Assembly: GCF_008831545.1 (NCBI RefSeq)
Contig: NZ_CP044523.1
Coordinates: 2,108,001 to 2,172,000 of the forward strand
Reading direction: 5' to 3'
DNA: 64,000 nucleotides
From: Halorussus halophilus
GTDB lineage: Archaea > Halobacteriota > Halobacteria > Halobacteriales > Haladaptataceae
The notes beneath the pieces are model-generated. The model searched no databases. It saw nothing but the letters and a program-made list of their open reading frames with translations, and had not been told where the DNA came from. The translations under genes and the position numbers were made by a program. Below, one piece after another: positions 1-64,000 of this stretch. Within the stretch, counting starts at the first letter, position 1; every line of letters starts with the position of its first letter.

Positions 1-2
1 AG

Positions 3-56
3 CGTCGCCGCGGCACGTTGCTGGAAGAACAGCGCAAACAGCAGTCGAGTGAGTAG
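3..56 (+). CDS. C-terminal tail of a truncated gene (uncertain)
   Basis: An open frame runs in from the left edge and ends at a TAG at 54-56. Its last residues are charged and Gln/Glu-rich, ending EEQRKQQSSE, which looks like the hydrophilic C-terminus of a real protein. Too little is present to name it. In other haloarchaea, cytochrome oxidase or haem biosynthesis genes often sit beside such an ABC pair, but that is context only. The segment from 57 to 109 is a short spacer. Confidence 0.35.
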   Translation, partial: RRRGTLLEEQRKQQSSE

Positions 57-109
57 TCCACTCTCCGCGAACCGAACTCCTTACCTGCGAACCGCCGTTA
101 CCTCCGGCT

Positions 110-1081
110 ATGACCGACGTACTTGTCGCCGACGGACTCCGCAAGGAGTACGGCGACACCACCGCGCTCGACGGCGTCTCCCTCTCGGTCGCCGAGGGCG
201 AGGTGTTCGCGCTCATCGGACCGAACGGCGCGGGCAAGACGACGCTCGTCCGGGCGCTCACGGGAACGACGACGCCCGACGCGGGTTCAGTCTCGTTGCT
301 CGGAAGCGACCCGACTGACGCCGACCGCGAGGGGCTCGGCTTACTCCCCCAGTCGTTCGACCCACCCGAACGACTGACCGCGCGCGAACTGCTCGACTAC
401 TACGCGGGCCTCTACGACGACTCGCGCGACGTCGAAACGGTCCTCGCGGAGGTCGGCATGGACGATGCTGGGACGACGTGGTACGAGAACCTCTCGGGTG
501 GCCAACGACGCCGGACCTGCGTCGGGACGGCGCTCGTCAACGACCCGGACGTGCTGTTTCTGGACGAACCGACCACTGGAATCGACCCCGCGGGTCGTCG
601 GGCGCTCTGGTCGCTCATCGAAGACCTCGCCGACCGCGGGACGACCGTCTTCCTCACCACGCACTACATGGAAGAAGCCGAACACCTCGCGGACCGCGTG
701 GGACTCCTCGCGGAGGGGAGCGTCGTCGAAGTCGGCCCACCAGCAGACCTCGTGGCCGAGTACGGTGGCCAGAGCAGACTCGTGGTCGCTCCAGAAAACG
801 CCGAATCGGGCGCAGACGCACTCGAAGCGAGCAACTTCGGCGTACGGACGACCGGCGAGGGACTAGTCGTCGAAGGCGTCGCTCCCGAGGACATCGGCGA
901 CGTGGTCGCCGCGCTGAACGACCGCGGCGTCGAGTACGAGGCACTGACGTGGAAACAACCCGACTTGGAGAGCGTCTTCCTCGAATTGACGGGGCAGTCG
1001 GTGGCCGATGGGACGCTCTCGACTGCGGGCGTCGGTGCGAGCGAGCGCGAGGAAGTCGCGCTCGCCGGAGGTGAGCAATGA
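110..1081 (+). CDS. ABC-2 type exporter, ATP-binding protein
   Basis: Cytoplasmic ATPase of an ABC-2 exporter of the NatA/daunorubicin-resistance type. The nucleotide-binding domain fills about residues 1-230. It has Walker A GPNGAGKTT (about 37-45), a Q-loop LLPQSF, signature LSGGQRRR, Walker B VLFLDEPTTGIDP and the switch His in TTHYMEEAE. A C-terminal accessory region of about 90 residues follows. The stop overlaps the permease start by 4 bases (ATGA), so the pair is translationally coupled. The substrate cannot be read from sequence. Proximity to DUF420 and oxidase subunit I suggests a role in oxidase maturation or haem/copper handling, but this is inference. Confidence 0.93.
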   Translation: MTDVLVADGLRKEYGDTTALDGVSLSVAEGEVFALIGPNGAGKTTLVRALTGTTTPDAGSVSLLGSDPTDADREGLGLLPQSFDPPERLTARELLDYYAGLYDDSRDVETVLAEVGMDDAGTTWYENLSGGQRRRTCVGTALVNDPDVLFLDEPTTGIDPAGRRALWSLIEDLADRGTTVFLTTHYMEEAEHLADRVGLLAEGSVVEVGPPADLVAEYGGQSRLVVAPENAESGADALEASNFGVRTTGEGLVVEGVAPEDIGDVVAALNDRGVEYEALTWKQPDLESVFLELTGQSVADGTLSTAGVGASEREEVALAGGEQ

Positions 1082-1881
1082 CCGCGACCAGCAGGGTTAG
1101 TGCCGAGGCAACTGCCGCGTGGCACTCGTTCGTCAGGCGACGGACGGCGGTGTTCTTCACGTTCTTCTTCCCGGTCATCCTCATCCTCATCTTCGCCGTG
1201 CTGGTGCAGACGAACCCCGGCGGCGGTGGCGGGGGCGGCCTCTTCACCGAACCCGCGGGCTACTACCTACCGGGCTATCTCGCGGTAGTCGTGCTGTTCA
1301 CGCCGCTCTCGCGGGTCGGTTCGACCGTCGCGCGCCACCGCGAAGGGAACCGATTCGAGAAGTTGGCGACGACGCCCCTCTCTCGCGCGGAGTGGCTGTT
1401 GGCTCACACGCTCGTCAACGTGGTCATCATCGGCATCGCCAGTCTCATCATCCTCGGCCTGATGGCGCTCGTGACCGGTACGGCGAACCTCGCACTCGGC
1501 CCGGCGAACCTCGCAATCGTCGCGGTGTTCGTCGCCTTCGCCGTCGCGCTGTTCTGTGGTCTCGGGGCGATGCTGGGGAGTCTGGCGGACTCGCAAGACG
1601 GCGTGATTGCGGCCAGTAATGCCATCGCGCTCCCGTTGCTCTTCCTGTCGAACACGTTCGTCACGCCGGAGTTGCTTCCCGCGTGGTTCCGACCGGCGAT
1701 GAGCCTCTCGCCGCTGACCTACTTCGCACGGGGCGTTCGGGACGTGACGTACCCGCAGATGGAAATCATGCGAGTCGGCGGCTCTTCGCTCGTCGGCTGG
1801 CAGTTCAATCTCGCGATACTCGCAGTGCTGACGGTCGTCTTCTTCGCCGTCGGTGCTGCGCTGATTCCGCAGACCGACTGA
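1078..1881 (+). CDS. ABC-2 type exporter, membrane permease
   Basis: Integral membrane partner of the preceding ATPase. A short cytoplasmic N-terminus is followed by a first membrane span (about 22-41), a glycine-only run after NP in the loop (about 45-52), and five further hydrophobic segments, as in ABC2_membrane permeases. The motif SLSPLTYFARGVRD near the C-terminus is typical of the family. The length of 267 residues is normal. It starts inside the ATPase stop codon. Confidence 0.92.
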   Translation: MTATSRVSAEATAAWHSFVRRRTAVFFTFFFPVILILIFAVLVQTNPGGGGGGGLFTEPAGYYLPGYLAVVVLFTPLSRVGSTVARHREGNRFEKLATTPLSRAEWLLAHTLVNVVIIGIASLIILGLMALVTGTANLALGPANLAIVAVFVAFAVALFCGLGAMLGSLADSQDGVIAASNAIALPLLFLSNTFVTPELLPAWFRPAMSLSPLTYFARGVRDVTYPQMEIMRVGGSSLVGWQFNLAILAVLTVVFFAVGAALIPQTD

Positions 1882-1977
1882 GTCGAGTCGAAGTGGGCGA
1901 ACTCGTCCAGACTGACCGAACTGCTATCCTCAAGTCCGACCGAATTGCTATCTAGTTGTGGGACGTCTCTTCGACTG

Positions 1978-2238
1978 ATGTTCTTCGACCCGTTCGAGGA
2001 AGAACACGGTGGAGAGCGGGACCCGCAGTTGCAACAGTCGATACAGAGCATCTCGACCGAGACGCTTCAGCAGTTCATCCTCCTCGCAGTTCTCGTGCAG
2101 GTTGGACTGTTCGCTATCAGTATTGGCCTGCTTCTCGTTGGATTCCGCGGCGAGTTGGTTCTCGGCGGTGCGTTGGCCTGCGTCGGGGTTGTGGCGCTCG
2201 TCGTCGCCGTCGTCGTGTATCGGCGTCGGGGCGACTGA
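1978..2238 (+). CDS. Small two-span membrane protein
   Basis: An 86-residue protein beginning MFFDPFEEEHGG. An acidic, Gln-rich N-terminal third precedes two closely spaced hydrophobic helices (about 38-58 and 62-82) and ends in RRRGD, so the C-terminus probably lies in the cytoplasm. An upstream in-frame TTG at 1945 would add eleven residues, but the ATG is preferred because the family-like acidic start follows it directly. No function is recognised. It lies between the ABC pair and the oxidase genes and may belong to the same locus. Confidence 0.7.
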   Translation: MFFDPFEEEHGGERDPQLQQSIQSISTETLQQFILLAVLVQVGLFAISIGLLLVGFRGELVLGGALACVGVVALVVAVVVYRRRGD

Positions 2239-2251
2239 AGGGAAGAAGGAT

Positions 2252-2806
2252 TCACTCGTTTGTCTCGGAGACTCGCGTCCGAACGCTCTCGTAGCCGCTC
2301 GCCGATTCGTCGCGGACCGCGTTCACGTCTCGATTCGCGGAGACGCCTTTCAGTCGAAGCGCTTCCACGGCGTCGTTCACGTCCGTCTCGGTCGGAAAGG
2401 TGAGTTCGTACGTCGCTTGCTCTCCGTCTTCGACGTGGGTAATACGTAGGGTCGTGCTGTCTCGTTGGAGGTCCTCGATGCTGTCGAGTGGGAGGGTCTT
2501 CGACCGGGAGAGTTGCCACGCGACGACGAGTCCGAGAACGCCGACTGCCGCGAGCGAAAGCCACTGTAGCATCGACGGTTGCTCGGGACCCAGCAACGCC
2601 TGAACTGCGGGGACGAGACGCACGAAGAGGCTCGCTATCCCGTACATCGACAGGAGAAAGAGGGCTCTGTGTTTCCACTCCGCCCTCGTCCACTTCTCGC
2701 GGAGTCCGCCACGGAACATGCTCGGGAGTGAGTACTCGACGTGGAGTTTCCCGTCCGTGACGTGCGCTCGCCCGCGGGAAGTGGGGTACGCCCACGAATC
2801 GTCCAT
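2252..2806 (-). CDS. Hypothetical membrane-anchored protein
   Basis: A 184-residue protein with an N-terminal soluble part (1-45), two hydrophobic helices (about 47-67 and 80-98), and a cytoplasmic C-terminal domain of about 85 residues. The C-terminal domain resembles a PH-like fold in its pattern of short strands (for example TTLRITHVEDGEQATYEL) followed by a helix (DVNDAVEALRLKGV). That fold assignment is only an impression. It converges on the small gene that ends 13 bases away. No specific function is assigned. Confidence 0.75.
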   Translation of the reverse strand: MDDSWAYPTSRGRAHVTDGKLHVEYSLPSMFRGGLREKWTRAEWKHRALFLLSMYGIASLFVRLVPAVQALLGPEQPSMLQWLSLAAVGVLGLVVAWQLSRSKTLPLDSIEDLQRDSTTLRITHVEDGEQATYELTFPTETDVNDAVEALRLKGVSANRDVNAVRDESASGYESVRTRVSETNE

Positions 2807-2845
2807 CGGTCGTGGGTCTCGCTCTACCGAGTTAGTTCATGCGGA

Positions 2846-3460
2846 CTACACAAGAGGGACGGAGGACACGAACATGGGCACGTACTTCTCGGCCCCGTAG
2901 ACGTGGTTGAGCATCACGTAGGTAACGATGCCGAGCGCGAGGCTGAGACTCCACGCCCCTGCGGCCCAGCGACCGACTTTCGCGTGTGCCGTCTCTCTCA
3001 GTTCGGCAGGCGAGTGGGTCAGTCCGAGGACGACGGCGTAGATGACCACTGGCACCGCGACGACCGACAGCAGGATGTGTATCGCCAGCATCACGAGGTA
3101 GGCGTAGTACGGCAAGCCGGTCGCGGCAATGTGTTTCTCGCCGCCGCCCCCGACCTTGGTGAGGTAGAACGCGAGGAAGACGAGGATGAGCGAGAACGCT
3201 GTAAGCATCGCGGCGCGGTGTTTGCGGATCTCGCCCGCTCGAATCCAGCGCCACCCCATCAAGAGCGAAGCGAGTGCGACCGTGTTGACGACCGCGATGG
3301 CGTGGCTCAGCAGGTCTACGGTCGGGCGTTCGAGTTCCGGGTAGATGGGCAACAGTCCGGCGAACGTCCCGAGGACGAGGACGTAGCCCAGAATCGAGAG
3401 GACGACCGTGGCGGCCCGTGGGTTTTCCTTGACCCGCCGCTTGGCAGTCGTGGTGGACAT
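2846..3460 (-). CDS. DUF420 family membrane protein
   Basis: A 204-residue protein with five or six hydrophobic helices. It matches the DUF420 pattern: His residues in the helices (LLSHAIAVVN, IRKHRAAM, LAIHILLSVVAVP) and a C-terminal segment ending in a helix with LNHVYG. DUF420 proteins commonly sit next to haem-copper oxidase genes and are related to oxidase assembly proteins of the CtaG/CtaM type. The gene is transcribed in the same direction as oxidase subunit I, about 480 bases downstream of it. A haem or copper insertion role is plausible but unproven. Confidence 0.85.
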   Translation of the reverse strand: MSTTTAKRRVKENPRAATVVLSILGYVLVLGTFAGLLPIYPELERPTVDLLSHAIAVVNTVALASLLMGWRWIRAGEIRKHRAAMLTAFSLILVFLAFYLTKVGGGGEKHIAATGLPYYAYLVMLAIHILLSVVAVPVVIYAVVLGLTHSPAELRETAHAKVGRWAAGAWSLSLALGIVTYVMLNHVYGAEKYVPMFVSSVPLV

Positions 3461-3942
3461 GATTCGAGTTTAGAACCTTCAACTCAAGTGTGTTGCTGTC
3501 TGGCTCCTCCGTCTTCAGAGATAAATTGTATCCGTGGACGTTGGTTCTGGTTCTGATGATTTTGCTCTTGATTTCGAGAAGCTAGCTACTCCCGATACCG
3601 ATGAGAGACCGCACAGCACCGAAACGACCACACGCCTCCCCAACCGACTGCGTTTCTCGATTTCGAACGACGCGAAGCGTCTCGCCAGCCTCGTCCCTCG
3701 CACGGTTTCGACGTGGCTCAAACCACCGGAGGACAAACCGTGTCCTCCGTAGTCACACTCGCTTCGTCTTCGCGCGGTGGTGCCGCGCGAACGGTCCGAG
3801 GGACGGAGTCCCTCGCTACTCGCGTGACCACGAGCCACGTCAGCGCGCGCTGTGTGTTCGTGAAAATCCCGAATTCAGGCCAATTGGATTCTCTACGTGG
3901 CGTCAAAGAAGACGAAAAACCGAAACCGCTAATTCAACCGCG
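3461..3942. repeat. Dispersed hairpin element, copy A, in a 482-base gap
   Basis: No gene is seen in this gap between oxidase subunit I and DUF420. A conserved arm (about 3576-3705) starts GAGAAGCTAGCTAC, contains CACACGCCTCCCCAACCGACT-like sequence (about 3635) and ends TCGTCCCTCGCACGG. It is followed by a branched set of perfect inverted repeats: an outer stem 3711-3719 with 3832-3840, enclosing hairpins 3728-3735/3741-3748, 3771-3777/3783-3789 and 3798-3803/3809-3814. The arm recurs inverted near 18.2 kb and again near 38.8 kb. Confidence 0.75.
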
Positions 3943-5706
3943 TTATTCGTCGTCTGTGTCCTGACCGCCGTCAGTAGCGACCTCTTCGCCGCCGTCGGTG
4001 GCGATGGCCGTCTCGCGCTTGCGCTCGAACCACGCCCACTCTTTCGAGCGGAGGCCGTCTTCTTCGAGGTTCCACGGGTCCGCAGATTCGACGTGCGGTC
4101 CTTCGAGCCACGAGACGACGATGTTCCAGACGAAGATGAGCTGTCCGAAGCCCATCACGAACGCGCCGACCGTCGCGATGAGGTGGAGGTCGGTGAACTG
4201 CGGCAGGTACGTCGCGTAGCGGCGCGGCATGCCGCCGTAGCCGAGGAACAGCATCGAGAAGAACGTCACGTTCGTCCCGATCATCGTCAGCCAGAAGTGC
4301 CACTGTGCGAGGCCCTTCTGGTACATCCGACCGGTGTACATCGGGAACCAGTAGTAGATGCCAGCGAAGCCAGCGACCGCGATGGCACCCATGACGATGT
4401 AGTGGAAGTGACCCACGACGTAGTAGGTGTCGTGCAGTACGAGGTCCACCGGCACCGCCGCCAGGAAGACGCCCGTGACACCGCCGATGATGAAGTTCGA
4501 GACGAACCCGATGCAGAACAGCATCGGTGCGGTCATCCGGAGCCGCCCGTTCCACATCGTCGTAATCCAGTTGAACGTCTTCACTGCGCTCGGGACCGCG
4601 ATGGCCAAAGACACCGCCATGAAGCTCGCACGGATTCGCGGGTCGATACCCGTGGAGAACATGTGGTGGGCCCAGACGCCGAAGCTCAGGACGCCGATTG
4701 CCAGCGTCGAGTAGACGACGAACTTGAACCCGAACAGCTTGCGACCGGAGAACCGTGGCAGAATCAAGCTCACGAGTCCCATCGGCGGCAACACGAGGAT
4801 GTACACCTCCGGATGGCCGAAGAACCAGAACAGGTGTTGCCACAGTATCGGACCGCCACCTTCGACCGCGAAGAACATCGTGCCGAAGTTCCGGTCGAGC
4901 AGGAGCATCACCAGCGCGCTCCCGAGCAGCGGGAACGAGAACAGGATGAGGCCCGACTGGGTGAGCATCGTCCACGAGAAGATGTCGAGGCTCTCCCAGC
5001 CGACGTCCTCGCCGCGCTCGGTGAAGATTGTGGCGATGAAGTTGATCGCACCCATCGTCGCCGAGACACCGGAGAGGTGCAGTCCCAACAACATCAGGTC
5101 CACGCCGGGATTGGCCTGCTCGGCCGACAGCGGCGTGTACATCGTCCAACTCGTCTGTGCAGGTTGAATCTGACCGCCGGTCATCGTCGCCAGCGGGAAG
5201 CCAGCCCAGATGAGGAGTGCGGCGGGCGGAAGCAACCAGAACGCGATGGCGTTGATGCGTGGGAACGCCATGTCGTCCGCGCCGATGAGTAACGGGATGA
5301 AGTAGTTACCGAACGCCGCGATTATGGGCGTCCCGAAGAGGAACAGCATCGTGATGCCGTGGGTCGTCAGCAGCGCGTTGTAGAAGTTCGCACCGATGAA
5401 GTTCTCTGCGGGGGCGGCCAGTTCCGCGCGCATCAGCAGGACGGCGATGCCGCCCCACGCGAACGCGAAGAGTCCGTAGCCGCCGTAGAGGAATCCGATG
5501 TCTTTGTGGTCTACCGTCGTGAGCCAGCGGATGATTCCAGCAGGCTTCTCGTGATGTGCCTGCCCGGTCTGTTCGCCGACGTACCCACCGCCACCAGTGA
5601 GGGGCGTGTACGAGCGCCAGTCCTCGACGCGAGAGAGGAACGCGGCGACCGCCAAGAGGAAGACCCCCATGACGACAGTGAGTGCTATCTGCCCGGCTTC
5701 TACCAT
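3943..5706 (-). CDS. coxA: Haem-copper terminal oxidase, subunit I
   Basis: Catalytic subunit of an aa3-type oxygen reductase. It reduces O2 to water at the haem a3-CuB centre and pumps protons across the cell membrane. The 587 residues carry about thirteen spans. Visible landmarks are DHKDIGFLYG, the low-spin haem His in TTHGITMLF, the CuB His and cross-linked Tyr in FFGHPEVYILVLPP, the CuB His pair in GVWAHHMFSTG, and the two haem ligands in YYVVGHFHYIVMGA. The N-terminal extension includes an extra span, common in haloarchaea. The C-terminal tail is hydrophilic with a repeated ATDGG. Subunit II is not in the window. A TATA-like CTTTACC about 27 bases upstream fits a leaderless transcript. 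Confidence 0.96.
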   Translation of the reverse strand: MVEAGQIALTVVMGVFLLAVAAFLSRVEDWRSYTPLTGGGGYVGEQTGQAHHEKPAGIIRWLTTVDHKDIGFLYGGYGLFAFAWGGIAVLLMRAELAAPAENFIGANFYNALLTTHGITMLFLFGTPIIAAFGNYFIPLLIGADDMAFPRINAIAFWLLPPAALLIWAGFPLATMTGGQIQPAQTSWTMYTPLSAEQANPGVDLMLLGLHLSGVSATMGAINFIATIFTERGEDVGWESLDIFSWTMLTQSGLILFSFPLLGSALVMLLLDRNFGTMFFAVEGGGPILWQHLFWFFGHPEVYILVLPPMGLVSLILPRFSGRKLFGFKFVVYSTLAIGVLSFGVWAHHMFSTGIDPRIRASFMAVSLAIAVPSAVKTFNWITTMWNGRLRMTAPMLFCIGFVSNFIIGGVTGVFLAAVPVDLVLHDTYYVVGHFHYIVMGAIAVAGFAGIYYWFPMYTGRMYQKGLAQWHFWLTMIGTNVTFFSMLFLGYGGMPRRYATYLPQFTDLHLIATVGAFVMGFGQLIFVWNIVVSWLEGPHVESADPWNLEEDGLRSKEWAWFERKRETAIATDGGEEVATDGGQDTDDE

Positions 5707-5901
5707 GGTCGAAGGTCAGGACCACAGGGTAAAGAAAGGTTAGGTTATGGACCTACGGAGGGGCCAGAGGGCGTGGGGAATCGTGAAAATTCGGCCGTTG
5801 GTCAACGACATCGACGGTAACGACAGTTCCGACCAACACTGGACTTTAGAAGGATGGCGTCGAAGAGGATTGTCGAGTCATCTACGACTCGGGGAGGGGA
5901 C

Positions 5902-7272
5902 ATGCAGACGATACTACTTACCGTAGACGCACTACGGGCAGACCATCTCGGGCAGTACGGCTACGAACGCGACACCATGCCAGCGTTGGACCGACTGACA
6001 GACGCAGGTACGACGTTCGAGCAGGCGTACTCGAACGCGCCGTACACGCGCATCTCGATACCGTCGTTCCAAACGTCGCAGTTCCTCGCGTACGACGAGA
6101 TAGCACGACTGCCGACTATCGCGTCGATTCTGAGAAACCACGGCACGAAGACGGCCGTCGTCGGCACCCAAACCGGCGTCGGCCTCGTCGATGGGGACTT
6201 CAGGTTCGAAGAGAACCTCGATATGGGGCGTGACGAGTACTACGACGAAGCGAATCGGGACCGGTCACTAGGCGAGCAAGTGAGCCACCGAATCGACCGA
6301 TTCGCTAGCAAAATCGGGCCGAAACTTCGGCAAGTCGAGTCGCTCTACGAACCGATAAACGCCGCGTATCGGCGACTCGTGCCGACGAACGACTTCCAGT
6401 ATCTCGGCTACACGAGTGCCGAGCGAGTGACCGACCGGGCGACCGAGTGGATTCGAGACAATCAACACGACGACTTCTTCCTCTGGATTCACTACATGGA
6501 GGCCCACCGGCCATATGGCGTCCACGACACGGACCCGGCGTACCCCGACGAGCAACTCGACCGGGACCGAATCAAGGAGTTGATGAAGACCGCAGGAACT
6601 ACTCCCGAGGAAATCACCGAGTCAGAGCGCGAGTTGCTCGTAGACCTCTACGACTCGGACCTGCGATACTGCTCGCGCCACCTCGAACGATTGTTCGACG
6701 CGCTCGACGGACTCGGCCTCTGGGAGGAGACGAACCTCCTCTTTTCGGCCGACCACGGCGAGGAGTTTCACGAACACGGCCACTACTTCCACCGCAACTA
6801 CCCCTACGACGAGTTGATACACGTTCCACTTCTCGTGAAGGGCGACGACCTGCCTGTGGACGAGCGCGTCGAGGAACAGCGACAACTGCTCGACCTCGCG
6901 CCCACCATCTGTCAGTTTCACGGCGTCGAGACGGACGAGTTCGACTTCGAAGGTGAACCGCTGTTCGAGGGCGAGGAGCGCAAGATCGTCGCGCTCGGTT
7001 CCGGACGACCGGACGACGAGCAGGTCGTCGCTGGCCGGTGGGATGGCTGGAAGTTCATCGCGGACGCCGAGTCGGTGCAGTTGTACGACTTGGACACAGA
7101 CCCCAGGGAGTCGGAGAACGTCGCCGACGACAATCAGGACGTAGTTCGGCGATTCCAGAGAGAGATTCCCGACTACCTCTTCGACCGCGAAGACGAGTCG
7201 CTCAGGGACCCCGTAGACGAAGTGGACAAAGAGCAACTAGAGGCACTGGGCTATCTCGAACTGCAAGAGTGA
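5902..7272 (+). CDS. Sulfatase-like hydrolase/transferase (alkaline phosphatase superfamily)
   Basis: Predicted soluble metal-dependent hydrolase or phospho-transferase of about 456 residues. The superfamily metal residues are visible in TVDALRADHLGQYGY at the N-terminus and in FSADHGEEFHEHGHYF later. The usual sulfatase nucleophile motif (C/S-x-P-x-R) is absent. The equivalent region reads NAPYTRISIPSF, so a Thr or Ser may act as nucleophile, as in phosphoethanolamine-transferase-like members. The ATG at 5902 is preferred over 5854: a TATA-like element at about 5842-5850 would start transcription downstream of 5854, and a purine-rich GGGGAGGGGA precedes 5902. The substrate is unknown; glycan or polar-lipid modification is possible. 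Confidence 0.85.
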   Translation: MQTILLTVDALRADHLGQYGYERDTMPALDRLTDAGTTFEQAYSNAPYTRISIPSFQTSQFLAYDEIARLPTIASILRNHGTKTAVVGTQTGVGLVDGDFRFEENLDMGRDEYYDEANRDRSLGEQVSHRIDRFASKIGPKLRQVESLYEPINAAYRRLVPTNDFQYLGYTSAERVTDRATEWIRDNQHDDFFLWIHYMEAHRPYGVHDTDPAYPDEQLDRDRIKELMKTAGTTPEEITESERELLVDLYDSDLRYCSRHLERLFDALDGLGLWEETNLLFSADHGEEFHEHGHYFHRNYPYDELIHVPLLVKGDDLPVDERVEEQRQLLDLAPTICQFHGVETDEFDFEGEPLFEGEERKIVALGSGRPDDEQVVAGRWDGWKFIADAESVQLYDLDTDPRESENVADDNQDVVRRFQREIPDYLFDREDESLRDPVDEVDKEQLEALGYLELQE

Positions 7273-7301
7273 GCCTGTAGAAGGCGAGACAGAGCAGCAG
7301 T

Positions 7302-7511
7302 TCAGATGACCTTCGCGGCGAAGTAGGTCAACAGCGCGAGTCCGACGAACGGGACGACGAGGAGTGCGAAGCCGACCATCGAGGTCAGTCCCGCGATTTC
7401 CCACGGCGAGGCGATTAAGAACAGCGCGAGGAAGAACCCGATGATACCCAGGGGGATGATGTTGACGGTGATGTCGAGCCACGTCTCGCGGTCGAAGATG
7501 GGGGTTGCCAT
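7302..7511 (-). CDS. Small two-span membrane protein (haloarchaeal, oxidase-associated type)
   Basis: A 69-residue protein starting MATPIFDRETWLD, with two hydrophobic helices and a C-terminal Lys. The opening resembles a haloarchaea-restricted family often found near cytochrome oxidase genes (I believe DUF6684, not verified). The open frame extends 59 residues further upstream, but that part is basic, low-complexity and unlike the rest, so the internal ATG is chosen. It sits 46 bases downstream of the next membrane gene on the same strand. Confidence 0.75.
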   Translation of the reverse strand: MATPIFDRETWLDITVNIIPLGIIGFFLALFLIASPWEIAGLTSMVGFALLVVPFVGLALLTYFAAKVI

Positions 7512-7557
7512 GTCCGACGATAGCCGGTGGGCCGACAAATAGGTTGTCGATTCGGAT

Positions 7558-7923
7558 TCAACGATTGGTCTGTTCGGGGACCCAGACCGACCCGAACGCA
7601 CCGCCGAGCAGACAGAGTGCCCCACCGACCACGATTGCGATACCGCGAGTCTGAATCGACCCGCTGGTCGTGTAAGCGATGGCACCACCGACGGCCAGCG
7701 AGACGACCGCCGCCGTAATCAGTCCCTTCCACGGGTTTGCGATGTAGCCCGACTCGCGCAGCACGCCGACTGTACTCCCGACGAACAGGAGCATCCCGCC
7801 GACGGTGACGGGGAAGAGCGGCACGACGATGCCGACTTCGAAGATGGCGAGTCCGAAGGCGACAAATATCGGCCACGGACTCGCTTTTCGATATTCGTCG
7901 CTCAGGCCCGGTTGTTCGTCCAT
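7558..7923 (-). CDS. Small membrane protein, oxidase-neighbourhood type
   Basis: A 121-residue protein with a hydrophilic N-terminus (MDEQPGLSDEYRKASPWP) and four hydrophobic segments containing conserved Gly and Pro (about 18-38, 41-58, 69-88, 93-113). It looks like the haloarchaea-only families that accompany cox genes (possibly DUF7541, from memory). It forms a likely two-gene unit with the 69-residue protein downstream. A structural or assembly role in the oxidase is only a guess from location. Confidence 0.72.
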   Translation of the reverse strand: MDEQPGLSDEYRKASPWPIFVAFGLAIFEVGIVVPLFPVTVGGMLLFVGSTVGVLRESGYIANPWKGLITAAVVSLAVGGAIAYTTSGSIQTRGIAIVVGGALCLLGGAFGSVWVPEQTNR

Positions 7924-8215
7924 ACCCGTCGCTCGGGGCGGCGCAGACTAAAGGGCACCGACTACGAACTGGGTCCCCCTCCGATGGTGACCGAACCGAG
8001 TTACCTAACCGCGGTGACCGAACGTGGTCAGAAATCGACGTTCGTCCGAACACACGAGCGAGGTATCGGGACTAGTTCAGTGAGAAACAGTAACTAACGC
8101 CCTGATTTGTACATCATTTTTAAAAGGATTAGCGGTAATCAGTACTCGTACTCTGCTGGAGTTGTTTCGCGACGACTAGCAGATAGACACTGCGTAGGCC
8201 GAGTACGGAGTAATC
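7924..8215. other. Intergenic region with probable promoter of the HTH gene
   Basis: No gene is seen. An AT-rich stretch CATTTTTAAAAGGATT at about 8114-8129 is the best TATA-box candidate. It would give a leader of about 70 bases before the ATG at 8216. The rest is unremarkable. Confidence 0.4.
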
Positions 8216-8560
8216 ATGAAAACTGAGTCCTCAGACACTAGAGTACGTACTTTCGTGGGGTCGGACCTCTCGCTAGATGCCACCTTCGACGCCTTTTCGC
8301 ACCCGACACGCCGACAGACGTTGGAGTATCTGTCCACACGAGTCGGCGCCGTTTCGCTCGACGAACTTGCGGACGCGCTCGCCGCGGTCGGTCCCGACTC
8401 CGCGTGTGAACACACTCACATCTCGCTCCACCACAACCATCTCCCGAAGTTAGCCGACTTCGGTCTCGTTCGCTACGACGCCAAGGAGCATCTGGTCGAG
8501 TTGGCCGTCGAGTTTGGAGAGATAACGCCGTATTTCGACCTGTCGTCGGTAGACCGGTAG
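8216..8560 (+). CDS. Small winged-helix regulator (DUF7344-type)
   Basis: A 114-residue ArsR-like DNA-binding protein. The core reads DAFSHPTRRQTLEYL, then a recognition-helix region around ISLHHNHLPKLADFGLVRYD and a wing ending EHLVELA. This arrangement matches a haloarchaeal domain usually listed as DUF7344. It probably acts as a transcription regulator. No ligand-binding cysteines are evident beyond a single Cys-Glu-His (about 62-64). Its target is unknown. It converges on the next gene across a 135-base spacer holding tandem repeats. Confidence 0.82.
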   Translation: MKTESSDTRVRTFVGSDLSLDATFDAFSHPTRRQTLEYLSTRVGAVSLDELADALAAVGPDSACEHTHISLHHNHLPKLADFGLVRYDAKEHLVELAVEFGEITPYFDLSSVDR

Positions 8561-8582
8561 TCGAAGAACAGACCACTGTCGT

Positions 8583-8668
8583 TTCACCGTTCGTCCTCTC
8601 ACCGTCTAACCTCTCGCCGTCCATCGTCTCGCCGTCCATCGTCTCGCCGTCTATCGTCTCATCGTCTT
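8583..8668. repeat. 15-base tandem repeat, about five and a half units
   Basis: Units of CTCGCCGTCCATCGT are seen at 8613-8627, 8628-8642 and 8643-8657 (one change). Diverged units lie at 8583-8597 and 8598-8612, with a partial unit at 8658-8668. The array lies between two convergent genes. The unit is a multiple of three, but no supported gene covers it. Confidence 0.85.
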
Positions 8669-8695
8669 TTCTACGACTGAGAAAACGACCCTCGA

Positions 8696-8977
8696 CTACA
8701 TGAACGGGTTCGCGGAGAAGTACGAGTACGTGAACAGGAAACCGAAGTAGACCAGCATCAGTATCCCGAGCATCTTCAGTCGGAACGTCCGAAGGTCTTC
8801 AGATTCGTCTTCGTACGCATCGTAGAACGTCTCGCGTTCCTCGTCGTCCAATCGCTCCCAGTGGTCGAGACCCTTGTGTAACGCGACCAGTTCCTCGCTT
8901 CCGAGCGGTCGCTGGCAGTACGGACAACTGGACGGCGTTTCGTCGGCCGGAACGTCGGTGTCGTATTGGACTTGCAT
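8696..8977 (-). CDS. Small protein with zinc-type CxxC motif and one membrane span
   Basis: A 93-residue protein. A CPYCQRPL motif (about 18-25) is followed by LHKGLDHWERL, an acidic helix (DEERETFYDAYEDESED) and a single C-terminal span (about 67-88). CxxC plus a nearby His suggests metal binding; a C2H2-like site is possible with His33 and His37. It is probably the haloarchaeal family DUF7410 (recalled, not checked). It follows the polytopic membrane gene at 8990-10381 by 12 bases, so the two are likely co-transcribed and may act together. Confidence 0.78.
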   Translation of the reverse strand: MQVQYDTDVPADETPSSCPYCQRPLGSEELVALHKGLDHWERLDDEERETFYDAYEDESEDLRTFRLKMLGILMLVYFGFLFTYSYFSANPFM

Positions 8978-8989
8978 GGTTCGATTGGA

Positions 8990-10381
8990 TTAGACGAACG
9001 GCGGCGACCCGCTCGGTGTGGAAACGATCCAGAGACTCGTCATCGTGTACAGCACCATCACGACGACGAAGGGGTACTGACTGCGAACCGCCTGCAAACG
9101 ACCGGGGAACACGTCGTATGCCGTGGCGTGTGCGACCCAGACGGCGAGCAGGTGGCCCACCAAGACGAACGTCACCGCGAGCATCCCGAACCACGCTGGA
9201 AGCACGATGACGACCGGATTAATCGGCGGCACCATCGGGTTCTGGAGGACGCCAACAAGGACCGGCGACAGCGAAATGAAGTAGCCGAGGAAGTGCGCGA
9301 GGTGGTATCCGGCGGCAATCGGCAACAACGAGGGCGCGAGTCGCCGACCGATGGCTTGCGGGGTGAGGTACGTCTCCGCAGTTTTCCGCGAGTAGCGCGC
9401 CGCGAGTCGATACGCGCCCCAGAACAGACCGAAGCCGACCAACAGAACAGTGGGGTAGAGAAGCACCGCGGGCACGCCTGCGCCGACGACCGTTCGGGCG
9501 AACGTCTCCCACGCGCCCGTGCCGACGAGTCCGTCGTAGGTCGTCACCCACAGCAGTGCGACGACGAACGCGACTTCGTCCGCGCCGTCTACGAGTTTCG
9601 GCTCCGTGAGTGCCGCGCCCGGCAGCCGAAGTTCCAGGTTCCCCTCCTCGGTGCGCTGAACTGGGGCGACTCGTCCGTAGTAGCTGAATACCCGCGAGAC
9701 GGGGTCTACCGTCTCGAACCACGTGTCGGTGCCGAACAAGAGCGCGCCAGAGAGTGTGAACGCCGAGTAGCCCAGAATGACCAGCGCCAGTAGCGCCGGG
9801 TCGTCGGCGAGCGGACTGACGACTTCGACCCAGACCAGCGCGAGCAGTCCGACGACGCTCGGCCACGCGCCGAGTTTTTCGGGATAGTCGAAGCCGAACG
9901 ACGGGAGCACGTCCGCGATTGCCCGCCACGGGTTCACCGCGGGCCAACTGTTGCCGACGAGATACACCGTCGCCACGTAGCCCGCCCACCAACCGACCCA
10001 GACGACCAGAATCGCGGCGTTGCGAAACGCGGCGTCTGGCCCGTCGGGGCCGAACAGGCCGATTGCGACGATACCGGCCAAGACGACCACCGAGAGCGCG
10101 CGGGTCAACTTCGCGCCCACATTGAGTACGCTATCGACCGCCGCGGTTCGATGCCAGTCGTGAATCGACCGGACGAACGCGCGGTCGGTGACGAAACTCG
10201 CCAGCAGGAACGAAGCACCGACGACGCCGCCGCCGGTCAGCAGGAACAGCCACGTCGGCACCGACAGCGACCCGGCGGACGCGCGGAGCGCGCCGCCGTG
10301 GGCCGCCGCCCGCGCCGCGAGCAAGAGCGTCCCCACGAGTGCGACCGCGAGACGGCGATACCGGTGCGATTGGTCGCTCAT
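8990..10381 (-). CDS. Polytopic membrane protein of unknown function
   Basis: About 463 residues with twelve or so hydrophobic helices. An N-terminal region after MSDQSHRYRRLAV resembles a signal or first helix followed by AHGG. Conserved-looking features are VGWWAGYVATVYLVGNSWPAVNPWR-like sequence, YSAFTLSGALLFG, GYHLAHFLGYF and GHLLAVWVAHATAYDVF, the last two giving clustered His residues inside helices. Similar NPWR-bearing membrane proteins occur in actinobacteria, as far as I recall. Intramembrane His could bind haem or metal. The ATG at 10381 is chosen because upstream in-frame sequence runs through a hairpin and looks non-coding. Confidence 0.75.
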   Translation of the reverse strand: MSDQSHRYRRLAVALVGTLLLAARAAAHGGALRASAGSLSVPTWLFLLTGGGVVGASFLLASFVTDRAFVRSIHDWHRTAAVDSVLNVGAKLTRALSVVVLAGIVAIGLFGPDGPDAAFRNAAILVVWVGWWAGYVATVYLVGNSWPAVNPWRAIADVLPSFGFDYPEKLGAWPSVVGLLALVWVEVVSPLADDPALLALVILGYSAFTLSGALLFGTDTWFETVDPVSRVFSYYGRVAPVQRTEEGNLELRLPGAALTEPKLVDGADEVAFVVALLWVTTYDGLVGTGAWETFARTVVGAGVPAVLLYPTVLLVGFGLFWGAYRLAARYSRKTAETYLTPQAIGRRLAPSLLPIAAGYHLAHFLGYFISLSPVLVGVLQNPMVPPINPVVIVLPAWFGMLAVTFVLVGHLLAVWVAHATAYDVFPGRLQAVRSQYPFVVVMVLYTMTSLWIVSTPSGSPPFV

Positions 10382-10423
10382 CGTTCGACTTTGGAGTGAG
10401 TCGAACTTGGGGCTTGCGAACCA

Positions 10424-10486
10424 CCTTTTTTGGACCAAAAAGGGACGCTCGAAATCCGCGCGCGGAACACACGGATTTCGAGCGTC
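10424..10486. other. Two adjacent palindromes in the intergenic region
   Basis: CCTTTTTTGGACCAAAAAGG (10424-10443) contains the perfect palindrome TTTTTGG-A-CCAAAAA. It is followed at once by a perfect 15-base inverted repeat, 10444-10458 with 10472-10486, around a 13-base loop. The structure lies downstream of the cupredoxin gene and just upstream of the membrane protein gene, both on the minus strand. It could end the first transcript or regulate the second. Confidence 0.8.
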
Positions 10487-10534
10487 TTCCTCACGGTGAT
10501 GCAACTACTGCGACCGCAGCCCGCCCCGCGAGCC

Positions 10535-11767
10535 TTATCCGCTCGCCGACTCGTTCACCAGCACCCGAAGGGCGTATTGGCCGAAACCTGGCGTCTCCGC
10601 GGGATCACTCCCGTTGAGCGACGAGACTACGAAGTGGTAGGTCCCGCTCTCGCGTGCTTGGAACTGAATTCGGTCCTGTCCGCCACCACCGACGAGGAGT
10701 CCATCGACCAATTGGAGGTTTGGGTCGAGGACCGTGACGCCGAGAGTACCGCCCGTTCTGAAGCTTGCAAACTCGACGGTGATCGTCTCGCCCGCGTCTG
10801 CTTGCACGGTGAACGCGTCGAGGTCGTTCGGGGTGGCGAGCGTGCCACCGACTAACGTCCCCGCCGAAATCGCGTTGGAGTCTTGGGACGCATCGTTCGG
10901 TTCTTGCTCGGTGACCGACACCGCTCGCGTGGTCGGTGGATCGGCAATCGTCGTCTCGCCGTCACGCTGGCCCACCACCCGGACGGCGTACTCGCCGACT
11001 GCTCCGTCGGCTGACTCGACCGAGAGGTGATACCGGCCGGACTGCTGTGCGACGGCCTCGAGGACCACCGTCTCGCCGCTTCGAACCGTACGGAGACTCG
11101 TGAGCGGCGTGAGGTTCGCGTCGTACAACCGCGTCAGAAGCGTCCCGACTGCGTTCCGCGGCCGACGGACTTCCACGCGAATCTGGTCGCCAGCGGTCGT
11201 CTCGAAGCTGTACCTGTCCACGTCAACCGGACTCCCTAACTTTCCGCTCACGTTCGTCGTTGATTCCACGAACGTCGCGTTGGCGGGGTCGTCGTTGGGT
11301 TCGCGCTCGGTCGCGTTCCCGGGTCGATTCTCGGTCGAAGTCGGCTCCTGAGAAGTGGTTCCTGCTTGCCCACTTCCTGAAACTTGAACCCCGCCGTTCA
11401 TCGTTTGCGGGTGAACCTCACAGCGATACCCCGCCACGTCTTCCGTCGCGGTGAACACGAGCGTCCGCGTCGCTCCCTGTTCGGCGACGACTTCCGTGCG
11501 TGCCAACACGTTTCCGGCGGAGTCGGTGAGTGCGAGGTTGTGCGGCGCGCCGTCGAGGTTCGTCCACGTGATGGCGTACTGCTGGCCGACTTCGAGTCGG
11601 AGCGTCGGATTCGTGGCTCCCGAACCGTCGCCGGACTGGCCTTGCCACTCGGAGACCACCGCGCCGAGACGAATCTCTATCGGTTGTTGATTCGCCTGCA
11701 CCGGTCCGACTGGCGCAACGAGACTCAGGGCGACGAGGATCGCGACGAAGCAAACGAGGATTCGCAT
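10535..11767 (-). CDS. Secreted cupredoxin with two PPC domains
   Basis: A 410-residue exported protein. A signal peptide (about 1-25, cleaved near QAN) precedes a cupredoxin domain (about 28-130) with all four type 1 copper ligands in place: His76 in GAPHNLAL, then Cys116, His119 and Met123 in YRCEVHPQTM. A Ser/Thr/Gly linker leads to two PPC domains (about 155-270 and 285-405). Each opens with the EREPNDDPANA or EQEPNDASQDS signature and has the DVDRYSF or DLDAFTV strand. PPC domains are cell-surface or secreted beta-sandwich modules. The protein may carry electrons outside the membrane or bind copper. Its neighbour encodes a similar PPC protein without the copper domain. Confidence 0.87.
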   Translation of the reverse strand: MRILVCFVAILVALSLVAPVGPVQANQQPIEIRLGAVVSEWQGQSGDGSGATNPTLRLEVGQQYAITWTNLDGAPHNLALTDSAGNVLARTEVVAEQGATRTLVFTATEDVAGYRCEVHPQTMNGGVQVSGSGQAGTTSQEPTSTENRPGNATEREPNDDPANATFVESTTNVSGKLGSPVDVDRYSFETTAGDQIRVEVRRPRNAVGTLLTRLYDANLTPLTSLRTVRSGETVVLEAVAQQSGRYHLSVESADGAVGEYAVRVVGQRDGETTIADPPTTRAVSVTEQEPNDASQDSNAISAGTLVGGTLATPNDLDAFTVQADAGETITVEFASFRTGGTLGVTVLDPNLQLVDGLLVGGGGQDRIQFQARESGTYHFVVSSLNGSDPAETPGFGQYALRVLVNESASG

Positions 11768-11917
11768 ACGAGAACTGATGACTTCGCTCGACCTAAGTAA
11801 CGACTTGTGGCCGACACAGGAACGAACAATACCCGCTGAAAACGGATGATTTCCCCACGAATGACCGAAACATCGGCCCCGATAGTGTAGTCCTAACGCG
11901 GCATGTGGTGTGGTCGG
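11768..11917. other. Short intergenic spacer
   Basis: A 150-base AT-richer gap upstream of the cupredoxin gene. No gene or strong hairpin is seen. It probably holds the cupredoxin promoter on the minus strand. Confidence 0.3.
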
Positions 11918-12823
11918 TCACGAAGTAGTCTGCGTCGAGTTCCCTTTGTTCGACGGCGTCGTCTCCCGATTCGGCGAGTCTGACCCGCTCGTCGGGGTGT
12001 TCGGGACTTCGCTGGTCTGCGTGTTCGATGCCTGAGTCGGTGGACCCGACTCGGTGGCCGGAGTGGTCTGGGTCGTGCTGGTCGGCGTCTTTGTGGTCGT
12101 GTCCGTCGGTTCAGTAGGCGTCGATTTACTTGTCGTCGGTCCGTCGTCGGTCGTAGGGGTGTCGCTCCGCTGGCTTTCGTCCGTCTCGTCGGCGGCATTC
12201 ACGACTAGTGCGTACGTGCCAGTTCCCGGTTTCAGCGCGGGGTCTCTGTTCCGGACCGAAGAGACGACCACGTGGTAGTTCCCGCTCCGAGACGGTCGGA
12301 ACTGGAGGCTGTTCTGTCCGCCGCCGGAGGCGTACATCGATTCGATTGTGCCGAGGTCCGGACCGTACACCGATACCTGCAGGGTTCCGCCCACGTCGAG
12401 ACTCTGCAACTTCACGACGACGCGCGTCCCCGCGTCCACCGAGACGGTGAACGCGTCGAGGTCGGTGACCGTCGAAACTTCGCCGCGGACTGTCCGTCCT
12501 TTCTGAATCGAGTTCGCGTTGTTCGGGTCGTCGTTCGGCTCTCGCTCGCTGTCCTCGACGGACGTTCCTATCAGCGAACGTCGCGTCAGGACACCGACGT
12601 ACTGGACAACCGCTCCGGGATACGTCTCAAATGTCGCAAGTTCTGTCACTTCTGGAGCTCCTGCCATCCCTGCACTTCTCGTCGTTCGCTCGTCTGACGG
12701 ACCATTCACGGAACTTCTAGAGGCGAATTCGGTGGCGTTCGCAGTCGCTGGTGGCTCGAACGCGACGGTGGTCACTGTGGCCACACTGAGTAGTACGACT
12801 GCGAAAGCGACCGCTACGCGCAT
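11918..12823 (-). CDS. Secreted PPC-domain protein with Thr/Ser/Pro-rich tail
   Basis: About 301 residues beginning MRVAVAFAVVLLSVATV, a signal peptide or signal anchor. A unique region (about 35-90) precedes one PPC domain (about 93-210) opening EREPNDDPNNANS, with DLDAFTV and SGNYHVVVSS. The last 90 residues are almost only Thr, Ser, Pro and Gly with scattered Asp, as in glycosylated surface stalks. There is no C-terminal PGF sorting motif. The start at 12823 is chosen because it begins the signal peptide. Its PPC domain closely resembles the second PPC domain of the neighbouring cupredoxin, suggesting duplication. Confidence 0.82.
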   Translation of the reverse strand: MRVAVAFAVVLLSVATVTTVAFEPPATANATEFASRSSVNGPSDERTTRSAGMAGAPEVTELATFETYPGAVVQYVGVLTRRSLIGTSVEDSEREPNDDPNNANSIQKGRTVRGEVSTVTDLDAFTVSVDAGTRVVVKLQSLDVGGTLQVSVYGPDLGTIESMYASGGGQNSLQFRPSRSGNYHVVVSSVRNRDPALKPGTGTYALVVNAADETDESQRSDTPTTDDGPTTSKSTPTEPTDTTTKTPTSTTQTTPATESGPPTQASNTQTSEVPNTPTSGSDSPNRETTPSNKGNSTQTTS

Positions 12824-12925
12824 GCGGTGAGAACCAACGACACCGAGCACTGTAAGTACACTATACGTTTCGTTGTCACAATCAGCAGTTTCGAGGAGGA
12901 AAGGCCGGTTACTATCAGTCAACAG

Positions 12926-13699
12926 TCAATAGTGGCCGAGAACACCTTGCCGTCGGGCGCGGCGTTGCGCTCGGTGGAAACAGTAGTAGCCGAGCGCGAG
13001 ATAGCCCACCGACGTGACGACGAGGACGCCGAGGTCCGACGCCGGGAACTCCCAAAGACTAACGCTCCCCTCCATCGCGCGCCGGAGGAGGTAGCTTCCC
13101 TGTGCGAGCGGAAGCCACCCGAGGAGTTCGTACTGGCCCACCGGTGCGCCGATGAACGCGATGAATGCCCACTGGACGAGTTGGAAGGCGTTCTCGATGC
13201 GCTTGTAGGGCAGCGCGAGACCGCCGAAGACGAACCCGATGCCGACCGCCGAGGCGAGGGCGAGGACGAGCAACGGGCCGACCGTCAGCACGTCGAGCGC
13301 GAGCGATTGGCCGGTCGTGAGCAACATCATCGCCAGAATGACAGCACCCCAAACGATGCTGTAGCAGACGTTGACGACGACTTTCAGGCTCACGACGGTC
13401 CCGAACCCGAGCGGCGACATGAACAACTGCTCCAAGGTGCCCCACTGAGCCTCGCGGGTCATGTTCCACGAGAGGCCCGAGTAGGCGACGATGGCCGCCG
13501 TGAACAGGAAGAACCCGACGATGATGCCGCCGAGCGACTCCGTCAGTGATGGCCCCGCGACCGCACTCCCGCCGAAGAAGAGGACGGCAAACAGCGCGTA
13601 GATGGAGATGAACTGCGAGAGCGTGTTGACCGGGTATCTGACCAGCAAGACGACCTTCTTCTTCGCTATCGCACGCAAGAGAGTGAGATGTTCGTTCAT
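12926..13699 (-). CDS. ABC-2 type exporter, membrane permease
   Basis: A 257-residue permease with six hydrophobic helices. Visible motifs are MTREAQWGTLEQLFMSPLGFG (the cytoplasmic coupling segment after span 2) and a C-terminal WEFPASDLGVL before the last helix. It starts within the stop of the ATPase gene (ATGA overlap, 13696-13699). The substrate is unknown. With the two PPC secreted proteins downstream on the same strand, the exporter may serve envelope functions, but ABC-2 exporters do not usually secrete folded proteins. Confidence 0.9.
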   Translation of the reverse strand: MNEHLTLLRAIAKKKVVLLVRYPVNTLSQFISIYALFAVLFFGGSAVAGPSLTESLGGIIVGFFLFTAAIVAYSGLSWNMTREAQWGTLEQLFMSPLGFGTVVSLKVVVNVCYSIVWGAVILAMMLLTTGQSLALDVLTVGPLLVLALASAVGIGFVFGGLALPYKRIENAFQLVQWAFIAFIGAPVGQYELLGWLPLAQGSYLLRRAMEGSVSLWEFPASDLGVLVVTSVGYLALGYYCFHRAQRRARRQGVLGHY

Positions 13700-14811
13700 C
13701 GCTCGCCCTCCGCCGTCGCGGTTGCAGGTGTTTCCGCCGACGCCGAGTCGTCGCCGTCCTCGTTCGTCAGTTCGAGGAACACGGTTTCGAGGTCGGGGTC
13801 GGTTGCAGTCACGCCGTCGAGCGAGCAGTCGCCCGCCCGAAGCGCGTCGAAGATGGCGTAGAGGTCGTCGCCCTCCGCGAGCGTGACTTCGAACCGCTCG
13901 TTCTCGCCGACACGCTCGAACGCGTCCGCGCCGAAGTTGTTTCTGAGTCGCTCACGCGTCGAGTCTGGTATCGAGTCCGCGACGGTAATCTGGTACGAGC
14001 GCGTGCCGAACACCTCTACGAGATTTGCCACGGAGTCGTCGGCGACGACGCGGCCGTCGTTCATCACCACGACGCGCTCACAGAGGTCCTCAACCACGTC
14101 CATGTCGTGGCTGCTCAGGACGACCGTGATAGACTCCTGTTCGGCGAGTTGTCGAAGTTCCCGCCGCAGTTCCAGCGAACTCTCCACGTCGAGGCCCAAC
14201 GTCGGTTCGTCGAGGAACACCACGTCGGTGCCGCGAGCGAGCGTGCAGACCAGCGAGACCTTCTGTTTCATCCCGCGAGAGAGGTCGTTGACCGTCTCCT
14301 CTGCCTTCTCGGCGAGACCGAACTGTTCGAGGAGTCGTTCGTAGCGGTCTCTGACCTCGGCTGGGTCTTGGCCGCCGAGACTGGCGAAGAACTCGACGTT
14401 CTCCCGGACGGTCAGTCGCCAGTAGACGTTGCGCGCCCCTTCGAGTGTCGCGCCGACGTGTCGATACGCCCGCTTGGCGTCTTCGTGTACGTCTACGCCC
14501 GCGATTTCCACCTCGCCGCTGGAGGGAAGGACGAGGCCGAGAATCGACTTTATCGTGGTCGTCTTCCCCGCGCCGTTCGGCCCGAGCAACCCGACGACGG
14601 TGCCTCGTTCGATGTCGAACGAGACGCCATCGACTGCGGTCACTGCTTCGTCTCCGTCGCCGTACGTCTTCCGGAGGTTTCGGACGCTGACGACGGTGTC
14701 GCCGGTTGTATCGGCCCCACCGATTTGGGTAGTGCTGGCTCCAGTCTCGTCGTCCGTCTCCGATGCCGTCGCCGCAGACTCTGAGTCCGTCTGCGTCGGT
14801 TCCGCGCTCAT
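13696..14811 (-). CDS. ABC-2 type exporter, ATP-binding protein
   Basis: A 371-residue ATPase. An N-terminal Ser/Thr/Asp-rich extension of about 40 residues is followed by a complete domain: GPNGAGKTT (Walker A), DLSRGMKQKVSL (signature variant), DVVFLDEPTLGLD (Walker B) and SSHDMDV (switch). A C-terminal domain of about 90 residues ends in an Ala/Thr tail. The extension and tail are typical haloarchaeal low-complexity additions. The gene is divergent from the Cys-rich regulator at 14914, with a 102-base shared promoter region. Confidence 0.92.
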   Translation of the reverse strand: MSAEPTQTDSESAATASETDDETGASTTQIGGADTTGDTVVSVRNLRKTYGDGDEAVTAVDGVSFDIERGTVVGLLGPNGAGKTTTIKSILGLVLPSSGEVEIAGVDVHEDAKRAYRHVGATLEGARNVYWRLTVRENVEFFASLGGQDPAEVRDRYERLLEQFGLAEKAEETVNDLSRGMKQKVSLVCTLARGTDVVFLDEPTLGLDVESSLELRRELRQLAEQESITVVLSSHDMDVVEDLCERVVVMNDGRVVADDSVANLVEVFGTRSYQITVADSIPDSTRERLRNNFGADAFERVGENERFEVTLAEGDDLYAIFDALRAGDCSLDGVTATDPDLETVFLELTNEDGDDSASAETPATATAEGER

Positions 14812-14876
14812 ACCTCCCTCGTCTCCCGTTGGAAGGACAACCGTTTCCAGAACACGATTTCAATAACTATTCTGAT

Positions 14877-14892
14877 ACGAAACACATTTCGT
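14877..14892. promoter_or_regulatory. Palindromic operator candidate between divergent genes
   Basis: ACGAAA-CACA-TTTCGT is a perfect 6-base inverted repeat with a 4-base spacer, 21 bases before the ATG of the winged-helix gene. At that distance it would overlap the promoter elements of a leaderless transcript, so a bound protein could repress. The same gap serves the divergent ABC exporter operon. Binding by the adjacent regulator is inference. Confidence 0.5.
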
Positions 14893-14913
14893 GCGGGGAA
14901 CTTATTTCCGCGT

Positions 14914-15765
14914 ATGACCGAAGGGGATGGAGTGGAGACGGCGTCGCTCTTTCCTGCCGAGGCGTTCGCGGTCCTCAGCAACGAAACGCGGGTCGCCATC
15001 GTGGAGACGCTGGCCGAAGAGTCGGGACTATCGTTCGCAGAACTCCGCAAACGGGTCGGCGTCAGCGACGCCGGACAGTTCAACTACCACCTGTCGAAGT
15101 TACAGGACCGCTTCGTCAGCAAGCGCGATGGCGAGTATCACCCCCAGTACGCCGCACTTCGGGCAGTCGGTGCGATCAGGTCGGGTATCTACACTAGTGG
15201 CTCTACTACCGAGACGAAAGAAACCGACTACGACTGCCCGACCTGTGAGAGTCTACTGACCGCGACGTACGACAGAGGGAAACTCTTCTTAGAGTGTGAC
15301 GAACACGAGAAAGTTTTCCAGACCATGGTGCCACCAACTGCTGCGTCGAATCGGACGATTGAAGCGCTACTTTCGTACGCCAACGCCGAAGTACAGCGTG
15401 ACATCGAACACACTGTCGATGGAAACTGCCACATCTGTACTGGCCCTCTCTCCTGTTCGTCTCCGGAACGTCCGGAAAACCTCCTTCAAGTGGTGCTCTC
15501 CTGTGAGAACTGCTGGAACTATATGCACCTCCCAGTTGCGGTGACCGTCGTTCGCCATCCTGCGGTCGTCTCACTCTACCACGACCACGGCATCGACGTT
15601 CGGAGTGAACCGCTACTCTCGCTCGATTTCGTTCGAGATCCTGAAAGTGCGAGTGTACTCTCTGAGGATCCCGTCCGGATGCGCGTCACCGTCGAACTCG
15701 GCGAGGACACACTACAGTTGACACTCGACGGTGAGTTGAACGTCCTCGAAACAGAACGGGAGTAG
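14914..15765 (+). CDS. Winged-helix regulator with Cys-rich sensor region
   Basis: A 283-residue protein. The N-terminal ArsR-type winged helix (about 12-85) reads AEAFAVLSNETRVAIVETL, then VGVSDAGQFNYHLSKLQDRFV. The middle region has paired cysteines: CPTC (about 107-110), a later Cys in FLECDEHEK, CHIC followed by another Cys (about 170-180), and CENCWNYMHL. These suggest one or two zinc-ribbon-like sites. The architecture matches a haloarchaeal wHTH family (DUF7351-like, from memory). It probably regulates the divergent ABC exporter and itself through the palindrome at 14877-14892. Confidence 0.84.
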   Translation: MTEGDGVETASLFPAEAFAVLSNETRVAIVETLAEESGLSFAELRKRVGVSDAGQFNYHLSKLQDRFVSKRDGEYHPQYAALRAVGAIRSGIYTSGSTTETKETDYDCPTCESLLTATYDRGKLFLECDEHEKVFQTMVPPTAASNRTIEALLSYANAEVQRDIEHTVDGNCHICTGPLSCSSPERPENLLQVVLSCENCWNYMHLPVAVTVVRHPAVVSLYHDHGIDVRSEPLLSLDFVRDPESASVLSEDPVRMRVTVELGEDTLQLTLDGELNVLETERE

Positions 15766-15770
15766 GTTTC

Positions 15771-16586
15771 CTACTGCAACCGCTTCGTCGTCTCCACCAA
15801 CGGGTGCCGGGCGTAATCGACGACGTTGATGTCTTCGAGCGTCTCCAGACCCTCCTTCTCGGCGGTCTTCTCCATTCCCAACTCGACCTCCTTGTCTACG
15901 ACTATGACGTACGCGTCCATCTCTTCCACGTCGAGTCTGTTGGCCGCCATCACGCGGTGGTGGCCGTCCGCGAGCAGGAGGTCGCCGTCCGTGTCGATGA
16001 CGACGAGCGGTTCGGCGAGACCGCGCCGTAACTCGTAGGTGCGGCCCTCCAACTCGTCGGCGTAAACTTTGCCTTGCGTCGGGGTCAACTCGGCGAGTGG
16101 TACCTCCCGACGCGTCTGGTGGACCTCGGTATCGTGGATGGATTCCAGCGTCCGCATCAGTTTGCCGACCTTCTCGGGCGTCGCACGCTCGATTTGGCTC
16201 CGAATCACGTCGGTGTTCGAGATGATGCCGACGAGGTTGCCCGCGTCGTCTACGACTGGGAGTTTCTGGATGCCCGACCGGAGGATGACCCGCGCCGCGT
16301 CGTTGACGTTCATGTCCGGGTGGGCGACGATTAGCTCTTGGCTCATCACCTTGAAAATCGGCTCTTCCTCGTCGGCGAGCAGTAGGTCTCGCGCGGTGAC
16401 GAACCCCTCGACCCGGCGGCCGTCACAGACCGGAAAGCCGTTGTGCTGGTCGCTCTCGGCTATTCGGCGCGCGACTGTCTCGACGGTCGCGTCGGGGGAG
16501 ACCGTCGCCACGTCGCGGGTCATGTACTCCTTGACAGTCGGCTTGCCGTCTGCGGTTCCGCCGTCGGGCACTGCCGCCACGTCCAT
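15771..16586 (-). CDS. CBS-domain protein fused to a ParB/Srx-like domain
   Basis: A 271-residue cytoplasmic protein. Two CBS motifs (about 17-72 and 80-137; VKEYMTRDVATVSPDATV and QELIVAHPDMNVNDAARVIL) should bind adenine nucleotides or SAM. The C-terminal part (about 155-250) has ParB/Srx-like features: VPLAELTPTQGKVY, then LVVIDTDGDLLLADGHHRVMAA. The DGHHR motif is shared with the archaeal free-serine kinase SerK, which has a ParB-like fold. A nucleotide-dependent kinase or phosphatase role regulated by CBS ligands is therefore more likely than DNA partitioning. Assignment to SerK itself is not established. Confidence 0.8.
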   Translation of the reverse strand: MDVAAVPDGGTADGKPTVKEYMTRDVATVSPDATVETVARRIAESDQHNGFPVCDGRRVEGFVTARDLLLADEEEPIFKVMSQELIVAHPDMNVNDAARVILRSGIQKLPVVDDAGNLVGIISNTDVIRSQIERATPEKVGKLMRTLESIHDTEVHQTRREVPLAELTPTQGKVYADELEGRTYELRRGLAEPLVVIDTDGDLLLADGHHRVMAANRLDVEEMDAYVIVVDKEVELGMEKTAEKEGLETLEDINVVDYARHPLVETTKRLQ

Positions 16587-16648
16587 GGCGTGGTGGACGC
16601 GACCACGCGTGAAAAGGTTTCCCGCTCGGACCCCGGTTCGAAACGTCG

Positions 16649-18133
16649 CTAGTCCTCGGGTTCGGCGACTGGCTTGTCGAAGGACGCTTCGCTACTGTGG
16701 CTGTACTCGCCGTCGTCCTTGGGGACCGACCGAACCGTCTCGAAAAATCGGTCGGTGATGACCTCGCTGACGACGTTCGCCAGCGACTCCTCTTCTTCGT
16801 CTTCGACTTCGCCGAGGAGACCGAGCGGAATCTGTGCGCCGGCCATGTCGGCGTGGCCGCCCGCCGACCCGATTTGCCCGAACGCCGCTCGCAAGGTCTC
16901 GCCGAGGTCGATGGTCGTCCCCCGCGCTCGCGCGGAGATGAAGACGGTTCCGTCCATGAACCCGTAGACGAGCGTGGTCGTGACCGCCTCCATGTTCAGC
17001 AGGTGGTCGGCGGCCTGCGCCAGTGCGTCGCGGTCGGTCAACGCACCGACACAGGTAGCGAGGACGGGACCGTCGAGTTGTCGGTTGCGAATCGCGCGGG
17101 CAATCGTCTCGAACGTGTCGGCGCTGACGGACGGCGATTCGACGCGCTCCAACGTCGCGGTGTCGGAGAGCGGCACGAGATACGATGCCGCCTCGAAGTC
17201 CGCGGTCGAAACCTCGCGAGCGAAGTCCTTCGTATCGACGCGGATACCGTAGAGCAGGCCGGTCGCCACCTCCTCGGAGAGTTCGATACCGAGTCGCTGG
17301 ACGTGTTCGGTCAACAGTGTACTGGTCGCGCCCACGTCGCTCCGCAGGTCCACGTACCTCGCTTCGACGGGTTCTTTCGGCGGATGGTGGTCGATAACCA
17401 CGTCCACGTCGGTCTCGGGCGGCAACTGGTCGTTGACACCCGGCCGGGAGTGGTCCACCAGCGCGATGGCCGCGAACTCCGAGAGGTCTACGTCTTCGGC
17501 GACGTTCCGCAAGTCCAAGTCGAGCAGGTTGACGAACGCTCGGTTCTCTTGGTGGGAGATGTCCCCGAAGTAACAGGGGTCTGCCTCGACGCCGACTGAC
17601 TCGGCCACGCGACAGAGCGCGACCGCGCTGGCGATTGCGTCGGGGTCCGGATTGTCGTGCATGAACACGCCGAGTTTGCCATCTACGGCGCGGAGGACGC
17701 GGCGCAACTCCGCGGTCAGCGCGACGTTCTCGCCGGTCGCGGCCGTCACGACTGTTGAGGCGAGCGCGGCGGTCGGGTCTACGACCTTGTCCGCCAGCGC
17801 GGTCATCGCCTCGCGTTCGGCGTCGCTTGGGTCCTCGCCGAGGTAGACGAACAGGTACGACTCGGGGAACACGTCGGCCGCGAGTTCTGCCGCACGATGG
17901 TTCTGCTCGGGGTCGTCACTGGCGACGATAATTACGTCGGGACTGTTTGCCTCCTCGCGGACGACCGCTGGGTCCGTCGGATCGTGGTGCGTTGCGGACA
18001 CCTTCTCGTCGCGGAGCGTCTCGACGCGTTGCCCTTCGGCGTCCACGACGTGCAGTCTGCCCGGTGCTTCGGCTACCGATTCGACGAGCGACTGGCCGAC
18101 AGCGCCACACCCAAGCACCAGTCGGGACACCAT
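16649..18133 (-). CDS. Rossmann (RCK-N)-DHH-DHHA1 phosphoesterase fusion
   Basis: A 494-residue protein. The N-terminal TrkA-N/RCK-type Rossmann domain (about 1-130) opens LVLGCGAVGQSL. The DHH catalytic domain (about 145-330) has HDNPDPDAIASA, ALVDHSRPG and DVVIDHHPP as metal-binding motifs. The DHHA1 domain (to about 450) has GSAGGHADMAGAQIPLG. DHH-DHHA1 enzymes hydrolyse short oligonucleotides or cyclic dinucleotides such as c-di-AMP. The NAD/nucleotide-binding front end suggests allosteric control or a link with potassium homeostasis. All DHH metal ligands appear intact. The acidic, Ser-rich C-terminal tail is probably disordered. Confidence 0.9.
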   Translation of the reverse strand: MVSRLVLGCGAVGQSLVESVAEAPGRLHVVDAEGQRVETLRDEKVSATHHDPTDPAVVREEANSPDVIIVASDDPEQNHRAAELAADVFPESYLFVYLGEDPSDAEREAMTALADKVVDPTAALASTVVTAATGENVALTAELRRVLRAVDGKLGVFMHDNPDPDAIASAVALCRVAESVGVEADPCYFGDISHQENRAFVNLLDLDLRNVAEDVDLSEFAAIALVDHSRPGVNDQLPPETDVDVVIDHHPPKEPVEARYVDLRSDVGATSTLLTEHVQRLGIELSEEVATGLLYGIRVDTKDFAREVSTADFEAASYLVPLSDTATLERVESPSVSADTFETIARAIRNRQLDGPVLATCVGALTDRDALAQAADHLLNMEAVTTTLVYGFMDGTVFISARARGTTIDLGETLRAAFGQIGSAGGHADMAGAQIPLGLLGEVEDEEEESLANVVSEVITDRFFETVRSVPKDDGEYSHSSEASFDKPVAEPED

Positions 18134-18440
18134 TCTACCCGCGCTTTCGGTTACTCGGCCTAAAGCTTACCGGACACAACACCCGGCGCGCGCTGGCGTG
18201 AGTTCATCTCACGCCAACCCCGTGCGAGGGACGAGTGAGCGAAGCGAGCGAGTCGGTTGGGGAGGCCTGTGGCTGTCGCCGTGCGGTTGCGGTCTTCTCG
18301 GTTTCGCGAGTAGCTAGCTTCGACTCTACAGACTCATCGTTCCCAGTAAAGCGCAAAACAACCTCAATTCCACCGGCAACAGCTACTCAAAATCAAAAAC
18401 AGCCAAGAAACGGAAATCGCGCGAAAACCCAACTACGAAT
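18134..18440. repeat. Dispersed hairpin element, copy B
   Basis: This 307-base gap holds no gene. A perfect hairpin TGGCGTGAG/CTCACGCCA (18194-18202 with 18208-18216, loop TTCAT) is followed by the conserved arm in inverted orientation (about 18221-18323): GTGCGAGGGACGAG, then AGTCGGTTGGGGAGGCCTGTG, ending TAGCTAGCTTCG. Read on the minus strand it has the same order as the copies at about 3.6 and 38.8 kb. The remainder (18324-18440) is AT-richer, directly downstream of nuoN, and may contain its terminator. Confidence 0.75.
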
Positions 18441-19919
18441 CTACGCCACTAGTGCCGACGCCGCTTGCGTGGCGTACTCCCAGACCGGACCGAATCCGGG
18501 CAGGAGCAGCACGGTCACGAGCGCGGCGGTGGCGAGCGCGGCGTAGAGGCCGACCGGTTTCGACTCGATGTCGAGGTCACCCGACGGCTCTTCGATCCAC
18601 ATCGCCTTGACGACTCGCGAGTAGTAGTACAGCGACAGCGCGCTGTTGATGGCACCGAGTGCGGCGAGCCACCAGAATCCGGCGTCAACCGCGGCACCGA
18701 ACAGGAAGTACTTGCTCATGAAGCCACCGCCGACCGGGAGGCCAGCGAGGTTGAACATGAACAGCGTCATCACGCCGCAGGCGAACGGTGCCTGCTCCGA
18801 GAGACCGTTGAAGTCCTCGAAGTTCCGGCCGACCGACCAGTACTCTGTGAGGGCGATGAACAGGAACGCGCCCGTGTTCATGAACCCGTAGACGAGCAGG
18901 TGGGCCATCCCGGCACCGAGGACGAACGAGTCGTTGCCACCCGAGAGGGAGGCCAGCGCGATGAGCGCGTAGCCCGCGTGTCCAATCGAGGAGTACGCGA
19001 GCATGCGCTTGACCTTGTCCTGCGTGGCGGCCGCGAAGTTACCGAGCGTCATCGTGACGACGGCGAGAATCTGGGCCGCGAGCACCCAATCGACGTTCGC
19101 CAGTTGACTGGCGGGGAACGCGACGGTGAACACGCGGAACGCGACGGCGAACCCGGCGGCCTTCGAAGCCGACGAGAGGAACGCCGAAATCGGTGCGGGC
19201 GCGCCCTCGTACGCCTCCGGTGCCCAGAAGTGGAACGGCACGGAGGCGGTCTTGAACGCGAACCCACCCAGAATCATCAGCACGCCGATGCCCAGCACGC
19301 CGGTCAGTTCCGTACCGCCAGCGGCCGAGGCGACGTCCGACAGAATCATGGAACCGGTGACGCCGTAGACGAGGCTGATACCGTAGACCATGATGGACGA
19401 CGAGAGCGCGCCGATGAGGAAGTACTTCAGGCCCGCTTCGACGCTGCCGCGGTTCTTCTTCAGAATCGCGACGAGCGCGTACGACGGGAGGCTGGCGAGT
19501 TCGAGGCTGACGAAGACGACGGCCAGACTGTTCGCGGCCGCCATCAGCGTCATGCCCGTCGCGGCCAGCGTCACCAGCGCGTAATACTCGCCCTGGTAGC
19601 TGTGGTCGCGCAGGTAGTCGTAGCTCGCGACCGACACCATCGCGGTGACGCTCGCGAACACGAACGCGAAGAACAGCGCCATCGTGTCAACGACGAGCGC
19701 GTCTCCGTACAGCGATATCGGCTCCTCGCCGGTTCCCGCGATTAGGAACCAGACCGCGAAGCCGACCGCCGCGAGCGACCCGATGGTCGCCGTGCCTGCA
19801 AGCAGACCGCGGCTACTGGAGTCGGGGTCAATGCTGTCGATGAGGAGTAACACGAGCGCCGTCGCAGCGAGTACGAGCGTGGGCGCGAGTGCCATCCAGT
19901 TGGGGAGTTGCGTCGCCAT
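18441..19919 (-). CDS. nuoN: NADH-quinone oxidoreductase subunit N
   Basis: A 492-residue antiporter-like membrane subunit of the respiratory complex I arm, with about fourteen helices. Visible family features are YYALVTLAATGMTLMAAANSL, the Lys-bearing SVEAGLKYFLIGALSS, PFHFWAPEAYEGAP, and KVKRMLAYSSIGHAGYALI. These carry the proton-channel Lys and Pro residues of the Proton_antipo_M family. It is the last gene of the nuo operon; nuoM ends exactly before its start. The repeat element copy B lies just downstream. Confidence 0.97.
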   Translation of the reverse strand: MATQLPNWMALAPTLVLAATALVLLLIDSIDPDSSSRGLLAGTATIGSLAAVGFAVWFLIAGTGEEPISLYGDALVVDTMALFFAFVFASVTAMVSVASYDYLRDHSYQGEYYALVTLAATGMTLMAAANSLAVVFVSLELASLPSYALVAILKKNRGSVEAGLKYFLIGALSSSIMVYGISLVYGVTGSMILSDVASAAGGTELTGVLGIGVLMILGGFAFKTASVPFHFWAPEAYEGAPAPISAFLSSASKAAGFAVAFRVFTVAFPASQLANVDWVLAAQILAVVTMTLGNFAAATQDKVKRMLAYSSIGHAGYALIALASLSGGNDSFVLGAGMAHLLVYGFMNTGAFLFIALTEYWSVGRNFEDFNGLSEQAPFACGVMTLFMFNLAGLPVGGGFMSKYFLFGAAVDAGFWWLAALGAINSALSLYYYSRVVKAMWIEEPSGDLDIESKPVGLYAALATAALVTVLLLPGFGPVWEYATQAASALVA

Positions 19920-21458
19920 TTAGAGTCCACCTCCTGCGGCCGGGACGAGCGGAGAGACGGCGTCCTGAATCATCGTGTAGAAGATGTTGGGGTCAACGCC
20001 CAACAGGATGACCAGCAGGACCAGCACCACGAGCGGTGCCACGTCGTGGAACGCCGCGGGACCGACCTCGTAGTCCGTCTCCAACTCGAACGGGCCGAAC
20101 AGGGTCCGCTGCATCGCGTACAGCAGGTAGCCTGCGACGATGACGATGCCGAACATCGCGGCAGAGGTGAACAGCGGCGCGGCCGTGCCGAGCGTCTCGG
20201 CACTGAACGCGCCGAGGAAGATGAACAGTTCACCCGCGAAGCCAGCCATCAGCGGCAGGCCCATGTAGCCGAACGCGCCCGCCACGAAGACGGCGACGGT
20301 GAACGGCATCTTGGACGCCATCCCGGACATGTCCGAGACCATCCGGGTGTGGGTCGTGTTGTAGATGACGCCAACCGCCATGAACATCAGTCCCGAGATG
20401 AGGCCGTGGGCGACCATCTGGAAGGTCGCACCGCCCATGCCGTACATCGTGTACGCCACGAGGCCGAGGATGACGTAGCCCATCGAGGACACAGAGGAGT
20501 ACGCGACGATGCGTTTCAGGTCGCTCTGTGCCAACGCGAGCATCGCACCGTAGATGACGCTGACCACTGCGAACGTCGCGATGAGCGGCGCGTAGTCTGC
20601 GGCCGTCTGGGGCAGCATCGTGAAGTTGAACCGAAGCAGGGCGTACGTACCCATCTTCAGCAGGACGCCTGCCAGCATGATGGAGACGGGCGTCGGGGCT
20701 TCGACGTGAGCGTCCGGTAGCCACGTGTGGAACGGGACGACCGGGACCTTCACCGCGAAGCCAGCGAACATCGCGAAGAACGCGACGACCTTCAGCGTCT
20801 CCGCGCCGATTGGGCCGAGACCCTGCAGTTGCCCACCGCGCAATGCCTGCGCGACGGCGGGCAGGTCGAACGTCGTCACCGAGTCACCGAGTCCGAACAC
20901 GAGTGCGACGAACCCGATGAACATCACGAGGCTGGCGATGTTCGTGTAGACGAACATCTTGATGGCCGCGTACTTGCGTCGCGGGCCACCCCAGACGCCG
21001 ATGAGGACGTACATCGGCACCAGCACCATCTCCCAGAAGACGAACCAAAGGAAGAAGTCCAGCGCCGAGAAGACTCCGAGCAGGCTCGCTTCGAGGAAGA
21101 GCATCAGGCCGTAGAACTGGCTCTGTCGTTCCTGAATCGGCGTCCACGACGCGAGCAGCGCGAGCGTCGTGAGAATCGTCGTCAGGACGACCAGCGGCAT
21201 GCTGATACCGTCCAGTCCGACGTGCCAGTTCAGGCTGTAGGGGCCAGCGACGACCCACTGGAAGTTCTCTTCGAAGGCTAGCGACCCGCCCTGCGTGAGC
21301 GCGTTGCCAGTAGCCTCGAAGGTGCTGTACATCCACAGACTCCCGACGACCGGGATGAGACTGAGTGCGAACGCCAGTTTCCCCGCAATCTTGTCCGGTG
21401 CGAGGAACACCGCGAAGGCGCTCGCCAGCGTGACCGCGATAAGCGCTTCAATCAACAT
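19920..21458 (-). CDS. nuoM: NADH-quinone oxidoreductase subunit M
   Basis: A 512-residue proton-pumping membrane subunit. Characteristic segments are NWHVGLDGISMPLVVLTT, LFFLWFVFWEMVLVPMYVLIG-like sequence (channel Glu in FWEMVLVPMY), VKVPVVPFHTWLPDAHVEAP, SDLKRIVAYSSVSSMGYV and a C-terminal helix bundle. The length matches the family. It follows nuoL without a gap and is followed directly by nuoN. Confidence 0.97.
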   Translation of the reverse strand: MLIEALIAVTLASAFAVFLAPDKIAGKLAFALSLIPVVGSLWMYSTFEATGNALTQGGSLAFEENFQWVVAGPYSLNWHVGLDGISMPLVVLTTILTTLALLASWTPIQERQSQFYGLMLFLEASLLGVFSALDFFLWFVFWEMVLVPMYVLIGVWGGPRRKYAAIKMFVYTNIASLVMFIGFVALVFGLGDSVTTFDLPAVAQALRGGQLQGLGPIGAETLKVVAFFAMFAGFAVKVPVVPFHTWLPDAHVEAPTPVSIMLAGVLLKMGTYALLRFNFTMLPQTAADYAPLIATFAVVSVIYGAMLALAQSDLKRIVAYSSVSSMGYVILGLVAYTMYGMGGATFQMVAHGLISGLMFMAVGVIYNTTHTRMVSDMSGMASKMPFTVAVFVAGAFGYMGLPLMAGFAGELFIFLGAFSAETLGTAAPLFTSAAMFGIVIVAGYLLYAMQRTLFGPFELETDYEVGPAAFHDVAPLVVLVLLVILLGVDPNIFYTMIQDAVSPLVPAAGGGL

Positions 21459-23507
21459 CTAGAACCAACCTCCTACGAATCCGATGACGAGCAGTAGGAC
21501 GACGAAGCTCGTCGTCAACAGGAGGGCGTAGTTCGTGACGACGCCCGTCTGAATCCGCTTCAGGCGACTGCCACTGAACAGGCTCACGCTGGAGACGCCG
21601 TTGACGACGCCGTCCACGATGCCTTGGTCGAACTTGTCCGCCGCGCGTGCGACCGGGAGCGTGAGACCGGTGGCGAGCCACACCTGATACTCGTCCTGAT
21701 AGTAGTTGTTGAACAGCACCGTCTTGACGCCGCCGAGCTTGTCGGTGTGTTCTTCCGGCGAGGGCACTGCGTAGAGCTTCCACGCGAGGCCTGCGCCTGC
21801 GAGTGCGAGTCCGAGCGAGACGCCAGCACCGAGCAGGACAGTCATCAGCTCCGAGCCGATGGTGCCCGCCGAGTAGTGTGCGAACTCGTGGGTGAGTTCG
21901 CCGTAGTGGTGGGCGCTGAGTGCGGTTGGACCGCTGTCGAGCCACTGGTGCAGGAAGTCGAGTTCGACGCCGGTCAGCTTCTGCACCGGAAGCATGTTCA
22001 CCAGACCAGTGACCGCCGCGAGAATGCCGAGGAACGCGAGCGGTCCCTTGACGTTCCAGCGAACGCCGTGGGGGTTGCGCGCAGTATCACTTCGGGGTTC
22101 ACCGTGGAAGGTCAGCGCGACCATTCGGAAGGTGTAGAACCCGGTGAAGAACACCGCGAGCAGGCCCATGGCGTACGCGGCCAGCAGAATCGGACTGTTC
22201 AGGCCGTGAACGAGTGCCTCGTAGAGAATCTCGTCTTTCGACCAGAAGCCCGAGAACGGGACGATGCCCGCGAGTGCGAGCGACCCCGAGAGGAACGCGT
22301 AGTAGGTCACGGGCATCTTGTCTTTCAGACCGCCCATGTCCCACATGTTCTCGTTGTGGTGCATGGCGATGATGACCGAACCAGCACCGAGGAACAGGAG
22401 CGCCTTGAAGAAGGCGTGGGTCATCAGGTGGAAGGTCGCCGCGACGTAGCCGCCTGCGCCCAGGCCGAGCATCATGTACCCGTACTGGGAGATGGTGGAG
22501 TACGCCAGCACCTGCTTGATTTCCTTCTTGACGACGCCCATCGTCGCCGCGAACAGGGCGGTGAACCCGCCGATGAACGCGATGATGGCGAGGACGGTCG
22601 GCAAGAGTGCGTAGAACCCGTACATGCGCGCGACGAGGTAGACACCTGCCGCGACCATCGTCGCCGCGTGAATGAGTGCGGAGACGGGCGTCGGGCCTTC
22701 CATCGCGTCGGGAAGCCACGTGTGCAGTGGGAACTGTGCGGACTTGCCGACGACGCCGCCGAGGACGAGTAGTCCGAGGACGGCGAACCACGCTTGCGGG
22801 TCGAGTCCGAGGAACGTCGTCACTTCTCCCGCGCCTTCACCGAGCAACGCCTGCTCGGCCATGTGCGGGAACGAGTGGTCGCCCACGAACATCGTCGTGC
22901 CGAAGGTGGCGAACATGCCCACGACGCCGATGAGGAAGAAGTAGTCCCCGAAACGGGTGACGAGGAACGCCTTCTTCGCGGCGCTCGGCGGGCCTTCCTG
23001 GCGGAACCAGAAGCCGATGAGCAGGTACGAGCAGAGCCCGACCAGTTCGAAGAACATGAACGCCATCAGCAGGTTGTCCGCCATGACGAACGCGAGCATG
23101 CTGAAGGTGAACAGGCCGAGTCCGGCGTAGTACCGCGGGAGGCCGGTCTCGCCCTCGTCGTTCATGTAGCCGAGGCTGAACACGTGAACGAGTACTGCCA
23201 CCGTCGAGACGATGACGAGCATCATCGTCGAGAGCGGGTCCAGCAGGATACCGAAGTGCAAGTCGAACGTCTGTTCGCCCATGCCTGCGACCCAGACGAT
23301 GGAGTTGTGGTAACTTCCACTGCCCGAGACGGCGACGAACGCCCACAGCGACAGCAGGAGCGAACCAGCCGTCGCGAGGATGCCGGGAATCGCGCCGCCC
23401 TTGGGGAGAATCCGTGGAGCGAACGCGCCGACGAGCAGTGCGATCAGGAACGATACGAACGGCAGCGCCGCGATGGCGGGTGCCAACTCGAAGGGGAGTG
23501 CTGCCAT
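21459..23507 (-). CDS. nuoL: NADH-quinone oxidoreductase subunit L
   Basis: A 682-residue distal proton-pumping subunit. Visible landmarks are LLDPLSTMMLVIVSTVAVLVH, FMFFELVGLCSYLLIGFW (channel Glu), AQFPLHTWLPDAMEGPTPVSALIHAATMV and EIKQVLAYSTISQYGYMML. The C-terminal part carries the long amphipathic helix region and a last membrane anchor (LLLTTSFVVLLLVIGFVGG). The length is standard. nuoK ends 4 bases upstream. Confidence 0.97.
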   Translation of the reverse strand: MAALPFELAPAIAALPFVSFLIALLVGAFAPRILPKGGAIPGILATAGSLLLSLWAFVAVSGSGSYHNSIVWVAGMGEQTFDLHFGILLDPLSTMMLVIVSTVAVLVHVFSLGYMNDEGETGLPRYYAGLGLFTFSMLAFVMADNLLMAFMFFELVGLCSYLLIGFWFRQEGPPSAAKKAFLVTRFGDYFFLIGVVGMFATFGTTMFVGDHSFPHMAEQALLGEGAGEVTTFLGLDPQAWFAVLGLLVLGGVVGKSAQFPLHTWLPDAMEGPTPVSALIHAATMVAAGVYLVARMYGFYALLPTVLAIIAFIGGFTALFAATMGVVKKEIKQVLAYSTISQYGYMMLGLGAGGYVAATFHLMTHAFFKALLFLGAGSVIIAMHHNENMWDMGGLKDKMPVTYYAFLSGSLALAGIVPFSGFWSKDEILYEALVHGLNSPILLAAYAMGLLAVFFTGFYTFRMVALTFHGEPRSDTARNPHGVRWNVKGPLAFLGILAAVTGLVNMLPVQKLTGVELDFLHQWLDSGPTALSAHHYGELTHEFAHYSAGTIGSELMTVLLGAGVSLGLALAGAGLAWKLYAVPSPEEHTDKLGGVKTVLFNNYYQDEYQVWLATGLTLPVARAADKFDQGIVDGVVNGVSSVSLFSGSRLKRIQTGVVTNYALLLTTSFVVLLLVIGFVGGWF

Positions 23508-23511
23508 ACGT

Positions 23512-23814
23512 TTACCACCTCATCGTCGTTGCTTTGGCCACGTCCACGTCCTTGAAGTTGCGATACAGCACCAGGATGATGCCGATACCGACCGCGACTT
23601 CCGCGGCCGCGAGCGCGAGCGTGAACAGACTGAACGTCTGTCCCGACAAGTTGCCGTGAAACTGTGAGAACGCGACGAGGTTGATGTTCGCCGCGTTCAA
23701 CAGCAGTTCGACGCTCATCAGGAACATCAGCGCGTTCTTGCGCGTCAGGATGCCGAAGACGCCGATGCAGAAGACGGCGGCCGACAGCAGGAGGTAGTAC
23801 TGAACCGGTATCAT
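23512..23814 (-). CDS. nuoK: NADH-quinone oxidoreductase subunit K
   Basis: A 100-residue, three-helix membrane subunit. The conserved pattern SVELLLNAANINLVAFS carries the essential intramembrane Glu of helix 2, and AAAEVAVGIGIILVLYR carries that of helix 3. It overlaps the preceding nuoJ fragment by one base (TGATG), so coupled translation is likely. Confidence 0.96.
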   Translation of the reverse strand: MIPVQYYLLLSAAVFCIGVFGILTRKNALMFLMSVELLLNAANINLVAFSQFHGNLSGQTFSLFTLALAAAEVAVGIGIILVLYRNFKDVDVAKATTMRW

Positions 23815-24200
23815 CAGTTTTCGTCCTCCTCTGTCAGTTCGCCACCGTCTGCGGCGACGGCTTGGCTCTCCTGTTCGACCGCGTCAGAACGAAGGGCCGA
23901 GACGACCTCGCCCGCTTCGTCGCGGCGTGCCAGCATGACCGCGCCGACGAGCGCGGCGACCAGCACGAGGTCGATAATCTCGAACGCCACGAGGAAGCCT
24001 TCGCTCGACACGGCGTTCTGCGCGCCGATGTTGAACATCGCGTAGCCGATGCTAGCCGTGATGTCGGCCCCGTTCGGGAAGCCCTGTGCCTGCCCGAACG
24101 AAGCAGTCGCGAAGACGTAGGCCATCACGCCGAATAGCGCGAGGGCCGCGACTCCGGGCCACCATCGGTCTGCGTCGTTGAGTCTTGGTTTCGTAGTCAT
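23814..24200 (-). CDS. nuoJ2: NADH-quinone oxidoreductase subunit J, C-terminal half
   Basis: A 128-residue protein equivalent to the second half of bacterial NuoJ: one helix near WWPGVAALALFGVMAYVF, then FLVAFEIIDLVLVAALVGAVMLARR, the segment matching the last helix of NuoJ. A hydrophilic acidic tail of about 40 residues follows. The first half is the separate gene upstream, overlapping by 4 bases. The split into two genes is usual for haloarchaea and is not a recent frameshift: both parts have proper starts and stops. Confidence 0.94.
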   Translation of the reverse strand: MTTKPRLNDADRWWPGVAALALFGVMAYVFATASFGQAQGFPNGADITASIGYAMFNIGAQNAVSSEGFLVAFEIIDLVLVAALVGAVMLARRDEAGEVVSALRSDAVEQESQAVAADGGELTEEDEN

Positions 24201-24463
24201 ACCTCTGTCACCTCCTCTGTGTTAGCTCGGCGCGTGAGCATCACGGCGAACGTGATGAGGATGAGAACCCCGCCGACGTAGACGAGGATCTGCATCGCCG
24301 CGAGGAACTCCGCCTGTAACAGTACGTAGTGTACTGCGACAGAGAGGAGCGCGACACCCAGCAACAACGCCGAGTGCCACACGTCACGCACCAAGACGAC
24401 GCCCAGACTGCTCGCTATCGTGACGAGCGCGAACAGCCCGAACGTGAGCATCTCGTATGCCAT
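24197..24463 (-). CDS. nuoJ1: NADH-quinone oxidoreductase subunit J, N-terminal half
   Basis: An 88-residue, three-helix protein matching the first half of NuoJ. The signature HYVLLQAEFLAAMQILVYVGGVLILITFAVML contains the conserved pi-bulge region of helix 3. The ATG at 24463 is favoured over a GTG at 24472: a TATA box at 24494-24501 lies about 34 bases upstream, which gives a nearly leaderless transcript. Confidence 0.94.
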   Translation of the reverse strand: MAYEMLTFGLFALVTIASSLGVVLVRDVWHSALLLGVALLSVAVHYVLLQAEFLAAMQILVYVGGVLILITFAVMLTRRANTEEVTEV

Positions 24464-24493
24464 TTCAGTCACCTTGGAATTTGTATAATCGCC

Positions 24494-24501
24494 CTTTTAA
24501 G
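24494..24501 (-). promoter_or_regulatory. Internal nuo promoter (TATA box)
   Basis: CTTAAAAG on the minus strand lies in the only sizeable gap of the nuo operon (58 bases between nuoI and nuoJ1). Its distance to the nuoJ1 ATG fits archaeal TATA spacing. It suggests that the membrane-arm genes nuoJ to nuoN can be transcribed separately from the upstream part. Confidence 0.5.
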
Positions 24502-24521
24502 ATTTCGAGACGGGCCAGTCT

Positions 24522-24983
24522 CTACTGATAGTCTACCTCGCCTTCGCCTTCGCCGATCCACGCACCGCGGTCGGGTTCCCGCGATTCGAGCGGGTCGATG
24601 TCCTTGTACCACGGGACGTTCTTCAGCTGTTCTTTGTTGTAGACGAGGTCGTCTTTCGTATCGCCCGTGAATTCGAAGTTCTGCGTCAGTAGGATGGCAT
24701 CGACGGGGCAGACCTCCTCACAGAGCCGACAGTAGATGCACTGTCCGATGTGGAGGTTGTACTGCTCGCCGTTGCGCTGTTCGTCCTGAACGATCTGAAT
24801 CGTGTCGTTCGGACAGACGTTCTCACACTGACGGCACCAGATGCACCGCTCTTGGCTGAACTTGTGGACCCCACGGAACCGGGGGCTTACTTCGGGTGCC
24901 ACGTCGGGGTACTCGACCGTGAACGTGGACCCGTCCAGTGCGTGCTTCAGCGTGGTTGCCATTGACTTGAGAACTCCAATCAT
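24522..24983 (-). CDS. nuoI: NADH-quinone oxidoreductase subunit I (2[4Fe-4S])
   Basis: A 153-residue iron-sulfur subunit of the connecting arm. The two ferredoxin motifs are clear: CIWCRQCENVCPNDT and CIYCRLCEEVCPVDA, each binding one [4Fe-4S] cluster. The motif VCPVDAILL and the C-terminal YNKEQLKNVPWYKDIDP region are typical. The start MIGVLKSMATTLKHAL overlaps the nuoH stop by one base (TAATG), which decides it over longer open-frame alternatives. Confidence 0.97.
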   Translation of the reverse strand: MIGVLKSMATTLKHALDGSTFTVEYPDVAPEVSPRFRGVHKFSQERCIWCRQCENVCPNDTIQIVQDEQRNGEQYNLHIGQCIYCRLCEEVCPVDAILLTQNFEFTGDTKDDLVYNKEQLKNVPWYKDIDPLESREPDRGAWIGEGEGEVDYQ

Positions 24984-26104
24984 TAGAGCATCACCCCAAC
25001 GATGACGGCGGTGAGGACGAGGTTGACGAAGCTCAGTACGAGCATGCCCTTCCAGCCGATTTCGATGAGTTGGTCGATGCGGACGCGCGGCACTGCCGAA
25101 CGTGCCCACTGGGTGAACAGGAAGACCGCCCAAATCTTCACGACGAACCAGACGAAGTTCATCGATTCGGGGAGGAACGGTCCGGACGGTCCACCGAGGA
25201 ACAGCGTGGCGATGAGCGCGCCGCCGAGGAAGATGTGCAGGAACTCGCCGAGGTAGAACAGCACGAAGTAGACCGAGGAGTACTCGGTCTGGTACCCGGC
25301 GACGATTTCGGTCGGTGCCTCGGGGATGTCGAACGGGTTACGCCCGACTTCCGCGAGGTTCGCCACGACGAACAGCACGAAGGCGAACGGGTTCACGAAC
25401 GCGAACCACGACGGAATCGCGATTGGTCCGAGCATGAACAGCGTCTGTTGCTGTGCGGCGACGATTTCGCTCATGCGGAGACTGTCCGTGAACAGGACGA
25501 CGGACGCGGCGGTGATGACGAGCGGAATCTCGTAGGCGATGTTCTGTGCAATCGCGCGCAGAGCGCCCATCAGCGAGAACTTGTTGCTCGACGCGTAGCC
25601 ACCCATCGTCAGTCCGAGCGTCGCGATAGAAGCGACCGCGAACGCGTACGCGAGTCCGGTTTCGGGGTCGGCCAGCATCAGGTTGACCCCGAAGAGGTGC
25701 CCCATCGGAATGACCGCGAAGCCCAGCAGGGCCGACCCGGCGACCACGATTGGCGCGAGGTCGTACGCGGGACGGTCCGCACCGTCCGGGACGATGAGTT
25801 CCTTACCGAGCAGGCGGACTGCGTCGGCGACGATGATGAACAGACCGGCCGGACCGACGCGGTTCACTGCGATGCGGTCGGTGAACGCGGCCGTAATCTT
25901 TCGTTTCGCCCACGGACCGGCGACGCCCGTCATCGCCAGCATGATGTTGCCGACGATGAACGCCGCGATGAACGCCGCGATGGCTTCCTGCCACGGGGCC
26001 ATGTTCGCGCCGAAGATGGCCTTGCCGATGGTCTCGGGGAGTAGTGGGTCGGCGTTGCCGCCGTTGCCACCGCTCTGCTGGAGGAAGACGTAGCCCAGAT
26101 TCAT
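24983..26104 (-). CDS. nuoH: NADH-quinone oxidoreductase subunit H
   Basis: A 373-residue, eight- to nine-helix membrane subunit at the quinone-binding junction. Visible features are KRKITAAFTDRIAVNRVGPAGL-like sequence in the first cytoplasmic loop, DAVRLLGKELIVP, the loop RNPFDIPEAPTEIVAGYQTEYSS with the conserved acidic residues lining the quinone site, and FTQWARSAVPRVRIDQL near the C-terminus. It overlaps nuoCD by 4 bases. Confidence 0.97.
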   Translation of the reverse strand: MNLGYVFLQQSGGNGGNADPLLPETIGKAIFGANMAPWQEAIAAFIAAFIVGNIMLAMTGVAGPWAKRKITAAFTDRIAVNRVGPAGLFIIVADAVRLLGKELIVPDGADRPAYDLAPIVVAGSALLGFAVIPMGHLFGVNLMLADPETGLAYAFAVASIATLGLTMGGYASSNKFSLMGALRAIAQNIAYEIPLVITAASVVLFTDSLRMSEIVAAQQQTLFMLGPIAIPSWFAFVNPFAFVLFVVANLAEVGRNPFDIPEAPTEIVAGYQTEYSSVYFVLFYLGEFLHIFLGGALIATLFLGGPSGPFLPESMNFVWFVVKIWAVFLFTQWARSAVPRVRIDQLIEIGWKGMLVLSFVNLVLTAVIVGVML

Positions 26105-27759
26105 CGGTCCACCTCGCCGAGAATCACGTCGAGGCTACCCAGCGTGGCGACGAGGTCGGCGACGTACTCGCCCTTGCTCATCGCGTTCAGTGCCGAGAGG
26201 TTACAGAAGCACGGGCTCCGAATCTTGAACCGCCCCGGCTTGTCGGTGCCGTCCGAGCGGATGTAGATACCGAGTTCGCCCTTCGCACCTTCGACGGCGC
26301 GGTACACTTCCGTGTCCGGGTCGGGCTTGAGCGTCCGGGGAACGTTCGCCTGAATGTTGCGCTCGTCCTCGGGCCAGTCTTCGAGCAGGTCGATACACTG
26401 GCTGATAATCTTCGCGGACTCCTCGACTTCGCGCATGCGGACGAGGAGGCGACTGTAGTTGTCACAGCCGTCTTCGGTGACGACGTCCCAGTCGAGCTCG
26501 TCGTAGTAGCCGTAGGGGTCGTCACGACGCAGGTCGTAATCGACGCCGGAACCGCGAAGCACCGGTCCCGTGACGCCGAACTGCTTGGCCGTCTCGGGGT
26601 CGATGGTGCCGGTGTCGATGGTCCGAATCTGGAAGATTTCGTTGCTCGTGATGAGGTCGTGGTACTCTTCGAGCGCCTCCGGGAGGTCGTCGAGGAAGTC
26701 CCGAGTCTTCTCGAAGAACTCCTCGCGCGGCTCCGGCAGGTCCCAGACGACACCGCCGAGGCGGAAGTAGTTGAACATCATGCGCTGACCGGTCAGGTCC
26801 TCCAGAATGTTCTGGACGATTTCTCGGTCCCGCATGGCGTACATGAAGATGGCCGTGAAGTCGCCGTAGATGTCCAGACAGAACGTTCCGAGCGCGAGCA
26901 TGTGCGCGGCGATGCGGCACAGTTCGGCGCTCATCGTCCGGATAATCTGGGCGTACTCGGGCACCTCGATGTCGTTCAAGTCCTCCGCCACGCGAGCGTA
27001 GGCCCACTCGTTGAGCAGGCCCGCCGACGCGTAGTCCCAGCGGTCGGGATACGGCATAATTTGGTGGCGGTAGGTGCCGTTCTGGGCCATCTGCTCCTCG
27101 CAGCGGTGGAGGTAGCCGATGTCCGGTTCCACGTCGGCGACCTGTTCGCCGTCCAGCACCGTCTTCAGGTGGAGCACGCCGTGGGTCGCCGGGTGGTGGG
27201 GACCGATGTTGAGGAACATCGTATCCGACTCGGCGTCCTTGTGGTCCTCCTGGAGCGGATTCTTGTGCTCGTCGAACGAGACGATTTGGGGCTTGTCCTG
27301 GTCGTAGTCCGACGACAGGGGGTGGCCCTGCCACGTCTCGGGGAGCAGAATCCGACGCATGTCGGGGTGGCCGTCGTAGTTGACACCGACCAAGTCGTAG
27401 GCCTCCCGCTCCTGCCAGTTGGCCGTCTTGAACACGCCCGAGGCCGTCTCACTGACCGGGTTCTCCACGTCGGTTGGCACGACGACGCTGACCTCTTGGG
27501 TCGGGTCGTCGAACTTCTTCAGGTGGTAGATGGTCTCGAAGCGGTCCTCGTAGTCCTGGGCCGTGACCATCGAGAGGTGGTCGAAGCCAGCCTCGTCGCG
27601 CAGGATTTCGAGCGTCGCCGCCACTTCGTCGGGGCGGACGACGAACCCTTCCGCGTTGAGGTGGGTCTCGCGACCGATGACGTGGTCACCGAGCATGTCG
27701 GCGATGGCGTCGTAATCGACGCCCTCGATGGATTGGGGACGCTTCTCTTGGGAACTCAT
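26101..27759 (-). CDS. nuoCD: NADH-quinone oxidoreductase subunit CD fusion
   Basis: A 552-residue fusion of the 30-kDa and 49-kDa subunits of the peripheral arm. The NuoC-like part (about 25-150) contains YHLKKFDDPTQEVSV and WQEREAYDLVGVNYDGHPDMRRILLP. The NuoD-like part (from about 170) starts NIGPHHPATHGVLHL and includes GYLHRCEEQMAQN, TGQRMMFNYFRLGGV and DPCF-type end replaced by SPCFCNLSALNAM. The quinone-site His in HPATHG is present. Fused NuoCD is known in some bacteria and is usual in haloarchaea. Confidence 0.97.
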   Translation of the reverse strand: MSSQEKRPQSIEGVDYDAIADMLGDHVIGRETHLNAEGFVVRPDEVAATLEILRDEAGFDHLSMVTAQDYEDRFETIYHLKKFDDPTQEVSVVVPTDVENPVSETASGVFKTANWQEREAYDLVGVNYDGHPDMRRILLPETWQGHPLSSDYDQDKPQIVSFDEHKNPLQEDHKDAESDTMFLNIGPHHPATHGVLHLKTVLDGEQVADVEPDIGYLHRCEEQMAQNGTYRHQIMPYPDRWDYASAGLLNEWAYARVAEDLNDIEVPEYAQIIRTMSAELCRIAAHMLALGTFCLDIYGDFTAIFMYAMRDREIVQNILEDLTGQRMMFNYFRLGGVVWDLPEPREEFFEKTRDFLDDLPEALEEYHDLITSNEIFQIRTIDTGTIDPETAKQFGVTGPVLRGSGVDYDLRRDDPYGYYDELDWDVVTEDGCDNYSRLLVRMREVEESAKIISQCIDLLEDWPEDERNIQANVPRTLKPDPDTEVYRAVEGAKGELGIYIRSDGTDKPGRFKIRSPCFCNLSALNAMSKGEYVADLVATLGSLDVILGEVDR

Positions 27760-28460
27760 GGTGAATCAGCCCAGTTGTAGCGCATGACGAGAGTCTCCTC
27801 GTCGATGTCGTCTGCGAGCTTCTCGACCAGTTCGTCCCGTTCTAAGTCCGAGAACTGCTCCATCTCGTACGGCTTGACCGTCACCGGACTGCTCTCGCCG
27901 TTGGCGATGCGCTCTTGGAGCTTGACGACGCCGTAGACGAGTGCTTCGGGGCGCGGCGGGCAACCGGGGACGTGGATGTCCACCGGGATGACCTCTTCTG
28001 CGCCCTTGATGACGTTGTAGCCCTCTTGGAACGGGCCGCCCGAGATAGAACAGGAGCCCATGTTCACGACGAACTTGGGTTCGGGCATCTGGTCGTAGAC
28101 CCGCTTCATGCGCGGGGCGAACTTCGAGACGATGGTCCCCGGAACGATCATCACGTCGGCCTGTCGCGGCGACGCGCGCGGGACCCCCGAACCGAAGCGG
28201 TCGAGGTCGTGCTTGACCGCGTAGGTGTGCATCATCTCGATGCTGCAACACGCGATACCGAACTGCAGCATGAACATCGACGACCCCCGCACCCAGTTCA
28301 TGAACTTGTCGAACTTCGTGAGGATGAACGGCGAGGAGCCGAACGCCTCTCGAAGCTTGGAGTTGAAGCGGTTGTCCACCGCCCCGCTCATCCGGGCCTC
28401 GCGGGTCTTAGTCTGTGCGTCTGTGCTTCCGCGAATCGTGTCCCGTGGTTCGTTACTCAT
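27756..28460 (-). CDS. nuoB: NADH-quinone oxidoreductase subunit B ([4Fe-4S] N2)
   Basis: A 234-residue subunit holding the terminal cluster N2. The Cys ligands are visible in [22 protein letters not shown] and [11 protein letters not shown]. An N-terminal hydrophilic extension of about 40 residues precedes the family core. The ATG at 28460 is chosen because it overlaps the nuoA stop (ATGA); a longer frame exists upstream, inside nuoA. Confidence 0.97.
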
Positions 28461-28864
28461 TGTCTGTCTACACTCCGTTGCGTGGGGTTGCTGACCCAAC
28501 GTACGGCACCGTTACGCCAGGCCCAACCGAGCCCGACGACGAGAACGCCGATGAACAGGAGCATCGGCAGCAACGCCGTGGTGAGTCCGACGCCTTCCAT
28601 CGAGACTGCCCGGCGGTAGATGACCGTCCAAGGGAAGATGAGGACGGTCTCGATGTCGAAGACGACGAACAGCAGCGCGACCATGTAGTACTGAATGTTG
28701 AAACGGATGCGCGTGCCGCCCGTCGGAATCTCACCACTCTCGTAGACGGTGGTTTTACCTTTTTCTGGCACACTCGGCCGGAGGAGACTGGAGACCGCCA
28801 TCATCCCGAGCGGAATCAACAGCCCCACCAGCGCAAGCGCGCCAATGGCTATCCATGGATTCAT
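28457..28864 (-). CDS. nuoA: NADH-quinone oxidoreductase subunit A
   Basis: A 135-residue, three-helix membrane subunit. The loop YESGEIPTGGTRIRFNIQYYMVALLFVVFDIETVLIFPW-like sequence is diagnostic; its conserved Cys is replaced by Ser (YESGE), which is common outside mitochondria. First gene of the operon. GGAG at about 28872-28875 may be a ribosome-binding site. Confidence 0.96.
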   Translation of the reverse strand: MNPWIAIGALALVGLLIPLGMMAVSSLLRPSVPEKGKTTVYESGEIPTGGTRIRFNIQYYMVALLFVVFDIETVLIFPWTVIYRRAVSMEGVGLTTALLPMLLFIGVLVVGLGWAWRNGAVRWVSNPTQRSVDRQ

Positions 28865-29127
28865 ACCGGTTTTCTCCTAGCGGTCGGAAGTTGTGAGCGC
28901 ACCCCTATAAGCGTTGATTCTTGCGATTCGTTCGGATTCGAACGTCTCAAGCGCCTCTCGGCGGTTTGACGGTTTCTGTCGGGAAACGAGATATTTCGGT
29001 TGAGACAGGGTGGCACGGACGGGAGGTGACGCTACTTCGTCGTGGGTTCTGTTCAGTAAACCGAGAGTAATCCGAGATAGAGCGTCCAGTGGCGCTCGCG
29101 GCCAAAATCAGGCTTCTTAAGCGAGCC
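28865..29127. promoter_or_regulatory. Promoter region of the nuo operon
   Basis: A 263-base gap without genes. On the minus strand TTATAG (28905-28910) lies about 42-46 bases upstream of nuoA and is the best TATA-box candidate, giving a short leader. The rest, towards purE, shows no repeat; the run CTTCTTAAGCGAG at about 29112-29124 could be part of the purE terminator. Confidence 0.45.
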
Positions 29128-29742
29128 TTACTCTCGACCCTCGCGGAACGCCGGAGTGCCCTGCTCGTGGAGTCGGCGCGAAACGTCCGCGACGCCCGCT
29201 TGCAGGTCGTCGTGGTACTCGACCAGTCTGTCGCGTAGTTCGTCGTGTTCGCGCGCGAGCGTCTGCACCGCAGAGAGCGCGGCGTTGAACGACTTGCCCG
29301 CGTCCACGGCGACGATGGGCGCGCCCGTCGGCATACCGATGACCGACGAGACGGACTTCTCTTGGACCGGGACGCCCACCACGGGTAACGGAAACGCGAG
29401 CGAGGCAGTCATGTTCGGCAGGTCGGCGGACTTGCCCCCTGCACCCGCAATAATCACGTCCAGTCCGCGCGCCTCGGCGGTCTCGGCGTAGGCGTACATC
29501 AGGTCCGGAGTTCGATGTGCGGAAACGACGTACGTCTCGAAGGTGAATCGGGCCTCCGGCGGGTCGTCGTAATCAGTCACCTCTTCGAATCCCAACTCGG
29601 TTAGCGCGTCGTACGCGCCGGACATCACGTCTAAGTCCGAGTCGCTCCCCATCACGATGCCGATTTCGGGGGTCGCTTCGGGGTCTCTGTCACGCTCTGC
29701 CTCCGCTCGCAGGTCGTCGATGAGTTGCTGGAGTTCGGTCAT
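29128..29742 (-). CDS. purE: N5-carboxyaminoimidazole ribonucleotide mutase
   Basis: A 204-residue cytoplasmic enzyme of purine synthesis that moves the carboxyl group of N5-CAIR to C4, giving CAIR. The class I signature is clear: GIVMGSDSDLDVM, VVSAHRTPDLMY and IIAGAGGKSADLPNMTASLAFPLPVVGVPV. An N-terminal leader of about 20 residues and an acidic C-terminus are present. The ATG overlaps the purK stop (ATGA), so the two are co-translated. Presence of PurK supports the N5-CAIR route. Confidence 0.95.
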   Translation of the reverse strand: MTELQQLIDDLRAEAERDRDPEATPEIGIVMGSDSDLDVMSGAYDALTELGFEEVTDYDDPPEARFTFETYVVSAHRTPDLMYAYAETAEARGLDVIIAGAGGKSADLPNMTASLAFPLPVVGVPVQEKSVSSVIGMPTGAPIVAVDAGKSFNAALSAVQTLAREHDELRDRLVEYHDDLQAGVADVSRRLHEQGTPAFREGRE

Positions 29743-30935
29743 TGGAAGGTCACCTTCTCGCGTAGTTCTCGCGCGTCTTCGAGTAGCGTCTCGACTTCGG
29801 CGTCACAGTCGTCGGTCAGCGTCAAGTGCGCCATCTTCCGCAGGGGCCGCACCTGCTTCTTGCCGTACCAGTGGAAACTCGCGCCCGGTTCGGCAAGAAT
29901 GGAATCGGCGCCAGAGAGGCTCGCTGACTGATTCTCCTCGACGTCGCCCAGAATATTCGCCATCACGATGGGGCTCCGGAGGTCGGTCGCACCGAGCGGC
30001 TTGCCGGTTACGGCGCGCGCGTGCTGTTCGAACTGCGAGGTCAGCGCGCCCTCGATAGTGTAGTGGCCGGAGTTGTGCGGGCGCGGCGCGATTTCGTTGA
30101 CCAAAATCTCGCCATCTGCTCGCGGTTCGTCACCGCTCGCATTCGAGGCGCTTCGCGCCTCGCTCGTCTGGAAGAGTTCGATGCCGTAGACGCCTCTCCC
30201 CGACAGTTGGTCCAGCACGTCCGAAGCTACCTCGCGGGCGCGCTCCGCGACTGCCTCCTCGGTGCGCGCAGGCACGACGGTCTCGCGCAGAATCTCGTCC
30301 TCGTGGATATTTTCGCCGAGCGGGAAGGTGGCGGTTTCCTCCTTCCCTTTCACGCCGATGATGGACACCTCGCGCTCGAACTCCACGAACTGTTCGACCA
30401 TCGCACCGCCCGCAACCGAATCGAGCGCGGCGTCGATGTCGGCCTCGCTCTCGATGGGGACGTTGCCCCGGCCGTCGTAGCCACCCTCGCGGGCCTTGAG
30501 CATGACCGGATAGCCGAATTCGTCCAGTGCGTCCTCCAAATCTGCGCGGTCATCCACCTGTCGGAACGGCGGCACCGGCACGCCCGCCTCCCGAAGTCGC
30601 TCCTTCTGGACCAGTTTGTCCTGAATCGTGCGCAGGGTCGCCGGGTCGGGGTGGACCGGCACGTCGTACTCCAACTCGACGGCTTCGAGGAGGTCGGGGT
30701 CGGCCAACTCGATTTCGTACGTGAGGTAGTCCGCGCGCGAGGCGAGTTCCCGGACGGCGTCCTCGTCGTCGAAGTCGCCGACGAGTTGGTCGCGCGCGAC
30801 CGGAGACGCCGGACAGTCCGGCGTCGGGTCTAAGACCACTAGCTCGATACCAAGCGGCGTCGCGGCCTCTCCGAGCATCCGACCGAGTTGACCACCGCCG
30901 ACGACGCCGAGCGTGACTGGGTCGCTGTCGCTCAT
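29739..30935 (-). CDS. purK: N5-carboxyaminoimidazole ribonucleotide synthase
   Basis: A 398-residue ATP-grasp enzyme that makes N5-CAIR from AIR, bicarbonate and ATP. Visible features are GVVGGGQLGRML at the N-terminus, VMLKAREGGYDGRGN (ATP binding), FVEFEREVSIIGVKG and NEIAPRPHNSGHYTIEGALTSQFEQH (metal and active site). An extra segment of 18 residues (QTSEARSASNASGDEPRA) is inserted between GIELF and DGEILVNE, where other PurK proteins have about two residues. A TATA-like CTTATG about 27 bases upstream suggests a leaderless transcript. Confidence 0.95.
   Translation of the reverse strand: MSDSDPVTLGVVGGGQLGRMLGEAATPLGIELVVLDPTPDCPASPVARDQLVGDFDDEDAVRELASRADYLTYEIELADPDLLEAVELEYDVPVHPDPATLRTIQDKLVQKERLREAGVPVPPFRQVDDRADLEDALDEFGYPVMLKAREGGYDGRGNVPIESEADIDAALDSVAGGAMVEQFVEFEREVSIIGVKGKEETATFPLGENIHEDEILRETVVPARTEEAVAERAREVASDVLDQLSGRGVYGIELFQTSEARSASNASGDEPRADGEILVNEIAPRPHNSGHYTIEGALTSQFEQHARAVTGKPLGATDLRSPIVMANILGDVEENQSASLSGADSILAEPGASFHWYGKKQVRPLRKMAHLTLTDDCDAEVETLLEDARELREKVTFQ
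30117..30170. repeat. Palindrome-bearing 54-base insertion within purK
   Basis: This in-frame segment adds 18 residues to PurK. It contains the perfect hairpin CGAGGCGC-TTC-GCGCCTCG (30144-30151 with 30155-30162). The composition GAGCGAGGCGCGAAGCGCC resembles the GAGCGAAGCGAGC motifs of the intergenic and tRNA-flanking repeats in this window. Confidence 0.6.
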
Positions 30936-31021
30936 TGAGCGAGACGTTGTGGACAGGACTGCATAAGATTTGCCAACTCGAACGCGAGCTATGCACGAAC
31001 GTGGTTACTGTGAGCCATCGA

Positions 31022-32812
31022 TTACGACGACTCGTCGTTCGAGTCGCCGCCACCACCATCAGTCGCCGGTGGCGCATCGGACGGCAGCGCGTCCTCGTGG
31101 ACGTAGAAGACGGTCCGGCTTCCGTGGATGGTCAACTCGTGTTCGTACGCTCGGTAGTTCGACAAGCGACGGTCGAGTACGTGACTGTCTGACGCGCGAG
31201 CGATGACGACTGGAGGAACGTCCCCGCTGAGTTGGCTTGGGTCGGCCGCGCTCTCGACCACTGCGTCGGCATGCTCGGTGTACCACGGAATCGGCAGTCG
31301 GTTGTACCAGCCACCACCTGCGGCCCACCGGTCGTTATCAGACTCGTCGGCCACGTAGAAGTCAGAGCCGTAGTATAGGACGTCGGTGCCGTCGTTCTGT
31401 CTGGCGACCTCCCCGACCAACTCCAGCGTCGGGCGGATGCCGTCTGCCGGTTGGCCGTACTGGACGAGCGTGTTCACGTCCGTCTGGCCGTCGTCGAGAT
31501 ACTCGTCCTGCGGATGGACGAAACTCGTCGTGACGGCCGTGGCCGCCATCTGGCCGACGACGAGCAGCACGAGCAGGGTGGCGAGCGTCGCACTCACGCC
31601 GTCGCTGTCGCCGATAGCCTGTGCGGCCCACCGGACGAAGACGGCGAGACCGACGCCTGCCGGGATTACGAGCGGGACGACGGCGTGAATCGGCTCCCAC
31701 GGGAACGGGTTCTCGACGATGACTGGGTAGCCGACGAGGCTGACGAATCCCCAGTAGAACGTGAACGCGACGAGGTCACGAGGGCGAGGCCCGTCGTATC
31801 GGTCCACGAAGAACCCGACGAGCGCGAGTACGAGCAACGGAAGCGCGCCCTGCTGGGTGGGTTTCCAGAGCGCCTTGAACGTCCCGAGGAACGAGTTCTG
31901 GTTGCCCTCGCCCCACTTGCTCGCGAACTTCTCCCACGACCCGACTGTCGCCTCCTCCACGACCGCGGGGAACATGCCCGGATTCGTGAACGCCTTCCAG
32001 AGACCGGGACCGGGGACCCCACGCGCTCTCGGCGCGTAGAAGAATATCACGACGGCGAAGAAGAACGCGAGACCGAGCGCCAGATGGAGCCACCACCTAC
32101 GGGCGTGCCAGAGGTCCGAACCCCACTTGCGGAGCAGGGCGACCCGGTCGTCTTCCCCGCCGACGAGGAGCAGGCGGTGTTCCAACAGGAGTACCGCCGC
32201 GCCGAGCCACGTCACGACGTAGACGAGGACGTTCTCCTTGGTGGTGAACGCCAGCGCCAACATCAGCGTCCCGGCGTAGAGATATCGCGGCTTGTGCGTG
32301 TCGAACAGTCTGACGTAGAACGCCAGCGCGTACACCATGAACGCCGCCAGCAGCACGTCGTTCCGCATGAACCGCGAGTAGTACAGCAGCAGCGGGTTGA
32401 GCGCGAAGAAGAGGCCGACGGTGAGCATCTCCGCCCGGTCCAGTCGCTCGCGGAACAGCCACGCGGTCAGCGGGAGAAGTCCAGAGACGATTGCCACGGG
32501 GAGGCGAGCGAGGAAGTCGCTCGCACCGAACAACTGGAACAGATACTTGTTCACGTGGTAGAGGAACGGGCCGTGGATAGACGCGTGGTACTCCCAGATG
32601 CCGTTCTCCGCGTACCGCAGAATCCAGTAGCCGACGCGTGCCTCGTCCCAGTGGAACACCCGCGTCCCGAGTGCGAACAGTCGGAGCGACAGCGCGACGA
32701 GCGTCACCGCGACGACCGCCGCGAGCGTTCGGGTCCCAACCGACCGTCCGAACGCCGTCACGGAGTCGTGGCTCCGCCCGAGTTCGCTAGAGGGTGTCTC
32801 GTCTGTACTCAT
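31022..32812 (-). CDS. Agl23-like multi-span membrane glycosyltransferase family protein
   Basis: About 596 residues with around a dozen helices, resembling the TIGR03663 group (flippase-activity-associated Agl23) and GT39/GT83-type glycosyltransferases. The first luminal loop carries the acidic motif VFHWDEARVGYW (WDE as in lipid-linked sugar transferases), then HGPFLYHVNKYLFQLFG. Further features are YYSRFMRNDVLLAAFM, and a soluble C-terminal domain (about 455-596) ending in a Gly/Asp/Ser tail. It probably acts in N-glycosylation or surface glycan assembly at the outer face of the membrane. The start at 32812 is supported by a TATA-like TTGTATCC about 27 bases upstream. Confidence 0.85.
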   Translation of the reverse strand: MSTDETPSSELGRSHDSVTAFGRSVGTRTLAAVVAVTLVALSLRLFALGTRVFHWDEARVGYWILRYAENGIWEYHASIHGPFLYHVNKYLFQLFGASDFLARLPVAIVSGLLPLTAWLFRERLDRAEMLTVGLFFALNPLLLYYSRFMRNDVLLAAFMVYALAFYVRLFDTHKPRYLYAGTLMLALAFTTKENVLVYVVTWLGAAVLLLEHRLLLVGGEDDRVALLRKWGSDLWHARRWWLHLALGLAFFFAVVIFFYAPRARGVPGPGLWKAFTNPGMFPAVVEEATVGSWEKFASKWGEGNQNSFLGTFKALWKPTQQGALPLLVLALVGFFVDRYDGPRPRDLVAFTFYWGFVSLVGYPVIVENPFPWEPIHAVVPLVIPAGVGLAVFVRWAAQAIGDSDGVSATLATLLVLLVVGQMAATAVTTSFVHPQDEYLDDGQTDVNTLVQYGQPADGIRPTLELVGEVARQNDGTDVLYYGSDFYVADESDNDRWAAGGGWYNRLPIPWYTEHADAVVESAADPSQLSGDVPPVVIARASDSHVLDRRLSNYRAYEHELTIHGSRTVFYVHEDALPSDAPPATDGGGGDSNDESS

Positions 32813-32919
32813 CGTTTCTGGGAAAACATCCGAAGGGATACAAGTGTACCGGAGCAGTCGAGGAGTCAATTTTTCCGGATAGCGGTAGTTCTTTTACCGG
32901 TCCACGCCACCGTTCGACC

Positions 32920-33321
32920 ATGGTTGCTCTCGGCCTCGTCGTCTCGCGGTTCAACCGCGAGGTAACCGAGCAGATGGAGAAACACGCCCGCGACGCCGCC
33001 GAAGAACGCGGGGCAGAGATCGTCGAGTCGGTGGAGGTGCCGGGTGCCTACGACGCGCCGCTGGCCGCCGACAGACTGGCGCGAAGAGACGAAATCGACG
33101 CCGTGGCAGTCCTCGGCACGATCGTCACCGGTGACACAGACCACGACCAAGTCATCGCCGACGCCGCCGCGCAAGGCCTCACCGACGTGAGCCTCGACCG
33201 CGACAAGCCGGTCACCCTCGGGGTCACCGGTCCCGGCATGTCGGGCGCTGAAGCCCGCGAACGCGAATCGAAGGGTGCAGACGCCGTCGAGAGCGCAGTA
33301 GACCTCGTGGAGGAACTCTAA
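32920..33321 (+). CDS. ribH: 6,7-dimethyl-8-ribityllumazine synthase
   Basis: A 133-residue enzyme of riboflavin synthesis, condensing the 4-carbon phosphate and the pyrimidinedione to form lumazine. Family features are GLVVSRFNREVTEQM, EVPGAYDAPLAADRLAR and AVLGTIVTGDTDHDQVI, which carries the catalytic His region. The C-terminal half is VTLGVTGPGMSGAEARER. The start at 32920 begins the conserved first strand. CTTTTACC at about 32891-32898 is a TATA-like box consistent with leaderless translation. Confidence 0.94.
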   Translation: MVALGLVVSRFNREVTEQMEKHARDAAEERGAEIVESVEVPGAYDAPLAADRLARRDEIDAVAVLGTIVTGDTDHDQVIADAAAQGLTDVSLDRDKPVTLGVTGPGMSGAEARERESKGADAVESAVDLVEEL

Positions 33322-33322
33322 C

Positions 33323-34465
33323 ATGGACTTTTCAGACCGCATTCAACGAGTCGAACCGAGCGCGACGCTCGCCATCAGTAACCTCGCCGCCGAACTCGAA
33401 GCCGACGGCGCGGACGTGGTGGACCTGAGCGTCGGCGAACCGGACTTCCCGACGCCCGAAAACATCGTCGAGGCCGGAAAGGACGCCATCGACGCAGGCC
33501 ACACCGGCTACACCTCATCGAACGGGATTCCCGAGCTGAAGGCGGCTATCGCCACGAAACTAGCCGGAAACGGCCTGAGCTACGACGCGAGCGAAATCAT
33601 CGTCACGCCCGGCGCGAAGCAGGCGCTCTACGAGACCATCCAGACCCTCGTGGACGATGGCGACGAAGTCGTCCTGCTCGACCCGGCGTGGGTCTCCTAC
33701 GAAGCAATGGTCAAACTCGCTGGTGGGAGCCTGAACCGAGTTGACCTCGCGCCCCACGACTTCCAACTCGAACCGGCACTGGACGACCTCGAAGCGGCCA
33801 TCTCGGACGAGACCCAACTGCTCGTCGTCAACTCGCCGAACAACCCGACCGGCGCGGTGTACTCCGACGACGCACTCGCAGGCGTCGCGGACCTCGCCGT
33901 CGAACACGACGTGACCGTCATCAGCGACGAGATTTACGAGCAGATTACCTACGGCGAAGAACCGACGAGTCTCGGCACCTTCGACGGCATGGCCGAGCGA
34001 ACCGTCACCATCAACGGCTTCTCGAAGGCCTACTCGATGACTGGCTGGCGACTCGGCTACATCGCCGCGCCCGAGGAACTGATTTCGCAGGCCGGAAAGC
34101 TCCACAGTCACTCGGTCTCCTGTGCGACGAACTTCGTCCAGCACGCGGGCGTCGAAGCCCTCGAAAACACCGAGGAAGAAATCGAGGAGATGGTCGAGGC
34201 GTTCGCGGAACGACGCGAGTACCTGACTGACCGACTGGACGAGTTGGGCGTTCGCGCACCGGACCCGGACGGCGCGTTCTACCTCATGATGGAGGTCGCA
34301 GAAGACGACCAGCAGTGGTGCGAGGACGCCTTGCAGGAAGCCCACGTAGCGACGGTTCCCGGAAGCGCATTCGGCGCGCCCGGCTACGCCCGCATCTCCT
34401 ACGCAAACAGTCTGGAGCGAATCGGCGAAGCGGTCGATAGACTCGTGGACGCAGAGTTGCTGTAG
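33323..34465 (+). CDS. Class I aminotransferase (aspartate aminotransferase-like)
   Basis: A 380-residue PLP enzyme. Visible motifs are VVDLSVGEPDFPTPE, NSPNNPTGAVYS, ISDEIYEQITYG and the PLP lysine in TINGFSKAYSMTGWRLGYIAAP, with the C-terminal GYARISYANSLERI containing the substrate-carboxylate Arg. This is the archaeal AspC/aromatic group. The exact amino donor (Asp, Ala or aromatic) cannot be set. It follows ribH by one base and may be co-transcribed. Confidence 0.93.
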   Translation: MDFSDRIQRVEPSATLAISNLAAELEADGADVVDLSVGEPDFPTPENIVEAGKDAIDAGHTGYTSSNGIPELKAAIATKLAGNGLSYDASEIIVTPGAKQALYETIQTLVDDGDEVVLLDPAWVSYEAMVKLAGGSLNRVDLAPHDFQLEPALDDLEAAISDETQLLVVNSPNNPTGAVYSDDALAGVADLAVEHDVTVISDEIYEQITYGEEPTSLGTFDGMAERTVTINGFSKAYSMTGWRLGYIAAPEELISQAGKLHSHSVSCATNFVQHAGVEALENTEEEIEEMVEAFAERREYLTDRLDELGVRAPDPDGAFYLMMEVAEDDQQWCEDALQEAHVATVPGSAFGAPGYARISYANSLERIGEAVDRLVDAELL

Positions 34466-34564
34466 CGGTAGACGCGACGGCGCGCCGACTATTATTTTTC
34501 GATTGCTGAGAATCTCCATCGTAACTAAGACGGTTCCAGCCGTACGTATCGTCAGAGGATTTCC

Positions 34565-35452
34565 ATGTACGATACTATCGTCGTTCCGACGGACGGCAGT
34601 GAACACGCGGTACGAGCGGCGGAACACGCACTGAAGTTGGCAGACGCCTTCGACGCGACGGTTCACCTTCTCAACGTCGTGGACGTGCAAGAAGCCGCAG
34701 GCTTCTTCAACGCTGGCGGGGTGGACCAAGAGTACGTCGGACGACTCGAAGACGCCGGTCGGGAGCTAATTCGAGAGACACAAAACCAATTCGAAGGGTC
34801 GGACGCAGTGCAGACCGCAGTCGTGAAAGGAGGTCCCGCTCGGGGCATCCTCGACTATGCCGACGACCACGACGCCGACCTGCTCGTCATGGGCACCCAT
34901 GGACGGAAGGGAGTGAACAGATTCGTCGCGGGAAGCGTGACCGAGAAAGTCCTCCGACTCGCGGAGATTCCGGTGATGACTACCCGAGCAGTCGAAGCGA
35001 GCGAGATTGCCGACGGCTACGACCGGATTCTAGTGCCGACCGACGGGAGCGACTGTGCCGCAGAAGCAATCGACCACGCTATCGACATCGCGCAGGCGTT
35101 CGACGCGACGGTCTACACGCTCTACGTCGTGGACATGGGCGTTCTGACCGCTGAGCCGGACATCGCCCCCGCGACGGAGACGATGGACCAACTCGAAAAG
35201 CTCGGTGAGGACGCTACGAGTGCCGTCGCCGAACGAATGCGGGACGCTGGTGTCGAAGTCGAGACAGCCGTCCGGCGAGGGTTCCCTGCACAGACGCTCC
35301 TCGAACACGCCGACGAGAACGACGTGGACCTGATTGCGATGGGGACCCACGGTCGGAGCGGATTCGAGCGGTTCTTCCTCGGCAGTACGACCGAGAAAAT
35401 CGTCCGGCGCGCCGAGATGCCGGTGCTGGCAGTGCCGCACGAGCAGCAGTAG
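34565..35452 (+). CDS. Tandem universal stress protein (two UspA domains)
   Basis: A 295-residue cytoplasmic protein with two UspA domains (about 1-140 and 153-295). Each opens with IVVPTDGSEHA or ILVPTDGSDCA and ends with the ATP-binding signature: GTHGRKGVNRFVAGSVTEKV in the first and GTHGRSGFERFFLGSTTEKI in the second. Both nucleotide sites appear intact. Such tandem proteins are frequent in haloarchaea and bind ATP under stress. No linked partner is seen. Confidence 0.94.
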   Translation: MYDTIVVPTDGSEHAVRAAEHALKLADAFDATVHLLNVVDVQEAAGFFNAGGVDQEYVGRLEDAGRELIRETQNQFEGSDAVQTAVVKGGPARGILDYADDHDADLLVMGTHGRKGVNRFVAGSVTEKVLRLAEIPVMTTRAVEASEIADGYDRILVPTDGSDCAAEAIDHAIDIAQAFDATVYTLYVVDMGVLTAEPDIAPATETMDQLEKLGEDATSAVAERMRDAGVEVETAVRRGFPAQTLLEHADENDVDLIAMGTHGRSGFERFFLGSTTEKIVRRAEMPVLAVPHEQQ

Positions 35453-35458
35453 CGACTC

Positions 35459-36055
35459 TCAGACGCGCGCCAGCAGTTGAATCCAGTCGCCGTCCGACAC
35501 CGATTCGACTCTCAATCCAACGTCCTCGGCCATCACTCGCAGTTGGTCTGACTGGTAGAGTGTGAACTGTCTGGTGTCCTCGTCGTAGCTCTCGCCCTCC
35601 GTCTCGCCGTCGCCACGAGCGACAGAGAGGTAGACGACGCCGCCCGGTCGGACGACGCGGCGGAACCCTGCGAGCGTTTCAGCGGCGTCCTCGCGCGGGA
35701 CGTGGAGGAACGACGCGCAGGCCCACAGGCCGTCGATGGTATTCTCGGCAAGCGCGAGTTGCCGCATGTCCATCCGCGCGAACGAGGCGGCCGGGGCCTC
35801 GGTTCGGGCGACTTCGAGGAACGCTGGCGTAAGGTCCACCCCGACGACTTCGTGGCCGCGCTCTGCGAATGTGGCCGACTCCCAACCGGGACCACAGCCG
35901 ATATCGGCGACTCGGCTAGCGTCGCCACTCGTCGCGTCGTCGAGTGCATCGCAGAACTCCTCGACGAGTTCCTGAATCCCCGACCGGTCGCCGTGGCGCT
36001 CGCGGTACTCTTCGACGACCGATTCGTAGGTTCCGATGGTGTCGGTGTCGGTCAT
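35459..36055 (-). CDS. Class I SAM-dependent methyltransferase
   Basis: A 198-residue protein with the Methyltransf_11/25 fold. SAM motif I is VADIGCGPGWESATFA, motif II VVGVDLTPAFLEVA, and later motifs are LWACASFLHVPRED and FRRVVRPGGVVYLSVARGDGE. The substrate is unknown. It converges on the UspA gene with a six-base gap. Confidence 0.9.
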   Translation of the reverse strand: MTDTDTIGTYESVVEEYRERHGDRSGIQELVEEFCDALDDATSGDASRVADIGCGPGWESATFAERGHEVVGVDLTPAFLEVARTEAPAASFARMDMRQLALAENTIDGLWACASFLHVPREDAAETLAGFRRVVRPGGVVYLSVARGDGETEGESYDEDTRQFTLYQSDQLRVMAEDVGLRVESVSDGDWIQLLARV

Positions 36056-36367
36056 GGTCGGAGTTCGAATGCGAGCGTCAAGAAATTTTACCGACTGCTG
36101 TTACGACGTTGCTCGGTCCTCCCGGACTACCCAGACTGGCGGTGCGCGTGGCCCGCACGACACCGCTGATGGTCACGCTCGCGTCGCTCGCGTGACCACT
36201 CGAAACGTCTATGGAGTGTTGGTCTTGGCTTCGGATTTAAACGTTCGTCCCGAATCCTGTTCGTCAACGAGCGCGGCGCGCAGTGCGCGCCGCGCGTGGA
36301 CTCGTTACTCGCGAAAATCTGGTCGTTCAAAGAATAATACGCTCGCTCCCTCCGGTCGCTCGTGCCT
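36056..36367. other. 312-base gap with two perfect hairpins
   Basis: No gene is seen. A hairpin GGTCACGC/GCGTGACC lies at 36171-36178 with 36190-36197. A very stable one, GCGCGGCGCGC-AGT-GCGCGCCGCGC, lies at 36271-36281 with 36285-36295. The second is embedded in a short flank (AACGAG before, CTCGTT after) that extends the pairing. The region lies between the methyltransferase and the nucleoside phosphorylase end. Confidence 0.8.
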
Positions 36368-37189
36368 TCAGTCCAGACTCATTCCGGCGTGCCACCGGTC
36401 CACGCCCTCCTCGGCTTTCTTCTCGTCCATCTTCGCCAGAATCTTCACCGCGAGGCTGGCCGTCTCGGCGGCGGTGGTCTCGCCTTCGGTCAGGAACTCG
36501 CCGGTCTCGCGGTTGGCGAACACCGAACAGACCGCCCCTGCTCGCAGGCCGTAGATGTTGGCCAGCGTCATGATGGCGCTGGCTTCCATCTCGATGTTGG
36601 CGACGTTCGCGTTCTTGAGATTCTCGATGAGTTCCGTGCTTCCGGCGGCCTCGAAGCCTTCGAATCCGGGGCGACCCTGCCCGGCGTAGAAGCTGTCGGC
36701 GCTCATCGTGATGCCGGTGTGGTAGTCGTAGCCCAGTCGCTCGGCGGCGGCGACGAGCGCCGAGACGACTTCGTGGTCGGCCGTCGCGGGGTAGTCCTCG
36801 CGGACGTATGCGTCGCTGGTGCCTTCTTGGCGAACCCCGCCGGTCGTGATGACGAGGTCGCCGGGTTCCATCTCTGCCTGGAGCGCGCCACAGGACCCGA
36901 CGCGGATGAAGGTGTCCGCACCGACGCGTGCGAGTTCCTCTACGGCGATGGCGGTGGACGGCGCACCGATTCCTGTGGAGGTGACGCTGATGGGCGTCCC
37001 CTCGTACTCGCCCGTCGCGGTGCGGTACTCGCGGTGGTACGCCTTCTCCTCGACGTTCTCCCAGAACGGCGTAATCTTGTCCAGTCGCTCGGGGTTGCCC
37101 GGCAGGAGGACGGCGTTGGCTACGTCGCCTTCGCTCAGTTCCACGTGGTACTGCACTTCGTCGTTGGGGTCTTCGCTGTCGCCAGTCAT
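36368..37189 (-). CDS. udp: Nucleoside phosphorylase (uridine phosphorylase-like)
   Basis: A 273-residue cytoplasmic PNP/UDP-family enzyme that splits nucleosides with phosphate to base and (deoxy)ribose-1-phosphate. The family signature VTSTGIGAPSTAIAVEEL is complete. Others are VLLPGNPERLDKI (phosphate), RVGSCGALQAEM, and NIEMEASAIMTLANIYGLRAG with the ribose-binding Glu and Met. Uridine is the likeliest substrate, but guanosine or adenosine cannot be excluded. A TATA box TTATAAA (37214-37220) about 27 bases upstream supports a leaderless transcript. It belongs with the importer and deaminase nearby. Confidence 0.9.
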   Translation of the reverse strand: MTGDSEDPNDEVQYHVELSEGDVANAVLLPGNPERLDKITPFWENVEEKAYHREYRTATGEYEGTPISVTSTGIGAPSTAIAVEELARVGADTFIRVGSCGALQAEMEPGDLVITTGGVRQEGTSDAYVREDYPATADHEVVSALVAAAERLGYDYHTGITMSADSFYAGQGRPGFEGFEAAGSTELIENLKNANVANIEMEASAIMTLANIYGLRAGAVCSVFANRETGEFLTEGETTAAETASLAVKILAKMDEKKAEEGVDRWHAGMSLD

Positions 37190-37213
37190 GCCCCGAAGTA
37201 GTCCCGGCAGCGG

Positions 37214-37220
37214 TTATAAA
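37214..37220. promoter_or_regulatory. TATA box between udp and the EamA gene
   Basis: TTATAAA is centred about 28 bases upstream of the udp ATG on the minus strand, the distance expected for a leaderless start. It is nearly symmetric and could also serve the divergent EamA gene with a leader of about 40 bases. Confidence 0.5.
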
Positions 37221-37283
37221 GCTTCATCGACGCTCCGGAGGCAAACGGGAACGCTTTCCTCGGTGTCGTGCCGACTAGCGAGC

Positions 37284-38174
37284 GTGTCACGATACCGGGA
37301 CGTGTTCCTGTTCGCTTTCCTCGCCGTCGCGTGGGGCGGCGGCTTCATCGCCATCGAAGCGGGGTTGGAGTCGCTCCCGCCCGTCTTCTTCGCCTCGCTA
37401 CGCTACGACCTCGGCGCGCTCCTGCTGGTCGGCTACGCCGCGGCGACCCGCGACCGATGGCTCCCGCGCACGCGAGACGACTATCTGTCTGTCCTCATCG
37501 TCGGCGCGTTCTTCATCGCCGCGAACAACGCCCTGCTGTTTTTGGGGCAACAACACACGACGGGCGGCGTCGCGGCGGTCCTCTACAGCATGAACCCCGT
37601 GCTGACCGCCGCAATCGCGCCGCTCTTGTTGGCCGACGAGCGACTGTCACGGCTCGGCGTCGTCGGCTTCGCGCTCGGTTTAGTTGGTGTATCGCTCGTC
37701 GTGCGACCCGACCCCGGGAACTTCCTCGCGAGTGCGGTCGGGAAGTTGCTCGTACTCGGCTCTGCGTCGAGCGTGGCGGTCGGGAGCGTCCTGCTTCGCA
37801 AGACGGAACCGACGGCCGACGCGGTTGCGAGAACCGGATGGGCGATGGCACTGGGGTCGTTGGTGATGCACGGCCTGAGCGTCGCTCGCGGCGAGACTGC
37901 CACTCTCGACATCAGCATGGACGCACTGATTCCGCTGGCCTACCTCGTCATCTTCGCCACCGCGGCGGCGTACGTGGTCTACTTCGGCTTGCTGGACCGT
38001 CACGGCCCGGTGGAGATTAATCTGGTCTCCTACGTCGTGCCGATGGTCGCGGCGATTACGGGGTGGGCGCTCCGCGACGAGACGCTGACCGCGGCGACTA
38101 TCGCAGGGTTCGTCGTCATCCTCGCGGGATTCGCCCTGATAAAACGAGAGGCACTGGCGTCGGCGTGGGGTTGA
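37284..38174 (+). CDS. EamA/DMT-superfamily transporter
   Basis: A 296-residue, ten-helix membrane protein with two EamA repeats (about 5-130 and 145-285). Typical segments are AVAWGGGFIAIEAGL, FFIAANNALLFLGQQHTTGGVAAVL and ATAAAYVVYFGLLDRHGPVEINLVSYVVPMVAAITGW-like sequence. A GTG start at 37284 (VSRYRDVFL) is chosen because no ATG lies near the first helix. It is divergent from udp and convergent with cdd, so it interrupts the minus-strand salvage genes. The substrate may be a metabolite or nucleoside, which is unproven. Confidence 0.88.
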   Translation: MSRYRDVFLFAFLAVAWGGGFIAIEAGLESLPPVFFASLRYDLGALLLVGYAAATRDRWLPRTRDDYLSVLIVGAFFIAANNALLFLGQQHTTGGVAAVLYSMNPVLTAAIAPLLLADERLSRLGVVGFALGLVGVSLVVRPDPGNFLASAVGKLLVLGSASSVAVGSVLLRKTEPTADAVARTGWAMALGSLVMHGLSVARGETATLDISMDALIPLAYLVIFATAAAYVVYFGLLDRHGPVEINLVSYVVPMVAAITGWALRDETLTAATIAGFVVILAGFALIKREALASAWG

Positions 38175-38188
38175 GGGAGCTAGGGACC

Positions 38189-38575
38189 TTACTCTAGCAT
38201 CTCTTCGGAGATGGTGTTCGGTAGCAACTCGCCGAGCGTGTACTCGCTGTAGTCGTCGCCCTCGTCACAAATCACGGGCAAATCGTCGTCGCAGAACTCC
38301 GCGAGCGTCTGGCGGCACATCCCGCAGGGCGTGACGCCGTCACGACGCTCGGAACTCACGGCGAGGGCGTCGAACTCGCGGTGGCCCTCCTTGATGGCCT
38401 CGGAGATGGCGACCTCTTCGGCGTGGAGGCTGTTGCTGTAGTTCGCGTTTTCGATGTTACACCCGACGTAGACGGTACCGTCGGCGGTTCTGAGGGCCGC
38501 GCCGACGGGGTAGTCCGAATAGGGCACGTGTGCGTTCTCCTGCACGTCGCGGGCGGTGTCGAGAAGTTCGTCCAT
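38189..38575 (-). CDS. cdd: Cytidine deaminase
   Basis: A 128-residue zinc enzyme that converts cytidine and deoxycytidine to uridine and deoxyuridine. The zinc motifs are complete: LHAEEVAISEAIKEG (His and catalytic Glu) and TPCGMCRQTLAEF (two Cys). SDYPVGAALRTADG near the start is the substrate loop. It is a homotetramer type by length. GAAATAGG at 38600-38607 on the plus strand gives a TATA-like CCTATTTC about 28 bases upstream, so it may have its own promoter. Confidence 0.96.
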   Translation of the reverse strand: MDELLDTARDVQENAHVPYSDYPVGAALRTADGTVYVGCNIENANYSNSLHAEEVAISEAIKEGHREFDALAVSSERRDGVTPCGMCRQTLAEFCDDDLPVICDEGDDYSEYTLGELLPNTISEEMLE

Positions 38576-39301
38576 GGTGTCTCGAAATTGGGTGGTGGCG
38601 AGAAATAGGTCGGGGATTCTGGGTGGGAGTTGGTTTTCGTAGGGTCGGTTTTTGTGGAGTTGGTGTTTTCGGCGCGGCTTCTGCGGGTGACTCTAGAGAG
38701 AAGCAACTAGCTATTTCCGAAACACCCTGTGAGATTCTATTTGACTACTTCTTCGACGCATTCGAGAAGCAGCTAGCTATTCCCGAAACCGATGAGAAAC
38801 CGCCCCGCACCGCGACGGCTCCGCGACGGCCACACACCACCCCAGCCGATTCCTTCTGTCGCTCGTTCCACTCGCTCCGCCACTCATCCCTCGCGCGAGG
38901 TTGGCGCGAGCCCAACCGCGACTCGCGCCAGCGCACGCCGTGACCCACGGACGGTGTCTCGAATTTTCACTGACGAACTGGCGCGCGCGGTCTGGCGGTC
39001 GCGCGAAGCGCGCGACCGCCGCACCGTCCGTGCGAGGGATGAGCGAACGGACGTGAGCGAATCGGCTGGGGAGGCGTGTGGCTCGTGCGGTTGCGGTGCG
39101 GAGCGGTCTCTCCTTTGCACCGGCAATAGTGCTGTTCTCCAGTCAATAACTGCCTAACTCTCGCTTGTAGCACTCAGCAGTTGTAATTCGCGCGCCGATA
39201 GTGCTGTTCTCGTAGCTCACAACAGTCGGAACGCACGTGGTACTCGCTCTTTCTCGAACTCATCACATTGGAGAACCGCAAAAATCAGCAAAAGGCGAGC
39301 C
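38576..39301. repeat. Dispersed hairpin element, copy C, in a 726-base gap
   Basis: No gene is supported here. A 23-base motif AAGCARCTAGCTATTYCCGA(AAC) occurs twice (38701-38723 and 38767-38789). The conserved arm (about 38763-38900) leads into the hairpin TGGCGCGAG/CTCGCGCCA (38902-38910 with 38922-38930), then an 11-base outer stem (38946-38956 with 39022-39032) enclosing a 12-base perfect hairpin (38994-39005 with 39009-39020). An inverted, diverged arm follows (about 39034-39115, TCGGCTGGGGAGGCGTGTGG). The element thus looks like a fold-back unit of about 350 bases. It separates cdd from the importer genes. Confidence 0.78.
39126..39211. repeat. Direct repeat pair downstream of the element
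   Basis: ATAGTGCTGTTCTC occurs at 39126-39139 and exactly again at 39198-39211. Between them is a partly complementary stretch containing TAGCACTCAGCAG. The pair lies at the boundary of the fold-back element and could be a trace of duplication on insertion. Confidence 0.6.
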
Positions 39302-40408
39302 TCATTCCTCGCCCGATTCGTAGTACTCGCCCGCCGCTTCCGGAATCTGGGTGCGGCCCACGAGCGCCAAGACGATGATGACGGTGACGTACGGAATCGT
39401 CTGGATGAGCGAACTCGGCACGCCCAACCCGTGCAGACGCAACTGAAGCGCGTCGAGCGTCGAGAACAGCATCGACGCGCCGAACGCACCGAACGGGTTG
39501 TAGTTGCCAAACAGGTACGCCACGATGGCGATGAAGCCACGTCCGTTGACGGTGCCGCCGCCGACGAAGTTGCCGGTGCCGGTCCCAAGGGTGAGTCCCG
39601 CGCCGCCGATGCCCGAGAGGACACCGGAGAGCAGGACCGCCGAGTATCGGACTCGGCGGACGCTCACACCCGCCGTGTCGAGTGCCTTCGGGTTCTCGCC
39701 GCTCGCGCGGACCCACCGACCGAACGGCGTCCGGAAGAGCGCGTACCACGATATCGGCACCGCGAACAGCATCATGAACACCGTCGGCGAAGCGTTGAAC
39801 AACACGTCGCCGAAGTACGGAATCTCCGAGAGCAGCGGCACCGTCCAGTTGTCGAAGGTGCCGACGCTCGGGGTGTTCGGTCGGTTGTAGACGACCTTCG
39901 CGCCGAACGGCGCGAGACCGAGCGCGATGAGCCAGACGGCGAGTCCGGCGATAATCTGGTCGGCCTTGAACTCGATGCAGACGACTGCGAACAGCAGTGC
40001 GAGGAGCGTACTCGACAGGATGCCTGCCGCGAACCCGAGCCAGATGTTCCCGATTGGGACTGTTCCGAGACCGGGTACGACGACACTGACGAGTGCTTGG
40101 CCCGCACCGAGCATGTCGGTGGCCAGCACGCCGACGAACGCGGCGATTATCAACAGGCCTTCGAGGCCGATGTTGATGACGCCGCTCTTCTCGGCGAAGA
40201 TGCCACCGAGTGCCGCGAAGACGATGGGCACCGAGAGTCGGAGCGCGGAGCTAACCGTACTCTGGCTGACCGCGCGGTTGAGGACGATGCCAGCGATGGA
40301 ACCGGGGAAGATGAGACCGCCGATTGCGACGAGGACGACTAAGCCACCGGCCGCTCCGGCCAGCGCGTAGCGAATCGTCTCGCGGTCGAGCGCGCTACGG
40401 TCGATCAT
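39302..40408 (-). CDS. Nucleoside-type ABC importer, permease 2
   Basis: A 368-residue BPD_transp_2 permease with about ten helices. The family signature is in FGRWVRASGENPKALDTAGVSVRRVRY (cytoplasmic coupling region) and GRGFIAIVAYLFGNYNPFGAFG. GVINIGLEGLLIIAAFVGVL is typical of the BmpC/NupQ type that imports nucleosides. It overlaps permease 1 by 4 bases and is the last gene of the importer operon. Confidence 0.93.
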   Translation of the reverse strand: MIDRSALDRETIRYALAGAAGGLVVLVAIGGLIFPGSIAGIVLNRAVSQSTVSSALRLSVPIVFAALGGIFAEKSGVINIGLEGLLIIAAFVGVLATDMLGAGQALVSVVVPGLGTVPIGNIWLGFAAGILSSTLLALLFAVVCIEFKADQIIAGLAVWLIALGLAPFGAKVVYNRPNTPSVGTFDNWTVPLLSEIPYFGDVLFNASPTVFMMLFAVPISWYALFRTPFGRWVRASGENPKALDTAGVSVRRVRYSAVLLSGVLSGIGGAGLTLGTGTGNFVGGGTVNGRGFIAIVAYLFGNYNPFGAFGASMLFSTLDALQLRLHGLGVPSSLIQTIPYVTVIIVLALVGRTQIPEAAGEYYESGEE

Positions 40409-41673
40409 TCCTCGTCACCTCCTTCGCCGCCGTCCGTCGCAACTGGTGCAGACTGCTCGCTTTCGGCACTCGGAAGACGCTCGCCGAGCATCCGGAAGAA
40501 CTCCGGCATGGCGACGAACAGGATGATGAGGCCCCGAAGGACCCCAGAGAGTTCTTGGGGAACGCCCCCAGCGAACTGCACCGCCAGCGACCCGCTCTTC
40601 AGCACGCCGAACAGCAGTGCCGCAATCGGCACGCCCAGTGGGTTGTTACCCGCGAGGATGGAGACGGTGATGCCGTCGAAGCCGTACGACGGCACGCCGA
40701 CCTGATAGCTGCCGATGGCCATCAGCACCCAGACGGCACCGCCGATGCCAGCGAGCGCGCCCGACAGCGCCATGCTGGTCACCATCGTCTGGTCGGCATC
40801 GACGCCACCGTACTCCGCGGCTTCCGGTTGCAGGCCGCTCGTCCGCAGGTCGTAGCCGAGCGACGTGCGTTCGAGCAACAGCCACGCGCCGCCCGCGAGC
40901 GCGAGTCCGAGGACGAGCGCGAGCAACGAGAAGCCACTGCCTTCGCCGAAGAGAATCGGTTGCAACTGTGCGAATCCGGGGACAGACCTGGTCTGGACGA
41001 CCTGACTCCCCGGGTTCTGGAAGTGGTACTTCGTGAGGTAGAACGCTACCTGCGTAGCGATGAAGTTGAGCATGATGGTGGTGATGACCTCGTTCGCGTC
41101 GGCGTACGCCTTGAGCGCACCGGGGAGCGCGCCGTAGAGGCCGCCGACGATAGCGCCGACGAGCAGTGCGAACGGGATGACGACTATCGAACCGACGAGA
41201 CCCGCAGGGAGAATCGGTGCAACAGTGACAGTAGCGAGCGCGCTCGCGAGCGCGCCGAGTACCAGTTGACCCTGCGTCCCGATGTTGAACATCCCACCGC
41301 GGAACGCGATGGCGACCGAGAGCCCGGTGAACACGAGCAGCGTCGTCTCTTTCAGCGTGAGACTGAAGCTGAAGTTCGTGGGGTTCGACAGAATGTCGCC
41401 GAACGCGCCGGTAAACAGCGTGACGTAGACGTTCACGGGGTCGTAACAGATTGGTTCGCCGAACGCCTGCAACGTAATCGAGAGCGTCGCACCGAACAGC
41501 GGGATGTCGATAGTCGCTGGCGCGCCACAGGTCGCCATCCACCCGGCCGCGAGGATGACGCCCGCGCCGACGACGATAGAGAGCGCGAGCGCCGCGACGC
41601 TGATGAACAGTCGCTCGGCCGCCGAGGTCCCGGCGAATCGTCGCAGTACGTCGCGCCACGAGTCGCCGTTCAT
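40405..41673 (-). CDS. Nucleoside-type ABC importer, permease 1
   Basis: A 422-residue BPD_transp_2 permease, the longer partner. A first hydrophobic part and large external loop (about 50-110, with ICYDPVNVYV) precede the core: GGMFNIGTQGQLVLGALAS, ALPGALKAYADANEVITTIMLNFIA, TSLGYDLRTSGLQPEAAEYGGVDADQT and a C-terminal SGVLRGLIILFVAMPEFFR. This matches NupP/YufP-like subunits. It overlaps both neighbours by 4 bases. Confidence 0.93.
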   Translation of the reverse strand: MNGDSWRDVLRRFAGTSAAERLFISVAALALSIVVGAGVILAAGWMATCGAPATIDIPLFGATLSITLQAFGEPICYDPVNVYVTLFTGAFGDILSNPTNFSFSLTLKETTLLVFTGLSVAIAFRGGMFNIGTQGQLVLGALASALATVTVAPILPAGLVGSIVVIPFALLVGAIVGGLYGALPGALKAYADANEVITTIMLNFIATQVAFYLTKYHFQNPGSQVVQTRSVPGFAQLQPILFGEGSGFSLLALVLGLALAGGAWLLLERTSLGYDLRTSGLQPEAAEYGGVDADQTMVTSMALSGALAGIGGAVWVLMAIGSYQVGVPSYGFDGITVSILAGNNPLGVPIAALLFGVLKSGSLAVQFAGGVPQELSGVLRGLIILFVAMPEFFRMLGERLPSAESEQSAPVATDGGEGGDEE

Positions 41674-43286
41674 GTCGAGCCTCCTTCGGTGGAGACGGTC
41701 GAATCGGTGGACTCGGCGGAATCACCCGATTCGGCCGAGTTGGCCGATTCCGCGGAATCCGCGGACTTCTCGTCGGGATACTCGCCCGCCATCAGCAGGC
41801 CGAGTTCCTCTTCGGTCGTCGTCTCGGGATCCACGACGTCCATGATTTCGCCGCCGTGCATCACCGCCAAGCGGTCCGAGAGTCCCTGCACCTCGTCGAG
41901 ATTCGAAGAGACGAGCAGGACGCCTTCGCCGTCGTCGCGCAGGTCAAGTAGTCGTTCGTGGATGAACTCCGTCGAGCCGATGTCCACCCCGCGCGTGGGG
42001 TGGGTCGCAACCACCAAGTTGGGGTCGCGCTCGAACTCGCGGCCGACGATGAACTTCTGCTGGTTGCCACCCGAGAGTGCCTCGGACTTCGCGTCCGGGT
42101 TCGGGGGCCGCACGTCGTAACCCTCGATGACGTCCTCGGTGTGGTTGCGCGTCTCTCCCCAGTCGATACGGCCGCCTTCGGCGAATTCATCGGAGTGTTG
42201 GCTCCCGAGGAGCGCGTTCTCCACGAGGTCGAAGTCCATGACGAGACCGCGTTCGTGGCGGTCCTCCGGGATGTAGGCCATCCCCGCGTCGATGCGCTCG
42301 CGCCGGGACAGGGTCGAAACGTCTTCACCGAGGTAGTCTATTTGACCGGACTCGGGCAGTCGCAGTCCCGTAATCGCCTCGATGAGTTCTGACTGGCCGT
42401 TCCCGTCCACGCCAGCGATGCCGAACACTTCGCCCTCGCGGACCTCGAAGTCAACGTCGGAGACCGCTTCGATGTCGCGCTCGTCGGTGACGACGAGGTC
42501 GTCCACGGAGAGAACGGTGTCTCCGGGATTGCTCTCGTCCTTCTCGACTTCGAGGAGTACCTCCCGGCCGACCATGAGTTCCGCGAGTTCCTCGCGGGTG
42601 GTCTCGTCAGCCTTGACAGTACCGACGTTCTCGCCGTCCCGCAGAATCGTGATGTCGTCTGCGGCGTGCATCGCCTCGCCGAGTTTGTGCGTGATGAAGA
42701 TAATCGTCTTGCCCTGGTCGGTGAGTTCCTCGATGACTTCCAGCAAGTCCTCGACCTCTTGGGGCGTGAGTACAGCGGTCGGTTCGTCCAGAATCAGTAC
42801 GTCGGCACCACGGTAGAGTGCCTTCAAAATCTCGACCCGTTGTTGGACGCCGACGCTGACCTCTTCGATGGTCGCATCCGGGTCCACGTCGAAGCCGTAG
42901 CGTTGGCTCAACTCGCGTACTTCGCGGCGGGCACGGTCGTGGTCGGCGACGAGGCCGCCCCACTTGCGCGGTTCGTTCCCGAGGACGATGTTCTCCGCGA
43001 CCGTCATCGGGTCCACGAGCATGAAGTGCTGGTGAATCATCCCGACGCCCGCGTCGATGGCGTCGCGTGGCGAGTCGAAGTCCTGTTCCTCGCCGCCGAC
43101 CGACACGGTTCCTTCGGTCGGTTCGTAGAGGCCGTAGAGGACGTTCATCAACGTCGTCTTGCCCGCCCCGTTCTCGCCGAGGAGCGCGTGGACGGTGCCT
43201 TCCTCGACGACGAGGTCTACGTCGTCGTTCGCCACGACGCCGGGAAACCGCTTCGTGATTCCATCTAAGTGAACTGCGTTACTCAT
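41670..43286 (-). CDS. Nucleoside-type ABC importer, duplicated ATP-binding protein
   Basis: A 538-residue ATPase with two domains. Domain 1 has GENGAGKTTLMNVLYGL, SVGVQQRVEILKAL and VLILDEPTAVLTPQE. Domain 2 has the degenerate Walker A GVDGNGQSELIEAI, as usual in RbsA/YufO-like proteins, then ALSGGNQQKFIVGRE and VVATHPTRGVDIGS. A C-terminal tail of about 35 residues repeats SADSAES and NSAESG. The start at 43286 (MSNAVHLDG) is the family start. It is energised from the cytoplasm and pairs with the two permeases. Confidence 0.94.
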   Translation of the reverse strand: MSNAVHLDGITKRFPGVVANDDVDLVVEEGTVHALLGENGAGKTTLMNVLYGLYEPTEGTVSVGGEEQDFDSPRDAIDAGVGMIHQHFMLVDPMTVAENIVLGNEPRKWGGLVADHDRARREVRELSQRYGFDVDPDATIEEVSVGVQQRVEILKALYRGADVLILDEPTAVLTPQEVEDLLEVIEELTDQGKTIIFITHKLGEAMHAADDITILRDGENVGTVKADETTREELAELMVGREVLLEVEKDESNPGDTVLSVDDLVVTDERDIEAVSDVDFEVREGEVFGIAGVDGNGQSELIEAITGLRLPESGQIDYLGEDVSTLSRRERIDAGMAYIPEDRHERGLVMDFDLVENALLGSQHSDEFAEGGRIDWGETRNHTEDVIEGYDVRPPNPDAKSEALSGGNQQKFIVGREFERDPNLVVATHPTRGVDIGSTEFIHERLLDLRDDGEGVLLVSSNLDEVQGLSDRLAVMHGGEIMDVVDPETTTEEELGLLMAGEYPDEKSADSAESANSAESGDSAESTDSTVSTEGGST

Positions 43287-43340
43287 AAATACGTTCCCCA
43301 CTCGAAAGGTGTCACGCCGTGACAATTCATGTGGCCGTCC

Positions 43341-44495
43341 CTACTGGGGCTTCGTCGGCACACTAATGTCGCCGTCGATTATCTTCTGGCGAGACTGCGA
43401 GATGCCGTCCTTGACTTCCTGCGGGATGTCGGAGCCGAGGCTCTGCCCGTAGACGCAGGCGACGCCGTCTTTTTCGAGGCCGAGTGCCTGCACGCCGCCA
43501 CCGTTGTAGTTGCCATTGACCTTGTTATCGATGGACTTGTAAACCGCGTTGTCCACGCGCTTGACCATGCTCGCGAGGATGACGTCCTTGTAGCTCGGTT
43601 CGCTACGCGACTGGTCTGCGTCCACGCCGACTGCGAAGCGGCCTTCCTGCTGGGCCGCCTTGAAGACGCCGAGACCGGTCGCACCGGCCGCGTGGTAGAC
43701 GATGTCCGCGCCGTTCTGGTACATCGACAGCGCGGCCTCCTTGCCTTTCGAGGGGTCGCCGAACGAACCGGTGTAGGTCACGTCCACCGACACGTCGGAG
43801 TTGGCGTGCGCGACGCCTTTCTCGAAGCCAGCCTGGAACTTCTCGATGAGCGGGACCTTCACACCGCCGACGAAGCCGACCTTCGTCTCGCTCGATGCGG
43901 TCGCTCCGGCACCGGCACTGAAGTCGCGCGTCGTCAGCATGCTGGCGAGTTGGCCGACGAGGAACGACCCCTGATGCTCTTTGAACGTGTAGTTGGCGAC
44001 GTTGGACTGCTCGACGACGGAGTCAACGAGCATGAAGTCCTGGTCCGAGAAGTTCTTCGAGTTCGCCTTGAGCGCTTCAGTCTGGGCGTAGCCGATGCAA
44101 CAGATGAGGTCGAACTTGTTCTGGGACGCGAACCGTCGCTGGAGCGTCTTGAAGTCCGACTGCTGTTGTGGCTGGGCGTTCTGGAAGGTGATGCCCATCT
44201 CCTCCTCCGCGCGCTTGACGCCCTTGTTCGCCATGTCGTTGAACGACTTGTCGCCGAGACCGCCGAGCGCGTACACCATGCCGACGTTGAGGTCTGCGTT
44301 GGCCTCGCCGCCACTCGTCGTCGAGTCGTCGGTCGTTCCCGACGCGTCCGTCGTGCCGGACGATCCGCTGGTCGTCTCTTCCGTCGTGGTGTCGCTCCCG
44401 CCGGAGCCGTTGAGACTGATACAACCAGAGAGTGCGCCTACGCCGACCGCACCACCGGTCAGTTTAAGAAACGTACGTCTGTCACTGTTGGACAT
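43341..44495 (-). CDS. BMP-family substrate-binding lipoprotein (nucleoside importer)
   Basis: A 384-residue lipoprotein with a Tat signal (SNSDRRTFLKLTGGA) and lipobox LSGC at about 28-31. A Thr/Ser/Gly linker precedes the BMP domain: VGMVYALGGLGDKSFNDMANKGV, ICCIGYAQTEAL, VGFVGGVKVPLIEKFQAGFEKGV and VYHAAGATGLGVFKAAQQ. BMP proteins bind purine or pyrimidine nucleosides; the Asp and Phe in GDKSFND are typical ligand contacts. It is the first gene of the importer operon. TTTATCAG (44521-44528) about 27-30 bases upstream is a good TATA box. Confidence 0.95.
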   Translation of the reverse strand: MSNSDRRTFLKLTGGAVGVGALSGCISLNGSGGSDTTTEETTSGSSGTTDASGTTDDSTTSGGEANADLNVGMVYALGGLGDKSFNDMANKGVKRAEEEMGITFQNAQPQQQSDFKTLQRRFASQNKFDLICCIGYAQTEALKANSKNFSDQDFMLVDSVVEQSNVANYTFKEHQGSFLVGQLASMLTTRDFSAGAGATASSETKVGFVGGVKVPLIEKFQAGFEKGVAHANSDVSVDVTYTGSFGDPSKGKEAALSMYQNGADIVYHAAGATGLGVFKAAQQEGRFAVGVDADQSRSEPSYKDVILASMVKRVDNAVYKSIDNKVNGNYNGGGVQALGLEKDGVACVYGQSLGSDIPQEVKDGISQSRQKIIDGDISVPTKPQ

Positions 44496-44520
44496 TGTAG
44501 GCGAAAGATACGAACAGCTC

Positions 44521-44528
44521 CTGATAAA
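44521..44528 (-). promoter_or_regulatory. TATA box of the nucleoside importer operon
   Basis: On the minus strand CATTTATCAG is centred about 29 bases before the BMP start codon, indicating leaderless transcription of the importer genes. Confidence 0.55.
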
Positions 44529-44600
44529 TGCGTCGTTTCACCTGGTCGAACCCAGAATAATGCCGATTCTGTTCAGACAGATGACTGCTGTCTTCCGGAT

Positions 44601-45968
44601 TCAAAGACCGACGGCGCGGCGAACTTCGTCGGCCGCTTGCTCTACCAGTTCGTCCACGTCGTCGCTCTCGGCGTACACCCGGACGTACGGCTCGGTGCCG
44701 CTCGGCCGAACCAGCACCCACGACCCGTCCGGAAGCGTCGCACGCACCCCGTACTCGGTGTTGACGGAGGCGTCTGAGAACTGCTCGGGGATTGCGGTCT
44801 CCAGTCGTGCCATCACGTCTGCTTTCGCGTCGTCCGGACAGGAGACGCTGACTTTGCGGTAGGGCCGCTCGGTGACCGGTCCTCGGAGTGGCTCGACGCC
44901 ACCCGCTTCGGCGACGAGTCGAGAGATGACCGCGGCGCTCGTGACGCCATCTATCCAGCCACCGAACTGGGTGTGGATGTGTTTCCACGGTTCGGCCGCG
45001 AAGACGACTTCTGTGCCCTCGCTTCCGTCGGCGCGGGCGGTCGCGATTCCCTCGTGGAGCGCACCCAGTCGGACGCGCTCGACGCGCCCGCCAGCGGCCT
45101 CGACGCGCTCGTCGATTCGCCCCGACGCGTTCGGCGTCGTCACGACGACCGGGTCCTCGGCGTCGCTCTGCTCGGTGTAGTGAGCGGCGAGCACTGCGAC
45201 GACGGTATCCTCGTGGATGACTTCGCCGTCGCCGTCCACGACGACGATGCGGTCGGCGTCGCCGTCGTGACCGATGCCGAGGTGGAATTCTCGGGACTCC
45301 GCTCCCTCACCAGCGACGAACTCGCGAAGGTCCGACAGCGTCTCGGGCGTCGGCTTGCTCTCCCGGCCGGGGAAGTGACCGTCCACGTTGGCGTTGAGCG
45401 TCACCACGTGCGCGCCGAGTGCGCGAAGCACCTGTGGCGTTGCGACTGCGGCCATACCGTTGCCACAATCGACCGCGACACGGAGTCCGTCGAGTGGGGC
45501 ACCGTGTTCGCGAGCGTACTCGGTGACGGCCTCCCGATAGTTGGGGAGGACCGCCAGGTCTTCGCTGTGGCCCCACTCGTCCCACGCGACTGGCGAGTCG
45601 TCGGCCTCGACGCGCTCGTCTATCGTGCGCTCGGCGTCTCGGTCGTACTCTTGGCCGTCTGCGAACAGCTTGATGCCGTTGTCGGTCGGCGGGTTGTGAC
45701 TCGCGGTGAGCATCACGCCGCGTCGGCCCTGCGACGCGAACGCGAGTGCGGGGGTCGGGAGTTGCCCGACGCGGCGAACGTCCGCCCCGACGCTTTCCAG
45801 ACCGGCTTCCATCGCCGCCGCGAGTGCCGTCCCCGTCTCGCGGCCGTCGCGGCCGACGACGAACGTCTCGCCGTCGCGGCCAGCGGCCCGACCGACCGAG
45901 AGTGCCAACTCCGGGGTCACCTTCGTCACGACGCTACCGCGGATGCCCGCGGTTCCGAAGAGGTCCAT
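44601..45968 (-). CDS. Phosphohexomutase-superfamily enzyme (phosphopentomutase candidate)
   Basis: About 455 residues of the phosphoglucomutase/phosphomannomutase family. Domain motifs in order: MDLFGTAGIRGSVV; the phosphoserine loop MLTASHNPPTDNGIKLF; the metal loop GIGHDGDADRIVVVDG; the sugar loop FAAEPWKHIHTQFGGW; and the phosphate loop LVRPSGTEPYVRVYAE. The sugar loop normally reads GEPSGH, so EPWKH is a striking change and suggests an unusual substrate. Next to nucleoside import and phosphorolysis, ribose-1-phosphate to ribose-5-phosphate conversion is a reasonable guess; archaeal phosphopentomutases of this superfamily are known. The ATG at 45968 is preferred; one at 45992 would add eight residues. 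Confidence 0.85.
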   Translation of the reverse strand: MDLFGTAGIRGSVVTKVTPELALSVGRAAGRDGETFVVGRDGRETGTALAAAMEAGLESVGADVRRVGQLPTPALAFASQGRRGVMLTASHNPPTDNGIKLFADGQEYDRDAERTIDERVEADDSPVAWDEWGHSEDLAVLPNYREAVTEYAREHGAPLDGLRVAVDCGNGMAAVATPQVLRALGAHVVTLNANVDGHFPGRESKPTPETLSDLREFVAGEGAESREFHLGIGHDGDADRIVVVDGDGEVIHEDTVVAVLAAHYTEQSDAEDPVVVTTPNASGRIDERVEAAGGRVERVRLGALHEGIATARADGSEGTEVVFAAEPWKHIHTQFGGWIDGVTSAAVISRLVAEAGGVEPLRGPVTERPYRKVSVSCPDDAKADVMARLETAIPEQFSDASVNTEYGVRATLPDGSWVLVRPSGTEPYVRVYAESDDVDELVEQAADEVRRAVGL

Positions 45969-46002
45969 GTCGGGACGTTTGGTCCCGGACACTTAGCTTC
46001 CC

Positions 46003-46048
46003 TCGATTTCGTTCGAGACCTTGGGCTGACGCGAAGAGACGAAATCGA
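46003..46048. other. Inverted repeat in the spacer
   Basis: TCGATTTCGT (46003-46012) and ACGAAATCGA (46039-46048) form a perfect 10-base stem around 26 bases. The segment 46031-46053 is identical, over 23 bases, to 33081-33103 inside ribH. No gene covers it. The remainder of the gap to 46156 is AT-rich and holds the promoter of the next gene. Confidence 0.6.
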
Positions 46049-46156
46049 CGCCGAACGAGTTCGTCTTCGACCTGACAGAACGTAGTGACAAGATGGCTTA
46101 CAACTTATTAAAATTGAGAAAGCTTATGAACCAAAAGGTCGTACGGATAGCTAACG

Positions 46157-46882
46157 ATGGCTACTGATAGCACCCAACCGGCCGAAGACGTCTCGTCGTT
46201 CGTCGGTCACCTCCGCGCCCTCAAGCGGGACGGGTGCAGCCTCTTCGTGGTCGGCGACGTGCCGAGATACTTGTTCACGCGTGCCAGCGAGAGCATGCTC
46301 GGCGACGATGACGTCGACCGATATCGAGCGATGGTCGTCACCGACGCGGACGAAGAGAGCGTTCGCAGTCGGCTTCCGTCCGCCACGGACTCGGCGGGAA
46401 CCAAGACGCGAGTCCTGACCTGCGCGAACTCGGTTCGCTCGGTTTCCTCGGAGCGAGCGTCCCTCTGTTCGGAACAGTCTCCCGAGGTGGGGCCGACGAT
46501 GCCCGAAGGACCGGAGACACGAACGGTGAGCGACCGCTCCGAGCTACAGACCGAGCTATTCGACGCAATCGAAGCGTTCGACCGACAAGCCGACGGCGTT
46601 CGTCCGGCCCAACTGCGCGTCGGCGTCGATTCGCTCGGTCCGATGCTCGACATCTGCGACGAGGACGAGGTTCGCCAGTTCGCCGAGCGAGTCGGCGAGC
46701 GCGTGCGGGCACACAACGGGATGGCCCACTTCGTCCTCACCGAATCGTACGACAGCGAGCGCGTCCAGCGACTCGCCGACGCGTTCGACGCCGTCGTCGA
46801 ACTCCGCGTCCAAGACGGCGACGGTGAGGAGCGCTGGCACCTCCCGGACAGCGACGTGACGATGCCGTGGGTGTCGCTCTGA
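46157..46882 (+). CDS. DUF7504-type haloarchaeal protein
   Basis: A 241-residue soluble acidic protein. It begins with a short N-terminal helix and LFVVGDVPRYLFTRASESMLG, a pattern close to a RecA-like fold but without a Walker A lysine loop. The central VGVDSLGPMLDICDEDEVRQFAERV and MAHFVLTESYDSERVQRLADAFDAVVELR match haloarchaeal proteins grouped as DUF7504 (HTR-like), from memory. It is related in form to KaiC-like or sensor-linked proteins without ATPase motifs. The function is unknown. A Ser/Thr-rich segment (about 74-122) is probably an unstructured insertion. Confidence 0.75.
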   Translation: MATDSTQPAEDVSSFVGHLRALKRDGCSLFVVGDVPRYLFTRASESMLGDDDVDRYRAMVVTDADEESVRSRLPSATDSAGTKTRVLTCANSVRSVSSERASLCSEQSPEVGPTMPEGPETRTVSDRSELQTELFDAIEAFDRQADGVRPAQLRVGVDSLGPMLDICDEDEVRQFAERVGERVRAHNGMAHFVLTESYDSERVQRLADAFDAVVELRVQDGDGEERWHLPDSDVTMPWVSL

Positions 46883-46939
46883 CTGATTCCTCGACCGAAA
46901 CCCGTGAGAACTAAGCCGGGGAGTTTCGTATCGGGAACT

Positions 46940-47056
46940 ATGAAGTTCCCTAGCGTCACATCCCCGGAAGGACTGTTCGACTATCTCATCGGTATCATCA
47001 TACTGTTGTCGGCCGTAATCGGAATCGTACTCGTGGTGTTCGGCAACACGCACTGA
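46940..47056 (+). CDS. 38-residue single-span membrane protein
   Basis: An ATG-to-TGA frame encoding MKFPSVTSPEGLFDYL then a hydrophobic helix (about 17-34, IGIIILLSAVIGIVLVVF) and GNTH. Charge and hydrophobicity are those of a real mini membrane protein. It lies between the DUF7504 gene and the DUF5793 gene in an otherwise empty stretch. Function unknown. It is short enough to be missed by annotation. Confidence 0.6.
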   Translation: MKFPSVTSPEGLFDYLIGIIILLSAVIGIVLVVFGNTH

Positions 47057-47171
47057 GCAGTACGCATCGAATAGCGGACCGAATTGCAGAGGAAGCGCGG
47101 TTCGAAGCGGTTGGTGCCTCGACCGATTCGGGGACCCATTCTGCAGAGAGAGACCGACCCGGAGAGCGTCG

Positions 47172-47645
47172 CTACAGTTCGACGCCGCTGGGGATGAGAC
47201 TGTGCTGGCGTAGCAAGTGGCCGTCGCTGTTGTAGACCAAGAACGTACTCTTGTCGTAGGCGACGAGGTCCTCGCCGTTGATGCTGATTTCGACGTGGTA
47301 GCGCCCGTCGCTGTCGCCGGAGGCTTTGCCGTACTCGCGGGCCGCACGGATGAACTTCAGCACGTCGTCTGCGTCCTCGTTCAGTTCGAGGACGAAGTCG
47401 CCCGTGATGCGGTTCGTGACGCTGACGACGCCGGTCGTGTCGGGGTCGTCTACCTCCCCTTGGAGTCTGTAGGCGACGTCCGTCTCGGCGGCGTCGAGCA
47501 GTTCGTCGCTCGTCCCGGTGAGGCGCTCTCTGAGCGTCGAGGATGGGCCCTCGAAGTCGATGAGTACTGTCGGCTTCTCCGCCGAACCGTCCTCCTCGAC
47601 CCAATCGACGTTTCGAACGTCTAGCGTGAAGTAGTCGCGCCTCAT
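47172..47645 (-). CDS. DUF5793 family protein
   Basis: A 157-residue soluble protein starting MRRDYFTLDVRNVDWVEEDG, characteristic of a haloarchaeal family (DUF5793). It has alternating strand-like segments (KPTVLIDFEGPS, DTTGVVSVTNRITGDFVLELNED) and ends YHVEISINGEDLVAYDKSTFLVYNSDG. The start at 47645 is chosen over 47672 because it begins the family core. It is divergent from the pilus ATPase gene. The role is unknown. Confidence 0.82.
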   Translation of the reverse strand: MRRDYFTLDVRNVDWVEEDGSAEKPTVLIDFEGPSSTLRERLTGTSDELLDAAETDVAYRLQGEVDDPDTTGVVSVTNRITGDFVLELNEDADDVLKFIRAAREYGKASGDSDGRYHVEISINGEDLVAYDKSTFLVYNSDGHLLRQHSLIPSGVEL

Positions 47646-47777
47646 TCCGTACACGGCCGTACGGTCCCGCACGGTATGAACGTAACGCTGGCCGACACTG
47701 TGACCATCGACCGTTGATTTAAGTGCCCCCGATTCGACGTGTCGTTTGAACTACTGCGGCGACACGTACACAGACCG

Positions 47778-49409
47778 ATGACAGAGTGGACCACCGACGA
47801 CGTGCGGGTTCGAATTCGAGAGTTCCAGCGGACGCTCAAGCGCACCGCGGAGGTACTCGGTGGGACGCCCGTCGATACAGGGAACTACGACCCGGGCGAG
47901 CACGGGCTACTCGTGTCGTTCTCGGGCATCGACGGCTACGAGGAAATCGAGCGGTACTGGGTGAACGCCCCCTTCGCGTTCGTCTCCGTCAACTACGACG
48001 ACGAGGAGAACGAACACCGGTATCACGTCGTCGAACCCGACCTCGACGACCTCGAAACCGACCTGCTCGCGCGACTGTTCGAGGACCTTCGAGACTCGCT
48101 CATCCATCGGCGCGACTCCGCGGAGGAGGCCGCCGCCGAGGCGCTGAAAGAAGAGTTGGAAGAACTGCTCTCGGTGTACGGCGTCGAAGTGGACGCCGCG
48201 AGTTTCTATCGGTTGTTCTACTACCTCCACCGGTCGTTCAGCGGGTTCGGAAAGCTCGACCCACTGATGTCGGACCCGCACATCGAGGACGTGTCCTGCG
48301 ACGGCTACGACCTGCCAATCTTCGTCTACCACGACGAGTACACCGACATCGAGACGAACATCGTCTACGGGCAAGACGAGTTGGACAACCTCGTCGTGCG
48401 ACTCGCACAACAGTCCGGCCAGCACGTCAGCATCGGCGACCCCGTGGTCGAGGCGACCCTACCGGATGGGTCGCGCGCCGAACTCGCGCTCGGGGAAGAA
48501 GTCACCCCGCGAGGCTCTGCGTTCACCATCCGGAAGTACGCCGACGAACCCTTCACTCCTGTGGACCTCGTGGACTACGGCACCTTCTCGCTGGACCAGA
48601 TGGCGTACCTCTGGTTGGCCATCGAGAGCAACAAGTCGCTGTTGTTCGCTGGCGGGACTGCCTCTGGCAAGACCACGTCGATGAACGCCATCTCGATGTT
48701 CATCCCGCCGCGCTCGAAGGTGCTGACCATCGAGGACACCCGCGAACTCGCGCTCTACCACGACAACTGGCTCTCGTCGGTCACCAGAGAGCGGCGGGGC
48801 GAAGGCGCGGACATCACGATGTACGACCTCCTGCGCTCTGCACTCCGCCACCGCCCCGAGTACATCGTCGTCGGTGAGGTGCGTGGCCAAGAAGCGATGA
48901 CGCTCTTTCAGGCGATGAACACGGGCCACACGACGTACTCGACCATGCACGCAGACAGCGTCCAGACGGTCATCAACCGCCTCGAAAACAAGCCCATCGA
49001 GGTGCCGCGAGCGATGATTCAGAGTCTCGACGTGCTCTGTGTGCAGACGTTGACCCACGTCGGCGACGAGCGGGTGCGCCGGAACAAAGTCGTCGCCGAA
49101 ATCGAGGGCATCGACCAGCGAACCGGCGACTTGGACTACTCGACGACGTTCTCGTGGAAGGCCAATCGAGACGAGTTCCGGCAGAACGACAGCCACGTGC
49201 TGGACGAGATTCAGGACGAACGCGGGTGGTCCCGAGGCGAACTCCTCGGCGAACTCCGGAACCGGAAGCGAGTGTTGAAGTTCCTCTCTGAGCAGGGCGT
49301 CACCGACTACAAGCGGTTCACCGCGATGGTCAACGAGTACTACGCGCACCCCGAGCGCGTGCTGGACAGTATCGGCACCGAGACAGAAGTCGCCGTCGGA
49401 CCCGACTGA
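47778..49409 (+). CDS. pilB: Type IV pilus/secretion ATPase (PilB/VirB11 type)
   Basis: A 543-residue cytoplasmic hexameric ATPase powering pilus assembly. An N-terminal domain of about 190 residues precedes DPLMSDPHIEDVSCDGYDLPIF, then Walker A FAGGTASGKTTSMNA (about 289-303), VLTIEDTRELALYHDNW, Walker B YIVVGEVRGQEAMTL and the His box GHTTYSTMHADS. The C-terminal region of about 130 residues is typical of haloarchaeal PilB/TadA relatives. It overlaps the next gene by one base (TGATG). No pilin or prepilin peptidase gene is in the window. Confidence 0.93.
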   Translation: MTEWTTDDVRVRIREFQRTLKRTAEVLGGTPVDTGNYDPGEHGLLVSFSGIDGYEEIERYWVNAPFAFVSVNYDDEENEHRYHVVEPDLDDLETDLLARLFEDLRDSLIHRRDSAEEAAAEALKEELEELLSVYGVEVDAASFYRLFYYLHRSFSGFGKLDPLMSDPHIEDVSCDGYDLPIFVYHDEYTDIETNIVYGQDELDNLVVRLAQQSGQHVSIGDPVVEATLPDGSRAELALGEEVTPRGSAFTIRKYADEPFTPVDLVDYGTFSLDQMAYLWLAIESNKSLLFAGGTASGKTTSMNAISMFIPPRSKVLTIEDTRELALYHDNWLSSVTRERRGEGADITMYDLLRSALRHRPEYIVVGEVRGQEAMTLFQAMNTGHTTYSTMHADSVQTVINRLENKPIEVPRAMIQSLDVLCVQTLTHVGDERVRRNKVVAEIEGIDQRTGDLDYSTTFSWKANRDEFRQNDSHVLDEIQDERGWSRGELLGELRNRKRVLKFLSEQGVTDYKRFTAMVNEYYAHPERVLDSIGTETEVAVGPD

Positions 49410-51577
49410 TGTTCGAGTACGTCCCGCTGGTAGCGGTCGGTCTCGTGTGGCTCTCGATAGGCGTCGCGGCCATCGACCGGCGCGTGAACCGGGTCGTGAC
49501 GCGCGTCGCGCTCACGCTGTTCGGTGGCTACGTCACGGACAACGGTCGCCGCCGCGCGCGGAGACAGCGACTGTTGCAGTCGGTCCACGTCGCAGAGACG
49601 TATCGGATGTACGCCGCGAAGACCGTGCTGTACGCGGCGATTGCGGCAGTAACTGGGAGCGTCATCGGGGTCTACCTCGTCGGGGCCGGATTGGCCGTGA
49701 TTTCTATCTCGTCCGAGACGGTTCGCGCGACGCTCCCGAGTCAACTCGGCCCGCTCGCGACCGTCTTCGGCGACCCGAACCTCAGCGTCGGCCAGTTGTT
49801 CGCGCTCCTGTTGGCGAGTAGCGCGACCGTCGGTCTCGGGGCGGGCACACTCACCTACTGGATTCGCTGGGAGAACCTCTCCTATCGAGCGAACACCCGC
49901 GAGCGCCAGATAGACGAGAGTCTGGCGCGCACGGTCGCGTTCGTCTACGCCCTCTCGCGCAGTGGCATGGCGTTCCCCGAAATCATGCGGACGCTGGCGC
50001 GTAATCAGGACGTGTACGGCGAGGCCGCCGCGGAGGTCGCGGTCGCGGTGAAGTCGATGGACATCGCGGGACTGGACATGCTGTCGGCCATCGAGCGCCT
50101 CGGCGAGCAGACGCCCAGCGAGAAGTTCGAGGAGTTCTCGGACAACCTCGCCAGCGTCCTCCGGAGCGGCCAGAGCGTCCCCAGCTATCTCGCCGACCAG
50201 TACGACCGGTTCCAACAGGAGGCCGAGGACCAACAGGAGTCGTTCCTCGAACTGCTGGCGACGCTAGCAGAAGCGTACGTCTCGGTGTTCGTCGTCGCGC
50301 CGCTGCTGTTCATCACGATTCTGGTCATCATGGGCCTGATGGGCTTGGGCAACACGCTCACGCTGTTGCAGGTCATCACGTACTTCGCCATCCCGCTCGC
50401 GAACGTGGGGTTCGTGGTTTACCTCGACAGCATCACCGAATCGCTCGCTGCGACCCGCGGGAGTCGGGACGTACAGAGCGTCGTCGGCGTCCTCGCGGAC
50501 CTTCGGGGGACTGACGACCCGACCAGCGAGCGGGTCGGCGACGAACGACCGACGCTGTCGGCGTTGGGCGTGGTCGAGAACGAAGTTCGGAGCGACGGTG
50601 GCACCACGACCGACACCACCACGACTGCGAAGACCACCGCCACCGACAACTTCGAGCGACTCGCGGCCTTCGAGCGAATCTGGTGGTTCCGAAAGGCACT
50701 CTCGGACCCGATTCACACCATCCGCGACAATCCGGTGTACGTACTGTACGCGACGATTCCGCTGGGGTTGCTCTCGGTTCTGCTCCGGTCGTGGCCACAC
50801 CTTGCGGCCGGGACGCTGACCGCGCGCGTCGTGGACGACTTCGTGGTGCAGGCTGGACTGGTCGTCGTCGGCAGTTTCGCACTCGTGCAGGAAATTCACC
50901 GCCGTCGCCTCTCGGCCATCGAACGGGCGGTGCCGGACTTCCTCGACCGACTCGCCAGCGTCAACGAGGCGGGGATGTCTATCGTCGAGAGTCTGGGACG
51001 CGTTCGAAAGGGCGACTTGGGCGCGCTCGACGTGGAAGTCGAGCGCATCTGGGCGGACCTGCGCTGGGGAGCGGACGCCGAAACCGCACTCTACCGGTTC
51101 GAAGACCGCATCGACACGCCCATCATCACGCGGATGGTCTCGCTCATCGCCAACGCGATGCGGGCCAGCGGCGACCTCGCGCCGGTCTTGCGAATCGCGG
51201 CCGAAGAGGCCCAAGACACCCGACGACTGAAGCGCAAGCGTCGCCAAGAGATGGTGACCTACCTCGTCATCATCTACCTCTCGTTCTTCGTCTTCCTCGT
51301 CATCGTCGCGGCGCTGAACAGCATCCTCATACCGAACCTCCCGACCGGTGCGAGCGCGCCCGACTCGGGAGCGATTGGCGGTCGTGGGCCGCTCTCGTCC
51401 ATCGCCAGCGTGAACCCCGACGCGTACACGCTCCTGTTCTTCCACACCGCACTGGTTCAGGCGCTGTTCTCGGGACTCGTCGCCGGACAGATGGGCGAAC
51501 AGAGCGTCAAAAACGGGGCGAAACACGCGACGGCGATGCTCGCTATCGCGTACGTCGTCTTCCTCCTGTTGCCCTAA
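49409..51577 (+). CDS. pilC: Type IV pilus membrane platform protein (PilC/TadC type)
   Basis: A 722-residue protein with two T2SSF domains. The first (about 155-320) has SLARTVAFVYALSRSGMAFPEIMRTLARN and the Glu/Gln-rich helix before LELLATLAEAYVSVFVVAPLLF. The second (about 505-640) has DRLASVNEAGMSIVESLGRV and RKRRQEMVTYLVIIYLSFFVFL. A Thr/Asp-rich linker (about 390-420) joins them. It forms the inner-membrane platform that the ATPase turns. Its final helices match haloarchaeal PilC. It is co-translated with pilB. Confidence 0.92.
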   Translation: MFEYVPLVAVGLVWLSIGVAAIDRRVNRVVTRVALTLFGGYVTDNGRRRARRQRLLQSVHVAETYRMYAAKTVLYAAIAAVTGSVIGVYLVGAGLAVISISSETVRATLPSQLGPLATVFGDPNLSVGQLFALLLASSATVGLGAGTLTYWIRWENLSYRANTRERQIDESLARTVAFVYALSRSGMAFPEIMRTLARNQDVYGEAAAEVAVAVKSMDIAGLDMLSAIERLGEQTPSEKFEEFSDNLASVLRSGQSVPSYLADQYDRFQQEAEDQQESFLELLATLAEAYVSVFVVAPLLFITILVIMGLMGLGNTLTLLQVITYFAIPLANVGFVVYLDSITESLAATRGSRDVQSVVGVLADLRGTDDPTSERVGDERPTLSALGVVENEVRSDGGTTTDTTTTAKTTATDNFERLAAFERIWWFRKALSDPIHTIRDNPVYVLYATIPLGLLSVLLRSWPHLAAGTLTARVVDDFVVQAGLVVVGSFALVQEIHRRRLSAIERAVPDFLDRLASVNEAGMSIVESLGRVRKGDLGALDVEVERIWADLRWGADAETALYRFEDRIDTPIITRMVSLIANAMRASGDLAPVLRIAAEEAQDTRRLKRKRRQEMVTYLVIIYLSFFVFLVIVAALNSILIPNLPTGASAPDSGAIGGRGPLSSIASVNPDAYTLLFFHTALVQALFSGLVAGQMGEQSVKNGAKHATAMLAIAYVVFLLLP

Positions 51578-51625
51578 TCTGCGGATAGACGACCGACTTA
51601 TTCGCGTTCGAGCGCTACAGAGCGT

Positions 51626-51940
51626 ATGCCGATAGACGCACGGCACTTCGAACGTGGAGTGGAGCGAGGCTCTATCGAACGGGAAATAGTTCGATTTCTC
51701 CACGCGAACGACGAGCGCGCATACGACGTGTACGAGGTTACAACCGCTGTCATGGGCGACGATTGGTGCGAGGCAGACCCGGGCGAGTCGTTCGAATCGG
51801 AACTGTCTGTCGAGCAAATCCTCGACGTGGCGACGGTGAAGAGCATCCTCGAACGGCTCGTCCACAACGGCGGTGCCGAGCGACGAGTCGTGGACGCGGA
51901 GCGTGGTAAACGGCCGTTCTACCGCGCCGTCGTGACGTGA
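51626..51940 (+). CDS. Small predicted winged-helix-like protein
   Basis: A 104-residue soluble protein. Helical segments ERGSIEREIVRFLHANDERAYDVYEVTTAVMG, then a Glu-rich loop and ILDVATVKSILERLVHNGGAERRVVDAERGKRPFYRAVVT resemble a winged-helix: three helices and a two-stranded wing ending in a positive strand. It lies 49 bases downstream of pilC on the same strand. It may be a regulator. This function is inference. Confidence 0.7.
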   Translation: MPIDARHFERGVERGSIEREIVRFLHANDERAYDVYEVTTAVMGDDWCEADPGESFESELSVEQILDVATVKSILERLVHNGGAERRVVDAERGKRPFYRAVVT

Positions 51941-51989
51941 CGACTCGGAGATGGCAGACGTTTTGTCGGGACGACACCGAAGACGACGC

Positions 51990-52649
51990 ATGGACGAGAA
52001 CGCCGACGCCACCGAGCGCCGCGAGATACGGGCGACCTACGACCGCATCGCGGCCCACTTCTCCTCGACCCGCGAGTACGCGTGGCCGGAAGTCGAGCAG
52101 TTTCTGGACGGCGTGTCGGGGGGCGGAGTCGCGCTGGACCTCGGCTGTGGCAACGGCCGCCACGCCGAACTGCTCGCGCAGAACGCCGCCAGAGTCGTCG
52201 GCGTAGACGCGAGCCGAGGACTGCTCGAAGAGGCCGACAGCCGAGCGACCGAGCGTGCGTTCGACGTTGACCTCCTGCAAGCCGACGCCGCGCGACTCCC
52301 GCTGCAAGCGGAGAGTATCGGCGTGGCGGTGTACGTCGCTACGCTCCACCACCTGCCCACGAGGGAAGCCAGAGTCGGAAGCTTAGACGAATTGGCCCGC
52401 GTTCTGACACCTGAAGGCCGTGCGCTGGTCAGCGCGTGGAGTACCGCGCACGACAAGTTCGACCAAACTGAGGGCTTCGATACAGAGGTAGACTGGACCC
52501 TGCCCGGCGGCGAGACGGTCCCGCGGTTCTATCACATCTACGCGCCAGACGAGTTCGAGGAAGATATCGAGGCCAGCGACCTCGAATTCGTAGAGTTCGA
52601 GATTTCGAGCGGCAACTGCTACGCACAAGTGCGCGCCGCGAAACAGTAA
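51990..52649 (+). CDS. Trm9-like SAM methyltransferase
   Basis: A 219-residue class I methyltransferase. Motif I is ALDLGCGNGRHAEL, motif II VVGVDASRGLLEEA, and the region LLQADAARLPL then VAVYVATLHHLPTREARVGSLDELARVLTPEGRALVSAWS resembles Trm9/ALKBH8 tRNA wobble-uridine carboxymethyl methyltransferases. The ATG at 51990 is chosen; an upstream start at 51951 adds basic residues unlike the rest. It lies 111 bases upstream of a tRNA-Gly with a UCC anticodon, one of the tRNAs Trm9 acts on in eukaryotes. Whether this protein acts on tRNA is not established. Confidence 0.83.
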   Translation: MDENADATERREIRATYDRIAAHFSSTREYAWPEVEQFLDGVSGGGVALDLGCGNGRHAELLAQNAARVVGVDASRGLLEEADSRATERAFDVDLLQADAARLPLQAESIGVAVYVATLHHLPTREARVGSLDELARVLTPEGRALVSAWSTAHDKFDQTEGFDTEVDWTLPGGETVPRFYHIYAPDEFEEDIEASDLEFVEFEISSGNCYAQVRAAKQ

Positions 52650-52692
52650 GGCCCTTAATGCAGGGACGTGAAGGTGGAGACAGGTTCGACGT

Positions 52693-52771
52693 GCGCCGGT
52701 GGTGAGCAAATCCGAAGGATTTGCGAACCTCGGGGCGCGAGCGAACGAAGTGAGCGAAGCGCGCCGGTGGT
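52693..52771. repeat. Duplicated tRNA-Gly 5' end with hairpin spacer
   Basis: GCGCCGGTGGT occurs at 52693-52703 and again at 52761-52771, the true tRNA start. Between them lie a perfect hairpin GCAAATCC-GAA-GGATTTGC (52706-52713 with 52717-52724) and GAGCGAACGAAGTGAGCGAAGC (about 52740-52760). The latter resembles motifs in the other repeats of the window. Confidence 0.75.
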
Positions 52772-52831
52772 CTAGTGGTATGACTATGGCCTTCCAAGCC
52801 ATCGACCCGGGTTCAATTCCCGGTCGGCGCA
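52761..52831 (+). tRNA. tRNA-Gly (anticodon UCC)
   Basis: A 71-base tRNA folds completely. Acceptor stem GCGCCGG pairs with TCGGCGC (one G-U pair) plus discriminator A. D-loop region TGGTCTAGTGGTA. Anticodon stem-loop holds TCC in CTTCCAA. T-arm is CCGGG-TTCAATT-CCCGG. No CCA is encoded and no intron is present. It lies downstream of the Trm9-like gene. Confidence 0.95.
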
Positions 52832-52881
52832 CTCCCAACGGTCGCACCCCGACCGACGTTCACCTCGCCAACTCGATGAAC

Positions 52882-52895
52882 TCCCGGTCGGCGCA
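52882..52895 (+). repeat. Copy of the tRNA-Gly 3' end
   Basis: TCCCGGTCGGCGCA repeats the last 14 bases of tRNA-Gly (52818-52831) exactly, 64 bases downstream. Such direct repeats are the usual trace of tRNA-targeted integration (attL/attR). The 50 bases between hold no gene. Confidence 0.75.
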
Positions 52896-53002
52896 TTTCT
52901 ACCGCGAACAAGCTACGAGTAGCGAAGCTATGCTCGTCCACATTTCCGTTGCCACCTAACCAACAGATTCAACTCCGCTTGCTCGGTTGACAGACTCAAG
53001 TG

Positions 53003-54004
53003 ATGAAGGTGAGCCACTACTTCGAGTGGGAGTCGGCCATCACGGGCGGGCACCACCAGTCGGTCCAGAACCAGCGCAAGATACTGGAAGAACGCGGCAT
53101 CGACTACACTACCGACCCCACGACGGACGCTGACCTGCTCCACCTCAACAACATGGGGCCTCGCTCGGTGTTCTACGCCGCGAAGGCTCGCCGGAACGAC
53201 GTTCCTGTCTTGGTTCACGCCCACCAGACGGCCGAGGACTTCGAGGAGAGTTTTGCGTTCTCGAACGTGTTGGCGAAGCCACTGAAACCGTACCTTCGGC
53301 GGGCCTACTCGCTGGCGGACCACCTCGTCTGCCCGTCTGAGCATACGAAGGCGGTGATGGAAGGCTACACCGACACACCGAAGACCGTCGTCAGCAACGG
53401 CTTCGACGCCGAGAAATTGGACGGCTTCGAGTCACTGCGCCAAGAGTATCTGGAGCGGTACGACCTTGACCCGCCGGTCGTGTTCAACGTCGCACACGTC
53501 ATCGAGCGCAAAGGCCTGCGGAGTTTCGTCGAGACCGCCCGTCGAATGCCCGACACCGACTTCGTCTGGTTCGGCTACCTCAACCCGACCGGCAACGACG
53601 GCGTCTTCGACCGACTGCTCACGAGTTCGAAAGTCGAGGAACTGGTCGAGAACGCACCCCAAAACTGCACCTTCACCGGCTACGTCGAGGACATCCGCGG
53701 CGCGTTCGCGGCCGGAGACGTGTTCTTCTTCCCGACGAAGAACGAGAACGAGGGGATGGCCCTGTTGGAAGCGATGTCGTGTGGAACACCGCCCGTGATT
53801 CGAAACATCGACACGTACCACTGGCTGGAGGACGGTCGTCACTGCCTGAAGGCTGAGGGAAGCTTCGAAGAAGAACTACTGAAACTCATCGAGGACGAAC
53901 AGCGACGACGCGAGTTGGGAGAGACTGCCGAGCAGAAGAGCCGCGAATTTCGGTTGGCGAACGTTGGCGACGAACTCGTCGAACTGTATCAGCGTCTCGT
54001 CTAG
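53003..54004 (+). CDS. GT4-family glycosyltransferase
   Basis: A 333-residue cytoplasmic GT-B fold enzyme that transfers a sugar from a nucleotide-sugar. The N-terminal half has MKVSHYFEWESAITGGHHQSV and PVLVHAHQTAEDFEESF. The C-terminal half has PPVVFNVAHVIERKGLRSFVE, ENEGMALLEAMSCGTPPVIRNI (the E-x7-E motif) and a C-terminal helix. The ATG at 53003 is used; a GTG three bases earlier is possible. Its last codons overlap the end of the convergent DUF2298 gene by 3 bases. Confidence 0.92.
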   Translation: MKVSHYFEWESAITGGHHQSVQNQRKILEERGIDYTTDPTTDADLLHLNNMGPRSVFYAAKARRNDVPVLVHAHQTAEDFEESFAFSNVLAKPLKPYLRRAYSLADHLVCPSEHTKAVMEGYTDTPKTVVSNGFDAEKLDGFESLRQEYLERYDLDPPVVFNVAHVIERKGLRSFVETARRMPDTDFVWFGYLNPTGNDGVFDRLLTSSKVEELVENAPQNCTFTGYVEDIRGAFAAGDVFFFPTKNENEGMALLEAMSCGTPPVIRNIDTYHWLEDGRHCLKAEGSFEEELLKLIEDEQRRRELGETAEQKSREFRLANVGDELVELYQRLV

Positions 54005-56364
54005 CTTAGCTCCGACTGGTGGACGCGATAGACCACGACGTTGCCACTCCGGAACGCCTCCTCGATGCCTTGGTACTTCGAGAAGTCCAAGTTGCTGTTG
54101 GCGTACCGGTCGCGGGCCTCCGGACCGACGTAGACGTACTGCACGTCGTACTTCTGCAGCATCTCGGCGCGGGTTCCCTCCGTACCGGTGTAGACGAGGT
54201 TCACGTCCTCCACGCGGTAGCGGACCGTCTCGTCGCCCCGATAGATGTTCTCGTGATTGACCCACCCGACGACAGTTGGAATGCCGGTCAACGAGGACGC
54301 CGGACTCGACCACGAGTAGGGCGACAGTCCGGGCGGTGAGACGATGTGTGGCTGTCCGCCATCCGCCTGTTCCTGGATGTAGTCGATCGCCTCGCCCTCG
54401 TGGGGGTGGAACGTCTCGACGAACGCCGTCGAGTCGAGTGTCGGGTCGTCCGTGCGGTGGATGGGGCTGTCGGAGGTGAAGTGTTCGGTCAGCGCGAGTC
54501 CGGCGAACCCGGACGAACTGGCGACGAGGACGACTGCCAGTGCGGCCATCAGGTCCGAACGCGTGAGGCCTAGTGAGGGAATCGTCCACTCGGCAGGACC
54601 AGTTCGACTGACGAGCGTGGCCAACGCGCCTCCGGCGGCGACGCCCCACAGCACCCAAACCTGCATGTACACCTTGAACACCGTGTTCATGCGCCCGCCT
54701 GCCGCGTTGTCGTGAATGTAGACGAGTTCGACCAGCGTCACGAGTCCTGCGCCGCCGACGAGTAGAACCGTCTCGTAGCCACAATCTGCGTCCGTCCGGA
54801 GAAGGAGCCATCCCACTACGAGCAGGGGAACGACGAGTGCAAGCACGGCGAAATCGACGACCCACGCCACCACGGCGAGGAGTGCCGCGAGTAGCGCGAA
54901 GCGTGCAGGCCGAACGTTTAGGGTCTCGCGTGCGCGCGGCCAAAGGAACAGGGTGAAGATGACGAGGAAGACGCCGTGAACCATGAGCAACGCCACCGCG
55001 CTGGAAGGCTTCGGGAAGAACGCGATGCTCCGACTGCTCGCCGACTGGAGCAGGATGCCGAAGATGAACGGCGCGATAACTGCGACGGCGAGTGCAGCTA
55101 CGGCAGCTGCGGCCGCGAACGCACCGACAATTCGGCGTCCCTCCGCTCGAAGCACCGTCGCAGGAGCGCCGCCGTCCGTGACCGGGGTCTCTGTCTTCGT
55201 CCCCGAAACGCCCGGAAACAGCGACAGTGGGTCCGCAGGCGCGAACAGCACCGCGAGCCAGAAGACGCCGAGTCCGGTCGGGAGACTCCAGACGTTGACG
55301 AAACTCAACAAGCCGACGGTCGGCGGAATCGCACCGAAGGCGAGCAGTCGCCGTCTGGTGAGCGCCTCGGGAGGGGTCTGGTAGTAGGCGAACCCGAGTG
55401 CGGCCACCAACAAGAGGAACGGCGTGCTGAGCATGTGAGCGTGGAGATCACCGTTGAGAAACGCGAATATCGGGAACTCGTTTATCGTCTGGGGGATGAC
55501 TCGACTCGGTGCCCAGTAGCCAAACTCCGAGAGTCCCTCGCGGATGAGTTCGCCGGAGTGGGCCTCGCTGAGCGTGGCGGCGACCCAGTTGGCGAGGCCA
55601 CTTGCCAGCGAGTCGGGGAGGAGCCAAATCAGCCCCGTCACCGCGACGACGAGATTCCCACCGAGTCCGACGAAGAAGCCACCGAGCGCGCCGCCGACGC
55701 GGTGGGACGCCCCGCGTGCGTCCGCCAGCGCACCAGCGAGTCCGTAGGCGGCCGTGACGAGCGTCGCGTAGAAGCCGGAGAGTGCGAGGTTGTACGCGAA
55801 TCGCGGGTCGGTACCAGTCAACTGCGCGAGGGTCGCCGAGAGGAAGTGACCGCCGTAGTAGTACAGCAAGTGTTCGCCAGCGAACCACATGTCCTGTGGC
55901 GGTAGTGCTTCGGCGCGCAACAGCGACGTGAAGATGCCGTAGTCGAGGAACTTCTCGCCACCGGGGGCGTTGACTGCGGGGTCAACTGAGCGAATGGCGA
56001 CGAGCAGGCAGAACGCGAGAGCGAACACGGTTGTAGTTTCCGCGTACGCGCGTGGACTGAACTCAATGTCGTCTGACTCCGCAGTGTCGTCCGACGCTTC
56101 GTCTGGAAGGAACGTCCGGTCGCTCCAAATCAGGAAAAGCGACAGCGCGGCGACCACGGCGACGGAGGCGAACGCCGTCGCACGAGAGAAGGCGACGTGG
56201 CCGACCCAGTAGTAGACGGTCCCGACGAGGACCAACGTGACGGGGAGCGCGAACGCCGCACCCCGGTCGGGAAACCGGGGGAAGAGGCGGGCCGCGAGCG
56301 GTAAGCCGACGAGCGCGAGAACCTGAAACGCGAGGAACCAGAGCAGGACGAGCGCGTACTCCAT
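54001..56364 (-). CDS. DUF2298 multi-span membrane protein
   Basis: About 787 residues with 14 or more helices and a soluble C-terminal portion, of the DUF2298 (Chlor_Arch_YYY) family. Visible features are GGEKFLDYGIFTSLLRAEALPPQDMWFAGEHLLYYYGGHF-like sequence (shorter pieces EHLLYYYGGH and NEFPIFAFLNGDLHAHMLS), GRMNTVFKVYMQVW and HENIYRGDETVRYRVEDV. These carry conserved acidic and His residues facing the membrane exterior. The family is thought to be a glycosyltransferase-C-like or glycan transporter group. The start at 56364 is supported by a TATA-like TTTATCGG about 26 bases upstream. It partners functionally, perhaps, with the GT4 gene. Confidence 0.87.
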   Translation of the reverse strand: MEYALVLLWFLAFQVLALVGLPLAARLFPRFPDRGAAFALPVTLVLVGTVYYWVGHVAFSRATAFASVAVVAALSLFLIWSDRTFLPDEASDDTAESDDIEFSPRAYAETTTVFALAFCLLVAIRSVDPAVNAPGGEKFLDYGIFTSLLRAEALPPQDMWFAGEHLLYYYGGHFLSATLAQLTGTDPRFAYNLALSGFYATLVTAAYGLAGALADARGASHRVGGALGGFFVGLGGNLVVAVTGLIWLLPDSLASGLANWVAATLSEAHSGELIREGLSEFGYWAPSRVIPQTINEFPIFAFLNGDLHAHMLSTPFLLLVAALGFAYYQTPPEALTRRRLLAFGAIPPTVGLLSFVNVWSLPTGLGVFWLAVLFAPADPLSLFPGVSGTKTETPVTDGGAPATVLRAEGRRIVGAFAAAAAVAALAVAVIAPFIFGILLQSASSRSIAFFPKPSSAVALLMVHGVFLVIFTLFLWPRARETLNVRPARFALLAALLAVVAWVVDFAVLALVVPLLVVGWLLLRTDADCGYETVLLVGGAGLVTLVELVYIHDNAAGGRMNTVFKVYMQVWVLWGVAAGGALATLVSRTGPAEWTIPSLGLTRSDLMAALAVVLVASSSGFAGLALTEHFTSDSPIHRTDDPTLDSTAFVETFHPHEGEAIDYIQEQADGGQPHIVSPPGLSPYSWSSPASSLTGIPTVVGWVNHENIYRGDETVRYRVEDVNLVYTGTEGTRAEMLQKYDVQYVYVGPEARDRYANSNLDFSKYQGIEEAFRSGNVVVYRVHQSELS

Positions 56365-56397
56365 CGCATGATAGACGAGCGACGAACCGATAAACAT

Positions 56398-56565
56398 CTT
56401 GGGGTTTGTCGCGCTGTAGCCCGGAGTTAACTGCTCTCTACGAGGATACGTGGAGCGACAGGAGCGTTCGACGTGCAGGTCGAATTTGGGCGAGAATAAC
56501 GATACTAATCCGCATACGGCACTCGAATCAGAACCCTTATCAGTTGGTCGGCGTTACGAAGTAGT
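56398..56565. promoter_or_regulatory. Promoter region of tRNA-iMet
   Basis: An AT-rich gap. CCTTATCAG at about 56535-56542 is a TATA-like box about 27 bases upstream of the tRNA start. No gene is seen. Confidence 0.5.
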
Positions 56566-56640
56566 AGCGGGATGGGATAGCCAGGAGATTCCGGCGGGCT
56601 CATAACCCGCAGATCGGTAGTTCAAATCTACCTCCCGCTA
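56566..56640 (+). tRNA. Initiator tRNA-Met (anticodon CAU)
   Basis: A 75-base tRNA. The acceptor stem AGCGGGA pairs with TCCCGCT, giving the A1:U72 pair typical of archaeal initiators, with discriminator A. The anticodon stem ends in three G-C pairs (GGG-CTCATAA-CCC), another initiator hallmark. T-arm GGTAG-TTCAAAT-CTACC. No CCA and no intron. A T5 run directly follows (56641-56645). Confidence 0.96.
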
Positions 56641-56795
56641 TTTTTCAGAAATCAACCGACGAGAACCGAGTGTAACGAGGTTCGAGGAGCGGATTTCTGA
56701 AAATCTCTAGAGAGGATTTGAACCCAGCAAGTCGCACGCCCGCGGAACAGGATGAGCAGGGACGTCTTGCTCAGGTTCAAATCTACCTCCCGCTA
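56641..56795. repeat. tRNA-iMet-derived tandem unit 1
   Basis: This 155-base unit ends with an exact copy of the tRNA 3' end, TTCAAATCTACCTCCCGCTA (56776-56795; the tRNA copy is 56621-56640). It has a perfect 12-base stem (56642-56653 with 56692-56703), a short palindrome TCTCTAGAGA (56704-56713), and a second stem whose outer part GATTTGAACC (56715-56724) pairs with GGTTCAAATC (56774-56783) and inner part AGCAAG (56726-56731) with CTTGCT (56766-56771). The T-arm copy thus forms one side of the second stem. Confidence 0.85.
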
Positions 56796-56942
56796 CTTCG
56801 TTCGGAATTCAATTCGTGAGTGAGGAGCGTAGCGACGAGCGAACGCTGAATTCCGGAGAATAGTTCGAGCAGATTTGAATGAGGCAGGACGCGCGCAGCG
56901 AAGCGAGCACGTCCTGACGTGGTTCAAATCTACCTCCCGCTA
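56796..56942. repeat. tRNA-iMet-derived tandem unit 2
   Basis: This 147-base unit also ends in the 20-base tRNA tail TTCAAATCTACCTCCCGCTA (56923-56942). It has a 9-base stem CGGAATTCA/TGAATTCCG (56803-56811 with 56847-56855), and a second stem whose outer part AGATTTGAA (56871-56879) pairs with TTCAAATCT (56923-56931) and inner part CAGGACG (56885-56891) with CGTCCTG (56910-56916). Loops contain GAGTGAGGAGCG and GCAGCGAAGCGAGC. Its sequence differs from unit 1, but the architecture is the same. TATGTTTTTG follows (56941-56950). Confidence 0.85.
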
Positions 56943-57059
56943 TGTTTTTGCTGGACTCACTTCACTAACGAGGCGTTTCATCGCCGAGTCAACGCGAACC
57001 GTTCTCCGGCGAGTCGTACCCCTGCGCGTAGTTTTATTGAAATTCGTACGGTACTACCG

Positions 57060-57758
57060 ATGATGACACGCGCACTGTTCGTCGTCAGCCAAGAAGGCTA
57101 CTGGGGAGAGGAATGTACCGACCCGCTGGAAACACTCACCGACGCTGGCGTCGATATCGACGTCGCGACACCGACCGGAGACGAACCGGTCGTAGACGAG
57201 CGGTCTATCGACCCCGACAACGTCGGCGAGGAGACGGCCGAGCACGTCACAGAGGTTCACGAGAGCGACGACCGACTCCAAAATCCGATGCCGATAGCCG
57301 ACGCAGACGCCGGGGAGTACGACGCAGTCGTCTTCCCCGGTGGTCACGGCACTGAGTGGGACGTCAACCAAGACAAACACGCCCGCGAGTTGTTGCGGTC
57401 GGTCGTCGAACGCGACGACGGTGGAAAGGCGCTGGTCGTTTGCCACGCAGTCGGACTGCTCGCGTTCACCCGCGACGAGAGCGGCGAGTTGCTCGTCGCC
57501 GGGAGAGACGTGACCGGCTTCCCCAACGACTGGGAAGAGGGCATCGTGGACGACCGCGACCTGATGCCCGACGGTCGGAAGCTACCGTACTGGGTCGAAG
57601 ACGAGGTGAAAGCCGCAGGTGGGAACTGGGACGCAGAACTCGACGCCGAGACGAGTGTTACAGTCGATGGCGACCTCGTTACAGCGCGGGGTCCCGCATC
57701 CTCCCACGAGGGTGCGACGACGCTGTTGGAGCAGTTGGGCGTGGAACGTCCCGCCTAA
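57060..57758 (+). CDS. DJ-1/PfpI-family protein
   Basis: A 232-residue cytoplasmic protein of the class I glutamine amidotransferase-like superfamily. VFPGGHGTEWDV and the nucleophile elbow ALVVCHAVGLLAFT place the conserved Cys; a Glu early in SQEGYWGEECTD corresponds to the DJ-1 Glu partner. It probably acts as a deglycase, hydro-lyase or chaperone-like protein (Hsp31-type by length). TTTTATTG (57032-57039) about 25 bases upstream is a TATA box, giving a leaderless start. ATG codons at 57060 and 57063 are both possible. Confidence 0.9.
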   Translation: MMTRALFVVSQEGYWGEECTDPLETLTDAGVDIDVATPTGDEPVVDERSIDPDNVGEETAEHVTEVHESDDRLQNPMPIADADAGEYDAVVFPGGHGTEWDVNQDKHARELLRSVVERDDGGKALVVCHAVGLLAFTRDESGELLVAGRDVTGFPNDWEEGIVDDRDLMPDGRKLPYWVEDEVKAAGGNWDAELDAETSVTVDGDLVTARGPASSHEGATTLLEQLGVERPA

Positions 57759-57794
57759 TCGGACGACTTATCAGGTTCTCGTTCTACGTCCGGG

Positions 57795-58085
57795 GTGAGG
57801 TCGAACAACGTGTTACAGACTCGCGGTGTTCTCGCCATCATGGCCGGGATGATAATGACTGGCGGACTGATCGCAGCGCGGATGGACCGACGCATCGAGG
57901 CCGCGTGGATAATGGCCGGTGGCTTCGCCGTCGCGTCGCTCTGGTCGATAATGAGTATCTTTTGGGCACAGACCCACGCGAGCGTACTGACGCCGAAGCT
58001 CTGGATTTCGGTCGCAGCGATGGCAGTCGCCGCCACAGTGTACTACGGGTTTCTCGGGATGACTGGCGAGGGGTTCGGCGGATAG
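57795..58085 (+). CDS. Small three-span membrane protein
   Basis: A 96-residue protein with helices at about 14-28, 38-59 and 66-87. It carries a GTG start at 57795, or an ATG at 57840. Codon use favours this strand over the antisense frame. It has no recognised family. It follows the DJ-1-like gene by 36 bases and may be co-transcribed. Confidence 0.6.
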   Translation: MRSNNVLQTRGVLAIMAGMIMTGGLIAARMDRRIEAAWIMAGGFAVASLWSIMSIFWAQTHASVLTPKLWISVAAMAVAATVYYGFLGMTGEGFGG

Positions 58086-58307
58086 TCGCTTCTTCGAAAA
58101 GCGACCTGACGGCGGACCACCACTCCTCCTTCGAGAACAGATTTCCGCTCGAAATTTTTGAATCCCGGTCGATAAGCAGTCGTTACCGACGAGGATACCA
58201 TCCTGAACAAAGATGAAAAATGGGCTGTTACCATGCGTAACGTGCCCATATTGTGTAATTGCTTGCCAATCAACAGATTTAAATATGCGTTGGACTACCA
58301 CATTGGT
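58086..58307. promoter_or_regulatory. Promoter region of the peptide-type importer
   Basis: An AT-rich 222-base gap. TTTAAATA (58278-58285) is centred about 26 bases before the ATG at 58308, a textbook leaderless archaeal promoter. No other gene is seen. Confidence 0.65.
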
Positions 58308-60344
58308 ATGCCAGACCGGCGCAACCGATCGGATGACACGGCAAAAGGTCGACGCAACTTCCTGAAGGCGAGCGGTGCTGGTGCAGTTGCACTCTCTCTT
58401 GCTGGCTGTAGTGGCGGCGGAAACCAAGATACCACAACCAGTGACGAGACGACCAGCGGAGACGGTACGACGACCGAAGACGTCAACACAGTCGAAGAAG
58501 GAAACGCTGAACGTGGCGGTACGTTCACGTACGGACTGCCCGAGAAACCGGACACCCCGAACGTCCTCATGTCGAGTTCGGTGTACGGCGCACTTCCACT
58601 GTGGCGCATCTACGAGACTGGTGCGACCCTCGAACCGGTCAACTTCGAGGTCAAACCGTGGGTGTTCACGGACTGGAAAGTCGAGAACGCCGACAGTGCA
58701 GACTCGAAACCCGACGTTTACTTCAACGTCCGAGAAGGTCTGAAGTGGAACGACGGAGAGGACTTCACGAAAGAGGACGTGAAGTTCACGTACCAGTATC
58801 TCATCGACAACGAGCCGGGGCAGTACGCTTCGGCCATCGGTCCGATGGAGAGCATCAGTGAAGCGTCCAACGACTGGGACTTCCACCTGAAGCTCACTCA
58901 GCCCGTCTCCACGTTCGAACTGGACCAGTTCGGTCTCCCGCTACTCCCCAAGCACAAGTGGGAGGGTAAGAACTACAAGCAGTACGAGCCGACGAAGAAC
59001 GATGGTCCTGTCGGACTCGGCCCGGGTCGGCTGACGAAGTACCAGCCCGACACGGCGATTCAGATTACGTTCGACCACGACAACTACTACGACACACTCT
59101 CGCAGCTACAGTGGCGCAAAGACCACAAGCAGATCCTCGCGGGCGGTCCGTTCCTCGAAAAGCTGAACTTCAAGGTGTACGGTAGCCAGACTGCGATGAC
59201 CCAGGCGTTCATGCAGGGCGACATCGACACCCACTACGGCTCGATGAAGACCTCGAAGATTCCGGACGTCAAGAAGGCAGAGGGCAAGAGCCTCGTCAAA
59301 GGCTACGACAGCGGGTTCTCCTACTTCGGATTCAACCTCCGTCGCAAGCCACTCGACGACGTCGCACTCCGACAGGCAATGAGTATGCTGTTCGACGACT
59401 ACTACTGGGTCGAACAGCTCATGGGCGGCTACGTCATCGAAGGCGACTACGCCCAATCGCCCGGTTACGCCGGTGTCCGACCCGAGAAGGTGTTCGGCGG
59501 CGAACTATCGACCGACCCCGCCACGGAAGCGTTCTCCTACCGTGGCAACGACGACGGGACGCCGAAGATCGAGACTATCCGCAAGTTCCTGACCGACGGG
59601 AGCGTCATCGACGGGTCGCAGGGCACCTTCGCCGGGAAAGACTTCCCCGGTACGCTCTCGGGCGTCAAGGCGAGTCAGTCCGAAGCGAAGCACGAGTACA
59701 GCTTCGGTCCGGTGAAGACCTCGTTCCTCAAGAACAAGGAACACGCCGACAAGGAGCTTCGCGTCAACGGGAAGACCATCCCGGAGATCATGGACGGCGA
59801 CCCGCTCGTGATGTTCATCGACCCGCCGAAGGACACGCCGAAGGAGGCCAAGGCCATCAAGCGATGGACCAAGCACCTCCAGACGCTCGGCATTCCGATC
59901 AAGACCCAGGCTGTGGACTTCAACACGATGGTCGCGAAGGTCTACGTCGAGGAAGACTTCGACATCTACCCGATGGGCTGGGGCGGCACCGGTCCGTTCG
60001 GGAGTTCGCTCTACGCGTTCTTCCACTCCTCGCAGGCCGACGACCTCTCGGACGGCAACGAAGACAGCCAGCTGTACAACTCGCCGGGATACGGCCTCCA
60101 CGGCGGCAGTTCCGACGAACTGCTCTCGACGGCCCGAACCACGATGGACCCCAAGGAGCGTAACACGGCCACGGCGAAGGCAATCGAGAAGATCTACCTC
60201 GACTGCCCGTACATGCTGATGGACTACTCCAAGCAGCGCTGGCCGGTCAACAGTTCGAAGTTCGCTGGCTTCGTCGAGAACATCGTCGACCCGGCGTACG
60301 CGTACTTCGGCACGGAAATCAACAACATCCACCTGAAGCAGTAA
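58308..60344 (+). CDS. dppA: Peptide-type ABC importer, substrate-binding lipoprotein
   Basis: A 678-residue SBP_bac_5 protein. A Tat signal with lipobox (GRRNFLKASGAGAV, then LAGC at about 38-41) targets the outer face of the membrane. An acidic Thr-rich linker leads to the binding domain: DVYFNVREGLKWNDGEDFTKEDVKFTYQYL-type sequence (seen as REGLKWNDGEDFT), AFMQGDIDTHY, FSYFGFNLRRKPLDDVALRQAMSMLF and DIYPMGWGGTG. The length is longer than the usual 550 residues because of inserts in the C-terminal lobe. The substrate may be di- or oligopeptide; sugars are also known in this family. Confidence 0.93.
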   Translation: MPDRRNRSDDTAKGRRNFLKASGAGAVALSLAGCSGGGNQDTTTSDETTSGDGTTTEDVNTVEEGNAERGGTFTYGLPEKPDTPNVLMSSSVYGALPLWRIYETGATLEPVNFEVKPWVFTDWKVENADSADSKPDVYFNVREGLKWNDGEDFTKEDVKFTYQYLIDNEPGQYASAIGPMESISEASNDWDFHLKLTQPVSTFELDQFGLPLLPKHKWEGKNYKQYEPTKNDGPVGLGPGRLTKYQPDTAIQITFDHDNYYDTLSQLQWRKDHKQILAGGPFLEKLNFKVYGSQTAMTQAFMQGDIDTHYGSMKTSKIPDVKKAEGKSLVKGYDSGFSYFGFNLRRKPLDDVALRQAMSMLFDDYYWVEQLMGGYVIEGDYAQSPGYAGVRPEKVFGGELSTDPATEAFSYRGNDDGTPKIETIRKFLTDGSVIDGSQGTFAGKDFPGTLSGVKASQSEAKHEYSFGPVKTSFLKNKEHADKELRVNGKTIPEIMDGDPLVMFIDPPKDTPKEAKAIKRWTKHLQTLGIPIKTQAVDFNTMVAKVYVEEDFDIYPMGWGGTGPFGSSLYAFFHSSQADDLSDGNEDSQLYNSPGYGLHGGSSDELLSTARTTMDPKERNTATAKAIEKIYLDCPYMLMDYSKQRWPVNSSKFAGFVENIVDPAYAYFGTEINNIHLKQ

Positions 60345-60386
60345 CGGACACCGGAGTGGTTTCGGAGTCGTTTCCGCTGCGTCTTC

Positions 60387-60393
60387 CTTTTTC
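60387..60393 (+). terminator. Candidate terminator after the binding-protein gene
   Basis: A pyrimidine-rich stretch ending CTTCCTTTTTCC lies about 43-49 bases after the stop codon, before a 150-base spacer and the permease genes. A T-rich stop after the binding-protein gene would allow it to be made in excess over the permeases. The rest of the gap (60400-60545) shows no hairpin of note. Confidence 0.4.
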
Positions 60394-60545
60394 CTGCAGG
60401 GAGTTTGGCCGGGCAGTAGCCCTGCCGAGGGAGATGTAAGCCGGTATGGAATCACCACATTGATAACGAACGTCTACCATAAATGGCACGTATCTAGTAG
60501 AGGCGCTATGGTAACTAGTAAACAACTAACACGAGAAGTAATACT

Positions 60546-61553
60546 ATGACGCGAATCAGCGCACGATATCTGGCCAAGCGAGTGGTCGTCTCGTACTTGA
60601 CCCTACTGGTCATCATGTCGCTGCTGTTCGTCCTCATCCGGAGCATGCCGGGGTCGTTCATCCAGTCGATGATAACCCCGGACCTCGACCCGGCTGACAT
60701 CCAGCGACTACGGGAGACCTGGGGTCTCAACGAACCACTGTGGCAGCAGTACGTCGATTTCATGACGAACTACCAGACGGGGAACTTCGGTCGGTCCCCG
60801 ACTGAGAAAGAGCCAGTGTGGGACATCATCGCACGACGGTTCCCACGAACGCTCGTCCTGTTCGGAGCCATCTTCATCTCGGGATATATCATCGGCCCCA
60901 TCATGGGGATGTACCTCGGTTGGTGGCGGGGCACGACGAGAGACAAGGCCATCTTCAGCGGGAGTCTGCTGGCGTACTCGATGCCGGTGTTCTGGATCTC
61001 GTGGTTGTTCATCTGGGCCTTCAACTACAAGCTCGGCTGGCTTCCGAGTAGTTTCATGTTCACGAAGTTCCCGACGGAAGTCTACGGACCGGGATTCGAG
61101 TGGACTGCGGTGACGCTCATAACTGACCTACTCAAACACCTCGCGCTACCGCTCATCAGCACGGTGTTCGTCGGTTGGGTGGGTTCGATGCTCATCATGC
61201 GCCCGTCGATGAACAACGTCACGAGCGAGGACTACGTGTTCCTCGCGCAAGCGAAGGGCCTCAGCGAGCGGACAGTCATGATGAAACACGCGGCACGGAA
61301 CGCGCTGATTCCGGTGGCGACGCAAGCTATCGTCGGACTCGCGTTCCTGCTTGACGGGAGCGTCATCATCGAGAACGTGTTCAGTTGGCCGGGGCTCGGC
61401 GACGTCATCGTCGGAGCCGTCCTGTCACGTGACTATCCGATTACGCAGGCGGCGTTCTTCATGCTCGCCGTCCTCATCATCGTGATGCGACTGGTGACGG
61501 ACATCGTCTACACGTATCTCGACCCGCGCATCAAGTTCGGAGGTGACTCCTAA
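60546..61553 (+). CDS. dppB: Peptide-type ABC importer, permease DppB
   Basis: A 335-residue BPD_transp_1 permease with six helices. A first helix after RISARYLAKRVVVSYLTLLV and the external domain lead to FGRSPTEKEPVWDIIARRFPRTLVL. The coupling motif EDYVFLAQAKGLSERTVMMKHAARNALIP contains the EAA loop, then FLLDGSVIIENVFSWPGLGDVIV. It overlaps dppC by one base (TAATG). Confidence 0.95.
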   Translation: MTRISARYLAKRVVVSYLTLLVIMSLLFVLIRSMPGSFIQSMITPDLDPADIQRLRETWGLNEPLWQQYVDFMTNYQTGNFGRSPTEKEPVWDIIARRFPRTLVLFGAIFISGYIIGPIMGMYLGWWRGTTRDKAIFSGSLLAYSMPVFWISWLFIWAFNYKLGWLPSSFMFTKFPTEVYGPGFEWTAVTLITDLLKHLALPLISTVFVGWVGSMLIMRPSMNNVTSEDYVFLAQAKGLSERTVMMKHAARNALIPVATQAIVGLAFLLDGSVIIENVFSWPGLGDVIVGAVLSRDYPITQAAFFMLAVLIIVMRLVTDIVYTYLDPRIKFGGDS

Positions 61554-62512
61554 TGTCGACGCAATCTGAAAACGCCTCGCAAGTGGACTCGCTAAAAGAA
61601 CGGTGGCGGCCTCGCATCGAGCGAGTTCGCCGTGGTTGGGACCGATACACCGAACACAGTATGGGTATCGTCGGTCTCATCATCCTGTTCATCTTCAGTC
61701 TCTGGGCACTGTTCCCGTCGTGGTTCGCGCCGCACTCGCTGAACTGGGTCGCGTTCCTCGGCGAAGAGCCGGGACGGCTGACGGGCGAACAGGTCCAACA
61801 ACTGCCCTATCCACCTGCTTTCGGCGACCCGTTCTTCGCACCGCTCGGGACGAACTCGTCCGGCGAGGGCATCCTGACCCTGCTGGTCTACTCGGCGCGC
61901 GACGCGATGTACATCGGACTCGCAGCAGGTATCCTGTCGAGTCTCGTCGGCGTTCCGCTGGGACTCATCAGTGGCTTCTACGGCGACACGTGGATAGACG
62001 AGACTATCCAGCGTATCGTCGACGTGATGTACGGCCTGCCGTTCCTGCCGTTCCTCATCGTGCTGGTCGCCATCCGCGGCATCAGCACGACGAACATCAT
62101 CATCGGCATCGCCGTGACCTCGTGGCTCAACAACTGCATCCTCATCCGCGGCGAGACGCTCTCGCTGAAAGAGCGCGCCTACGTTGACTCTGCGAAGGTC
62201 GCGGGCGCGAGCGACACGCGAATCGTGTTCCGGCACATCATGCCGAACGTCGTGCCGCTGGCGTTCGTCTATCTCGCACAGGACGCGGCGGCGGCGATTC
62301 TCGCCCAAGCATCGCTCGCATACCTCGGGTTGGCCGACTTCACGGCGAACTCGTGGGGACTGATGCTCCAGAACATCCAATCTGAAGGGTACGTCTTCGA
62401 GGCCTCGTGGTGGCTCATCCCACCGGGCATCTGCATCATGCTCATCGCGGCCGCGTTCTACTTCATCGGCTTCTCGATGGAGGACGTGACGAACCCACAG
62501 GAGGACGGCTAA
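61553..62512 (+). CDS. dppC: Peptide-type ABC importer, permease DppC
   Basis: A 319-residue partner permease. The N-terminal cytoplasmic helix (RPRIERVRRGWDRYTEHS) precedes the first span. The EAA coupling loop is KERAYVDSAKVAGASDTRIVFRHIMPNVVP and AAAAILAQASLAYLGLADFTANSWG follows. The final helices are standard. dppD starts two bases after its stop. Confidence 0.95.
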   Translation: MSTQSENASQVDSLKERWRPRIERVRRGWDRYTEHSMGIVGLIILFIFSLWALFPSWFAPHSLNWVAFLGEEPGRLTGEQVQQLPYPPAFGDPFFAPLGTNSSGEGILTLLVYSARDAMYIGLAAGILSSLVGVPLGLISGFYGDTWIDETIQRIVDVMYGLPFLPFLIVLVAIRGISTTNIIIGIAVTSWLNNCILIRGETLSLKERAYVDSAKVAGASDTRIVFRHIMPNVVPLAFVYLAQDAAAAILAQASLAYLGLADFTANSWGLMLQNIQSEGYVFEASWWLIPPGICIMLIAAAFYFIGFSMEDVTNPQEDG

Positions 62513-62513
62513 T

Positions 62514-63659
62514 ATGGCACTATTCGAAGTCAACGACCTCTCGGTTCGATACGACGCTGGCGACGCGCAAGTTCACGCCGTCGATGGCGTCAGTTTCAGC
62601 GTCGATCCCGGCGAGACGTTCGGCCTCGTCGGCGAATCTGGCTGCGGGAAGACGACCCTCGGCAAGTCACTGCTCCACCTGCTCGACTCGAACGGCTACG
62701 TCGAGAGTGGCGAAGTCTGGTTCGACGGAACGCTCCCGCGCTGGGAGGACGAGAACGGCAACGCCCGCCGGGAGATAATCGACGACGACCAGTACCCCGT
62801 CCGTAGCGACGGGATGACCGACATCACCGAACTCGACGACCAAGACATTCGAGACATTCGCTGGCGCAACATCGCGCTCATCCCACAGAGTGCGATGAAC
62901 GCGCTCAACCCGGTCTACAGAGTCGGCGACCAGATTACGGAAGCGATTCTCCGCCACGAGCCAATGACGACGGAAGAGGAAGCCGACGCACGGGCTCGGG
63001 ACCTGCTCGAACGAGTGGGCATCGAACCGGAGCGGGCGGACGACTACGCCCACGAGTACTCCGGCGGGATGAAACAGCGTGCAGTCATCGCCATGGCGAT
63101 GGCGTGCAATCCGGACCTGCTTATCGCCGACGAACCGACGACTGCGCTGGACGTCATCATCCAAGACCGCATCCTCGACGAAATCGAGGCACTACAGGAA
63201 GAGTTCGGCGTCTCCATCCTCGTCATCAGCCACGACATCAGCGTCATGGCCGAGATTTGCGACAAACTCGGCGTGATGTACGGCGGCAAGATGATGGAGA
63301 GCGGTCCGAAGGAAGAAGTGCTGGAGAACTCGGCGAACCCCTACACGCTCGGGCTGAAGAACTCGTTCCCGACGGTCAAACAGGAACAGAAGCGACTCGT
63401 CTCGATTCCGGGGTCACCGCCGACGCTACTCGACCCGGACTCGGGTTGTCGGTTCGCCGACCGATGTCCGTTCGTCACCGACGAATGTCACACCGCACAC
63501 CCGCCGATGTTCGACGTCGACTCGGCCGAGCGTGGGACGCGCAGTGAATCGTCCGACCGGATGGAGCATCGCTCGGCGTGTTACCAGATCGACGACCTCG
63601 AACAGATGCGAACTGACGCTGTCAAGGAGGAAATATGGACGGAAACGCAGACACACTGA
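62514..63659 (+). CDS. dppD: Peptide-type ABC importer, ATP-binding protein DppD
   Basis: A 381-residue ATPase. Walker [17 protein letters not shown]-loop [14 protein letters not shown], signature [17 protein letters not shown], Walker [15 protein letters not shown] and switch [11 protein letters not shown] are intact. The C-terminal oligopeptide domain has [19 protein letters not shown] with the family cysteines. An acidic insert of about 45 residues lies between Walker A and the Q-loop. The last 25 bases overlap the start of the next ATPase gene. Confidence 0.95.
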
Positions 63660-64000
63660 TCGAAGTCGAGAACGTCAGCAAGTGGTTCGACATGTCTCAA
63701 GGTGTCGTCGATAGGCTGATGGGTCGGGAACCGACGCCCGTGCAGGCAGTCAACGACGTGAGCCTCGACATCAACAAGGGCGACATCATGGGTATCGCGG
63801 GCGAGTCCGGCTGTGGGAAGACCACGCTGGGGAAACTGCTCGTCCAACTCCACCAACCGACCGACGGGACGATTCGATTCGACGGCAACGACGTCACGAA
63901 CCTCACGAAGGAGGAAGAGCGCGAGTTCCGCCAGCGGGTCCAGATGATCTTTCAGGACCCCTTCGAGAGCTTGAACCCGCGCATGACGGTGTTCCAGTCG
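63635..64000 (+). CDS. dppF: Peptide-type ABC importer, ATP-binding protein DppF (cut by window end)
   Basis: The first 122 residues of the second ATPase. They start [18 protein letters not shown], and include Walker [19 protein letters not shown] and the Q-loop region VQMIFQDPFESLNPRMTV. The start is set by a strong ribosome-binding site AAGGAGG (63624-63630), inside dppD. A variable insert (DMSQGVVDRLMGREPTP) precedes the usual VQAVNDVSL. The gene continues beyond the window. Confidence 0.93.
   Translation, partial: MDGNADTLIEVENVSKWFDMSQGVVDRLMGREPTPVQAVNDVSLDINKGDIMGIAGESGCGKTTLGKLLVQLHQPTDGTIRFDGNDVTNLTKEEEREFRQRVQMIFQDPFESLNPRMTVFQS

Follow-up and report, generated by a model that had tools for sequence, protein, structure and literature searches.

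The initiator tRNA gene of Halorussus halophilus raises the question of why its 3' end is repeated behind it. Within the window, the whole 64,000-nucleotide stretch of contig NZ_CP044523.1 that was analysed, the 20-base tail of tRNA-iMet, TTCAAATCTACCTCCCGCTA, is present in three exact copies (56621-56640, 56776-56795 and 56923-56942). All three lie inside 322 bases, and no further copy was found in the rest of the 4.45-Mb genome at up to two mismatches. The first-pass annotation had described this triple tail together with two units of the same paired build, an inverted repeat followed by a stem made from the tail copy and its upstream reverse complement. Both descriptions were confirmed: the tails match at 20/20 bases and are unique to the locus genome-wide, and the coordinates and folds of the two units agree. 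Each unit follows the order tRNA tail T, arm F, core x, arm F', T', core y and tail copy T, in which T' is the reverse complement of the T-arm of its own tRNA, F-x-F' forms hairpin 1 and T'-y-T forms hairpin 2. The features are as follows, with R1 denoting a covariance model of the y core.

56566-56640, + strand: tRNA-iMet gene (ARAGORN; Rfam RF00005, 58.5 bits); its last 20 bases, 56621-56640, are tail copy 1
56641-56795, + strand: unit 1 (F-x-F'-T'-y-T), delimited by tail copies 1 and 2
56642-56703, + strand: hairpin x of unit 1; arms 56642-56653 and 56692-56703, a perfect 12-bp inverted repeat (12/12; fold z -3.3)
56710-56724, + strand: T' of unit 1, the T-arm reverse complement pairing with tail copy 2 (fold and permutation test)
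56726-56771, + strand: core y of unit 1 (R1, 47 bits, E 1.5e-11 in the genome; the training set held relatives of unit 1, but not unit 1 word for word)
56776-56795, + strand: tail copy 2, exact (20/20)
56796-56942, + strand: unit 2 (F-x-F'-T'-y-T), delimited by tail copies 2 and 3
56803-56855, + strand: hairpin x of unit 2; arms CGGAATTCA (56803-56811) and TGAATTCCG (56847-56855); fold z -2.8
56867-56880, + strand: T' of unit 2 (fold; z -4.7 for T'-y-T)
56883-56918, + strand: core y of unit 2, diverged (R1, 22.5 bits, E 2e-4 over 0.3 Mb)
56923-56942, + strand: tail copy 3, exact (20/20)
56946-57015, + strand: remnant of a third unit, a decayed x hairpin without T'-y-T, which aligns to x of the unit behind tRNA-iMet in a relative (G021, L024)

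The four hairpins of units 1 and 2 all exceeded dinucleotide shuffles in folding (z -3.3, -3.0, -2.8 and -4.7). The upstream reverse complements are GGATTTGAACC at 56714-56724, which pairs with tail copy 2, and AGATTTGAAT at 56871-56880, which pairs with tail copy 3. Pairing of the tail copies with T' extends over the T-loop, so a T-arm fold is not predicted for them, and their recognition by tRNase Z is putative. In two relatives, G008 and G009 (L011 and L012), the initiator tRNA gene itself was tandemly duplicated, with the copies 180-281 bases apart; in G008, a decayed unit lay behind each copy.

To establish how far this build extends, 1 kb downstream of each tRNA gene in the genome (45 Rfam matches) was scanned with the tail of that gene. 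As a result, the double-hairpin build was found behind approximately 14 of the 45 tRNA genes, and the tail copy of each unit was that of its own tRNA. Clear units, with 0-2 mismatches over 21 nt, were located behind tRNA-Lys(TTT), Ala(GGC), Val(GAC), Glu(TTC), Ser(TGA), Arg(GCG) and Arg(TCG), with two units behind tRNA-Arg(GCG), and decayed units behind tRNA-Val(CAC), Tyr, Pro(TGG), Thr(CGT), Ala(CGC) and Arg(CCG). The y cores were common to units of different tRNAs. The main type was AGTCGCAYGCCCG...GGAACGTCT, and a second type, GGAAGAGGCAGTCTCGCC...GGAAGCGTCTTC, which falls outside the range of R1, occurred behind tRNA-Lys, Thr and Ser (L035, L039 and L069). The sequence between the tails, earlier taken to be unrelated, is therefore related, and at the tRNA-iMet locus itself both y cores matched the one model (47 and 22.5 bits). 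Besides the normal tRNA-Arg(TCG) (L051), an unusual 86-nt tRNA-Arg(TCG)-like gene with units of its own was observed (L083 and L084), and a similar odd tRNA with units was present in Halorussus amylolyticus.

The distribution of the y core was then followed across prokaryotes. In 84,980 prokaryote species, the exact y-core pattern was identified at 46 loci; every one came from a haloarchaeal record, and most lay downstream of tRNA genes of many kinds. By covariance search with R1 (E <= 0.01), 250 of the 292 Halobacteria genomes were positive for the y core, as were 69 of the 77 genera. This count includes y copies outside tRNA units and, since R1 represents the main y type only, sets a lower limit for the family as a whole. 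Of 197 genomes sampled at phylum level, three from outside the class had matches, all of them marginal (E 3e-4 to 6e-3) and at about chance level. A tRNA gene was located within 1 kb upstream on the same strand for 94 of 137 distinct y cores, a linkage biased upward because the loci had partly been fetched on tRNA tails, and 87 of these 94 carried a tail copy; the tRNA-linked cores represent approximately 28 isoacceptors. Among the best class-level loci fetched by R1 alone, 27 of 29 had a same-strand tRNA upstream, and in one large genus the majority of the examined R1 matches were non-tRNA copies. Pair and unit counts throughout are made without regard to phylogeny. Units 1 and 2, each with an R1 y core, a T' and a tail copy of the upstream tRNA, are thus members of a family of tRNA-anchored hairpin cassettes, approximately 100-160 bases long, that spans the haloarchaeal class, with one or more cassettes standing behind many of its tRNA genes. 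The first-pass annotation had offered as its null case a chance duplication in this genome only, with relatives lacking structured units. Three exact 20-mers in 322 bases with none elsewhere, and the recurrence of the pattern behind other tRNA genes and in related genomes, refute this explanation and leave it practically no probability.

An element of conserved structure that follows many tRNA genes throughout most of an archaeal class would constitute a sizeable unannotated feature of well-sequenced genomes. Rfam 15 assigned no family to the units checked, only the tRNA upstream, and a Chlorobi-1 match, at 15 bits against a cut-off of 50, was dismissed as chance. No earlier description of the cassettes was found in the literature searched, and the novelty of the family is provisional because this search misses most subscription journals.

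Evidence for constraint on the hairpins came from the cores. Across 26 sequences of the y core, all cells of its ten pairs were paired (100%), and five of the ten pairs had changed on both sides. Covariation, computed on the core with named pairs while loop length varies across whole units, reached 0.394 compared with 0.103 +/- 0.019 after shuffling and at most 0.06 with slid partners. Unpaired positions of y were also conserved, namely CAYG opposite AA (or AC), a U.U, and a C.A or C.C mismatch. The outer arms of x differed widely among units, and each scored 18.7 with its own partner versus 11.9 +/- 0.4 with the arms of other units. A conserved tandem GA/GA motif in x had been suspected by eye, and the count showed that it was not general. 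Furthermore, the orientation of y relative to the tRNA was always the same. In the curated y columns, G.U outnumbered A.C by 10 to 2 on the tRNA-sense strand, a weak excess drawn from units that are not phylogenetically independent, which is suggestive of that strand acting as RNA or single-stranded DNA. The first automatic mismatch count had given a large A.C excess in both x and y; in y, this was rejected as strand evidence, as it came largely from one conserved C.A mismatch recurring in homologous units. No strand bias was detected in the F.F' and T'.T helices, and the F.F' mismatches comprised 22 G.T versus 28 A.C.

The arms, by comparison with the shared core, were matched to the individual tRNA. 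The T-loop complement was present in 83 of 102 units, with 5% expected by chance. When the specificity test was anchored at this complement (an earlier whole-insert version lacked power), the stem part of T' fitted its own tRNA above others over 32 distinct tails, a result as high as which was obtained in 0 of 20,000 permutations. The ten acceptor-side bases of the tail copy, which had no part in detecting tail copies, were 88% identical to the own tRNA and 40% identical to other tRNAs. Pairing alone fails to explain this identity because part of the ten lies beyond the T' helix; these bases appear to have been copied or held identical. At tRNA-Leu(GAG), one unit shared by two genomes (G095 and G294) was identical at 101 of 103 insert positions. 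Three differences were counted when the tail was included, and two of them were the two partners of a single T'.tail pair, a compensatory change. The suggestion that selection or a repeated mechanism, not one simple duplication, had shaped the locus is strongly supported by the recurrence of the build, with compensatory changes, at many tRNA genes across Halobacteria. A core that is shared and arms that fit their own tRNA raise the further question of how a repeat gains a tRNA-specific address.

Comparison of corresponding loci revealed how the arrays change. The number of units per tRNA ranged from 0 to 5, was patchy among species at the same tRNA, and included many decayed copies; tRNA-Arg(GCG) was followed by 1-6 tails in 28 relatives. 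One tRNA-Arg(GCG) array had the order A-B-B-A'-C, five units with identical tails, and near-identical units occurred inside single arrays, which often ended with a truncated unit. At tRNA-Leu(GAG), G294 possessed one extra whole unit relative to G095, whereas the two genomes corresponded in the tRNA, in the orthologous unit and in the flank that follows the last tail. At a tRNA-Arg gene, the post-tRNA sequence of G013, which has no unit, matched that of G021 after the last, partial tail at 119 of 129 positions, versus a poorer 82 of 107 directly after the tRNA. Since the differences in these pairs and in the Arg(GCG) arrays run from tail to tail, units come and go whole, with the tails as boundaries. 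Such whole-unit changes and the near-identical units in one array would also be expected from a passive origin, in which slippage or unequal exchange between the 20-bp tails and quasi-palindrome correction of the arms act with no enzyme and no function; the roughly equal G.T and A.C mismatches in F.F' agree with it. As this process leaves the same y core behind some 28 isoacceptors and in 69 genera unexplained, and likewise the conserved unpaired bases of y, we consider it unlikely. At the tRNA-Arg(GCG) locus (L137, L146-L150, L154 and others), a 66-bp module was also seen between full units, ending in only 13 tail bases with a complement of its own, CCTGACG.

Tail-to-tail repeats behind a tRNA gene may also recall a series of att sites, the traces of elements that integrate at tRNA 3' ends. 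Archaeal tyrosine integrases (SNJ2, SSV and others) use att sites in which the tRNA 3' end forms a direct repeat (PMC8371274). In contrast to such sites, the repeats of the cassettes enclose neither an integrase nor a kilobase-scale element but just 100-160 bp of conserved hairpins, and the cassettes contain an inverted third copy, T', which is foreign to an att series. The sequence corresponding to attP was sought in viruses and plasmids. In IMG/VR viral contigs, the tRNA-iMet tail occurred only inside phage-encoded tRNA-Met genes and in no archaeal virus; a unit query gave no match among phage records, and a plasmid search with one Arg unit returned partial matches only. The y core common to different tRNAs largely refutes this explanation, which is about as improbable as the passive one. 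Among the roles first proposed for the repeats, the att series is not supported, given the conserved hairpin cores of the units, their tRNA-specific inverted copies and the viral occurrences of the tail; a palindromic element using tRNA ends comes closest to the data. On plasmid CP031304.1 of Natrinema thermotolerans (L259), an apparently interrupted tRNA-Glu gene, missed by ARAGORN, was followed by one unit; this tRNA-Glu with its unit is a possible vehicle for transfer.

Copies of y were also found away from tRNA genes, where they formed part of longer dispersed repeats flanked, for example, by GGGACTCAAAGGGGC...GGGGCTTTGG. These comprised L237-L249 in five genomes (G177, G137, G053, G064 and G215), further loci (L091, L098, L099, L110, L113, L121, L123-L125 and L127), and four in the genome of the window (L194, L196, L200 and L202). 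Several genomes contained many near-identical dispersed y repeats, and identical cores could recur at several sites within a single genome. Such copies bear on the possibility that the units are functional trailer RNAs, transcribed with the tRNA, cut at its 3' end and acting as small RNAs or regulators of tRNA maturation. In that case y would bind a protein and T' would act as a switch, pairing either with the 3' half of the tRNA or with the tail copy. The constant position of the units downstream of the tRNA and on its strand, the conserved unpaired bases within a covarying hairpin, the G.U excess in y and the compensatory T'/tail change in an orthologous unit are consistent with this explanation. 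So are full-length folds, in which T' sometimes paired with the tRNA tail instead of the copy, and the precedent of the Escherichia coli RtT repeat, a tail-bearing repeat behind a tRNA that is annotated as a small RNA. Against it stand the patchy variation from 0 to 5 copies at the same tRNA between species with many decayed, the y copies without a tRNA, and a T-rich stretch right after the tRNA that, judged from sequence, may stop transcription ahead of the unit. The patchiness, the decay and the tRNA-free y copies are a better fit to a mobile repeat than to an essential RNA, and we regard a trailer RNA as the main and a serious rival, though a less probable one.

Our preferred reading, to which we give about even chances, is that tRNA 3' ends are the sites at which these hairpin cassettes are mobilised or recombined. 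The cassettes combine a same-strand position directly behind the tRNA, the F-x-F'-T'-y-T layout, a common y, arms of their own tRNA, constrained pairing and whole-unit turnover. The tRNA 3' end would be the landing and recombination site, and y (and x) would be recognition hairpins for a putative trans-acting factor. At the tails, cassettes would insert, be shuffled, multiply in tandem and be lost, leaving the tRNA itself intact, and the tail copy would hold T' in pairing with itself, away from the tRNA. Arguing against mobility, neither a mobilising enzyme nor an excised form nor a fresh insertion was encountered, tail slippage or homologous recombination alone could give the gain and loss of units, and the fixed orientation of y with its 10-to-2 G.U count hints at the tRNA-sense strand as RNA. 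A more specific version is tentative, and we think it doubtful. Here an x,y core recognised by a putative haloarchaeal enzyme or ribonucleoprotein would move between tRNA genes as a tRNA-programmed mobile hairpin system, taking the new tRNA 3' end as T' and tail and so being re-addressed.

By analogy, and not as members, the cassettes may live in the manner of REPs or integron cassettes. REP/BIME elements and integron attC sites are short imperfect hairpins recognised by a trans-acting enzyme and form cassette-like arrays. REP/BIME elements with RAYT are dispersed palindromes with a cognate Y1 transposase; y resembles them in its dispersed copies, and the partner enzyme of the cassettes is putative. 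REPs are not tRNA-specific, and attC cassettes usually carry genes. We know of no sequence shared by the cassettes and the mitochondrial repetitive or double hairpin elements (RHE/DHE). Like the cassettes, RHE/DHE are short, non-coding, repetitive and potentially mobile double hairpins (PMC2800124), but they are mitochondrial and have no tie to a tRNA whose 3' end is copied.

The closest plan was found in the RtT repeats of E. coli K-12 tyrT/tyrV (RF00391; rttR/tpr), which combine a hairpin and a copy of the tail with a complement of the tail, GGGGAAGGAT. In the segment 1286550-1288300 (L262), a 10-base stretch complementary to the tRNA-Tyr tail is paired with the tail copy. Both RtT and the haloarchaeal units are tandem repeats (spaced by 178 bp in RtT) that immediately follow a tRNA gene and each terminate in a copy of its 3' end, and in both the upstream tail complement forms a hairpin with that copy. 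Repeats behind a tRNA that contain its 3' end are thus found in both. RtT differs in being confined to one locus, with near-identical repeats, a different core and no F-x-F' hairpin seen. The RtT model scored the E. coli repeats at 133-138 bits and matched none of the haloarchaeal loci searched (L077, L152, L024, L217 and others) at E 0.5-1, so that on sequence grounds the relationship is a likeness of plan and not membership. The haloarchaeal cassettes can be regarded as a widespread counterpart of the isolated E. coli RtT repeats with natural variation in copy number, and the role of tail-bearing tRNA repeats therefore becomes testable by comparison and deletion. One RtT copy lies between tyrT and tyrV.
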